39,459 nucleotides of DNA from contig JAHLLJ010000023.1 in the NCBI GenBank assembly GCA_020444205.1, positions 1 to 39,459 of the forward strand, given 5' to 3'. Origin of the DNA: Deltaproteobacteria bacterium. Its GTDB lineage: Bacteria > Desulfobacterota > Desulfarculia > Desulfarculales > Desulfarculaceae. Numbering within the stretch: position 1 is the stretch's first letter; every line of letters starts with the position of its first letter. The position numbers and the translations under genes are program-made. This document shows, piece after piece, positions 1 to 39,459 of this stretch. The notes beneath the pieces are model-generated. The model did no database searches, was not told the origin of the DNA, and worked only from the letters and a program-made list of their open reading frames with translations.

Positions 1-301
1 CAAGGACCTGGAAAACACCGCCATGCTGCTCAAGCCCGAGGCCAAGCTGGCCAAAGAGCGCGAGTTCGAACGTAAGGCCCGGCGGCTAAACGATCGCCGC
101 CGAGATGCCCAACAAGAAATCCGCGAGGCGCAGCGCGATGCCTTTGCGCCCATTCTCAGGCGCATGCAAGGCGTTCTCAAGACCCTGGGCGCCAAGGGCG
201 GCTTTGCTTTGATAACCGAATCGCGTACCGCGCTTTATTACCCCCAAAGCGCCGACATCACCAGCGAAGTCATAGCGGCCTACGACAAGAAATTCCCGTA
301 G
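1..301 (+). CDS. Skp/OmpH-family periplasmic chaperone, C-terminal part (5' end outside window)
   Basis: The reading frame is open from base 2, so the gene begins before the window and only about 99 C-terminal residues are visible. They show a long, highly charged helical stretch rich in K, R, E and Q (about residues 1-55 of the fragment), followed by a compact end with an FALITE-type segment and a terminal YDKKFP. This is the layout of the OmpH/Skp family, whose coiled-coil arms hold unfolded outer-membrane proteins in the periplasm. Its position directly before lpxD matches the widespread bamA-skp-lpxD-fabZ-lpxA order. The signal peptide is not visible. The family call rests on fragment character plus context. 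Confidence 0.8.
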   Translation, partial: KDLENTAMLLKPEAKLAKEREFERKARRLNDRRRDAQQEIREAQRDAFAPILRRMQGVLKTLGAKGGFALITESRTALYYPQSADITSEVIAAYDKKFP

Positions 302-310
302 GGGCTGGAG

Positions 311-1339
311 GTGAAGATTTCGCTGGGCCAATTGGCCCTGCTCTTGGACGGTAGCCTGGAAGGTCCGGCCGAGCGCGAGGTGTCGGGGATAAAGGGGCTG
401 GAAGAGGCCGGCTCCGCCGACATCTCTTTTCTGGCGAATCCCAAGTACGCCCCATTGCTTAATAGCTGTCAGGCAGGGGTGGTTTTGGTGTCCCAAGACC
501 AGAAAACCCCGGAGGGCCTGGCTGTAATCAGGGTGGAAAATCCCTACCTGGCTTACGCCCAGGTTCTGACCAAGGCCACGGCCAAGCCCTACGAGCCTTT
601 GGGGGTGCACCCCAAGGCGGTGGTGGAGCCGGACGCGGTATTGGGCGCGGACTGTTCCATACACGCGCTGGCTTATGTTGGTGCCGGGGCTGAGTTGGGC
701 GATCGCGTGGTAGTGCATCCTGGCGCCTATTTGGGGCCTGGGGTCAAGGTAGGCTCGGACACGGTGATTCACGCCAACGTGGCGGTATATCACGGCTGCA
801 CCATAGGCAGCCGCTGCATCATCCATGGCGGGACAGTGATCGGAGCCGATGGTTACGGCTTTGTGTTCGACGGTGAACGCCACTTCAAGATTCCCCAGAT
901 CGGCACCGTACAGATAGACGATGACGTGGAGCTGGGGGCGGGCAACACCGTGGACCGCTCCTCCAACAGCCGCACCTGGATACAGCGCGGGGTAAAGACC
1001 GACGATCAGGTGCACATCGCTCATAGTTGCGTTATCGGTGAGAACTGCCTGCTGGTGGCCCAGGTGGGAATCAGCGGATCGTCCAAGCTGGGCAAGGGCG
1101 TTGTACTGGGCGGAAAAGTCGGCGTGGGCGGGCACATCACTATCGGCGACGGGGCCATGGTGGGAGGCGGCTCGGGTGTTGCCCAATCTTTGGAAGCGGG
1201 CGAGGTGGTCAGCGGCTATCCGGTGATGCCTCACCGCTTGTGGTTACGCACCAGGGGGCTGGTCAAGCGCCTGCCCGAGATTTTCAGCCGGGTCAAAAAG
1301 CTGGAGGCCCGGTTGGATCAGCGCGAGGCAAAGGAATAA
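311..1339 (+). CDS. lpxD: UDP-3-O-(3-hydroxyacyl)glucosamine N-acyltransferase
   Basis: The 342-residue product has the usual LpxD length. It adds the second hydroxyacyl chain, from acyl-ACP, to the UDP-glucosamine intermediate of lipid A in the cytoplasm. An N-terminal uridine-binding domain (about 1-100, opening KISLGQLALLL) is followed by a left-handed beta-helix of hexapeptide repeats (about 100-320). In the HIAHSCVIG segment, His238 corresponds to the catalytic histidine of the family. The start is GTG, with AGGGG at 300-304 six bases upstream; a closer GGAG abuts the start and is too near to serve. The gene follows skp by 9 bases and precedes fabZ by 12. Confidence 0.95.
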   Translation: MKISLGQLALLLDGSLEGPAEREVSGIKGLEEAGSADISFLANPKYAPLLNSCQAGVVLVSQDQKTPEGLAVIRVENPYLAYAQVLTKATAKPYEPLGVHPKAVVEPDAVLGADCSIHALAYVGAGAELGDRVVVHPGAYLGPGVKVGSDTVIHANVAVYHGCTIGSRCIIHGGTVIGADGYGFVFDGERHFKIPQIGTVQIDDDVELGAGNTVDRSSNSRTWIQRGVKTDDQVHIAHSCVIGENCLLVAQVGISGSSKLGKGVVLGGKVGVGGHITIGDGAMVGGGSGVAQSLEAGEVVSGYPVMPHRLWLRTRGLVKRLPEIFSRVKKLEARLDQREAKE

Positions 1340-1351
1340 AGGAGCGGTCAC

Positions 1352-1792
1352 ATGCCTGAAGGAGTACTTAACCTCACTGACATATTGAAGATTCTGCCCC
1401 ACCGCTATCCCCTTCTGTTGGTGGACCGCGTTCTGGAGTTGAAAACGCCCGAGTACGTCAAAGCCATAAAGAACGTGACCTTCAACGAGGCCTTTTTTCA
1501 GGGGCACTTCCCTGGACAACCGGTCATGCCCGGCGTTTTGATAATCGAGGCCATGGCCCAGACCGGCGGCATCCTGGCATACAAATCCCATCCCGAAGCC
1601 CAGGACCGGTTGTTCTATTTCCTGGGTATGGATAAGGTTAAGTTCCGTAGGCCGGTGATCCCGGGTGATCAACTGGTCATGGAGTTGACCGCGGTGCACC
1701 GCTCCACCAGGGCCTGGAAAATGATCGGCAAGGCCTTTGTGGATGATCAACTGGCTGTGCAAGCCGAACTTACCGCGGCCCTGATGCAATAA
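1352..1792 (+). CDS. fabZ: (3R)-hydroxyacyl-ACP dehydratase FabZ
   Basis: This is a 146-residue hot-dog-fold dehydratase of type II fatty acid synthesis. It draws on the same 3-hydroxyacyl-ACP pool that LpxA and LpxD use, which explains its fixed place between them. The signature GHFPGQPVMPG starts at residue 51, with catalytic His52 and Glu66 (IIEAMAQTGG). The N-terminal ILPHRYPLLLVDRV block is also typical. A strong ribosome site AAAGGAG (1338-1344) lies seven bases before the ATG. Confidence 0.97.
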   Translation: MPEGVLNLTDILKILPHRYPLLLVDRVLELKTPEYVKAIKNVTFNEAFFQGHFPGQPVMPGVLIIEAMAQTGGILAYKSHPEAQDRLFYFLGMDKVKFRRPVIPGDQLVMELTAVHRSTRAWKMIGKAFVDDQLAVQAELTAALMQ

Positions 1793-1796
1793 GAAC

Positions 1797-1810
1797 CCGG
1801 CTTAGGCCGG
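1797..1810 (+). other. short GC hairpin between fabZ and lpxA
   Basis: CCGGC and GCCGG pair around a TTAG loop just after the fabZ stop. A short T-run follows only six bases later. It could slow transcription or mark an mRNA processing point. It is too short and too far from its T-run to be called a firm terminator, and lpxA clearly belongs to the same gene set. Confidence 0.3.
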
Positions 1811-1844
1811 CCCCATTTTCTCTGAGCGCGGGAAAAGGTTTTTC

Positions 1845-2618
1845 ATGGAGATACATCCCACCGCGGTGGTTCACGAAAGCGCCCAACTGGCCGACGATGT
1901 CCAGATAGGCGCCTTTGCCTACATAGGGCCCGAGGTGTCCATAGGACCGGGCACCCAGGTGGACCATCACGCCAACATCGAACGACTCACCACCATCGGG
2001 GCGGATTGTCACATCTGGCCTCACGCCTCCATCGGCACCGATCCTCAGGACCTCAAGTTCGGCGGAGAGCGCACCACCTTGCAAATCGGTGACCGGGTGC
2101 TGATCCGCGAATTCGTCACCGTAAACCGGGGCACCGGCGAGGGCGGCGGCGTCACCCGCCTGGGTGATGAATGCCTGCTCATGGCCTATTCCCATGTGGC
2201 CCACGACTGCCAACTGGGGCAGCGGGTGATAATGGCCAATGCGGCCACCCTGGGCGGCCACGTGCACATTGAGGAATTCGCCAACATCGGCGGTTTGGTG
2301 GCCATCCACCAGTTCACCCGTATCGGCACCCGGGCCTTCATCGGGGGAATGAGCGGGGTGGCTCAGGACCAACCTCCCTACTGCCTGTGCGAAGGCAATC
2401 GCTGCAAGCCCCACGGCCTTAACGTCATCGGGCTCAAGCGGGCGGGCTTTGCCAACGAAGTTATCGACGCCCTTAAGAGTGCTTACCGGATCATCTTCCG
2501 CACCCACACCCCCATCCAAAAGGCCATGGAGCAAGTTCGCGCCGAAGTGACCGGCGTGGCGGAGGTTGATCATCTGCTCGACTTCATCGCCTCCAGCGAT
2601 CGGGGGGTAGCCCGTTAG
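1845..2618 (+). CDS. lpxA: acyl-ACP--UDP-N-acetylglucosamine O-acyltransferase
   Basis: At 257 residues this has normal LpxA length. It catalyses the first step of lipid A synthesis, acylating O-3 of UDP-GlcNAc in the cytoplasm. The first two thirds are hexapeptide beta-helix repeats (PTAVVHESAQLADDVQIG and onward), and the C-terminal helical domain starts near residue 190. The segment YSHVAHDCQLG contains His117 and His120; His120 aligns with the catalytic base (His125 in E. coli). AAAAGG at 1833-1838 lies six bases before the ATG. It is followed by lpxI after 10 bases. Confidence 0.97.
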   Translation: MEIHPTAVVHESAQLADDVQIGAFAYIGPEVSIGPGTQVDHHANIERLTTIGADCHIWPHASIGTDPQDLKFGGERTTLQIGDRVLIREFVTVNRGTGEGGGVTRLGDECLLMAYSHVAHDCQLGQRVIMANAATLGGHVHIEEFANIGGLVAIHQFTRIGTRAFIGGMSGVAQDQPPYCLCEGNRCKPHGLNVIGLKRAGFANEVIDALKSAYRIIFRTHTPIQKAMEQVRAEVTGVAEVDHLLDFIASSDRGVAR

Positions 2619-2628
2619 CGGAGCAAAG

Positions 2629-3438
2629 ATGGCACGGCGCACCATAGGTCTAATCGCCGGCAAGAGCCAGTTCCCCCTGCTGTTCGCCCGTTCCGCCCGG
2701 GCCCAAGGTCACCGCGTGGTGGCCGTGGCCTTCAAGGGCGAGACCCTGCCCGCCCTGGAGCAGGAGGTGGACGACCTCACCTGGGTGCAACTGGGGCAGT
2801 TGGGCAAACTACTCAAGGCCTTTAAAAACCAGGGGGTAACTCAGGCGGCAATGTGCGGCGGGGTCACCAAGCCGCGCATGTTCGACCTCAAGCCTGACCT
2901 CAAGGCCCTGGGGCTCATCAAAAAGATCCGCCATATGGCCGACGACGGCATCCTGCGCACCTTTGCCGACTATCTAGGCGAGCAGGGCATAGAGATATTG
3001 CCCAGCCACGAGCTGGTGCCCGAGCTATTGGCCAAGCCCGGCCTCTACACCTCCCGCAAGCCTACGGAAACCGAGCGCGAGGACATGGAGGTGGGCTGGC
3101 GGGTGGCTGCTGAGTTGGGCAAGCTGGACATTGGCCAATGCGTGGTGGTTAGGGGCAGGGCGGTGGTGGCCGTGGAGGCCATGGAAGGCACCGACCAGTG
3201 CATCCGCCGGGCGGGCGAGCTGGCCGGCGGCCGGGACGCGGTGGTCATAAAGCGCTGCAAACCGGGTCAGGATCGCCGCTTTGATCTGCCTTCCGTGGGC
3301 AGCGACACCGTGGGAGTTATGGCCGCGTCCGGTGCTTCCTGCCTTTTGGTCGAGGCGGGGCGCACCTTATTTTTCGATCTCGAGCAGGCCGTGAAATTGG
3401 CCGACGCTTCGGGCATCTGCATCCTGGGCCGCGGCTAA
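2629..3438 (+). CDS. lpxI: UDP-2,3-diacylglucosamine pyrophosphatase LpxI
   Basis: The 269-residue protein starts IGLIAGKSQFPLLFA and has the DLPSVGSDTV block near residue 220, both marks of the LpxI (former DUF1009) family. LpxI hydrolyses UDP-2,3-diacylglucosamine to lipid X. It replaces the unrelated LpxH in alphaproteobacteria, many Desulfobacterota and others. Nothing resembling LpxH is in the window. A GCGGAG ribosome site (2618-2623) overlaps the end of lpxA. The place between lpxA and lpxB supports the call. Confidence 0.94.
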   Translation: MARRTIGLIAGKSQFPLLFARSARAQGHRVVAVAFKGETLPALEQEVDDLTWVQLGQLGKLLKAFKNQGVTQAAMCGGVTKPRMFDLKPDLKALGLIKKIRHMADDGILRTFADYLGEQGIEILPSHELVPELLAKPGLYTSRKPTETEREDMEVGWRVAAELGKLDIGQCVVVRGRAVVAVEAMEGTDQCIRRAGELAGGRDAVVIKRCKPGQDRRFDLPSVGSDTVGVMAASGASCLLVEAGRTLFFDLEQAVKLADASGICILGRG

Positions 3439-3468
3439 GTCCCGAGCTGAAATTACAAAGGAGGCCGC

Positions 3469-4476
3469 GTGAGCGCGCCGGTGAAAATAGCGGTGGTGGG
3501 AGTGGGCTACTTGGGCCGTTTCCACGCCGAAAAATTGGCCCGCCTGAAGACCGCCGAGCTGGTGGGAGTGGTGGACGCCGATCCCAAACAGGCCGAATCG
3601 GTGGGCAAGGCGGTGGGTTGCCCCAGTTTCAGCGACCACCGCGAATTATTGGGCAAGGTGGAGGCGGTCAGCGTGGTCACCCCCACGGTGACTCACCATG
3701 CGGTGGCCAAGGATTTCTTGACCGCCGAGGCGGACGTGATGTGCGAAAAGCCCATGACCGCCACCTTGGAAGAGGCCGACGAGCTCATCGACTTGGCTGC
3801 TCAGCACGGACGTATCCTGCAAGTGGGCCATTTAGAGCGTTTCAACCCTGCGGTGGAGGGCATGTTTGAGCGGGCGGGCCAGCCCATGTTCCTGGAAGTC
3901 AACCGCATCGCTCCCTTTAAAGCCCGGGCCACGGACGTGGATGTAACCCTGGATTTGATGATTCACGACCTGGACATCATCCTGGCCCTGGTAGGCGCCG
4001 AGCCGGTGGAGATCCGCGCCAAGGGCGTGCCGGTGCTGGGGCCCCACGCCGACCTGGTCAACGCCCGCCTGGAGTTCCCCGGCGGCTGTGTGGCCAATGT
4101 CACCGCCAGCCGCCTGGCCCTTAAGGACGAGCGCAAAATGCGCTTGTTCCAGCCCGATGCCTATCTCTCCCTTGACTTCCGCAAGCGTAAACTCCTGGTG
4201 GTCAGCGGGGTGGAGTATCGCCCCGGCAAGATACCCAAGGTAAAGGCTGAGCGGCCCCGTTTCCCCAAGAGCGATCCCTTGGAAAAGGAACTCAGCGCCT
4301 TTTTGGAATTGGTGCGCACCCGCCAGGCCCCCAGGGTGGACGGCCAGGCGGGCCGCCGGGCCCTGGCCTGCGCCATGCGGGTAAAGGCCTGCGTGGAAGA
4401 GGGCCTGTGCAAGTACCAGGACGTTCTGGAGGCCTCGCCGCGCTGGGTGGAAGCCCTCCCCGACGAGGAAAGTTAG
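3469..4476 (+). CDS. Gfo/Idh/MocA-family NAD(P)-dependent oxidoreductase (lipid A locus)
   Basis: The 335-residue protein has an N-terminal Rossmann fold (GVGYLG at 11-16), the family EKP motif (93-95, with Lys94) and the downstream HLERFNP (121-127). A second conserved block, LDLMIHDLDI, puts His166 at the usual substrate-binding place. Start is GTG behind a near-perfect AAAGGAGG (3457-3464). It sits between lpxI and lpxB, and lpxB begins directly after its stop. GnnA, which oxidises UDP-GlcNAc at C3 for diamino-sugar lipid A, belongs to this superfamily. However, no GnnB aminotransferase is present here, so the substrate is unknown. A lipid A role is inferred from context only. Confidence 0.88.
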   Translation: MSAPVKIAVVGVGYLGRFHAEKLARLKTAELVGVVDADPKQAESVGKAVGCPSFSDHRELLGKVEAVSVVTPTVTHHAVAKDFLTAEADVMCEKPMTATLEEADELIDLAAQHGRILQVGHLERFNPAVEGMFERAGQPMFLEVNRIAPFKARATDVDVTLDLMIHDLDIILALVGAEPVEIRAKGVPVLGPHADLVNARLEFPGGCVANVTASRLALKDERKMRLFQPDAYLSLDFRKRKLLVVSGVEYRPGKIPKVKAERPRFPKSDPLEKELSAFLELVRTRQAPRVDGQAGRRALACAMRVKACVEEGLCKYQDVLEASPRWVEALPDEES

Positions 4477-5610
4477 GTGGCGTCGAGCCGGTCAGTGGTG
4501 CTGGTGGCTGGAGAGGCCAGCGGCGATCAACACGCGGCCAGGCTGGCCCGCGAGATGCTGGCCATGTCCCCGGACATAACCATCAGCGGTATCGGCGGCC
4601 CCAAGATGGAGGCCGCCGGGGTGGATCTGCTTTACCGCTCCGAAGAGCTGGCCCTGGTGGGGGTGGCCGAGGTCCTGCCTAAGCTGGGGATCATCCTGGG
4701 AGCCATCCGGGGCATGAAGCACCATCTGCGGAGGACCCGGCCCGACGTGGTCATCCTGGTGGACTTTCCGGACTTCAACTTCCGCATCGGCAAGGCGGCC
4801 AAAAAGCTGGGGCTTAAGGTGCTCTATTACATAAGCCCCCAGGTGTGGGCTTGGCGCCCCAAGCGGGCTCGGCAAATGGCATCCTTTGTAAACCACTTGG
4901 CCTGCGTGTTCCCTTTTGAGCGCGAATTTTTCCGGAACCGGGTTCCCCTGCTTCCGGTGAGCTTTGTCGGTCATCCGCTGCTGGACATACCCGCGCAGAC
5001 CTGGGAAGAGCCCTTGCCCGTGCCCCAGGAAGCCGAGCTGGTGGGCCTGTTGCCCGGCAGCCGCATGTCCGAGATCAGCCGGCTGATGCCGCTGCTATTG
5101 GCCGCGGCCAAGCGCATGCGTGAGCAACGGCCTGGCCTGCACTTTATCCTGCCCTTGGCTCCGGGCCTGCGCCGGGAGCAGGTGGAGCCTTATCTCAGGA
5201 ATACGCCCAAGGGTTTGACCATTTTGGCCGGGCGCGCCCGGCAGGTAATGGAGCAGGCCAAACTGGTCCTGGTGGCCTCGGGCACCGCCACGCTACAGAC
5301 CGCACTGGCCGAAACCCCGGGGGTGGTGGTATACAAGACCGGGAGATTCAACTATTTGGTGGCGCGCTCCCTGATAAAGGTGGAGCGCATCGCCATGCCC
5401 AACTTGATCGCCGGCCGCGAACTCATGCCCGAGCTTATTCAGGGCGAGGCCACCCCGGAAAAAGTGGCCGCCGAGGGTATTTCCCTGCTGGCTGATGATG
5501 GGCGGCGCGAGCAGGTGATACAGGGCTTGAAAGAGGTGCGCGCCAAACTGGGTGGGCCCGGCGCCAGCCGCAGGGTGGCCGAACTGGCCCTGGAAATGAT
5601 GGAAGGATAA
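4477..5610 (+). CDS. lpxB: lipid-A-disaccharide synthase
   Basis: This 377-residue GT19 enzyme condenses lipid X with UDP-2,3-diacylglucosamine to form the beta-1,6-linked disaccharide at the inner membrane. Family marks are GEASGDQHAARL near the N-terminus, VDFPDFNFRI, and YISPQVWAWRPKR around residue 125. A C-terminal nucleotide-binding half includes LLPGSRMSEI and ASGTATLQTAL. Translation begins at a GTG immediately after the previous stop, with GAGGAAAG (4465-4472) as ribosome site. Confidence 0.96.
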   Translation: MASSRSVVLVAGEASGDQHAARLAREMLAMSPDITISGIGGPKMEAAGVDLLYRSEELALVGVAEVLPKLGIILGAIRGMKHHLRRTRPDVVILVDFPDFNFRIGKAAKKLGLKVLYYISPQVWAWRPKRARQMASFVNHLACVFPFEREFFRNRVPLLPVSFVGHPLLDIPAQTWEEPLPVPQEAELVGLLPGSRMSEISRLMPLLLAAAKRMREQRPGLHFILPLAPGLRREQVEPYLRNTPKGLTILAGRARQVMEQAKLVLVASGTATLQTALAETPGVVVYKTGRFNYLVARSLIKVERIAMPNLIAGRELMPELIQGEATPEKVAAEGISLLADDGRREQVIQGLKEVRAKLGGPGASRRVAELALEMMEG

Positions 5611-5615
5611 CCGGT

Positions 5616-7439
5616 TTGTCTGAGCGGGCTGAAAAACGACAACGTGATATAGCGCACGCCAAGCGCCTGCTGAAGATGGTGCGGCCCTATTGGAAGCGCC
5701 TGGCCGGGGCCATGATCCTCATGGTACTGGTGGGGGCCTCCACCTCGGCCGTGGCCTATCTGGTCAAGCCGGTGATGGACAAGATTTTCGTGGCCCGCGA
5801 CTCCGACCTTCTAATGCTCATGCCCATCGGCATCATCGTGCTTTACATGGTCAAGGGGCTGTCTTCCTACGGCCAGACCTACTTGATGCAGTACGTGGGC
5901 CAGCGCATCGTCACCCAGTTCCGCATAGACCTATACGCCCATTTGCAGCGCCTTAGCCTGAGCTACTACGACCGCACCCCCACCGGCGAGCTGATGAGCC
6001 GCATAACCAACGACGTGAACCAGATGCAAGGCGCGGTGTCGAGCGTGGTCACCGGCGTGCTCAAGGACATGTTCACCATCGTGGGTCTGGTGGGGGTGAT
6101 CGTCTATAGGGACTGGTTCTTGGCGGTCTTCGCCTTGGGGGTGTTTCCCTTGTGCGTGATTCCCCTGGTCAAGTTCGGCCGCAGGCTGCGCAAGATCTCC
6201 CACCGTTCCCAGGAGACCATGGCCGACGTCACCGTCCTTTTGCACGAAACCATTGCCGGGGCCCGCATCGTAAAGGGCTTTTGCCGCGAGGACTACGAGA
6301 CCCAGCGCTTCATCGACGAGGCCTTCCGCCTGTTTCGCCTGCGCATGAAGGACATCTCCACCCGGGCCATGTCCAGCCCGCTCATGGAGTTTTTGGGCGG
6401 CCTGGGTATCGCGGGCATCCTCTTCTACGGCGGCTGGCAGGTTATCCACGGCGTGTCCACCCCAGGCACCTTCTTTTCGTTCCTCACCGCCCTTATCCTG
6501 CTCTATGAGCCGGTCAAGCGCCTGAGCAGCATGAACAACGATGTGCAGAACGGCCTGGCCGCGGCTGAGCGGGTTTACCGGGTATTGGACGAGCCGGTGG
6601 AAATAGCCGAAAAAACCGGCGCCAAGGACCTGGCTCCCCTGCAAAAAGAAATTCGCTTTCAAGATGTCAGCTTTGCTTACCGTCCCGGCGAGCCGGTGCT
6701 GACGGACATAAACCTCACCGTGCCCAAAGGCCAGGCCGTGGCTTTGGTGGGCACCAGCGGGGGCGGCAAGACCACCCTGGTCAACCTGCTGCCCCGCTTC
6801 TACGAGGTGATGAGTGGCTCCATCAGCATTGACGGGACCGACATCCGCCAGGCCACCCTGGGCAGCCTGCGCGGCCAGATCGCCATCGTTACCCAGCAGA
6901 CCATCCTGTTCAACGACACGGTGCGCAACAACATCGCCTATGGCCGCCCAGAGGCCACTGAGGAACAGGTGCGCGCCGCTGCCGAGGCGGCCTATGCCAC
7001 CAAGTTCATCGAACAGATGCCTAACGGACTGGACACATTGATCGGCGAGAGCGGGGTGCTGCTTTCCGGCGGTGAGCGCCAGCGCTTGTCCATCGCGCGG
7101 GCCCTGTTGGCCGACCGGCCCATTTTGATCCTGGACGAGGCCACCAGCAGCCTGGACACCGAGAGCGAGATGTACGTGCAAAAGGCTTTGGAAAACCTCA
7201 TGGCCGGACGCACCACCTTTGTCATTGCCCACCGCCTATCCACGGTGCAGCGGGCCGACCGCATCCTGGTGGTCAGTGGAGGGCGCATAGTGGAGGAGGG
7301 CCGTCACGATGAACTGGTGGCTCTGGGCGGAGTGTATACCCGGTTGCACCGTATGCAGTTCGCCATCGATCAGGGGCTGGATGGAATAACCCCCCAGGCC
7401 GAGCGTCTGGCCGGGGCGTCTGGAGAAGAAAAAGGTTAG
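5616..7439 (+). CDS. msbA: lipid A export ABC transporter MsbA (ATP-binding/permease)
   Basis: The 607 residues combine a six-helix ABC exporter domain (about 25-320) with a C-terminal ATPase. The ATPase shows Walker A GTSGGGKT (379-386), the signature LSGGE (483-487) and Walker B ILILDE with Asp507 and Glu508, plus a switch His in VIAHRLST. MsbA flips lipid A-core across the inner membrane, and its place after lpxB fits that substrate. The start is taken as TTG at 5616, behind GAAGGA (5602-5607). The next ATG (5675) would remove about 20 charged residues. Substrate assignment rests on context, since half-size exporters look alike. Confidence 0.92.
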   Translation: MSERAEKRQRDIAHAKRLLKMVRPYWKRLAGAMILMVLVGASTSAVAYLVKPVMDKIFVARDSDLLMLMPIGIIVLYMVKGLSSYGQTYLMQYVGQRIVTQFRIDLYAHLQRLSLSYYDRTPTGELMSRITNDVNQMQGAVSSVVTGVLKDMFTIVGLVGVIVYRDWFLAVFALGVFPLCVIPLVKFGRRLRKISHRSQETMADVTVLLHETIAGARIVKGFCREDYETQRFIDEAFRLFRLRMKDISTRAMSSPLMEFLGGLGIAGILFYGGWQVIHGVSTPGTFFSFLTALILLYEPVKRLSSMNNDVQNGLAAAERVYRVLDEPVEIAEKTGAKDLAPLQKEIRFQDVSFAYRPGEPVLTDINLTVPKGQAVALVGTSGGGKTTLVNLLPRFYEVMSGSISIDGTDIRQATLGSLRGQIAIVTQQTILFNDTVRNNIAYGRPEATEEQVRAAAEAAYATKFIEQMPNGLDTLIGESGVLLSGGERQRLSIARALLADRPILILDEATSSLDTESEMYVQKALENLMAGRTTFVIAHRLSTVQRADRILVVSGGRIVEEGRHDELVALGGVYTRLHRMQFAIDQGLDGITPQAERLAGASGEEKG

Positions 7440-7445
7440 ATTGCC

Positions 7446-8087
7446 ATGATGTTTTCTTGGTTATCCAGCCAAGTAAATCCTGACGCCGTGCTTCACCGCG
7501 AACTGGCGATAGTCATCAATATTTCGCTGATGGCTGCCATAATGTACTTCGGATGGGATTACTCTCTGCGCCTGCTGTTGGAGGACTTCGGCAACAGCGA
7601 TATGGGTAAGGCCTGGGGCAAGGCGGCCTATTGGATGGGGCACGGCGGTGTGCAACTCGCCTTGGGCGCGATTCTGATGGCCAACGGCTTTCAATTGGGC
7701 AGGTTCAAACGGGTCAAGGCCGGCATTTACTCCATCTGGGCGGTATCCATTTCCGGGGTGGCAGTGCAGGTGGTCAAATATTTGGCGGGCCGGGCCCGGC
7801 CCCGCATGAATCTGCAGGCGGACATGTGGTTTGGGCTGTCCTTTAACTCCGACATGCACTCCTTCCCTTCGGGGCACACCGCCACCAGCTTTGCCCTGGC
7901 CGCCTGGCTGGCCTACCGCTATCCCCACATGGCGGTGGTTTTCTACGGCATGGCCACCTTTGTGGCTGTGGGCCGGGTGATCAGTGGAGCCCATTTCCCG
8001 AGTGACATCCTGGCCGGCGCGGTGCTGGGCATGCTGGTCGGTAGCGTCCTGGCTCTGTGGTCCGAGCGAAAGAGGCAGGCATCATGA
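7446..8087 (+). CDS. PAP2-family membrane phosphatase (possible lipid A or polyprenyl-PP phosphatase)
   Basis: This is a 213-residue integral membrane protein with about six hydrophobic segments. It carries the complete three-part PAP2 signature: K111-x6-R118-P119, PSGH at 141-144, and R177-x5-H183. Members remove phosphate from membrane lipids such as undecaprenyl diphosphate, or from lipid A at the 1- or 4'-position (LpxE, LpxF). Here it follows msbA and overlaps the first GT83 gene by four bases (ATGA), so action on lipid A after export, or recycling of the polyprenyl carrier used by the cassette, is the sensible inference. The sequence does not choose between them. Confidence 0.9.
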   Translation: MMFSWLSSQVNPDAVLHRELAIVINISLMAAIMYFGWDYSLRLLLEDFGNSDMGKAWGKAAYWMGHGGVQLALGAILMANGFQLGRFKRVKAGIYSIWAVSISGVAVQVVKYLAGRARPRMNLQADMWFGLSFNSDMHSFPSGHTATSFALAAWLAYRYPHMAVVFYGMATFVAVGRVISGAHFPSDILAGAVLGMLVGSVLALWSERKRQAS

Positions 8088-9964
8088 AAACCGGGCGAAA
8101 CCTGAAGGGGCCGCTGGCCCTGTTGCTGGTGCTGGCCGCTGCCGCGGCTTTGCTCTTGTCTGGGCTGGGCGACATCCCTCTGACCGACCGCGACGAAGGC
8201 GAGTACGCCGCGGCGGTGGGGGCCATGCGCTCCTCGGGCGATTGGCTGGTGCCCACCCTCAACGGCCGCTCGTATTTGGAAAAGCCTATCCTCATCTTCT
8301 GGGCCATGGCCGGGAGTCAGGCCCTGGTTGGCGATGGCGAGATCGGCGCGCGCCTACCCTCGGCTCTTGCCGCCTTTGCCATGGTCCTGGCCGTGGGGAT
8401 ATTGGTCTGGCGCACCGGCCGGCGGGCGTCCTTGGGGGCAATGGCCGCCGCGGCCTTGGCCTTTTGCCCCTTGTTCGTGCTGGTGGGCCGTGCCTGTCTC
8501 ACCGACGCCTTGCTCAGCCTGTGGACGACCCTGGCCTTGATGGCCGTGTTTCTGGCCTTGGAGAGTGAGGATGGCCGGGGCAAGGGCTGGTGGCTCGTCG
8601 CCTGGGCCGCCCTGGGCCTGGGTTTTCTTACCAAGGGGCCGGTTGCCCTGGCCGTGGTTTTGCCCAGCGCCGCTGTATATGCCTTAGTGCAAGGACGCTT
8701 TATATACGCCCTGCGCAACGCCCGCTGGCTGTGGGGCCTGTTGATCTTCCTGGTGATCAACCTACCCTGGTACGGCTTGGTGTGGTGGAAGCTGGGCGAC
8801 CAATTTATCGACGCCTTTTTCATCTCCCAGAACCTGCGCCGCTTCACCGAGATCTTGCTGGGACACGGCGGAGGCTTGGCCTATTACCTGCCAGTGTTGC
8901 TCTTTGGCGCCTTTCCCTTTGCCGCCGCCGCTCTACCTGAGCTGGGTAGGGCATTGTTTCAAAATCCAAGGGCCCAGCGGGAACTGGATCCCCTGAGCCG
9001 TTTGCATATGTTGGCCGCGGTGGCTTTGCTGGTGGTGCTGGTGGTGTTCAGCCTGGCCGCCACCAAGCAGATCAACTACATTCTGCCCGCCTTGCCCTTT
9101 ATGGCCATGTTGGCTGCTTGTCAGATAAGCCGTCTTGGCGAGGGGCGGGCCCATGGCCGCCTGGCCTGGCCGGTATTTTGGATCGCCCTGTGGGTTTCCG
9201 GCGGCGTCCTGGTGGTGGCCCTGGCCGCGGTTCCGGCGGCTTTGCCCCTGTTTTGGGACAAGATCCTGGCCTCCATACGCTTTGACTCCAGCGAGTACGC
9301 CCTGCCGTTGCGGGCTCCCATGATGGTGCTGTGGCCCCTGCTGGCCGCCTTGACCGGTGGGGTGGCCCTATACCTGGCTTCGTGGGCTGCCCGGCGCGAG
9401 CGCGGCCGCCTGCTGACTTGGTCTTTGGGGGCAGGCGCGGCCCTTTTCTGCGCGGTGGTGTTCCTGGGTATGTTCCCCCAGGCCGCCGGGGTGATACAGC
9501 AGCCGGCCAAGGACATGGCCCTGGAAGCGAAACGCCGGGTTGGAGAGCAGGCCCAGGTGATGACCTATGGTCTGTGGAAACCCAGCCTGATCTACTACAC
9601 CGGGCGCAATCTGCCCCGGATCAAGGTGGATCAGCAGGTGGCACTTGCCAAGAGGCTTTCCTCCGTTGATCCGGTATATGTATTCAGCAGGGTCCGTTTG
9701 CGCGACAAGTTGGCCGCCACGCCGGGATTTAAGATTTTGGACCAGCAAGAGGGTTACCTGCTTGGCGGCAATCAGGCGGCCCTGTACCAATGGAAGGGTG
9801 AAGCGCCACCGCCGGTGAACACCAACAAGCCCGCGACGGCACCCACCGAGCGGCCCGAAGGTCCCGGGCCCCAGGAAAAATATCAACCAGATACTCTAGC
9901 GCCGGACGGGCACAATCCTGCGGCTCCGGAGCAACCCAAGACCAAGGCCAAGGAAATCTTGTGA
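8084..9964 (+). CDS. ArnT-like GT83 family polyprenyl-phosphate-sugar glycosyltransferase 1
   Basis: A 626-residue multi-spanning membrane protein with many Leu/Ala/Val-rich helices. The first periplasmic loop has TDRDEGEYAAAV (Asp35, Asp37, Glu38), the acidic motif of ArnT/PMT-type enzymes, followed by YLEKPIL. Such enzymes take a sugar from a polyprenyl phosphate and attach it, usually to lipid A phosphates, on the periplasmic side. The ATG at 8084 overlaps the PAP2 stop (ATGA) and has AGAGG at 8071-8075; a longer upstream reading is less likely. The last 50 or so residues form an unusual Pro/Thr/Glu/Lys-rich tail that its neighbour lacks. The sugar donor is unknown. Confidence 0.88.
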   Translation: MKTGRNLKGPLALLLVLAAAAALLLSGLGDIPLTDRDEGEYAAAVGAMRSSGDWLVPTLNGRSYLEKPILIFWAMAGSQALVGDGEIGARLPSALAAFAMVLAVGILVWRTGRRASLGAMAAAALAFCPLFVLVGRACLTDALLSLWTTLALMAVFLALESEDGRGKGWWLVAWAALGLGFLTKGPVALAVVLPSAAVYALVQGRFIYALRNARWLWGLLIFLVINLPWYGLVWWKLGDQFIDAFFISQNLRRFTEILLGHGGGLAYYLPVLLFGAFPFAAAALPELGRALFQNPRAQRELDPLSRLHMLAAVALLVVLVVFSLAATKQINYILPALPFMAMLAACQISRLGEGRAHGRLAWPVFWIALWVSGGVLVVALAAVPAALPLFWDKILASIRFDSSEYALPLRAPMMVLWPLLAALTGGVALYLASWAARRERGRLLTWSLGAGAALFCAVVFLGMFPQAAGVIQQPAKDMALEAKRRVGEQAQVMTYGLWKPSLIYYTGRNLPRIKVDQQVALAKRLSSVDPVYVFSRVRLRDKLAATPGFKILDQQEGYLLGGNQAALYQWKGEAPPPVNTNKPATAPTERPEGPGPQEKYQPDTLAPDGHNPAAPEQPKTKAKEIL

Positions 9965-11664
9965 GCACTTGGCTGCAAAATCACGTATGGCAACGCCGCC
10001 TGTACATCCTCATTCTGCTGGCGGTGTGCGCGGCATTGTTCTTTTCCCTGGGAGGCATGCGCGACCTGTGGGAGACCGACGAGGCCCGCTACGCCGAGCT
10101 GGGCCGGGAGATGCTGGACTCCGGCTCCTTGAGCCATTGGATAATTCCCCGCCTGAACTACGTGATTTACCTGGAAAAGCCGCCTCTTTATTACTGGCTG
10201 ACCGCCTTGAGCTTTGCCGTTTTCGGAGTGGGCGAGGCGGCGGCCCGTTTTATACCCGCGCTATTCGGCACCTTGAGCGTGTTGATCGCCTTTGCTCTGG
10301 GCCGCGATATGTGGGGGGATGAAAAATCGGGCTTCTGGTCCGGGCTGGTGCTGGCCACCTCGCTGATGTTTTTCGTGTTGAGCCGGGTGATTCTGGTGGA
10401 TATGGTGCTGTGTTTCGGCATCATTCTGGCTGTATGGGGAGCCTGGAGCCTCAGGGCTGGGAAAGGCTGGGGGCTCTACGCCTTTTGGGTGGGCTGCGCC
10501 GTGGGCTTCCTTACCAAGGGGGTGCTGGGGCCCGGCCTGGCGGTCATGTCCATAGTGCTATTCGCCGCCCTGGCCGGAGAGTGGCGGCTGTTGAGGCGCC
10601 TGCTGGACTGGCGGGGCCCAGCCCTGTTTGTGCTGCTCACTGCCCCCTGGGTGGTGGCCGCCGCCCTGCTGCACAAGGGATTCATCACTTACTTTTTCTG
10701 GGATGAGCAGGTGGGTCGTCTGCTCACCAACCAGCACCAGCGCTTCCAGCCCTGGTGGTACTTTTTCGTGCTCATGCCTGGAGCTTTTTTCCCCTGGATA
10801 ACCCTGCTGCCCTGGTGCGTGGGCCGCACCTTCCCCCGCATGGAGTGGCGCAAGCCCGAAGCCCGGCCCTGGCTCTTGGCCGCGGTGTGGTTCCTGGGCA
10901 TGTTCATCTTCTTCACCTTGTCGCGCTCCAAGATGATGCACTACGCCTTGCCTATGCTGCCCCCCCTGGCCCTGCTTGTGGGGCGGCCTCTCAGCGGGGT
11001 GATGTCCTGGCCCCGTGGGGCCACCGCGCCCGGCGGAATCAGGGCCAGCCTCACGGTCTTGGCCGCTTTGTGCCTGGTGGTGGGTCTGGCTATGCTGGTG
11101 TTTCCGGCCATCAACCCAGACATAAGCTACAGCCAGGCCGGGGTGATACTCTTCCTCGGCCCCTTGTTCATGGCTCTGCTTGCCTTGGGGGTTTACCTCA
11201 CCCGCAAGCGCGCCTGGGCCGCGGCCATTGCGCCGCTGACCGTGTTCGCGCTTTTGGTGCTGGGTGCGGCGGAGGTAGCGCCCACCCTGGACCGTTTACG
11301 TTCGGTAGGGCCCCTGCTCAAACCCATTGCCGCCCAACTGAGACCTGATGACGTAGTGGCCACCTTGGGCGACTACTGGCACGGCGTGGCCTTTTACACC
11401 AAGAAGCGGGTGCTGGTGGCCGACAACTGGGGAGAGCTGGACTTCGGGCGGCGTCTGGACCCACAACGGGACAAATGGTTCTTGCAAGGCAACCGGAGCT
11501 TGCTCAAGGTCATGGCTGGTGACAAAAGGGTGTTTGTCATTGCCAAGAACGACCGCTGGGAACGCCTTCATGCCCTGGCTCAAAAACGCAAGCATGCTCT
11601 GCCGTTATTTCCTTGGGCCACGGCGGGCGACAAGACCCTGTTCAGCAACCGTCCGCGCAGCTGA
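9961..11664 (+). CDS. ArnT-like GT83 family polyprenyl-phosphate-sugar glycosyltransferase 2
   Basis: This is a second GT83 protein, 567 residues, starting at a GTG that overlaps the previous stop by four bases. The first helix (about 13-30) leads into LWETDEARYAELGREML, with Asp40 and Glu41 in the canonical ArnT acidic motif, then LEKPPLYYW. About a dozen hydrophobic segments are followed by a soluble C-terminal domain from about residue 430. It is closer to textbook ArnT than its partner: the WETDEARY wording matches the family. The two are diverged paralogues, so they may use different donors or acceptor positions. The probable role is lipid A sugar decoration in the periplasm. Confidence 0.88.
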   Translation: MSTWLQNHVWQRRLYILILLAVCAALFFSLGGMRDLWETDEARYAELGREMLDSGSLSHWIIPRLNYVIYLEKPPLYYWLTALSFAVFGVGEAAARFIPALFGTLSVLIAFALGRDMWGDEKSGFWSGLVLATSLMFFVLSRVILVDMVLCFGIILAVWGAWSLRAGKGWGLYAFWVGCAVGFLTKGVLGPGLAVMSIVLFAALAGEWRLLRRLLDWRGPALFVLLTAPWVVAAALLHKGFITYFFWDEQVGRLLTNQHQRFQPWWYFFVLMPGAFFPWITLLPWCVGRTFPRMEWRKPEARPWLLAAVWFLGMFIFFTLSRSKMMHYALPMLPPLALLVGRPLSGVMSWPRGATAPGGIRASLTVLAALCLVVGLAMLVFPAINPDISYSQAGVILFLGPLFMALLALGVYLTRKRAWAAAIAPLTVFALLVLGAAEVAPTLDRLRSVGPLLKPIAAQLRPDDVVATLGDYWHGVAFYTKKRVLVADNWGELDFGRRLDPQRDKWFLQGNRSLLKVMAGDKRVFVIAKNDRWERLHALAQKRKHALPLFPWATAGDKTLFSNRPRS

Positions 11665-11703
11665 CCGGCTCGATCAACCCCATAGCTAACAGGCCGGGGC
11701 AAC

Positions 11704-11732
11704 TTGATTTATGCCCCTTTGCCTGCCATAGT
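11704..11732 (+). promoter_or_regulatory. possible internal sigma70 promoter ahead of the GT2 gene
   Basis: In the 117-base gap after the second GT83 gene, TTGATT (11704-11709) and CATAGT (11727-11732) are 17 bases apart. Each matches four of six consensus bases. The gap is long compared with the overlapping genes on either side, which argues for a local control point. No terminator is evident here. This is a weak call. Confidence 0.33.
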
Positions 11733-11781
11733 ATAAACCCGCGAACAGCGAGTTTTGGCATCACCCAAGGCGGAGAGGCAC

Positions 11782-12741
11782 ATGCCCCCGGCAGCCACGG
11801 AAAACCAGCCCTACCTATCGGTGGTTATCCCCGTTTTCAACGAAGAGGACAACCTGACGGAGCTTCACGCCCGCCTGGCGTTGACCCTGAACGCCTCCCC
11901 TTGGGATTGGGAGGTGCTTTATGTGGACGACGGCTCCAAGGACACCTCCTGGAAGCTATTGTGCCGTTTTCAGGAGCAAGACTCCCACGTGCGCCTGGTG
12001 CGCTTCAATCGCAACTACGGGCAGCACATGGCGATCTTCGCGGGCTTTGAAAGGGTGCGGGGCCAGGTGGTGGTGACCCTGGACGCGGACCTGCAAAACC
12101 CCCCGGAAGAAGTGCCCAAGCTGGTTAACAAGCTGGAAGAGGGCTTTGACGTGGTCAGTGGTTGGCGGCAAAACCGCCACGACTCGGTGCTGCGCAAGAT
12201 ACCCACTTGGTTGGTGGCCAAGATTACCAGCCGGGTAGTGGGGGTGCAGCTCAAGGACTACGGCTGCATGCTCAGAGCCTACCGTAGCGAGGTGGTGGAG
12301 GCCATGAGCGCTTCCCAAGAATCATCTTCTTATATCCCCGCCCTGGCCAACCTCTACGCGGCCAATGTGGCCGAGATTCCCGTGGCGCATGCCGAGCGTG
12401 CGGCGGGCGAGTCCAAGTATGGACTGTTCCAGCTCATCAAGCTCAACTTTGACCTGATGACCGGTTTTTCGGTGCTGCCCATCCAGATGGTCAGTGTTCT
12501 GGGAGTGCTCATCGCCCTTATCGGTCTGGGATTTGGTTTGTTTTTGTTCATCCGCCGTCTGGTGGTGGGCCCGGAAGTGGGGGGGGTGTTCACCCTGTTT
12601 GCCATCCTCTTCGTCTTCGTGGGCCTGCAAATCCTGGTGGTGGGGCTTACGGGTGAGTACCTGGGCCGTATCTACCGCGAGGTTCGCCGACGGCCGCGAT
12701 TTGTCATCCGTGAGACCAGGGACTCCGAAGCCGGGTCGTAA
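11782..12741 (+). CDS. arnC: ArnC-like GT2 undecaprenyl-phosphate sugar transferase
   Basis: The 319 residues comprise a GT-A catalytic domain (about 10-230) and two C-terminal membrane helices (about 232-262 and 270-292). Motifs are VVIPVFNEEDNL, DDGS (49-52) and LDADLQNPPEE (from residue 100), plus RNYGQHMAIFAGF and the closing GEYLGRIYREVRRRPRFV. Similarity to ArnC as remembered is extensive, including DYGCMLRAYR and HAERAAGESKY. The enzyme loads a sugar on undecaprenyl phosphate in the cytoplasm. The donor may be UDP-Ara4FN (ArnC) or a UDP-HexNAc (FlmF2/LgmB type), and no ArnA or ArnB is nearby. ATG 11782 with GGAGAGG (11772-11778) is preferred over a TTG 27 bases earlier. Confidence 0.88.
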   Translation: MPPAATENQPYLSVVIPVFNEEDNLTELHARLALTLNASPWDWEVLYVDDGSKDTSWKLLCRFQEQDSHVRLVRFNRNYGQHMAIFAGFERVRGQVVVTLDADLQNPPEEVPKLVNKLEEGFDVVSGWRQNRHDSVLRKIPTWLVAKITSRVVGVQLKDYGCMLRAYRSEVVEAMSASQESSSYIPALANLYAANVAEIPVAHAERAAGESKYGLFQLIKLNFDLMTGFSVLPIQMVSVLGVLIALIGLGFGLFLFIRRLVVGPEVGGVFTLFAILFVFVGLQILVVGLTGEYLGRIYREVRRRPRFVIRETRDSEAGS

Positions 12742-12743
12742 TT

Positions 12744-13691
12744 ATGGTCGCTAACCGGTCCGAGCCTTCAGCGGCCGACACCCGCCTGGTTCTAAAAGTA
12801 GACATCGACACCAAGGTGGGCCTGCTTTCCGGAGTGCCTCGCCTAATGGATATATTCCACAAGGCCGGGGTGAAGGCCTCCTTTTACATCTCCATGGGGC
12901 CTGACCATTCGGGCCGCGCCCTGGCTCGCCTGGTAAAGCCGGGATTTTTGCGAAAGCAGCTGCGCTCCGATGCGGCCGGTGCCTACGGTATCACCACCAT
13001 GCTCTATGGCGTGGCCTTGCCCGGCCCCATCATCGCCCAGGCCGCTCCGCATCTTTTCCACGAGCTGCTTTCCCAGGGCCACGAGGTAGGGTTGCACGGC
13101 TGGGACCATGTTTTCTGGCACGACCGCATGCGCCATCTGCCCGAGCCCCGCATTCGCTCTCATCTGGGGCGTGCCTGGCGGCTATACAAGCAGATCACCG
13201 GAATGGCGCCGGCCAGCTTTGCCTCGCCTGGTTGGCAGATAACCCCCACCGCTTATCAGGCTCTGGCCGACATGGGCATCAGCCACGTGTCTTGCGCCAG
13301 GGGGCGCACCCCTTTCCGGCCCCTGGCGGGTGGCCGCGCCTTGCCCTTGGTGGAGTTGCCCACCACCATGCCCACCCTGGATGAGATATTGGGCCGTGAC
13401 GGTGTAACCCTGGACACCGCCGCCGCCTGGCTGGCCGACCAGGTGCGCCCCGGCGAGCTCAACGTGTACACCCTGCACGGTGAGGTGGAGGGCAGGGCCC
13501 AGGCCCCGGTGCTGCAGAGCCTCATCGCCCGCTTGCAGGATAGGGGAGTGAGTTTCCCTCGCCTGGTGGATGCCGCCGCCCAGGAAGCCGCAAAGGGCGT
13601 GCCTGTGGACAAGGTAGTGTGGGCTCAGGCTTTGGGACGGGCCGGAGACCTGGCCTGGCAAGCCTCGGACCTGGCAGGGGGCGAGGCATGA
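12744..13691 (+). CDS. arnD: ArnD/NaxD-like polyprenyl-phosphate-sugar deacylase (polysaccharide deacetylase fold)
   Basis: A 315-residue NodB-type deacetylase. Metal and catalytic positions visible are Asp20-x-Asp22 in VDIDTKVG and HxxxH at His118/His122 (GLHGWDH). Many ArnD-specific words are present: GVPRLMDIF, LVKPGFLRKQLRSDAA, TPFRP, TLDEILGRDGV and TLHGEVEG. ArnD deformylates undecaprenyl-P-Ara4FN, and its relative NaxD deacetylates undecaprenyl-P-GalNAc in Francisella and Bordetella. It follows the ArnC-like gene after two bases, so the two act in sequence on the same carrier-linked sugar. The sequence alone does not decide the sugar. Its stop overlaps the waaA start. Confidence 0.88.
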   Translation: MVANRSEPSAADTRLVLKVDIDTKVGLLSGVPRLMDIFHKAGVKASFYISMGPDHSGRALARLVKPGFLRKQLRSDAAGAYGITTMLYGVALPGPIIAQAAPHLFHELLSQGHEVGLHGWDHVFWHDRMRHLPEPRIRSHLGRAWRLYKQITGMAPASFASPGWQITPTAYQALADMGISHVSCARGRTPFRPLAGGRALPLVELPTTMPTLDEILGRDGVTLDTAAAWLADQVRPGELNVYTLHGEVEGRAQAPVLQSLIARLQDRGVSFPRLVDAAAQEAAKGVPVDKVVWAQALGRAGDLAWQASDLAGGEA

Positions 13692-14977
13692 AGCGCGCCT
13701 TGTACAGCCTGGCCCTGGGATTGGGGACAGTGGCAGCCTCGCCGTTCATAGCCGCCCGCCTGGCCCGGCCGCCCAAACGCGGTGCCACCTTGGCCCGCCT
13801 GGGCCTGGGGCCTATGGCCAAGCCCAGCCCTTTGGAGCCCGGCGGCATCTGGCTGCATGCCCTGAGTGTGGGTGAGTCGGTATCTGCCCTGCCTTTGGTG
13901 CGCGGCCTGCGCGAGCGCTTCCCCAACAAGCCAATTGCCTTTTCCTGCGGCACGGGCCAGGGTTTGGTCACCGCGCAAGACAAGCTGGGCGATCAAGTGG
14001 ACGCCACTTTCATCCGCCCTTTGGAGCTGCCCTGGGCTATGCGCCCGGTTATGAAAGCCCTACGGCCCGGCCTGGCCATCCTGGTGGAGGGCGACCTGTG
14101 GCCTGGATGGCAATGGGCTCTGGCCGAGCAGGGAGTGCCACGCATGCTGGTCAACGGCAGGGTGAGCCCCCGCACCCTCAGAGGCTATCGCCGTCTGGGG
14201 CCTTTGGCCCGGGAGCTGTGGCGGGGTTTTGATCAGGTGTTGGTGCAGACCGCCACGGACCGGGAGCGCCTGCTCAGCGTGGGGGTAAGTGCGGACAAGG
14301 TTCAGGTGGGCGGCAACCTCAAGTTCGACAGTGCCCCTGCGGCCTTGGATGAAGCCCAGCGTGGTGCTTTAGCCGACGAGTTGGGTTTGGCCGATCGTAA
14401 GGTTTTGGTGGCCGGGTCCACCCACGCTGGGGAAGAAGAGCCCTGCCTGGACGCCTTTGTTCAGCTAAAGGATCGCGTGCCCGGGCTGGCTCTGCTCATC
14501 GCTCCCCGGGAGGTAGAGCGGGGCGGGGCGGTGGCCCGCCTGGCCCAAGAGCGCGGGCTCAGCGCGGCCCGGCTCTCCCAGGGGCAGGCGCCAAAAGACA
14601 GCCAAGTGGTGGTGCTGGACCTGCTGGGCAAGCTGGCCGCTGCCTATGCCCTGGGCGCGGCAGCCTTTGTGGGCGGCTCCCTGGTGTCCGTGGGCGGGCA
14701 CAATCTCTTGGAGCCCGCCGCCCAGGGGGTGCCCGTGGTGTTTGGGCCCATCACCCACAACTTTTTAGAGATGGCCCGCGACCTGGAAGCAGCCGGAGGA
14801 GGCTTGCGCATCAACTCTGGTGCGGAGCTGGCCCAGGCCTGGGGTGGGTTGCTGGAGCGCCCGGAAGAAGCACAGGCCATGGGCCAGGCGGCGCGCAATT
14901 TCGTGGAGGCGCATCACGGCGCGGTGGAGAGGGCGGTGTCCACGGCGGCCATGCTTTTGGAGAACGGCCGTGCCTAG
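13688..14977 (+). CDS. waaA: 3-deoxy-D-manno-octulosonic acid (Kdo) transferase
   Basis: The 429-residue GT30 enzyme attaches Kdo from CMP-Kdo to lipid IVA at the cytoplasmic face. An N-terminal hydrophobic anchor (about 1-25) is followed by IWLHALSVGES with the catalytic Glu63, ILVEGDLWPGW (the family ETELWP region, here EGDLWP), LVNGRVSPRT, VGGNLKFD and GGHNLLEPAAQGVPVVFGP. The ATG at 13688 overlaps the deacylase stop (ATGA), and a longer upstream reading would run into the previous gene. Whether it adds one, two or more Kdo residues cannot be read from sequence. Confidence 0.95.
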   Translation: MKRALYSLALGLGTVAASPFIAARLARPPKRGATLARLGLGPMAKPSPLEPGGIWLHALSVGESVSALPLVRGLRERFPNKPIAFSCGTGQGLVTAQDKLGDQVDATFIRPLELPWAMRPVMKALRPGLAILVEGDLWPGWQWALAEQGVPRMLVNGRVSPRTLRGYRRLGPLARELWRGFDQVLVQTATDRERLLSVGVSADKVQVGGNLKFDSAPAALDEAQRGALADELGLADRKVLVAGSTHAGEEEPCLDAFVQLKDRVPGLALLIAPREVERGGAVARLAQERGLSAARLSQGQAPKDSQVVVLDLLGKLAAAYALGAAAFVGGSLVSVGGHNLLEPAAQGVPVVFGPITHNFLEMARDLEAAGGGLRINSGAELAQAWGGLLERPEEAQAMGQAARNFVEAHHGAVERAVSTAAMLLENGRA

Positions 14978-16085
14978 CCGGTCCGAAGCCCTTTGGCGCA
15001 GGGTGCTGGGCGACGAGCCCGGACCCCGCTGGCTGGGTGCCCTGCGGGCAGCGGCCACGGCGGGCAGTTGGCTTTATGGGGCCGGAGTGTGGCTCAACAA
15101 CACTGCTTTTGATCTTGGCTTCAAGCCCTCGCGCTGCCTGCCCGTGCCGGTGATAGGAGTGGGCAATCTGGCAGTGGGCGGCACCGGGAAAACTCCGTTG
15201 ACCATGGCTGTGGTGCGGGCCTTGGAAGAAATGGGCTTGCCCGCCGGGGTGATCAGCCGGGGCTATGGCCGCCAGGGCAAGGAGCCCTTGCTGGTAAGCG
15301 ACGGCAAGAACATCCTGGCCGACGTCGATCAGACAGGCGACGAGCCTCTGCTCCTGGCCCGGCGCTTGAACGTGCCAGTGGCCGTGGGAGCCTCGCGTTA
15401 TCAGGCCGGTGAGCTGCTCCTGCAAAAGTGCGGGCCACGAGTGCTGGTGGGTGATGACCTGCTGCAGCACCGCGCCCTGTGGCGCGACCTCAACCTGGTG
15501 GCCTTGGATGCGTCCGATCCCCTGGCCGGGGAGCGTTTGTTGCCGCGAGGCCGCTTGCGCGAGGGACCGGCAGCCCTGGCGCGGGCCCAGGCGGTGGTGC
15601 TGACCAGGGTGCGGGACGCGGCCCAGGCCAGACAAGCCAGGGAGTCGTTGGCCTGGCGCATGGGGGACAAGCCCATCCTGGCCTGCCGCTATCGTTTGGA
15701 AGGTCTGGAGCTGGCCCGGGAGGGCCTTGCCCTACCCGAGAATGAGTGGAGAGGGGAGCCGGTATATGCCTTCTGCGGCCTGGCCCGGCCCGAAAGCTTC
15801 CGCGCCAGCTTGCGCCAGAGCGGACTCACTGTTTTGGGTTTGGAGTCATTCGGCGATCACCACCGCTTTAACACGGGAGAGCTGACCGGGCTTTGGGCCC
15901 GCGCCCAGACCCTTTCGGCCAAAGCCCTGGTGTGCTCGGGCAAGGACGCGGTGCGCCTGCCTGCCGGCCTGCCCAAAGACATTCCCGTGTGGAGCACCCG
16001 CCTTAGCCTGGAGTTCATGGACGGCCCCCAAGCCTTTTCGCGTCTGCTCAGCCACGCGCTTTCCGGTTGGGAGGGCGTGCGATGA
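14970..16085 (+). CDS. lpxK: tetraacyldisaccharide 4'-kinase
   Basis: This 371-residue membrane-associated P-loop kinase phosphorylates the 4'-position of the lipid A disaccharide. The P-loop is VGNLAVGGTGKTP (GGTGKT at 70-75), followed by VISRGYGR (94-101). The usual DDGLQH/DDGFQH motif reads DDLLQH (162-167), with the glycine replaced by leucine, while both aspartates and the Gln-His are kept. GTG 14970 has GGAG (14959-14962) seven bases upstream and overlaps waaA by eight bases. Much longer readings would lie inside waaA. The last base pairs overlap the acyltransferase gene (ATGA). Confidence 0.94.
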   Translation: MPSRSEALWRRVLGDEPGPRWLGALRAAATAGSWLYGAGVWLNNTAFDLGFKPSRCLPVPVIGVGNLAVGGTGKTPLTMAVVRALEEMGLPAGVISRGYGRQGKEPLLVSDGKNILADVDQTGDEPLLLARRLNVPVAVGASRYQAGELLLQKCGPRVLVGDDLLQHRALWRDLNLVALDASDPLAGERLLPRGRLREGPAALARAQAVVLTRVRDAAQARQARESLAWRMGDKPILACRYRLEGLELAREGLALPENEWRGEPVYAFCGLARPESFRASLRQSGLTVLGLESFGDHHRFNTGELTGLWARAQTLSAKALVCSGKDAVRLPAGLPKDIPVWSTRLSLEFMDGPQAFSRLLSHALSGWEGVR

Positions 16086-16984
16086 GCTTTGCCGACCAGG
16101 CGCTCCACGCTGGGGTATGGACCTTGTCCCTGCCGCCCCTGGGCCTCAGCCGGGCCGTGGGCCGGGGGCTGGGCCGCTTGGCCATGCGCTTTGACCAGCG
16201 CCACCGGGACATCGTGCTGAGCAACCTGAGCGCTTCGTTCCCGGAAAAGGACGCGGCCTGGGTCGAAGACACCGCGCGCAAGGTATTTGAGCACATCGCC
16301 CAGGTGGCCACCGAGATCCCCCGCCTGGTGCGCCTTAGCCCTGAGCAGATTATGGCCCAGGCCCGCTGCCACGGCCTGGACAACGTGCACCAGGCCCTGG
16401 CCAAGGGCAAGGGACTGGCCCTGCTCACCGGACACTTCGGCAACTGGGAGTGGGGCAACATCGCCGGGGCCATGGGCCTTGGCTTTGGGGCGCTCATCGT
16501 GGCCCGGCCCATAGATTGGCCCCCGGCCGACCGCTTGGTCAACGGCTGGCGCACCAAGGGCCCGGGCAGCGTGGTGGTGCCCAAGAGCCGCTCGGCCCGG
16601 GCGCTTTTAAGGGGCATCAAGCAAAACCGTATGCTGGGCCTGCTCATGGACCAGAACGTGGACTGGTACGACGGGGAGTGGGTGGATTTTTTCGGGCGCC
16701 CGGCCTGCACCAACAAGGGCCTGGCCTTGCTGGCCCGCTCCACAGAGGTCCCGGTGATCCCCTACCACAACTGGCGGGCCGAGGACGGCAAGTTCGACGT
16801 GTACTTCGGCGAGGAGCTGCCCCTGGTCAAGACCGAGGACAAGACCAAGGATATCTGGCAGAACACCCAGAACTACACCAAGGTGCTGGAGGACATCATC
16901 CGCCAGAAGCCGGAGCAGTGGTTCTGGCTGCACCAGCGCTGGAAGACCAAGCCCTTACAGCCCTGGCCCCGGGAGAAGCACTGA
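16082..16984 (+). CDS. lipid A late acyltransferase (LpxL/HtrB family)
   Basis: A 300-residue member of the lysophospholipid-acyltransferase-like family. It transfers a secondary acyl chain from acyl-ACP to Kdo-lipid A at the inner membrane. The catalytic HxxxxE appears as His118 to Glu123 in TGHFGNWEWG, and MDQNVDW with the following FFGRPA matches the substrate region. The C-terminal WFWLHQRWKT is also characteristic. ATG 16082 overlaps the lpxK stop and has GGAGGG (16070-16075); an in-frame TTG at 16067 is less likely. Only one such gene is in the window, so LpxL versus LpxM specificity is open. Confidence 0.92.
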   Translation: MSFADQALHAGVWTLSLPPLGLSRAVGRGLGRLAMRFDQRHRDIVLSNLSASFPEKDAAWVEDTARKVFEHIAQVATEIPRLVRLSPEQIMAQARCHGLDNVHQALAKGKGLALLTGHFGNWEWGNIAGAMGLGFGALIVARPIDWPPADRLVNGWRTKGPGSVVVPKSRSARALLRGIKQNRMLGLLMDQNVDWYDGEWVDFFGRPACTNKGLALLARSTEVPVIPYHNWRAEDGKFDVYFGEELPLVKTEDKTKDIWQNTQNYTKVLEDIIRQKPEQWFWLHQRWKTKPLQPWPREKH

Positions 16985-18057
16985 TGCGTCTCTTGGAGCC
17001 CAGCGCGTCCCAGCGCATCCTGGTGCGGGCCACCAACTGGGTGGGCGACGCGGTCATGACCCTGCCCGCCCTGGCCGCCCTGCACCAGGCCTGCCCTCAG
17101 GCCGAGATCGAGGTTTTGGCCAAGCCCTGGGCCGCAGCGGTGTATGGCGCCCAACCGGGAGTTAGCCGGGTGCTGGCCTATGACAAGGCGGGCGAGCACG
17201 CCGGGGCGGTAGGCCTGCTGGCCTTGGCCCGACAGTTAAAGGCCCGGCGCTACGACTGGGCGGTGCTTATGCAAAACGCCTTTGAGGCGGCGTTCATAGC
17301 CTGGTTGGCCCGCATTCCAACGCGCCTGGGCTACTCCCGCGACGGGCGGGGACTGTTGCTCACCCACCGGGCCCGGTTGCATCCGGAGCTGCGGCAAGTG
17401 CACGAGACCAGCTATTACCTGGCTATCCTGCACCAAGCGGGCTTGCTGCCCGCCGATCCTCCCAAGGAGGGAGTGTGGCCCGAGTTGATCCTGTCAAAAG
17501 ATGACCAGGCCTGGGCGGCCACTTATCTGGAAGACGTGGGCCTGAAAGATGCCCAGGTATTGGGGCTGGCGCCGGGAGCGGCCTTTGGCCCGGCCAAGCA
17601 GTGGCCTGCCGAACGCTTTGCACAAACCGCTCGGCAATTGGCCGACCGCTTTGATGCGGTATTGTTGTTTGGCAGCGCTGGAGAGGCCGCGGCCTGTGAG
17701 GCCGTGGTCCAGGGTCTTAATGGCATGGCCGTGCGCAATCTGGCCGGTGCCACTGACTTGGGCCAAGCCCTGGCTTTGGTGGAGCGCACTGATTTGTTCA
17801 TAACCAACGACAGTGGCCTTATGCACGCCGCCGCAGCCCTGAAGCGGCCCACGGTGGCTGTGTTCGGCTCTACCAACCCGGTCACCACCAGGCCCCTGGG
17901 TCCACATACCACTCTGGTGCGGGAGCCGGTGGATTGCAGCCCTTGCCTCAAACCCCGATGCCCCAACGGCGATCTGAAATGCTTCACGGCCATAAGCCCG
18001 CAGCAGGTGTCCCAGGCGGCGCGGGAACTCTTGGACCGGGCCGGGGAGGGTGCGTGA
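16984..18057 (+). CDS. waaF: ADP-heptose--LPS heptosyltransferase II
   Basis: The 357-residue GT9 enzyme adds the second L-glycero-D-manno-heptose of the inner core. It opens RILVRATNWVGDAVMTLPAL, the WaaF form of the motif, with Asp22 at the catalytic place. GLAPGAAFGPAKQWP and ITNDSGLMHAAAAL follow in the ADP-heptose-binding half. A cysteine cluster near the C-terminus (from Cys318, DCSPCLKPRCP) is shared with the waaC product. The ATG overlaps the previous stop by one base (TGATG), with GGGAG (16971-16975) upstream. Confidence 0.94.
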   Translation: MRLLEPSASQRILVRATNWVGDAVMTLPALAALHQACPQAEIEVLAKPWAAAVYGAQPGVSRVLAYDKAGEHAGAVGLLALARQLKARRYDWAVLMQNAFEAAFIAWLARIPTRLGYSRDGRGLLLTHRARLHPELRQVHETSYYLAILHQAGLLPADPPKEGVWPELILSKDDQAWAATYLEDVGLKDAQVLGLAPGAAFGPAKQWPAERFAQTARQLADRFDAVLLFGSAGEAAACEAVVQGLNGMAVRNLAGATDLGQALALVERTDLFITNDSGLMHAAAALKRPTVAVFGSTNPVTTRPLGPHTTLVREPVDCSPCLKPRCPNGDLKCFTAISPQQVSQAARELLDRAGEGA

Positions 18058-18638
18058 TGCGGCGGGCGGTGTTCTTGGACCGTGACGGCACCATCAACGT
18101 GGAGGTGGGCTACATCTCCGAACCGGGCCAGGTGCGCCTGCTGCCCGGAGCGGCCCGAGCCATTGCCGACCTGCGCCAAACCGGCCTGGCCGTGGTGGGG
18201 GTGAGCAACCAGTCGGGCATAGCCCGTGGCCGCTTTAGCCTGGAGCAGATGTTGGCCGTGCAGGCCGAGGTGGAGCGTCAGCTGCTGGAAGAAGCAGGGG
18301 CCTTGCTGGACGGATTTTATTATTGCCCACACCACCCAGAAGGTGTGGTGGAGCCCTATGCCGGGGTATGCGACTGCCGCAAGCCGGGAACCGGCATGCT
18401 GGAACAGGCGGCGCGGGAATTGGGGCTTAGCCTGGAGGACTCCTTCATGGTGGGCGATAAACGCATCGACGTGGCTTGCGGGCATGGCGCCGGACTCACC
18501 AGCCTGTTGGTGACCAGCGGCATGCCTTTGGACCCGGCGCGTTCCCCGCTGGAGGAACCGGCCTCGACCTTGCCGGATCTGGCTGCCGCGGCGCGGTGGA
18601 TATTGGAGCGTCTGACCATGGGGGAGCCCACCCCATGA
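18057..18638 (+). CDS. gmhB: D-glycero-D-manno-heptose 1,7-bisphosphate 7-phosphatase
   Basis: A 193-residue HAD-family phosphatase with nucleophile motif LDRDGT (Asp8, Asp10). It carries the GmhB zinc site: Cys90, His92, Cys105 and Cys107 in CPHHPEG...CDCRKP. It makes heptose-1-phosphate for ADP-heptose synthesis and so feeds the heptosyltransferases on both sides. MVGDKRIDV near residue 131 is the metal-binding end of the HAD site. Start is ATG 18057 (one-base overlap, GGGGAGGG at 18042-18049); GTG three bases earlier is also possible. Confidence 0.94.
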   Translation: MRRAVFLDRDGTINVEVGYISEPGQVRLLPGAARAIADLRQTGLAVVGVSNQSGIARGRFSLEQMLAVQAEVERQLLEEAGALLDGFYYCPHHPEGVVEPYAGVCDCRKPGTGMLEQAARELGLSLEDSFMVGDKRIDVACGHGAGLTSLLVTSGMPLDPARSPLEEPASTLPDLAAAARWILERLTMGEPTP

Positions 18639-19663
18639 AGGTGTTGATCGTCAAGCTGTCGGCCCTGGGGGACGTGGTGCAGAGCCTGCCCGTGGCCATG
18701 GCCATCCGCCGCCAGGAGCCCGATGCCCAGATCGACTGGCTGGTGGAGCGTCCTTCGGCCGGGCTGCTCAAGGGCCATCCGGCTTTGGACCGGGTTTTGG
18801 TGAGCCCCCGGCACCAGATAGCCGAGGCCGACGGCTTGCCTTTATCGCCGCTGACCGGCTTTGGCCGGGAGCTGAGATCGGTGCGCTACGACGCGGTGGT
18901 TGACTTGCAGGGGCTCATGAAAAGTGCTATCTGTGTTGGCCTGAGCCGCGGGGAGCGCAAGATAGGTTGGCGTGGGGGCAAGGAGCCCTTGGCCGCCATG
19001 GCCTATAACCACAAGCTGGCCCCCTTTGACCCCGACCGCCCGGCCCTGGAGCGCTACCTGGACATGCTCGAGCCCTTGGGCCTGGAGCGTCCGGCCCAGA
19101 TTGAGTTTGGCCTGACTCCGCAGCCCGCCGAGTTGGCCGCGGCCCGCTCCCTGTTGCCCTGGAAAGACGACGGCCGCCCCCTGGTGGTGCTGCACCCCAT
19201 GGCCAAGTGGGACTCCAAGCTCTGGCCCCTGGCCCACTGGGTGGAATTGGCCAAGCTTTTGGGGGAGCAGGGTGTAAACCTGGTGGTCAGCGGCTCGCGT
19301 GACGACCAAGACATTGGGCGGCTCATCGCCCGCCGGTCCGGCCTGAACACCGGGTTGGTGGACCTCACCGGCCGCACCGGTTTAAAAGAGATTGCCGCCC
19401 TGCTGTCCCTGGCTGATGCCGTGGTATGCACCGACACCGGGGTGATGCATCTGGCCGCGGCCATGGGGACCAAGGTGGCGGCTCTGTTCGGGCCCACCGC
19501 CCCCTGGCGCACCGGGCCCAGCGGCAAGGGACATGAGATACTAAGAGCAGGGCTGGATTGCAGCCCTTGCTTTGAGCGGTTTTGCGGTGATCTGAAATGC
19601 ATGGTGCAGATCAGGCCCGACCAGGCGGCCCAAGCCGCCATGCGGTTGGTATCCGGGAGATGA
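18635..19663 (+). CDS. waaC: LPS heptosyltransferase I
   Basis: This 342-residue GT9 enzyme adds the first heptose to Kdo. The opening MKVLIVKLSALGDVVQSLP is typical of WaaC, with catalytic Asp13. VLHPMAKWDSKLWPL and VCTDTGVMHLAAAMG lie in the donor-binding half. From Cys309 the cysteine cluster DCSPCFERFCGDLKC closely resembles that in the waaF product. The gene overlaps gmhB by four bases (ATGA) and has GGGGGAG before it. Confidence 0.93.
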   Translation: MKVLIVKLSALGDVVQSLPVAMAIRRQEPDAQIDWLVERPSAGLLKGHPALDRVLVSPRHQIAEADGLPLSPLTGFGRELRSVRYDAVVDLQGLMKSAICVGLSRGERKIGWRGGKEPLAAMAYNHKLAPFDPDRPALERYLDMLEPLGLERPAQIEFGLTPQPAELAAARSLLPWKDDGRPLVVLHPMAKWDSKLWPLAHWVELAKLLGEQGVNLVVSGSRDDQDIGRLIARRSGLNTGLVDLTGRTGLKEIAALLSLADAVVCTDTGVMHLAAAMGTKVAALFGPTAPWRTGPSGKGHEILRAGLDCSPCFERFCGDLKCMVQIRPDQAAQAAMRLVSGR

Positions 19664-19670
19664 AATTAGC

Positions 19671-20630
19671 ATGAACATTTTGGTCACCGGCGCGGCGGGC
19701 TTCATCGGCTCGCGCCTCTCGGAAAGCTTATTGGAGCTCGGCCACCGCGTGCGGGGCATAGACAGCTTCACCGATTACTATCCGCGCCCCCTTAAGGAAG
19801 CCAACCTCCAAGCCCTGCGCGACAGCGACGGGTTCGAGTTGATCGAGGCCGACATCATGGAGGTGCCTCCCGCTGAGTTGCTGGAGGAAATAGAGACGGT
19901 AGTGCACCTGGCCGCCCAGGCCGGGGTGCGCCGCTCTTGGGGTAGCAACTTCGCCATCTACACCCACAACAACATCCTCACCACCCAACGCCTGCTGGAA
20001 GCGGGCAAGGAGATGGGTTTGGGGCGCCTGGTCTATGCCGGGTCCTCCAGTGTATATGGCGATACTCAGGACCTGCCCATGCGCGAGACCAGCGCCTGCT
20101 GGCCGGTTTCGCCTTACGGGGTTACCAAGCTGGCCGCCGAGCATCTCTGCGGCCTGTACCACAAGAACTTCGGAATGGACACGGCCAGCCTACGCTACTT
20201 TACGGTCTACGGGCCCCGGCAGCGGCCGGACATGGCCTTTCACCGCTTTATCCGCGCCCAACTGGAGGGCGGCACCATCCGCCTGTTCGGCGACGGTGAA
20301 CAGTCGCGCGACTTCACCTATGTGGACGATATCGTGGCCGCCACCATCGCCGCGGTAACCACCCCCGAGGCCACGGGCCAGGTGTTCAACGTGGGCGGCG
20401 GTTCGCGGGTCAGCGTGAACCAGGTTATCGCCATGCTCGAGGAGGTCACCGGCAAAAGCGCTCAAGTGGAGCGCTTGGAGGTGGCCAAGGGTGATGTACG
20501 AGACACCCAAGCCGACTGCTCCAAGGCCCGTGATATCCTAGGCTATGTGCCCCAGGTGAGCCTGGCCCAGGGCCTGGCCGCTGAAACGGACTGGGTGCGC
20601 GAAAACCTCAAGCTGTTGCAGGAAGTGTAA
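19671..20630 (+). CDS. NAD-dependent epimerase, probable UDP-glucuronate/UDP-glucose 4-epimerase
   Basis: A 319-residue extended short-chain dehydrogenase. It has the NAD-binding LVTGAAGFIGSRL, the catalytic triad Ser125-127, Tyr149 and Lys153 (SPYGVTK), and VYGPRQRPDMAFHRFI. That last wording is usual in UDP-glucuronate 4-epimerases. With the ugd gene at 28559 it could make UDP-galacturonate for core or lipid A decoration. UDP-Glc/UDP-Gal interconversion cannot be excluded. It starts seven bases after waaC. Confidence 0.85.
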   Translation: MNILVTGAAGFIGSRLSESLLELGHRVRGIDSFTDYYPRPLKEANLQALRDSDGFELIEADIMEVPPAELLEEIETVVHLAAQAGVRRSWGSNFAIYTHNNILTTQRLLEAGKEMGLGRLVYAGSSSVYGDTQDLPMRETSACWPVSPYGVTKLAAEHLCGLYHKNFGMDTASLRYFTVYGPRQRPDMAFHRFIRAQLEGGTIRLFGDGEQSRDFTYVDDIVAATIAAVTTPEATGQVFNVGGGSRVSVNQVIAMLEEVTGKSAQVERLEVAKGDVRDTQADCSKARDILGYVPQVSLAQGLAAETDWVRENLKLLQEV

Positions 20631-20632
20631 GT

Positions 20633-20806
20633 ATGGCTCTAAGCCCCGATCTGTTGGAAATCCTGGCTTGCCCCAAGTGCAAGCAGTCCGTGGAACTGAC
20701 CGCGGACGGCGTTTGGCTGGTTTGCCAAACCTGCAAAGTACGCTACCCGGTGCAAGACGATATTCCCATCATGCTGCCGGAAGAGGCCCAACCCCTGGAG
20801 GCTTGA
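20633..20806 (+). CDS. Trm112-like (YcaR/UPF0434-type) small zinc-ribbon protein
   Basis: A 57-residue protein with two CxxC pairs, Cys13-x2-Cys16 (LACPKCKQ) and Cys31-x2-Cys34 (VCQTCKV), ending in the family's YPVQDDIPIMLP block. This is the bacterial Trm112/YcaR pattern. In eukaryotes and archaea Trm112 activates methyltransferases; the bacterial role is unclear. E. coli ycaR also lies in an LPS context, between lpxK and kdsB. It begins two bases after the epimerase stop, and its last codons carry the GGAGG ribosome site of the next gene. No methyltransferase is adjacent. Confidence 0.85.
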   Translation: MALSPDLLEILACPKCKQSVELTADGVWLVCQTCKVRYPVQDDIPIMLPEEAQPLEA

Positions 20807-20808
20807 GC

Positions 20809-21876
20809 TTGCCCCAGAGATTGACCAGCGATCCCCGCCGCGCCCTAATCGTAAAGCTGGGGCACATCGGCGACGTGCTGGTGACCACCCCGGTAATCTC
20901 CGCCCTCAAGGAGCGTTGGCCCGATTTGGCCGTGGACATTGTGGTCAATCCCGGCACCGAGGCCATGGTGGCCCACAATCCCCAGATCAACCGGGTTATG
21001 GTGCTTAAGCGGGAACACACCGGCTCTATGGCCGCCGCGGCATGGCACCTTGGGTTTTTGCTGGGTCTGCGAAAATCTAAATACGACCTCTGCCTGGAGT
21101 TGGCCGAGGGCGACCGGGGCGCCTTTATATCCTGGGCCTCGGGGGCGCGCCTCAGGGTTGGCTTCAAGCCAAAGAAGCCCAGGATGCGGGGGCGGGCCTT
21201 TCATGTTTTGGCCCCCCGCTGGGATGATACGCACCACATGGTGGAGGCCTTTTTAGGCCAAGTGCAGGCCTTGGGTCTTGAGCCCGCGGATACCTCCCTG
21301 ACCTTTGAGCCGGGCCCCGAGGGCCGGGCCGAGGCGGCGCGCTTGCTGTCCCAGGCCGGGTTGGAGCCCGGGAGTTACGCGGTGGTGCATCCCACCTCAC
21401 GTTGGATGTTCAAGTCCTGGACCCATGGCGGCAATGCCGCCTTGATAAACCACTTGGTCGCTAGAGGTCTCAAGGTGGTGCTCACCTCCGGGCCGGACGC
21501 CAAAGAGCTGGACATGGTGGAGCAGATAAAAGCCCTGGCCGAGCCTGGCGCGATTGCCCTGGACCTGAGCGGCCGCCTGGACCTCTACTCCCTAGGCGGG
21601 CTTATCGCGCAGGCGCGGCTTTTTGCCGGAGTGGACAGCGCTCCCATGCACATGGCCGCCGCCCTGGGAGTACCGGTGCTCACCATCTTTGGGCCTTCGG
21701 GAGAGCAGATGTGGGGACCCTGGCAAGTGCCCAGCGAGGTGGTGGTGGGTGAGTGCCCCGAGCATCCCTGCGGCCGGGCTGGTTGTGATGACGGCAAAGT
21801 GAGTCAATGCCTGGTGGATATGCCCGCCGAGCGGCTGATCCAAGCGGCTGACCGCTTGCTGCAAAGGACGGCTTGA
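20809..21876 (+). CDS. waaQ: heptosyltransferase III-type GT9 glycosyltransferase (WaaQ-like)
   Basis: A 355-residue GT9 protein. The N-terminus reads ALIVKLGHIGDVLVTTPVISALK, with Asp22 in the catalytic position, and the centre has VVHPTSRWMFKSW. Both wordings are typical of the WaaQ/RfaQ group that adds a branching heptose to the inner core. GVDSAPMHMAAAL forms the donor site. A C-terminal cysteine group (HPCGRAGC...C) is present. TTG 20809 is chosen because GGAGG (20797-20801) lies seven bases upstream and homology begins just after; a longer reading would cover the Trm112-like gene. Confidence 0.85.
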   Translation: MPQRLTSDPRRALIVKLGHIGDVLVTTPVISALKERWPDLAVDIVVNPGTEAMVAHNPQINRVMVLKREHTGSMAAAAWHLGFLLGLRKSKYDLCLELAEGDRGAFISWASGARLRVGFKPKKPRMRGRAFHVLAPRWDDTHHMVEAFLGQVQALGLEPADTSLTFEPGPEGRAEAARLLSQAGLEPGSYAVVHPTSRWMFKSWTHGGNAALINHLVARGLKVVLTSGPDAKELDMVEQIKALAEPGAIALDLSGRLDLYSLGGLIAQARLFAGVDSAPMHMAAALGVPVLTIFGPSGEQMWGPWQVPSEVVVGECPEHPCGRAGCDDGKVSQCLVDMPAERLIQAADRLLQRTA

Positions 21877-21878
21877 AC

Positions 21879-22961
21879 ATGCGCCTGGGCCTTATCCGCT
21901 ATAAGTACGATTTCACCGGCGGGGCCGAGCGGGTGCTGGGACTGCTTACCCGGGGTCTGGCCGAAAGGGGCCACCAAGTGCATGTGATGGCCTCTGCCTG
22001 GCTGGGCAAGGTGCCCCAAGGGGTGAGCCTGCATGAGATAGCTCCGGCCAAACCAGCCGCCTGGGCCGCCTCGGCCCTGGAAATGGCCAAGGGATTGTCC
22101 CTGGACTCCTTTTTAAGCATGGAACGGGTGCCCGGATGCCCGGTGTTTCGGGCTGGAGACGGGGTGCACGCCGCCTGGTTGGAACGCCGCGCTCCCTATG
22201 AGAGCCGCCTCAAGCGTCTTAGCTTTGGGCTAAACCCCAAGCACCGCGCCTTGTTGGATCTGGAACGGCGCACCCTGGCCGCCCCGGAACTGCGCCACGT
22301 CATTGCCATCAGCCATATGGTGGCCCAGGAGCTTGGGCGTTTTTATCAGGTGCCCTCGGAAAAAATAAAGGTCATATACAACGCGGTGGACGAACAAGAG
22401 CTGACCCCGGCCCGCCAGAGCCAAACCCGGCGCAGTAAGCGCGAAGAATTGGCCTTGGAGCAGGGCAGGCCGGTGCTGCTCTTTTTGGGCTCAGGCTGGG
22501 AACGCAAAGGCCTGGCCTTTGCCTTGCACGCCTTGGTCCGCTTGCCCCAGACCCTGCTTATGGTGGCCGGCAGGGACCGCCCCAAACCCTGGCAAAAGAA
22601 AGCCCACGCCTTGGGAGTGGCGGACCGGGTACGGTTTTTGGGCCTGCAAAAAAAAGTTGCGCCCTTGTTGGCCGCGGCCGATGCCTTGGTGCTGCCCACT
22701 ATCTACGACCCCTGCTCCATTGCCTGTTTGGAGGCCCTTTACGCGGGCACTCCGGTGGTTACCACCGCCGCGGCAGGCGCTTCCGAATTGGTGGAAGAGG
22801 GGATCAGCGGGGCGGTGGTGTCAGCGGCGGGTGAGGTGGAGGAGTTGGCCGCTGCTTGTGAAAAAGCCTTGGCCCTGAGCAAGGGTTTCAGCCACCAAGT
22901 GCCCAGCCAAAAGCAATGGCTGGCCGAGACCATGGCGGTTTTGGAAGACGGCGCACCCTGA
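21879..22961 (+). CDS. WaaG-like GT4 core glycosyltransferase
   Basis: A 360-residue GT-B, GT4-family enzyme. The opening GLIRYKYDFTGGAERVLG matches WaaG-type core transferases, and the N-terminal half has the family FRAGDGVHAAWLERR. The C-terminal donor domain shows FLGSGWERKGL, VAGRDRPKPW and, near residue 280, DPCSIACLEALYAGTPVV with the acidic donor-binding residue. It probably adds the first hexose to the heptose region at the cytoplasmic face. ATG 21879 is chosen; TTG 21873, overlapping the previous stop, is the alternative. AAAGGA (21863-21868) can serve either. Confidence 0.85.
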   Translation: MRLGLIRYKYDFTGGAERVLGLLTRGLAERGHQVHVMASAWLGKVPQGVSLHEIAPAKPAAWAASALEMAKGLSLDSFLSMERVPGCPVFRAGDGVHAAWLERRAPYESRLKRLSFGLNPKHRALLDLERRTLAAPELRHVIAISHMVAQELGRFYQVPSEKIKVIYNAVDEQELTPARQSQTRRSKREELALEQGRPVLLFLGSGWERKGLAFALHALVRLPQTLLMVAGRDRPKPWQKKAHALGVADRVRFLGLQKKVAPLLAAADALVLPTIYDPCSIACLEALYAGTPVVTTAAAGASELVEEGISGAVVSAAGEVEELAAACEKALALSKGFSHQVPSQKQWLAETMAVLEDGAP

Positions 22962-23176
22962 GCAACCTACCGTAATAATAAATACAATTATCTATAGGGT
23001 TGACGCGGTCCTTTAGGGCATCCTCGCTAGGCGACGAGTGATTATAAAGCTTGCGGGCTTGCGCGGGGTCTGGCCAAATAGTTAAGCTGTGCTATATTTT
23101 AGGCTTGATTTAGCTTGGGACCGGATGGTCCGCCCAGGCGATTTTTTAGGGGTAAAGCAGGAGAAAAGATTCTTCA
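22962..23176 (+). promoter_or_regulatory. intergenic control region with possible promoter and leader hairpin
   Basis: This 215-base gap, AT-richer than its surroundings, is the only large break in the core locus. TGGCCA (23071-23076) and TATATT (23093-23098), 16 bases apart, are a possible sigma70 promoter. Downstream, GGACC (23118-23122) pairs with GGTCC (23127-23131). A T6 run (23142-23147) follows ten bases later, which could act as a weak attenuator before the GT9 gene. A TCGC-TAG-GCGA hairpin lies near 23024-23034. A TTGACG at 23000-23005 has no -10 partner. Confidence 0.38.
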
Positions 23177-24169
23177 ATGAGTCGACCCCGGGTTTTGGCT
23201 GCCTGCACAACGGCCATCGGCGACACCATGTTTTGCAGCCCGGCCCTAGTCGCCATGGGCCGCAGCTTTGACGTGGATGTACTGGTCCATCAAAAGCGCC
23301 GTCCTCTGTTACAGGAAAACCCCTACATTGCCAGCCTGTATCCTTACCGCAACAACGCTTTTAGCCGTGCCTACGTGGCCGCGGCCCTGGCCGGCAAACA
23401 CTACCAAAGCCTGGTGGTGTTGCACGCCAACGACGATCTGATCAAGCTCATGCCCCGCCTGCGCTACGACCAGGCGGTGAACATCCAGGGCTGGCGAGAC
23501 CCTCAGCTCCACTTGGAGGCCTTGCCCCGCAACCCCAAGGTGCACGCGGTGGACGAACGCTTGCGCCTGGCTCAGTGGGTTGGGGCTGAGATACAACCCC
23601 AGGACCGCTTCATGCGAATGTTTCTGCGACCCGAGGAGGGCGAGTACGCTGAAGGTTGGCTGCGCGAAATGGGTATGCGGCCCAACCGGCTCAGGGTAGG
23701 GCTGGTCCTGGGGGCCTCGGCTCAGTATCGCCGCTGGCAAGCCGAGCGTTTCGGCAGAGTGGCCGCGGCCTTGTACTCCAAGGGCGTGGAGGTGATCCAC
23801 ATCGGCGACGGAAGCGAGCGCGATTTGGCCCGGCGGGCCGAGACCGCGGCGGGCCGTGAGTTCTACAAGGGATACAATCTCAGTTTGCGTCTTTTGGGCG
23901 CGGTGCTAAGCCGTCTGGACCTGGTGATTAGTAACGACACAGGCCCCTTGCACCTGGGCCAAGCGGTCCAGACTCCGGTGCTGGGGCTGTTCGGCCCCAC
24001 CGACCCGGCCAAGGTGGGCCCAAGAGGGCCACGCGACCGGGTGCTCAAAGTGCCGGCCACCTGCCACCCCTGTGCGGACAAGGGTTGCCTGGACCCGGTG
24101 TGCATGGAGCAGCTCCACGAGGAAATGGTCATAGAAACCACCCTGGAAATGCTGGGGCTTCAGTCCTGA
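23177..24169 (+). CDS. GT9-family (heptosyltransferase-like) glycosyltransferase
   Basis: A 330-residue GT9 protein. The motif ACTTAIGDTMFCSPAL places Asp16 at the catalytic position. LVLGASAQYRRWQAERF and VISNDTGPLHLGQAV form the nucleotide-sugar half, and CHPCADKGCLDPVC is the C-terminal cysteine cluster. It probably adds a heptose or other sugar to the core. The ribosome site AGGAG (23159-23163) is rather far (13 bases) from the ATG. It is the first gene after the regulatory gap. Confidence 0.83.
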   Translation: MSRPRVLAACTTAIGDTMFCSPALVAMGRSFDVDVLVHQKRRPLLQENPYIASLYPYRNNAFSRAYVAAALAGKHYQSLVVLHANDDLIKLMPRLRYDQAVNIQGWRDPQLHLEALPRNPKVHAVDERLRLAQWVGAEIQPQDRFMRMFLRPEEGEYAEGWLREMGMRPNRLRVGLVLGASAQYRRWQAERFGRVAAALYSKGVEVIHIGDGSERDLARRAETAAGREFYKGYNLSLRLLGAVLSRLDLVISNDTGPLHLGQAVQTPVLGLFGPTDPAKVGPRGPRDRVLKVPATCHPCADKGCLDPVCMEQLHEEMVIETTLEMLGLQS

Positions 24170-24198
24170 GGCGTTTTTTGTCTTGGCTTTCTCCTATA

Positions 24199-25281
24199 AT
24201 GAATCCCCTGGTGCTGGGAAGCTTCGGCGACCGGCCAGGCCCCTTTGACCCCGCCCAGGTGAAAAGCATCCTGGTGGTGCGCAACGACAACATCGGCGAC
24301 GTGCTTTGCACTACTCCGGCCATCCAGGCCCTGCGCGACGCCTTTCCTCAGGCTCACCTGGCCGCTCTGGTGTGCACCTTGAGTCAGACCGCTATCGAGG
24401 GCCACCCCGCCCTGGACGAGCTTTTCGTCTACCCCAAGGCCAAGCACCGCTACTACGGCAAGGTGGAGTCTATCAAGCGTATGGCCGCCATGATCGCCCA
24501 GGTGCGCAAACGGCGCTTTGATTTGGCAGTGGCCTTTAGAGACAGTTTTTCCAACTCTCAGGCCTGGCTGGCCTATGCCTCTGGGGCCCGCTGGCGCCTG
24601 GGGCCGGAAGCCAGGGGCAAAAAACAGCGTTGGGATTTTTATTACAACCTGCCGGCGCCCTGGCCGCCCAAGCGAGACCACGAGGTACTGCGCTGCATGA
24701 GCCTTTTGAGGCATATCGGCCTTGACAGCCCACCCGGCAGGCTGTATCTCAAAGTACCCGAGGGCTCCAGGGCCAAGGTAGTGGAATTGTTCGCCACTTA
24801 CGGTTTAGGCCAGGCCCGGCCTCCGGTGGTGCTCAACATAACCCGCTGGGCCTACCGCCCTGAATGCACCTGGCCCGACGCCAAGTACCGCCGTTTGGCC
24901 ACGGAGCTTGCCCGGCGGCCTGAAGGGCTGGTGGTCACCCACGCCCCGGGTGACGAGGCATGGGTAGGCACCATACTTAATGGCCTGGAACCCAAACCCG
25001 TGGTGTTCTGCTCGCCCAGTTTGAAGGATTTCGCCGCCATGATAGCCGCCGGACGGGTCTTTATCACCCCCGAGGGCGGGCCCATGCATTTCGCGGCGGC
25101 GGTGCACAAGCCCATGGTGGTAATGTGGTCCAGCACTCCGCTTTACAACTGGCGGCCATGGGGGGTGGACTGTCAGGTGTTGGGGGCCACCGGCCCCATT
25201 GAACCCATAGAGGTCGAGGAAGTTTTGGCTGCCCTGGAGCGGCTGGAGCAAGGGCAAAAGCCCGGGGAAACGATCGCATGA
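24199..25281 (+). CDS. GT9-family (heptosyltransferase-like) glycosyltransferase
   Basis: A 360-residue GT9 enzyme with ILVVRNDNIGDVLCTTPAIQAL (Asp34 catalytic) and, late in the sequence, TPEGGPMHFAAAV in place of the usual NDTG/S-P-H donor motif. It lacks the C-terminal cysteine cluster found in the other four GT9 proteins here, so it belongs to a different branch. Its start is uncertain. ATG 24199 has no clear ribosome site, whereas TTG 24178 has GAGG (24168-24171) six bases upstream and would add seven residues. The stop overlaps the kinase gene (ATGA). Confidence 0.82.
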   Translation: MNPLVLGSFGDRPGPFDPAQVKSILVVRNDNIGDVLCTTPAIQALRDAFPQAHLAALVCTLSQTAIEGHPALDELFVYPKAKHRYYGKVESIKRMAAMIAQVRKRRFDLAVAFRDSFSNSQAWLAYASGARWRLGPEARGKKQRWDFYYNLPAPWPPKRDHEVLRCMSLLRHIGLDSPPGRLYLKVPEGSRAKVVELFATYGLGQARPPVVLNITRWAYRPECTWPDAKYRRLATELARRPEGLVVTHAPGDEAWVGTILNGLEPKPVVFCSPSLKDFAAMIAAGRVFITPEGGPMHFAAAVHKPMVVMWSSTPLYNWRPWGVDCQVLGATGPIEPIEVEEVLAALERLEQGQKPGETIA

Positions 25282-26294
25282 CCTACGGTTTTGACTTGGA
25301 TCGCCTTCAACAAGCAGTGCAGCAATTTAGCAGTAAGCGCATTTTGGTGTTGGGCGACGTTATGCTCGACGAGTTCATCTGGGGCAGGGTGGAGCGCATC
25401 AGCCCCGAGGCACCAGTGCCGGTGGTCGAGGTGGAGAGCGAGACTTACATGCTCGGCGGCGCGGCCAACGTGGTGCACAACCTCATCGCTTTGGGCTGCG
25501 GAGCCGGCATATGCGGCATGGTGGGTGACGACCGGGCCGGGTGGCAGGTGTTGGAGCTTTTGGACCAACTGGAGGTCTCCAATAAAGGGCTGATCGTAAG
25601 CGCCGAGCGTCCCACCACGGTCAAGACCAGGGTGGTGGCCCACAGTCAACAGATGGTGCGGGTGGACCGTGAAAGCCGCAGGGAGTGCCCCGACCGAGAG
25701 CTCGCCGGTATGCAAGCCTATCTGCAAAACGAGCTGCCCCGCTGCGACGCGGTAATAATCAGCGATTACGCCAAGGGGGTGATAAGCCGGGCCGTGTTGA
25801 ATACCGTGCAGGAGCAGGCAAGCTCCGGCAGGCTGGTGGTGAGTGTTGACCCCAAGGTGGTCAACATGCCCCTGTACACCGGGGCCACGGTGGTGACTCC
25901 CAACCACTACGAGGCCCTGGCCGCCGCCCGGGTAAGCCCCCAGGGAGAAAAGGCGGTGGAGCGGGCTGGGCGCATTCTTTTGGAAAATTTGCAGGCCGGG
26001 GCCATCTTGATAACCCAGGGGGAGCGGGGCATGACCCTGATCACGCCCGAGGGCATGGATCATGTGCCTACCATGGCCAAGCAGGTATTTGACGTAACCG
26101 GCGCCGGGGATACGGTAATCAGCACCCTTACCCTGGGGCTGGTTAGCGGCCTAAGCCTTAGCGAAGCCGCGGTTATGGCCAACGTGGCCGCCGGGGTGGT
26201 GGTGGGCGAGGTGGGCACCTCGGCGGTGACCGCCGGACGGTTGTCCAAGGCCCTGGAGCAGGATTTGCGCTCCCTCAACCGCAGGAATAACTGA
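25278..26294 (+). CDS. rfaE1: D-glycero-beta-D-manno-heptose-7-phosphate kinase (HldE kinase domain, RfaE1)
   Basis: A 338-residue PfkB/ribokinase-fold protein corresponding to the N-terminal half of bifunctional HldE. LVLGDVMLDEFIWG and MLGGAANVVHNLIALG are the sugar-site blocks, and DVTGAGDTVIS (272 onward, base Asp278) is the ATP/catalytic motif. It makes heptose-1,7-bisphosphate, the substrate of GmhB at 18057. The nucleotidyltransferase half is absent, so a separate rfaE2/hldE2 must lie elsewhere. It overlaps the GT9 gene by four bases. Confidence 0.93.
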   Translation: MTYGFDLDRLQQAVQQFSSKRILVLGDVMLDEFIWGRVERISPEAPVPVVEVESETYMLGGAANVVHNLIALGCGAGICGMVGDDRAGWQVLELLDQLEVSNKGLIVSAERPTTVKTRVVAHSQQMVRVDRESRRECPDRELAGMQAYLQNELPRCDAVIISDYAKGVISRAVLNTVQEQASSGRLVVSVDPKVVNMPLYTGATVVTPNHYEALAAARVSPQGEKAVERAGRILLENLQAGAILITQGERGMTLITPEGMDHVPTMAKQVFDVTGAGDTVISTLTLGLVSGLSLSEAAVMANVAAGVVVGEVGTSAVTAGRLSKALEQDLRSLNRRNN

Positions 26295-27253
26295 TGGCCT
26301 CCTATCTGGTTACGGGGGGGGCTGGTTTTATCGGCTCCCATCTGGCCCAGGCGTTGACCGCCCGGGGAGATGCGGTGCGGGTTTTGGACAACCTTACCTC
26401 CGGCAAAATGCTCAACCTGCAAGCCGCGCGCCAGGGAAAGGGCGAGTTCTCCTTTATCGAAGGCGATATCCGCGATCTGCAGACCTGCCAGCAGGCCATG
26501 GAGGGGATCGACTACGTGCTGCACCAGGCCGCGCGGCCCAGCGTGCAGCGCTCCATTGAAAACCCTCTGGCCACTCATGCGGTAAACGCCACCGGTAGCC
26601 TGAACCTGCTTTGGGCGGCCCAGGAAGCAGGGGTGAAGCGGGTGGTGGTGGCCAGCAGTTCCTCTATCTACGGCGACGTAATCCCCGAGTCAGCTCCCAA
26701 AACCGAGTCCTTGCCGCCCAATCCCTTGAGTCCCTATGCGGTGAGCAAGGTGGCCATGGAAAACTACTGCGTGGCCTTCCACAAGGTTTACGGCCTGGAG
26801 ACCGTGCGCTTGCGCTACTTCAACGTGTTCGGCCCACGCCAGGACCCGGAGTCACCATACGCGGCGGTGGTCCCCAAGTTTCTATTCGCCTTGGACGCTG
26901 GTGAAACCCCCACCGTATTGGGCGACGGCCTCCAGAGCCGCGACTTCACTTATGTGGACAACGTGGTGGCCGCCAACCTGGCCGCCTGCACCGCACCAGA
27001 TGCGCCGGGATTGGCCCTGAACGTGGCCGCCGGGGTCAGCCACAACCTTCTGGACCTGTTGCGGGTGCTGGGTGAGTTCCTGGGCAAGAACGGCAAACCA
27101 AACTTTGGCCCGGCCCGTTGCGGCGAGGTTCGCAGCAGCCTAGCTTCCCTGGAGCTTACCAAGCGAGTGCTGGACTATGAGCCTGAGGTGGACTTCCGCC
27201 AGGGATTGGCCCGTTTGGTTGAGCTGGCCCACCAAGGCAGGTACCAGGACTGA
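26294..27253 (+). CDS. SDR epimerase, probable UDP-N-acetylglucosamine 4-epimerase (WbpP-like)
   Basis: A 319-residue extended SDR with GGAGFIG (8-14), Ser120-124, Tyr148 and Lys152 (SPYAVSK). The block FGPRQDPESPYAAVVPKF is the form seen in WbpP/Gne-type UDP-HexNAc C4-epimerases, which interconvert UDP-GlcNAc and UDP-GalNAc. This would supply GalNAc for O-antigen, core or the polyprenyl-linked decoration cassette upstream. HldD function is unlikely because its characteristic active-site wording is absent. One-base overlaps (TGATG) join it to both neighbours. Confidence 0.85.
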   Translation: MASYLVTGGAGFIGSHLAQALTARGDAVRVLDNLTSGKMLNLQAARQGKGEFSFIEGDIRDLQTCQQAMEGIDYVLHQAARPSVQRSIENPLATHAVNATGSLNLLWAAQEAGVKRVVVASSSSIYGDVIPESAPKTESLPPNPLSPYAVSKVAMENYCVAFHKVYGLETVRLRYFNVFGPRQDPESPYAAVVPKFLFALDAGETPTVLGDGLQSRDFTYVDNVVAANLAACTAPDAPGLALNVAAGVSHNLLDLLRVLGEFLGKNGKPNFGPARCGEVRSSLASLELTKRVLDYEPEVDFRQGLARLVELAHQGRYQD

Positions 27254-28521
27254 TGAGCGCCGCCCGCATCAGCGCCGTGCTCTGGCAGGGGCATCCCGGC
27301 TTGGCTGATACCTTTTATCGCCTGGCCAGGTTGTTCGCCCTGGGCCTGGTGTTCATCTTGCCTTTGGAGGCCATCACCGCCGCACGCGAGATGGCGGTGG
27401 TGGGCATGGTGCTGTTTCTGGCCCTGTTCTTTTGGGCCCGCCATGAGTTCAGCTTCCGGGCCACGGTGCTTTTTTGGCCCTTGATCCTCTACGTGGCCGC
27501 CACGGTGTTCAGCCTGTTCACCGCGGTGGACATGGCCTACACCCTTAAGGAGCTCAGGGCCGAGGTGCTCAAAGGGCTGCTGGTGTTTTACGCCGGGGTG
27601 CACCTGATCCAAGGCCAAGAAAATCTCAAGCAGTTCTGGGGAGTGATCCTGGTGGGCCTGGCGGTTATGACCACGGCCGGGCTGATCTTCTTTTTCCAAG
27701 AAGGCGGCTCCCTGTTCAACCACGCGGTGAGGGCGGGGGCTTTGCACAGCGGCTATGGGACCCTGGGCACTTATTTGGTGCTGGTATGGCCCTATCTGCT
27801 GTTAGCGCCGCTGCTTTGGCCTCAGCGGGGGACCAAATGGCTTTGGCTGGTATTTATCCTGGCCACCGGCCTGTTGGCCTACACCACCTATAATCGGGCC
27901 GCCTGGCTGGCCATGCTTTTGCAAGCGGCATTGTGCCTGATCATGCTCACCCGCCGCCGCCTGCGTACTCTGCTGTTGGTGAGCCTGGCCGCCCTGCTTG
28001 TCGCGGGGCTCATGTTCACCGCGCCCGGCTCACGCCATGGCGAGCGTTGGGACCGCCTGGTGAGCAACCCCCTGAAGACCGGGGGCACCGCCGGAGACCT
28101 TCTGACCCTATGGGCCTACTCTTATGAGCAGGTTAAAAAGGACCCCTTCCGGGGCATTGGCCTGGGGCGGCACAGCTTTTCCAAGGCCTTTCCCAAATTT
28201 CGGGCCACCCACCAGCCCCTGCTGTGGCACGCCCACAACACCTTTGTGGACCTGACCCTCCAGCTTGGGGTGCAGGGGTTAATCGCCGTATTGCTTATAA
28301 TGGGGGTGCTGGTATGGTCATTGTGGCCACACTCGCCGCCAATGAGTGGGGAGGCGGCCCAGGCCTTTGCCGCGGCCACGGCGGCCATGGTGGCCGGGTT
28401 CTGCCTGCGCAATATGTTTGACGACTTTTTCGTGGATGACACGGGTTTGATGTTTTGGCTTTTAACCGGCTTGGCCCTGGGTGGGCGCGAGTTGATCCGG
28501 GAAAGGGCCAAGGCACGGTAA
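27253..28521 (+). CDS. O-antigen ligase/polymerase-type membrane protein (Wzy_C domain)
   Basis: A 422-residue protein with about ten to twelve hydrophobic helices and one large periplasmic loop (about 250-345). That loop contains RGIGLGRHSF and WHAHNTFVDL, with His326 and His328; the latter is the WaaL-type conserved histidine region. Such proteins join polyprenyl-linked O-antigen to lipid A-core in the periplasm, or polymerise repeat units (Wzy). At the end of a core locus, WaaL is the likelier role. The two are hard to separate by sequence. Confidence 0.85.
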   Translation: MSAARISAVLWQGHPGLADTFYRLARLFALGLVFILPLEAITAAREMAVVGMVLFLALFFWARHEFSFRATVLFWPLILYVAATVFSLFTAVDMAYTLKELRAEVLKGLLVFYAGVHLIQGQENLKQFWGVILVGLAVMTTAGLIFFFQEGGSLFNHAVRAGALHSGYGTLGTYLVLVWPYLLLAPLLWPQRGTKWLWLVFILATGLLAYTTYNRAAWLAMLLQAALCLIMLTRRRLRTLLLVSLAALLVAGLMFTAPGSRHGERWDRLVSNPLKTGGTAGDLLTLWAYSYEQVKKDPFRGIGLGRHSFSKAFPKFRATHQPLLWHAHNTFVDLTLQLGVQGLIAVLLIMGVLVWSLWPHSPPMSGEAAQAFAAATAAMVAGFCLRNMFDDFFVDDTGLMFWLLTGLALGGRELIRERAKAR

Positions 28522-28523
28522 CC

Positions 28524-28541
28524 AGCCGCCACGCTGCGGCT
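28524..28541 (+). other. hairpin between the ligase gene and ugd
   Basis: AGCCGC (28524-28529) and GCGGCT (28536-28541) pair perfectly around a six-base loop in the 37-base gap. No T-run follows, so it is not a standard intrinsic terminator. It may influence mRNA stability or translation of ugd, whose own ribosome site is weak (GGGA near 28547). Confidence 0.3.
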
Positions 28542-28558
28542 ATAACGGGAACAACGGC

Positions 28559-29863
28559 ATGAATATATGCATGGTTGGCGTGGGGTACGTCGGTTTGGTG
28601 ACCGGGGCCTGCTTCGCCGAGTTCGGTATCAACGTGGTGTGCGTGGACAAGGTCCAGGAAAAGATCGACATGCTCAAGCGGGGCAAGGTGCCGATCTATG
28701 AGCCGGGCCTGGAGGAGATGGTGGCCAAGAACGCACGCGAGGGCCGCCTTAGCTTTACTACCGACCTGGAAGAGGGCATAAAGAACTCGTTGGTTATTTT
28801 TATCGCCGTAGGCACCCCCCAGGGCAACGACGGCGCGGCGGACCTCAAGTACGTGGAGCAGGTGGCCAAGAGCATCGGCCAGACCATGACCGACTACAAG
28901 GTGGTGGTGACCAAGTCCACGGTGCCGGTGGGCACTGGTCAGAAGGTGGCGGCCATCATCAAGGCCAACCAGAGCTCGCCCATAGACTTCGACGTGGTGA
29001 GTAACCCCGAGTTTTTGCGCGAGGGCTCAGCCATCGAGGACTTCATGCGCCCCAACCGGGTGGTGGTGGGCACGGCGAGCGAGCGGGCCCAGGCCGTGAT
29101 GCGCGACCTCTACGCCCCCCTGTACCTTATCGAGACTCCCTTTGTGGTCACCAACGTGGAGACCGCGGAGATGATCAAGTACGCCTCCAATGCCTTTTTG
29201 GCCACCAAGATAAGCTTTATCAACGAGATGGCCAATATCTGCGAAAAGGTGGGGGCGGATGTGAACCAGGTGGCCAAGGGCATGGGCCTGGATAGGCGTA
29301 TCGGCCCCAAGTTCCTGCACGCCGGGCCGGGATACGGCGGCTCCTGCTTCCCCAAGGACACCGAGGCCATTGCCCACATAGCCAAGGATTGCGATTACCG
29401 TTTCCGTATCGTGGAGGCGGTGATTGAGGTAAACCGCACCCAGCGTCAGCGCATGGCCAACAAGATTTCCCAGGCCTTGGGCGGAGAGCTGGAGGGCAAG
29501 GTGGTGGCCTGCTTGGGGCTCACCTTTAAGCCCAACACCGACGACATGCGCGAGTCGCCCAGCTTGGCCATCCTGCCGGCCATAATGCAGCAGGGGGCCA
29601 CGGTGCGCGCCTACGACCCTGCCGGCATGGCCGAGGCCATGGAGAAGATGCCCGGCCTGGTTGCTTGCGACAACGCCTACCACGCGGCCGAAGATGCCGA
29701 CTGTCTGGTGATCATGACCGAGTGGAACCAGTTTCGTAACCTAGACTGGGCGCGGCTAAAAGAGGTAATGGGCGGCAAGGTGGTGGTGGATCTGCGCAAC
29801 GTGTACACCCCGGAGAAGGTGCGCCAGGCGGGATTTAAGTACTTCAGCGTGGGACGCCCCTAG
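28559..29863 (+). CDS. ugd: UDP-glucose 6-dehydrogenase
   Basis: A 434-residue NAD-dependent dehydrogenase that oxidises UDP-glucose twice to UDP-glucuronate. It has the N-terminal Rossmann motif MVGVGYVGLVTG, KSTVPVGTG, SNPEFLREGSA and GPGYGGSCFPKDTEA with catalytic Cys263. The C-terminal LTFKPNTDDMRESPS is also standard. UDP-glucuronate can feed the epimerase at 19671 (to UDP-GalA) or other pathways. GDP-mannose dehydrogenase is related but the pattern fits UGD best. Confidence 0.95.
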   Translation: MNICMVGVGYVGLVTGACFAEFGINVVCVDKVQEKIDMLKRGKVPIYEPGLEEMVAKNAREGRLSFTTDLEEGIKNSLVIFIAVGTPQGNDGAADLKYVEQVAKSIGQTMTDYKVVVTKSTVPVGTGQKVAAIIKANQSSPIDFDVVSNPEFLREGSAIEDFMRPNRVVVGTASERAQAVMRDLYAPLYLIETPFVVTNVETAEMIKYASNAFLATKISFINEMANICEKVGADVNQVAKGMGLDRRIGPKFLHAGPGYGGSCFPKDTEAIAHIAKDCDYRFRIVEAVIEVNRTQRQRMANKISQALGGELEGKVVACLGLTFKPNTDDMRESPSLAILPAIMQQGATVRAYDPAGMAEAMEKMPGLVACDNAYHAAEDADCLVIMTEWNQFRNLDWARLKEVMGGKVVVDLRNVYTPEKVRQAGFKYFSVGRP

Positions 29864-29869
29864 GCGGCC

Positions 29870-30412
29870 ATGGGCGCTGCTCCCCGGCCAGCCCGGCTGG
29901 TGGTCAGCCTGTTGGCCGGGCCGGAAGAGCCCCGCGCGTCGGCTTTGCAGCATCTGGCCTCTCTGTTGGGTCGGGTGGTATTCTACTCGGAGCCCATGGC
30001 CTTTACCAACAGCGTCTACTACACTCCGGAGATGGGCCCCGGCCTTACCCGGCGCTTGGCCGCCCTGGAGGGTCTGCGCCTGCCCGGTGAGCTGGTGGAG
30101 ATCAAGCGGCTTTGCACGCGCATCGAACAGGAGCTTTCCCGCGGAGACAAGCGGCGGGTCAACCTGGATCCCGGCCTGTTGGACCGGGACAGCCTGGTGC
30201 TGGCCACCCATAAATACGCGGGGCACCGCCTGGAGCTGGCTCCGGGCATCTTCGGCGAAGTGACCCTTTATTATCAAGGCGGCTGCTATAAGGCCCTGCC
30301 TTGGACCTACCCCGATTACAGCGGGGAAGACATGCGCGACCTACTGGGCTTTATGCGCGGCCGCCTATTGTGGCAAAGCAAACAAGCCCAGGCACGAGGA
30401 GAATATCTTTGA
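29870..30412 (+). CDS. DUF4416 family protein
   Basis: A 180-residue protein of unknown function. Recognisable family blocks are YYTPEMG, KRRVNLDPGLLDRDSLVLATHKYAGHR, GEVTLYYQGG and LPWTYPDY. No membrane segment or known catalytic motif is visible. The family occurs mainly in Desulfobacterota and a few other anaerobe-rich phyla. It lies between ugd and yicC and ends by overlapping the yicC start by four bases, which hints at co-expression with yicC-remA-gmk rather than with LPS genes. Confidence 0.82.
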   Translation: MGAAPRPARLVVSLLAGPEEPRASALQHLASLLGRVVFYSEPMAFTNSVYYTPEMGPGLTRRLAALEGLRLPGELVEIKRLCTRIEQELSRGDKRRVNLDPGLLDRDSLVLATHKYAGHRLELAPGIFGEVTLYYQGGCYKALPWTYPDYSGEDMRDLLGFMRGRLLWQSKQAQARGEYL

Positions 30413-31287
30413 TCAAGTCCATGACCGGATATGGCAGGGGGCAAAACGCCGTGGGCGAGGGCGCCTGGGTGGCGGAGCTCAAGACGGTTAACTCGCGCTA
30501 CCTGGATTTCCACTTGCGCCTGCCCTCTGGGCTCACCGCGTTGGAAGAGCGCATCAAAAAGTGCGTGGGCGCCCGCCTTACCCGGGGCCGGGTCAGCCTC
30601 AGTGTGGCGGCTAGTGGCGCGGTGGAGGCTGCCCCCCGCTTGGTGCTCAACCGCCCTCTGGTACGGGAATACCGCCGGGTGCTTAGCGAACTGCAGCAAG
30701 AGTTGGGCATCGATCAGGAGCCGGGAATCATGCCCTTCTTGTACAACCGGGACCTTATCCTCAGCCAAGAGGAAGGCCCGGACCCAAAGGACCTGTGGTC
30801 CCAACTTGAGCCCGCGCTGGAGCAGTCTTTGGATGAGTTGGAGGCCATGCGCGCCGCCGAGGGCCAAGCCATGGCCGAGGACCTAAGCGCCCGTTTGGAG
30901 GTGGTGGGGCGCTTGTTCGACGAAGCCGCGGCACGCTCTCCCCAGGTGGTTGCCGGGTATCAGGAGCGCCTGCAGGAGCGCATCGCCTTTCTCACCGGAG
31001 ACACCGAGCCTGATCCCCAGCGCCTGGCCATGGAGGTGGCGGTCATCGCCGACAAGGCGGACATCACCGAAGAGGCGGTGCGCGCGGCCAGTCACCTGGA
31101 GCAGTTCAAGCAATTCTTGCAAAGCTCCGAGCCGGTGGGGCGCAAGCTGGATTTTTTGATGCAGGAGCTGAACCGGGAGGCCAACACCATGGGCTCCAAG
31201 ACTCCGGATGCTGAGGCCGGCCAGACCATAGTGGAGCTCAAGGCCGAGCTGGAGCGCATCCGGGAACAGATCCAGAACGTAGAGTAG
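30409..31287 (+). CDS. yicC: YicC-family endoribonuclease
   Basis: The 292 residues match the YicC length. The N-terminus IKSMTGYGRG and the C-terminus KLDFLMQELNREANTMGSK are diagnostic, and the acidic helical middle is typical. YicC/YloC proteins have been described as RNases acting on small RNAs and mRNA. TTG 30409 is preferred to ATG 30421 because AGGAGA (30397-30402) lies six bases before it and because family members begin two to three residues before SMTG. It is linked to remA and gmk downstream, a common arrangement. Confidence 0.93.
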   Translation: MIKSMTGYGRGQNAVGEGAWVAELKTVNSRYLDFHLRLPSGLTALEERIKKCVGARLTRGRVSLSVAASGAVEAAPRLVLNRPLVREYRRVLSELQQELGIDQEPGIMPFLYNRDLILSQEEGPDPKDLWSQLEPALEQSLDELEAMRAAEGQAMAEDLSARLEVVGRLFDEAAARSPQVVAGYQERLQERIAFLTGDTEPDPQRLAMEVAVIADKADITEEAVRAASHLEQFKQFLQSSEPVGRKLDFLMQELNREANTMGSKTPDAEAGQTIVELKAELERIREQIQNVE

Positions 31288-31302
31288 GGACGGGGAGCGC
31301 TG

Positions 31303-31590
31303 ATGGCCGGCAAGTTGATGAGCTTGGGTTTCGGCAACACCGTGGCCGCCCGTAGGGTGGTGGCCATACTAAACCCCGCCGGGGCTCCCATGAAGCGCCT
31401 GCGCGAGGAAGCCCGCCAGGCAGGGCGTCTGCTGGACGCCACCCAGGGCCGCCGCACCCGCTGCATAGTCATAACCGACTCGGGGCACGTGCTGCTTTCG
31501 GCCATTCAACCCGACACCATGAGCCAGCGCTACGAATCCACCAGCTTTGAAGATTCATCTTTGGTAATGAGCGAGGAGGAGCCCGCATGA
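31303..31590 (+). CDS. RemA-like protein (DUF370)
   Basis: A 95-residue protein with the RemA/DUF370 core: [21 protein letters not shown], then [21 protein letters not shown]. In Bacillus, RemA is a DNA-binding regulator of matrix genes. In Gram-negative anaerobes the role is unknown, but the gene is regularly found between yicC and gmk, as here. GGGGAG (31292-31297) is five bases before the ATG, and the stop overlaps gmk by four bases. Confidence 0.9.
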
Positions 31591-32195
31591 GCCAAGCGGG
31601 TCAGATTTTCGTGTTGTCCGGGCCGCCGGGGGCGGGCAAGAGCACCATCGCCGCCAAGGTCAGGGAGCACATGCCCGACCTGGCCTACTCGGTGAGCCTG
31701 ACCACCAGGCAGCCCCGGCCTGGTGAAGCCGATGGGGTGGACTATCATTTCGTCACCCGCGAGGACTTTCAAAAGCGCATCGCCGCCGGCGAGATGGCTG
31801 AGTACGAGGAGATATTCGACAACCTCTACGGCACCTCGGAAAAGATCGTGCGCCAGGCCCTGGATCAGGGGCAAGACCTCTTTCTGGACACCGACGTAAA
31901 CGGAGCCGAGCAGCTCCAGAAGCGGTTTCCGGACGGGGTGTTCATCTTCCTGTTGCCGCCCAGCCGCAAGGTATTGGAACAACGCCTGAGGGGCCGGGCC
32001 ACCGAGGAAGAGGCCCAGGTACGCCAACGTTTGGAGCGGGTTCGCTACGAGTTGACCAAGGCTGAGAACTACACCCACCTGGTGGTCAACGACGATCTGG
32101 ACAAGGCTGTGTTCGAGGTGGAGGCCATCATCACCGCCAGCCGCCGCCGCACCCAGCGGCACCTCAAGCTCCTGCAAGAGTTCCAGGCTTCTTAG
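31587..32195 (+). CDS. gmk: guanylate kinase
   Basis: A 202-residue P-loop kinase converting GMP to GDP. The P-loop is GPPGAGKST (12-20). [20 protein letters not shown] is the GMP-binding region, and [11 protein letters not shown] stands in for the usual LDIDVQGA. A GAGGAGG ribosome site (31573-31579) lies in the end of the remA-like gene. Confidence 0.96.
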
Positions 32196-32196
32196 G

Positions 32197-32955
32197 TTGG
32201 CCGCTCAAGAACCAAGTGTGATCGTGGGCCGCCACGCCGTGGCCCAGGCCTTGGCCGAGCAGCCCAAGGCGGCCGGCGAGCTGCTCCTGGCCAGCGGTGA
32301 CAAGGGCCCGGCCCTGGCCCGTTTGGCCGAGGCGGCCCGCGCCGTTGGGGTCAAGGTGCGCCGGGCTCCCCGGCAGCGGCTCAACGAGCTGGCCGCAGGG
32401 GCCTCCCATCAGGGCGTGGCCCTGGTCATGGCCGCCTTTCCCTATGCTGACCTGGGCCGCATTATCAAGGCCGCGCAGGCTGCCGGAGATCAAGCTCTGG
32501 TGGTCATCGCCGACCACATCCAGGACCCGCACAACCTGGGGGCTATCCTGCGCAGCGCCGCCGCCGCCGGAGCCCAGGGCCTGGTCATGCCCAAGGACCG
32601 GGCCTGCCCCCTGACCCCAGCCGCGCTCAAGGCCGCAGCCGGGGCAGCCGCCCTGGTGCCCGTGGCCAGGGTGACCAACCTTAGCACCGCTGCCCAGGAG
32701 CTCAAGGAGGCCGGCCTGTGGCTAATGGCCGCGGCCACCCGCCAGGCGCCTGCCCCCTGGGAGCACGACCTGGTGAGGCCCTTGGCCCTGGTGGTGGGCG
32801 GAGAGCACAAGGGAGTGGGTGCGCGGCTCATGTCCCTGTGCGACATGAGCGCCAGCCTGCCCCTGGCCCAGGGGGTGGAGAGCCTCAATGCCTCGGTGGC
32901 TGCCGGGGCCTTGTTGTTCGAGATCGTGCGTCAACGCAAAAGCGGCCGGGAATAA
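32197..32955 (+). CDS. rlmB: 23S rRNA 2'-O-methyltransferase RlmB / TrmH family
   Basis: A 252-residue SPOUT methyltransferase. An N-terminal substrate-binding domain (VIVGRHAVAQALAE...) precedes the three SPOUT motifs: DPHNLGAILRSAAAAGAQG, VVGGEHKGVGARL, and LPLAQGVESLNASVAAGALLFE with its deep knot. RlmB methylates a guanosine of the 23S rRNA peptidyl-transferase region. TTG 32197 gives the family-like length but has a poor ribosome site; GTG 32218 is an alternative. The gene ends inside the hairpin at 32942-32964. Confidence 0.9.
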   Translation: MAAQEPSVIVGRHAVAQALAEQPKAAGELLLASGDKGPALARLAEAARAVGVKVRRAPRQRLNELAAGASHQGVALVMAAFPYADLGRIIKAAQAAGDQALVVIADHIQDPHNLGAILRSAAAAGAQGLVMPKDRACPLTPAALKAAAGAAALVPVARVTNLSTAAQELKEAGLWLMAAATRQAPAPWEHDLVRPLALVVGGEHKGVGARLMSLCDMSASLPLAQGVESLNASVAAGALLFEIVRQRKSGRE

Positions 32956-32964
32956 CCCGGCCGC
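32938..32964 (-). terminator. intrinsic terminator at the convergent operon ends
   Basis: GCGGCCGGG (32942-32950) and CCCGGCCGC (32956-32964) form a perfect nine-pair stem with loop AATAA, which contains the rlmB stop codon. Read on the minus strand, the stem is followed at once by TTTT (32941-32938), so it suits termination of the yggS operon. On the plus strand it lacks a T-run. A smaller GCCC/GGGC hairpin at 32972-32985, followed by ATTATTAAT, may end the large plus-strand operon. Confidence 0.7.
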
Positions 32965-32994
32965 CAAGGTCGCCCCGTATCGGGCATTATTAAT

Positions 32995-33684
32995 CTAGGA
33001 ATAATCGCGCTCGCCAAAGATGGCCGTGCCCACCCTAACCAAGGTGGCGCCCTCTGCTATGGCCGCCTCGTAATCGCCGCTCATACCCATGGACAAATGA
33101 CGCATGGCACCGTCCGGCAGGTCGTGGCCCAGCTTTTGGGCCAGCTCCCGCAGCTGGGCGAAAATCGGCCGGGCCCTTTCGGGATCGCCGAAAAAGGGCG
33201 GCATGGTCATGAGCCCGCTCAGCTCCAGGTGCTTCAGCTTGGCCACTTCCTGGGCCAGGGCGGCGGCATCCTGAGGTGCGCAGCCGGACTTCTGGGCCTC
33301 GCCACCCACGTTTACCTGCAGCAGCACCCCTAGCTTGCGGCCCAACTCGCCGGCCTTGCGATCCAGGGCCTTGGCCAGCTTGAGGCGATCCACGCTCTGG
33401 ATCACGTCGAAAAGCTCGGCGGCCAGCTTGGCCTTATTGCTTTGCAAATGGCCGATAAAGTGCCAGGAGGGGCCGGGCCCCACTTCGGCGATCTTGTCAT
33501 GGGCCTCTTGCACGTAGTTTTCACCAAAAAGGATCTGCCCGGCGGCTAATGCGGCCTTAACCGCCTCGGCGCCATGGGTTTTGCTTACCGCCACCAGGCG
33601 CACCTGCTCAGGCTTGCGTCCCGAAGCCTTGGCTGCCTCGGCGATGCGCGCGGTTACCATGGCCAGGTTGGTGGCGATACTCAT
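32995..33684 (-). CDS. yggS: YggS-family pyridoxal phosphate homeostasis protein
   Basis: The 229-residue protein has the PLP-lysine motif VAVSKTHG (Lys35), GENYVQEAHDK, WHFIGHLQSNKAK, GLMTMPPF and LSMGMSGDYEAAI. All of these are hallmarks of the YggS/PROSC family, which binds PLP and keeps its free level in check without a known catalytic activity. The ATG at 33684 overlaps the maf stop by four bases and is preceded by AAGGAG on the minus strand. It is the last gene of the minus-strand operon. Confidence 0.95.
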   Translation of the reverse strand: MSIATNLAMVTARIAEAAKASGRKPEQVRLVAVSKTHGAEAVKAALAAGQILFGENYVQEAHDKIAEVGPGPSWHFIGHLQSNKAKLAAELFDVIQSVDRLKLAKALDRKAGELGRKLGVLLQVNVGGEAQKSGCAPQDAAALAQEVAKLKHLELSGLMTMPPFFGDPERARPIFAQLRELAQKLGHDLPDGAMRHLSMGMSGDYEAAIAEGATLVRVGTAIFGERDYS

Positions 33685-34280
33685 GCTCCATCTCCTTGGG
33701 GCTGAATAAGCCCCTGCTCCAGGAGCAGCTTTATGACCGCGGCCAAGGGCAGGCCCACCACGTTGGTATAGGAACCACTGACCTCCTTGACCAAGGCGGC
33801 GCCCAAGCCTTGCACCGCATAGGCACCGGCCTTGTCCAGAGGCTCTCCGGTGGCCACGTAGGCGGCTATCTCGGCCTCGCTGAGATTGCGGAAGGTGACC
33901 AGGCTGCGGCCCAAGCCCACGGTCCGCCCAGATTGGTTCATCAGGCAATAGCCGGTGATGACCTCGTGCTGCGCCCCGGAAAGCTCACGGAGCATTTGGG
34001 TCGCTTCCGCGGCGTCGCGTGGCTTGCCCATGATTTTACGGTCCAACACCACCAGGGTGTCGGCGGCCAGCACCGTGTCATAAGGTCCGGTGAGCACCGC
34101 TTCCGCCTTGGCCGTGGCCAAGCGTTGCGCCGCCTGGGCGGCATCTTCACCAGGGAGCAGGTTTTCATCTATGCGCGCTGGGGCCAGGCGGAAAGCCAGG
34201 CCCAGGTTTGACAGCATCTCCCTGCGCCGCGGCGAGGCCGAAGCCAACACCAGCCCTATTCCAGGAGTAAGGCGATACAC
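33681..34280 (-). CDS. maf: Maf-like nucleotide pyrophosphatase
   Basis: A 199-residue Maf protein. The signature ASASPRRREML places Ser16-Pro-Arg-Arg19 in the substrate loop. VLAADTLVVLD (Asp74) and GKP (85-87) follow, and SYTNVVGLPL lies near the C-terminus. Maf proteins hydrolyse non-canonical or particular NTPs (dTTP/UTP, or m7GTP in the YceF branch). The branch is not certain here. Start is GTG 34280 with GGAGGA (34292-34287 on the minus strand), two bases after the tatD stop. Confidence 0.94.
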   Translation of the reverse strand: MYRLTPGIGLVLASASPRRREMLSNLGLAFRLAPARIDENLLPGEDAAQAAQRLATAKAEAVLTGPYDTVLAADTLVVLDRKIMGKPRDAAEATQMLRELSGAQHEVITGYCLMNQSGRTVGLGRSLVTFRNLSEAEIAAYVATGEPLDKAGAYAVQGLGAALVKEVSGSYTNVVGLPLAAVIKLLLEQGLIQPQGDGA

Positions 34281-34282
34281 GC

Positions 34283-35056
34283 CTATTCCTCCATGTAGGG
34301 AAGGCTGAACAAACGCCGCGCGTTGTCCGTGGTCACCGAACCCACTTCCTCGGCGCTGATCCCCAGGGCCTTGGCCAGCGCCTCATGGGTGTGGGTCACG
34401 TAGGCGGGCTCGTTGGGCTTGCCGCGATAAGGTTCAGGGCTCAGGTATGGGCAGTCGGTCTCGATGAGCAGCTTGGTCAGAGGTACTTTTTTTACCAAGG
34501 CGCGCAGCTCGTCGGATTTTTTGTAGGTGATCACCCCGGTGATTCCCAGGCTGAAGCCCAACGACACCAACTCTTCGGCCAGAACGGCGTCCCCGCTAAA
34601 GCAGTGCACTACCCCGCCGACCCGCTCGGCTCCGCTTTTGGCCAGCATGTTGAGCACGTCTTTGTGTGCTTCGCGGTCGTGAACCACCAGGGGAAGGCCT
34701 AGGTCCAGGGCCAGCTCTATCTGCGCGTTGAACACCTCGCGCTGCAAATGGCGGGGAGAGCGGTCACGGTAATAGTCCAAACCGCATTCACCAACCGCCA
34801 CCGCCGAGACGGTGAGGGCCAAAAGCTTCAGCTCGGCCCAAAGGTCCGGGCTGGCCTTGGTGGCTTCGCTGGGGTGCAGCCCCACGGTGCAGAAAACCCC
34901 CAGCAGGTCCCTGCTGAAGTCGGCGGCGCGCCGGGAAGATTCCAGGTCAATGCCCACGGTTATGATCTGGCCCACCCCTGCCTGCTTGGCGCGTTCAAAT
35001 GCCGCCATGGGGTCGTCGAGCAAGTCCAGATGAGCGTGTGTGTCAATAAGTTTCAT
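34283..35056 (-). CDS. tatD: TatD-family metal-dependent deoxyribonuclease
   Basis: A 257-residue TIM-barrel hydrolase with the complete TatD metal set: His7-x-His9 (DTHAHLD), Glu90 (GECGLDYY), His126, His151 (VHCFSG) and Asp201 (ETDCPYLSP). TatD/YcfH-type proteins are nucleases proposed to act in DNA repair or quality control. Length and motifs are normal. AAGGA lies about ten bases before the ATG. It is followed directly by maf. Confidence 0.95.
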   Translation of the reverse strand: MKLIDTHAHLDLLDDPMAAFERAKQAGVGQIITVGIDLESSRRAADFSRDLLGVFCTVGLHPSEATKASPDLWAELKLLALTVSAVAVGECGLDYYRDRSPRHLQREVFNAQIELALDLGLPLVVHDREAHKDVLNMLAKSGAERVGGVVHCFSGDAVLAEELVSLGFSLGITGVITYKKSDELRALVKKVPLTKLLIETDCPYLSPEPYRGKPNEPAYVTHTHEALAKALGISAEEVGSVTTDNARRLFSLPYMEE

Positions 35057-35082
35057 TAGGTTCGGTTCCTTACCAAGGGTTC

Positions 35083-35583
35083 TCAGGCAGTCAAATGGGC
35101 CAACTCGTCCGCGGACACGCGAACCAGGCCCTGCCCTTGGCTAACATAAAGCCTTGGAGACAAAACGCCGGGTTGGGCCAAATCCAGGTGCACCCAACCC
35201 CGCGCGTAAGTATACAGGATGATTTGCCCACACGGCAGGTTGAAAGCGGCCCACAGGGCCAGTTGGCCGCAATCGGCTTCCGGGGACAGTGGTCTGACGT
35301 CCGCCGCTTCTCTTCGGCAGTGACGGCTGGTGCGATCCAAGGAAGCGTACCATTTTACCTCAGAGGAGCGAAAGCCGCTGTTTACCTTGATGGGGCCGAA
35401 GCGCCCGCGCAGGGGCTCCAGCACCAAACGGGCCAGGCGGCCGAGATTTTCCAGGGACGCGCGGGACGGGGTGTTGTCCAGGTCATAGGTGTCGGCGATG
35501 TCGGAGCGGATGAGTTCGGCCAAGGTGAAATGCGGCGCTCTTTCAAGGGGCTGGTTCAGGGGCGGAAGGTGAGGCGCGCTCAT
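35083..35583 (-). CDS. M15-like (D-Ala-D-Ala carboxypeptidase/endolysin-type) peptidase domain protein
   Basis: A 166-residue protein that looks like the M15-type zinc peptidase fold. It has FTLAELIRSD, VNSGFRSSEV, then His88-x6-Asp95 (HCRREAAD, in place of the usual HxxGxAxD with the glycine lost) and a later GWVHLDLA with His132. These three residues would bind zinc. No signal peptide is seen, which is odd for a cell-wall enzyme and typical of phage-derived or cytoplasmic forms. The ATG overlaps the preceding gene's stop by four bases. Function and activity are unproven. Confidence 0.72.
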   Translation of the reverse strand: MSAPHLPPLNQPLERAPHFTLAELIRSDIADTYDLDNTPSRASLENLGRLARLVLEPLRGRFGPIKVNSGFRSSEVKWYASLDRTSRHCRREAADVRPLSPEADCGQLALWAAFNLPCGQIILYTYARGWVHLDLAQPGVLSPRLYVSQGQGLVRVSADELAHLTA

Positions 35584-36368
35584 GGGGCGAACTCACCGGG
35601 CGCAAAGATACCTTGGCCCTGGAACACGCCCAGCAAACGGACCAGGCGCATGAGTTCGGGTTTAAGAGCATCCATCATCACCACCTCCAGTCCGGCCCCG
35701 AAAGCGGCCGACAAAAAAGGCGCGGCCGCGAAATCCGCGCGGGCTCCTGCACTGGCGGTCACCAGGTTGCTCAGGGCTATGATCCTCCGTGGTGGCGGGT
35801 AGAAAAGTTGGGGCAGGGCGCGCAACGTGGCCAGAACCGCCTCCGCATGGGCCTCGCCGCCGGGCAGAGCCAGAGGCATGGCCATGGGGTCTATAATCAA
35901 GCGCTCGCCGCTTATGCCACGAACCTCGGCTTGCTGCACGATCAGCGCGGCCAGGGCCAGGCGCTCCTCGGCGCTGGGAGGCACGGTGGCGGTCATGGTG
36001 GCCGCGATCACCTCCAGGCCGTGATGGGCAGCGATATCCAGCACCGGCTCCAGGCGGCCGTCCTCGGCGGTGGCCATGTTCAAGACAGGCGGCCGGGTAC
36101 AAAAGCCAAGGGCTGTTTCCAGGGATACGGCATCGGATGAATCCAGGATAAGCTTGGCCGAGCAGGCCGCTTCAACCGTTTTCACCAGCCAGGACCAGGT
36201 CTCCTCGCGCCGGGCCAAAGGAAGGTAACCGGGGTTGAGGTCGATCCAGGCAGCCCCAGCCTGCTCCAAGTTTCGGCATAGTTCGCTTACAAAGGCTGCA
36301 TCACGTTCTTGAACGGCGCGGCGCACCGAGGGGCGGGAGGTGGTCAGGTTGTCGGCGGCTACTATCAT
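35580..36368 (-). CDS. pterin-binding (methyltetrahydrofolate methyltransferase/DHPS-like) protein
   Basis: A 262-residue TIM-barrel protein resembling AcsE-type methyltetrahydrofolate:corrinoid methyltransferases. AVQERDAAFVSELC and WIDLNPG are family-like. Asp76 (LILDSSD), Asn97 (VLNMAT), Asp160 (LIIDPMAMPL) and Asn201 (ALSNLVTAS) sit where the pterin ligands Asp75, Asn96, Asp160 and Asn199 are remembered in the Moorella enzyme. No corrinoid protein or CODH/ACS gene is adjacent. ATG 36368 is chosen because homology starts there; longer upstream readings run into the dgt promoter. No ribosome site is evident, so the mRNA may be nearly leaderless. Confidence 0.8.
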   Translation of the reverse strand: MIVAADNLTTSRPSVRRAVQERDAAFVSELCRNLEQAGAAWIDLNPGYLPLARREETWSWLVKTVEAACSAKLILDSSDAVSLETALGFCTRPPVLNMATAEDGRLEPVLDIAAHHGLEVIAATMTATVPPSAEERLALAALIVQQAEVRGISGERLIIDPMAMPLALPGGEAHAEAVLATLRALPQLFYPPPRRIIALSNLVTASAGARADFAAAPFLSAAFGAGLEVVMMDALKPELMRLVRLLGVFQGQGIFAPGEFAP

Positions 36369-36432
36369 GAGCGCAAGTTTATTATGCCGGCCGTGGCCTG
36401 GCAAGGGAGAGGCTTCCCCTAAGCGCCGCCGC

Positions 36433-36461
36433 TTGACACCCGGCGGCCGGTGCTTTTCAAT
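36433..36461 (+). promoter_or_regulatory. sigma70-type promoter of the dGTPase gene
   Basis: TTGACA (36433-36438), a perfect -35, is followed after 17 bases by TTCAAT (36456-36461), matching four of six -10 bases. It lies in the 125-base divergent gap and would give a leader of about 25 bases that includes the AGGAGC ribosome site (36481-36486). On the other strand CATAAT (36386-36381) might be a -10 for the divergent operon, but no matching -35 was found. Confidence 0.6.
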
Positions 36462-36493
36462 GGAAACATCGCCTTGATTTAGGAGCAACAACC

Positions 36494-37678
36494 TTGCAGG
36501 ATCATTTGCTGGCTGACTTGCGCCGCCGCCTTCAGGATGAGGAGGTTAAAAGGCTTTCGCCCTTGGCCTGCCCCAGCCGGGCCGCGTTGCGCCGCCGCCC
36601 CGACCCCTTGGCAGAGCAGGGGCACCGCCTACCCTTTGCGGTGGACGCCGACCGGGTGCTGCATTCGCTGGCCTACACCCGCTACATTGACAAGACCCAG
36701 GTTTTTTCCCTGGTGGACAACGACCAAATATCCCACCGCGTGCTTCACGTGCAACTGGTCAGCAAGATAGCCCGCGGTCTGGGGCGCATGCTGGGGCTGA
36801 ATGAGGACCTAATAGAGGCCATAGCCCTGGCCCACGACCTGGGCCATCCGCCGTTCGGCCATGACGGAGAAACCTACCTCAGCAAAAAATGCCTTGAGCA
36901 CGGCATTGGCCCATTCATGCACAACCTGCAATCCGTGCACTTTTTGGAGCGCCTGGAAAGGGGAGGGCGCGGTCTGAATCTCAGTCTGCAAGTGCTCGAC
37001 GGGGTCCTCACTCATGACGGCGAAATACACACCGTGCGCCTGGCGCCCCAACGAGACAAGGACTTTGCCGCCTTTGATGCGCGAATTGAGGCTAAAAAGA
37101 AAGACCCGTCCCTGGAACTGATCCCCATGACCATGGAAGGCTGCCTGGTTCGGGTGGCCGACACCATAGCCTATGTGGGGCGCGACCTGGAAGATGCTAT
37201 TTTGCTGGGCCTGGTGAGAAGGGACATGGTGCCTGATCAGGTGCGCGTGGTGTTGGGTGATAGCAACGGCACCATTGTTTATCGCCTGGTGGAAGATTTG
37301 ACCGCCTCCTCCTTGGGACAGGATCATATCTCCTTCAGCCCGGCGGTAGCAGAGGCCCTGGGGCGCCTCAAGGAGTTCAATCTAACTAATATTTATACAA
37401 ATTCCGCCATCAAGACCGAACATCCCAAAATTGCGGCCGCCTTTGATCTGATGTTTGAGACCTATCTTGAGGACCTCACTCAGGAGAGGTTGGACAGTCC
37501 GGTGTACCGGGATTTTTTGGAACGCTTGGATGAAAAATACAAAAATGAAACCCCTCCGGCAGAGGTGGTGCGGGACTTTTTGGCGGGTATGACCGATGAC
37601 TTTTTTCTAAAACGCCACTCTGGACTGGTAACCCCCCGCCGCCTGCCTGGTAAGCTAAATACGGTTCATTCCAAATAA
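36494..37678 (+). CDS. dgt: dGTPase-like deoxynucleoside triphosphate triphosphohydrolase
   Basis: The 394-residue HD-domain enzyme hydrolyses dNTPs to nucleosides and triphosphate. The N-terminal RVLHSLAYTRYIDKTQVF leads to the metal site: His81 (SHRVLHVQLV), His114-Asp115 and GHPPFGHDGE, with a later Asp in VADTIAYVGRDLEDA. Length is in the range of short Dgt proteins. TTG 36494 is taken as start, since AGGAGC lies seven bases before it. It stands alone between the promoter and the next intergenic region. Confidence 0.92.
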   Translation: MQDHLLADLRRRLQDEEVKRLSPLACPSRAALRRRPDPLAEQGHRLPFAVDADRVLHSLAYTRYIDKTQVFSLVDNDQISHRVLHVQLVSKIARGLGRMLGLNEDLIEAIALAHDLGHPPFGHDGETYLSKKCLEHGIGPFMHNLQSVHFLERLERGGRGLNLSLQVLDGVLTHDGEIHTVRLAPQRDKDFAAFDARIEAKKKDPSLELIPMTMEGCLVRVADTIAYVGRDLEDAILLGLVRRDMVPDQVRVVLGDSNGTIVYRLVEDLTASSLGQDHISFSPAVAEALGRLKEFNLTNIYTNSAIKTEHPKIAAAFDLMFETYLEDLTQERLDSPVYRDFLERLDEKYKNETPPAEVVRDFLAGMTDDFFLKRHSGLVTPRRLPGKLNTVHSK

Positions 37679-37952
37679 AACTGAGCGCTCAGTCGGAATA
37701 ATGAGTATCCGCTCACTCGGCATTTGAAAGACATTTCACAAATACCGAGATAACAAGCATTTTTAGGATTTTTGGGGTTGAATCCTAGGGTCCCGATGGC
37801 TTATGATGCACCCACGGTCAAGGTGCCTTATGGCGCAAAATTCACATGGAAAGGCCGATTTCCAGTCTTGCAGAACAACCGGGTCCTAACTTTTATAATA
37901 GGTCGTTTTAGCTGACGCCGCTGATTCCCGCGGGTCTGGCCGGGGAGGGGAT
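37679..37952 (+). promoter_or_regulatory. regulatory region ahead of the ABC ATPase gene
   Basis: A 274-base AT-richer gap. Just after dgt is the 14-base palindrome ACTGAGCGCTCAGT (37680-37693). Near it, TGAG-TATCCG-CTCA (37702-37715) is a second dyad. CGCTCAGTCGG (37686-37696) recurs as CGCTCACTCGG (37710-37720). Further dyads are TAGGATT/AATCCTA (37764-37770, 37781-37787) and TGGAAA/TTTCCA (37847-37852, 37859-37864). A perfect -10 TATAAT lies at 37894-37899, with only a loose -35 (TTGCAG at 37868-37873, 20 bases away). GGAGGGG precedes the ATG. The first dyads resemble TetR-type operators. Confidence 0.5.
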
Positions 37953-38798
37953 ATGCCGCTGCCGAGCGCTGCCGGGCAGGAGCAACGGAAGGATTTGAAT
38001 TCCACAAAACCCCTATTGGTCGTAGATGACATCCACCTGCGGTTCGGTGGGCTGAACGCTCTAAGCGGGGTCAGCTTTCAGGTTCAGCAGGGCCACATTC
38101 AGGCCATCATCGGCCCCAACGGGGCCGGCAAGACCTGCATCCTCAACTGTATTTGCCGTTTCTACCATCCCCACAAAGGCCGCATAGTTTTCGAAGACAA
38201 GGATATCTCCAAGGTGCCCACCCACCGGGTGGCGGGGCTGGGCATTGCCCGCAGTTTCCAAAACATCGAGCTCTTTCGCGGCATGACCGTGCTGGACAAC
38301 ATCAAGCTGGGCCACCACGTGCACATGCACTCGGGCTTCTTGTCCGGCGGGGTATACCTGGGCAAGGCCCGTAAAGAGGAGATGCGGGTGCGCGCCGAGA
38401 TAGAAGAGCGCATCATCGACCTGTTGGAGATCGAGGCCATCCGCAAGCAGACGGTGGGCACCTTGCCCTATGGCCTGCAAAAGCGGGTGGAGTTGGCCAG
38501 GGCCTTGGCCATGCGCCCCAAAATACTGCTTTTAGACGAGCCCATGGCCGGCATGAACCTGGAGGAAACAGAGGACATGGCCCGCTTCATCCTCGACGTG
38601 AACGAGGAATGGGGAGTCACGGTGGTGCTCATCGAGCACGACATGGGTGTGGTCATGGACATTTCTGACAGCGTAGTGGTGCTGGACTTCGGCACCAAGA
38701 TCGCCCAAGGAAGCCCCGAAGAGGTAAGCAAGAACCCCCACGTCATCGAGGCCTACCTGGGCGCCGAAGACGCGGCTTATTCCAAATTGGGTTTGTAG
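37953..38798 (+). CDS. LivG-type ABC transporter ATP-binding protein
   Basis: A 281-residue ABC ATPase of the branched-chain amino acid (LivG) class. Walker A GPNGAGKT is at 54-61 and followed by Cys rather than the usual Thr/Ser. The Q-loop is GIARSFQNIELFRGMTV. The signature LPYGLQKRVELARAL is a degenerate form of the LSYGQQ type. ILLLDEPMAGMN is Walker B, and the switch His is in IEHDMGVVM. The next gene is an acyl-CoA synthetase, so the transported substrate may be an organic or fatty acid rather than an amino acid. Permeases would lie beyond the window. Confidence 0.9.
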   Translation: MPLPSAAGQEQRKDLNSTKPLLVVDDIHLRFGGLNALSGVSFQVQQGHIQAIIGPNGAGKTCILNCICRFYHPHKGRIVFEDKDISKVPTHRVAGLGIARSFQNIELFRGMTVLDNIKLGHHVHMHSGFLSGGVYLGKARKEEMRVRAEIEERIIDLLEIEAIRKQTVGTLPYGLQKRVELARALAMRPKILLLDEPMAGMNLEETEDMARFILDVNEEWGVTVVLIEHDMGVVMDISDSVVVLDFGTKIAQGSPEEVSKNPHVIEAYLGAEDAAYSKLGL

Positions 38799-38819
38799 AG
38801 CAAGCTGGGAGAAGCGCTA

Positions 38820-39459
38820 GTGCCCCAGAAGACCTTTTTGCAAGCCGAGACCACCGGAGCCGATATCGGCAGCGATACCATGCCGCTCCTATTGCAGCGC
38901 AATGCCCGTAAATACGGCGACAACAAGGTGGCGCTCAGGGAGAAAGAGTTCGGCATTTGGCAATCGTACACCTGGCGGCAGTACTACGAACATGTGAAGT
39001 ACCTGGCGCTGGGCCTGGCATCCCTGGGCTTTAAAGACGACGATGCCCTGGCCATCATCGGCGACAACCGCCCGGAGTGGGTTTTTGCCGAGCTGGCTGC
39101 CCAGAGCCTCAAAGGGCGGCCCCTGGGCATCTACCAGGACTCCATCCTCAACGAGGTGGCCTATGTCATAGACCACTCGGGCGCCACCTTTGTGGTGGCC
39201 GAGGACCAAGAGCAGGCCGACAAGGTCCTGGACATGAAGGAAGAGCTGCCCGGGGTAAAGAAGATCGTTTACACCGACCCCAAGGGCATGCGCGATTATG
39301 ACGACCCGCTATTGATTTACCTTCCCGAGGTGGAGGAGCTTGGCCACCGTTTCGAAGAGGAAAACCCCGGTTACTTCGAAAAGTCCATCGAGCGCCTCAC
39401 CCCGGAAGACATCGCCCTGATCGCCTACACCTCGGGCACCACCGGCTTTCCCAAGGGCT
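38820..39459 (+). CDS. AMP-forming long-chain acyl-CoA synthetase-like protein (3' end outside window)
   Basis: The frame opens at GTG 38820, with GGGAG (38807-38811) eight bases upstream, and stays open to the window edge, giving about 213 residues. It shows NARKYGDNKVALREKEFGIW, IIGDNRPEWVFAELA, GIYQDSILNEVAYVIDHS and, at the very end, the adenylate-forming P-loop YTSGTTGFPKG. These are marks of FadD/AMP-binding enzymes that activate carboxylic acids to CoA thioesters. It lies 21 bases after the ABC ATPase gene. Chain-length specificity is not determinable from this part. Confidence 0.92.
   Translation, partial: MPQKTFLQAETTGADIGSDTMPLLLQRNARKYGDNKVALREKEFGIWQSYTWRQYYEHVKYLALGLASLGFKDDDALAIIGDNRPEWVFAELAAQSLKGRPLGIYQDSILNEVAYVIDHSGATFVVAEDQEQADKVLDMKEELPGVKKIVYTDPKGMRDYDDPLLIYLPEVEELGHRFEEENPGYFEKSIERLTPEDIALIAYTSGTTGFPKG

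Follow-up and report, generated by a model that had tools for sequence, protein, structure and literature searches.

The five-gene cassette between msbA and waaA

We asked what five genes lying within the primary lipid A locus of a MAG (82% complete) of the Desulfarculaceae, a family of sulfate reducers, might add to the outer membrane, and with which sugar. The window, that is the whole 39,459-nt stretch analysed, carries them inside the lpxD-to-lpxL stretch, all on one strand with their borders:

msbA, 5616..7439, + strand: upstream border; ORF in an order conserved in relatives, named from its own sequence
PAP2 phosphatase, 7446..8087, + strand: PF01569, 2.8e-23
GT83a, 8084..9964, + strand: ArnT-related transferase; PF13231, PF02366
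GT83b, 9961..11664, + strand: ArnT-like transferase with an Arnt_C domain; PF02366, PF18583
GT2, 11755..12741, + strand: ArnC-type undecaprenyl-phosphate sugar transferase; start uncertain, with an in-frame ATG 27 bases in
Deacylase, 12744..13691, + strand: ArnD-type; PF01522
waaA, 13688..14977, + strand: Kdo transferase, downstream border; ORF in conserved order, named from its own sequence

The starts of GT83a (8084) and waaA (13688) are in-frame ATGs, chosen in place of the longer ORFs listed as beginning at 8057 and 13619. With the chosen starts, PAP2/GT83a, GT83a/GT83b and deacylase/waaA each overlap by 4 bases, and a gap of ~90 bases precedes the GT2. None of the five cassette proteins reached the cut-off of an NCBIfam equivalog model.

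The initial annotation had described these genes as one set inside the Raetz-pathway locus. Each was found at its place and strand, and the set was confirmed as conserved at this site in relatives. In the host's family (20 genomes), msbA to waaA was visible in 12 genomes, 10 of which carry all five genes in order; the exceptions were G006, which has no PAP2, and G012, which has a single GT83. Seven further family genomes are broken by contig ends and agree with the cassette order as far as visible. GT83a was present in 20 of the 21 genomes of the host's order, the exception being G012, and the cassette-type deacylase in 18 of the 20 family genomes and in G020. Six of these 18 are <90% complete; the two family genomes without it are G012, with canonical ArnD only, and G014, with none (71% complete). 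Because it is conserved throughout the family, the arrangement is not due to chance. Neither an earlier description of it nor any lipid A chemistry for the host family was found in open-licence papers.

The GT2 and the deacylase belong to the Arn lineage

The GT2 scored 356 of 529 bits against the NCBIfam ArnC model, is 49% identical to E. coli K-12 ArnC, and matches the ArnC structures 9bhc (7.4e-95) and 8vxh (1e-94). The deacylase reached 221 of 382 bits against the ArnD model, is 37% identical to K-12 ArnD, and matches the ArnD structure 8t0j (2e-49). Its residues D20, D22, H118, H122 and H245 are invariant columns of a 19-row alignment, and we take their roles to be those of the CE4 family. 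In line with the proposed route, the deacylase and GT83b both retain their established catalytic residues.

The deacylase had also been called NaxD-like, and the set equally like the Francisella FlmF2-NaxD-FlmK and the Bordetella Lgm systems. The logic is indeed shared. In Francisella, a carrier-bound N-acetylhexosamine is deacetylated before an ArnT-type enzyme transfers it to lipid A, and in Bordetella an ArnT-type enzyme places glucosamine on lipid A phosphates, a likeness in function (carrier loading, deacetylation and ArnT-type transfer are covered in passages of PMC11279074, PMC8306577 and PMC11895810). Furthermore, FlmF1 and FlmF2 are termed arnC homologues in a passage of PMC8306577, and FlmF2 is termed an ArnC homologue or ArnC type in passages of two papers (PMC8149597, PMC8306577). 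However, Pfam-type matches of the deacylase at 1e-3 were PF01522 and DUF2334 only, whereas NaxD is assigned to the YdjC superfamily (a passage of PMC11279074), which ruled out NaxD membership. The GT2 is only 26% identical to E. coli YfdH, a proxy for FlmF2, whose gene has been given the name yfdH (in a passage of PMC8149597). The suggested equal likeness was not upheld for the set, though for the GT2 taken alone it may still apply; orthology of the cassette with either system appears very improbable.

For the trees, a scan of genome contigs kept the best 80 of at least 579 relatives, chosen by deacylase similarity, so that near relatives are sampled. Eight duplicate loci and rows of 240 aa or less were dropped before counting, reducing the deacylase set from 103 to 95 rows and the GT2 set from 70 to 61. 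Among these best 80 of at least 579, the family GT2 lies inside a 28-row clade (97/92) with 11 arnA-linked rows, and the family deacylase clade (100/100) adjoins 10 arnA-linked rows (88/82). Rokubacteria were placed differently by the two trees, their GT2 joining the family in a 20-row group (94/75) and their deacylases standing apart. The G053 and G020 deacylases form long branches, and their join was flagged by the program as possibly false.

Split-arnA cassettes were found among the same best 80 of at least 579 relatives, in Desulfobacca, Rokubacteria and other delta-type MAGs. Like the window, they have GT2 (54-64% identical to the window's) and deacylase (39-44%) genes close together; unlike the window, they carry ArnA-type formyltransferase and decarboxylase/epimerase genes between the two, and no msbA or waaA is labelled at these loci except waaA in G053. 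At locus L176, the two sugar genes exceed the model thresholds, one with 362 bits (cut-off 316) and the other with 546 bits (cut-off 294). Judged by tree placement, the cassette GT2 and deacylase are of Arn descent. Most of the Arn loci around them in the trees retain arnA genes, so the two would represent a branch that lost ArnA. Taken by itself, the ArnC lineage of the GT2 favours an Ara4N-type sugar. Arn-clade placement together with arnA and arnB elsewhere in the genome had been named as evidence against a different sugar; the trees went that way, and the search for arnA elsewhere came out in favour of the original proposal.

At deacylase position D184, 17 of 18 family rows have Cys, whereas all 21 of 21 canonical rows have Asp (16 of the 18 family rows were used in the comparison with canonical and split-arnA rows). 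The Asp is also lost in 4 of 15 split-arnA rows, including G053. An Arg-to-Gln change in the 'GWR' motif was dropped as a marker of arnA loss, since loci that have arnBCA complete (Pectinatus, Synergistaceae) show it too. The residue changes of the deacylase thus do not simply track the loss of arnA.

ArnA is not recognised alongside the cassette

As had been noted for this locus, no ArnA or ArnB gene was found in the window, and its two epimerase-like genes gave no match to ArnA models at 1e-20. The MAG has 8 DegT-family and 2 formyltransferase-family matches, none on the cassette contig, and arnA was not found in the rest of the MAG or in those relatives that are most complete. ArnA presence was judged by curated NCBIfam cut-offs. 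Of the 18 family genomes that have the cassette deacylase, NF008872 (ArnA decarboxylase half) passed in 0 and NF005414 (ArnA-type formyltransferase) in one, G008. All 8 genomes of the genus had a single NF005414 match at 1e-10; in G006 and G007, where its identity was checked, this was Fmt.

Several weaker formyltransferases were also seen. G000:C241 was dropped as an ArnA candidate; it is 34-35% identical to ArnA-N and most likely Fmt, and G000 has a second protein of the formyltransferase family, a weak match (269 aa, 35 bits). G020 has an ArnA-type protein weaker than that of G008 (222 of 316 bits). The formyltransferases of G013 (C65, 177 of 316 bits) and G016 (C129) have aminotransferases nearby and resemble genes for other sugars.

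Could the cassette still be an Ara4N system, supplied with UDP-Ara4N or UDP-Ara4FN by unrecognisably diverged enzymes encoded elsewhere? The Arn ancestry of the GT2 and deacylase would fit, as would the arnA genes of most of their nearest relatives (best 80 of at least 579) and the G008 formyltransferase. The family also has proteins of up to 35% identity to the ArnA decarboxylase half, and ArnB-like aminotransferases whose best matches are 35-43% identical to ArnB (15 of the 18 cassette genomes searched); the best one in G009 scores about equally against the ArnB (356 of 631 bits) and PseC (354 of 424 bits) models. An ArnB may be among these aminotransferases. Against continued use of Ara4N, the NF008872 model that passes in none of the cassette genomes does pass in G012, G028 and G053, which have true ArnA (53-66% identity), and the genus genomes have one NF005414 match apiece. 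We consider continued use of Ara4N unlikely. The Flm/NaxD and Lgm systems are not known to need ArnA or ArnB.

Given that no recognisable ArnA accompanies the cassette, a different amino sugar is probably placed on the outer membrane. As the ArnA decarboxylase was found in none of these genomes and an ArnA-type formyltransferase in just one, an N-acetylhexosamine nucleotide is the most likely donor, in which case the ancestral deformylase would now deacetylate. HexN is our best guess for the sugar.

The GT83 transferases and PAP2 form candidate partnerships

Compared with arnBCADTEF (Pmr) of E. coli, the window shares an ArnC-like GT2, an ArnD-like deacylase and a GT83b with ArnT residues and Arnt_C. 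It differs in having no ArnA, no clear ArnB and no arnE or arnF recognised at the locus (without a model search), in adding a second GT83 and PAP2, and in its site between msbA and waaA. Against the NCBIfam ArnT model, GT83a scored 127 and GT83b 200 of 567 bits; identity to K-12 ArnT was 30% over only 354 residues for GT83a and 28% over only 335 residues for GT83b, which matches the ArnT structure 5ezm (5.9e-47). The key ArnT residues are present in 13 of 14 family rows of GT83b, the 14th (L055) being cut by a contig end, and include the CmArnT residues for the carrier and the lipid A phosphate.

GT83a keeps every tested ArnT residue except the equivalent of Arg58. Of 13 aligned rows, 12 have Glu there, and the remaining one is the decayed copy of G006. 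In ArnT, this Arg belongs to a residue pair that positions the lipid A phosphate (residue roles as given in a passage of PMC8306577), and its replacement suggests that the acceptor of GT83a may differ from that of ArnT. The missing Arg and the directly adjoining waaA are consistent with a target other than lipid A phosphate, such as Kdo, the inner core or another envelope glycolipid. Such a target would have precedent in Burkholderia, where Kdo can carry Ara4N. However, GT83b retains the ArnT residues for lipid A phosphate and carrier, and the cassette sits within the lpxD-to-lpxL stretch. We consider such a target for the module unlikely.

The nearest solved structure to PAP2 is LpxE 6ebu (6.2e-10). 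K111, R118-P119, S142-G143-H144, R177, H183 and D187 are invariant in 12 aligned rows; the motif is complete but general, and the NCBIfam scores, 34 bits with the SepP model and 23 of 177 bits with that of LpxE, are both far under cut-off. In systems of LpxE/LpxF with RgtD-type enzymes (Rhizobium, Aquifex, Caulobacter), a lipid A phosphate is replaced by a sugar, galacturonic acid, with no known part for ArnC or ArnD. The window shares with these a PAP2 phosphatase beside a GT83, with an LpxE as its best solved relative. The link to these systems is putative, and a phosphate of lipid A is the probable target of PAP2.

Two genomes showed coupled losses. In G006, PAP2 is gone from the site and five key positions of GT83a are changed, with the Asp158 and Lys85 equivalents still in place. 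In G012, the GT2 and the cassette deacylase are gone, and the remaining GT83 is changed at key residues in all six motifs and, by these changes, is catalytically dead; a canonical arnBCADT operon lies elsewhere in this genome. These losses, each seen in one genome, suggest that PAP2 is functionally paired with GT83a, and GT83b with the GT2 and deacylase.

A proposed pathway for an amino sugar on lipid A

Gene content, conservation, the lack of a recognisable ArnA, tree placement, residue patterns and the two coupled losses together point to an Arn-derived module for decorating lipid A that has lost ArnA, with a likely N-acetylhexosamine donor and PAP2-GT83a as a second pair, a reading we hold at slightly better than even confidence. 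The GT2 would transfer an N-acyl amino sugar from a UDP-sugar, most likely UDP-GlcNAc or UDP-GalNAc, to undecaprenyl phosphate, and the ArnD-type enzyme, as a deformylase turned deacetylase, would strip the acyl group from the carrier-bound sugar. After flipping by a presumed flippase, GT83b would act like ArnT and pass the amino sugar on to a phosphate of lipid A. PAP2 would dephosphorylate lipid A, and GT83a, lacking the phosphate-orienting Arg, would probably glycosylate another acceptor, possibly the position freed by PAP2.

A fuller scenario is tentative and, taken as a whole, rather doubtful: loss of ArnA would have switched the sugar, ArnC and ArnD would have been retuned to N-acetylhexosamine, and the module would have become fixed in the primary lipid A operon, one transferase serving the phosphate and the other the position vacated by PAP2, with dead GT83 copies staying as pseudoenzymes once their partners were lost.

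The proposed system is a variant of known ones and not wholly new. The related genomes form a graded series of empty site, arnA-linked cassette, arnA-less cassette and decayed cassette, and testable pairings are suggested by GT83a having decayed where PAP2 is gone, and GT83b where the GT2 and deacylase are gone. If the proposed pathway is true, an annotation as ArnC, ArnD or ArnT need not imply aminoarabinose, and the loss of genes can change which sugar is donated in lipid A decoration even though the carrier enzymes are retained.

Genomic context and conservation of the cassette

The window is one contig of its MAG (4.44 Mb, 342 contigs, 82% complete, 5% contamination), and its Raetz locus spans lpxD to lpxL. 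Gene names in this locus were assigned by sequence and conserved order, with lpxI and lpxL also supported by NCBIfam matches. All five cassette genes (PAP2, GT83a, GT83b, GT2 and deacylase) lie on the plus strand, flanked by msbA and waaA. With starts chosen at 8084 for GT83a and 13688 for waaA, 4-base overlaps join PAP2/GT83a, GT83a/GT83b and deacylase/waaA, and a gap of ~90 bases precedes GT2.

Relatives' loci among the matches listed include Desulfarculaceae, Desulfarculus and Dethiosulfatarculus sandiegensis. GT83a was present in 20 of 21 genomes of the order and absent from G012 only. Of the 20 genomes of the window's family (f1), 18 have a cassette-type deacylase, as does G020, which belongs to a second family; G012 carries a canonical ArnD in its place, and the search of G014 (71% complete) gave no match. 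The msbA-to-waaA span is visible in 12 f1 genomes, window included, and 10 of these hold all five genes in the same order, the exceptions being G006, without PAP2, and G012, with a single GT83. Seven further f1 genomes are interrupted by contig ends, their visible parts being consistent with this order. The order in G020 is PAP2, GT83a, ~half a kilobase, GT2, deacylase; this interval (L061, between 10356 and 10852), at the position of GT83b in f1, has no identified gene. In G021, from another family of the class, msbA adjoins waaA, leaving an empty site. No prior description of the five-gene arrangement was found in the open-licence literature searched.

The cassette occurs without ArnA

The initial annotation had noted that arnA and arnB were missing beside the cassette, and genome-wide searches extended this for arnA. 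The curated models NF008872 (ArnA decarboxylase half) and NF005414 (ArnA-type formyltransferase) were applied to 23 genomes, and NF008872 also to 14 control genomes, where E. coli alone passes. Among the 18 cassette-bearing f1 genomes (6/18 <90% complete), NF008872 exceeded its cut-off in none and NF005414 in one, G008. Across all 23, NF008872 passed only in G012, G028 and G053, and NF005414 only in G008, G012 and G028, the G053 copy being interrupted by a contig end. A search of 19 genomes with E. coli ArnA as query recovered the full-length protein from G012 and G028, and from G053 in two pieces; the remaining genomes gave matches at 25-35% identity, plus a formyltransferase half at 51% in G008. 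The sole NF005414 match in G006 (a single contig) and in G007 (100% complete) is Fmt, and G009 (also a single contig) encodes Fmt plus a protein that best matches a dTDP-sugar formyltransferase model. The G008 formyltransferase (L124, G008:C11, 9336-10253) scores 355 bits against the NF005414 cut-off of 316; the 20 kb around it held no decarboxylase match and no ArnB match. DegT enzymes are numerous and may include an ArnB; in the 15 cassette-bearing f1 genomes that were searched, the best ArnB match per genome reaches 35-43%, compared with 66% in G012 and 55% in G028. An Arn-derived module without ArnA is real and conserved.

Origin of GT2 and the deacylase

Contigs of named genomes were scanned for the best 80 of at least 579 relatives, ranked by deacylase similarity, with neighbours labelled; the trees sample these. 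Within this set, split-arnA loci (GT2, ArnA-type formyltransferase, decarboxylase or epimerase, and deacylase) occur in Desulfobacca, Syntrophobacterales, Rokubacteria and other delta-type MAGs, with identities to the window proteins of 54-64% for GT2 and 39-44% for the deacylase. In L176, the one such locus run against NCBIfam, both sugar genes exceeded their cut-offs.

The GT2 tree places f1 inside a clade of 28 rows (97/92) that also holds G020 and 11 arnA-linked rows; 76% of bootstrap trees recover f1 as a single group. In the tree of deacylases, the f1 sequences form a clade of their own (100/100), whose neighbours are 10 arnA-linked rows (88/82), followed by G053 and G020 (87/96); the last two are long branches whose join the tree program flags as possibly false. 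The trees conflict over Rokubacteria, whose GT2 groups with f1 and whose deacylases stand apart. Of the initial reading, the absence of arnA elsewhere held, and an equal likeness to the Francisella and Bordetella systems is not supported, the trees favouring an Arn origin.

G053 shows an intermediate arrangement. Its first contig carries an LptG-like gene (identified by eye), PAP2, GT2 (66%) and most of ArnA-N, and another carries a fragment resembling the final part of ArnA-N, then ArnA-C, deacylase, waaA and lpxK; we infer that the two adjoin. The simplest history starts from an arnA-containing cassette whose sugar genes were lost a single time in f1, with perhaps a second loss in G020.

ArnD-like proteins without an ArnA, ArnC or ArnT match in the fetched stretch also occur at the following loci, four of which (L195, L163, L186, L158) were inspected closely.

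Holophagaceae/Acidobacteriota, one clade of 15 rows: L177, L181, L182, L184, L187, L195-L202, L207, L220
Geobacter-type: L158, L163, L171
Sulfuricellaceae: L186, L203

Key residues and two natural losses

Deacylase residues D20, D22, H118, H122 and H245 are kept in 19 aligned rows. Position 184 is Cys in 17/18 f1 rows and Thr in 1/18, and is Asp in 21/21 canonical, 9/9 Synergistota/Pectinatus-type and 11/15 split-arnA rows; residues 24-25, 72 and 181 differ too. D184 is lost in four split-arnA rows, including G053, so its loss does not require loss of arnA. Judged by the ArnT residue roles (carrier and lipid A phosphate) given in PMC8306577, GT83b keeps the key residues in 13/14 family rows, the 14th being cut, and GT83a keeps every one except Arg58, which is Glu in 12/13 rows, G020 included.

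G006 has no PAP2 between msbA and GT83a, and the window PAP2 has only one, distant match in that genome (37%, 8.1e-15). Its GT83a (L044 10466-12328, an open 621-aa frame with 63% identity to the window GT83a) has the equivalents of Asp55, Glu84, Lys203, Arg270 and Tyr345 changed or deleted; those of Asp158 and Lys85 remain, position 58 is Arg, and GT83b keeps all key residues. G012 is the one f1 genome in which a canonical arnBCADT operon was found (L062). Between its msbA and waaA stands a single GT83 frame of 535 aa (L256 8899-10503), which groups with GT83b on a long branch (support 1.000; FastTree with GT83a, GT83b and ArnT rows) and has key residues altered in all six motifs. Both open frames look, from their sequences, as if retained as pseudoenzymes. 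These losses, one genome each, suggest that PAP2 is paired with GT83a and that GT83b belongs with the carrier-loading genes.

A lone ArnT lies elsewhere in the window's own MAG (L245, G000:C177, 10071-11777, 37% to E. coli ArnT) and in G006 (L246 9931-11643, 34%), with key residues kept and no other arn match adjacent; the search covered five genomes and found none in G007 and G009. As a complication, these enzymes could draw on the same carrier sugar.

Other sugar genes in the window are:

3469-4476: Gfo/Idh/MocA protein between lpxI and lpxB, a position kept in relatives (UDP-GlcNAc 3-dehydrogenase model, 185 bits, cut-off 450)
19671-20630: NAD-dependent sugar epimerase
26294-27253: NAD-dependent sugar epimerase, with TviC as its closest model (214 bits, cut-off 760)
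28559-29863: Ugd-like dehydrogenase, identified by eye

The first match is a hint of GnnA, which is linked to diamino-sugar (GlcN3N) lipid A, and hence of possible lipid A of that kind. The epimerases and the dehydrogenase could be a source of UDP-HexNAc variants.

Proposed lipid A modification

The Flm/NaxD and Lgm systems, as described in PMC4688374, PMC8149597 and PMC8306577 (Flm) and in PMC11401268 and PMC11895810 (Lgm), operate like the route proposed here, a likeness of logic rather than demonstrated orthology. The likeness to Flm/NaxD does not extend to the deacylase, however: Francisella NaxD belongs to the YdjC superfamily, according to PMC11279074, whereas the window deacylase does not.

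In the proposed route, GT2 would load an N-acyl sugar onto undecaprenyl phosphate, the deacylase would then free the amine of the carrier-bound sugar, and GT83b would transfer the amino sugar to lipid A. Because no enzyme set for UDP-Ara4FN was found, N-acetylhexosamine is the likeliest donor. The best solved relative of PAP2 is an LpxE, and its LpxE model score is low; together with GT83a, which lacks the phosphate-orienting Arg, PAP2 would probably act on another position.
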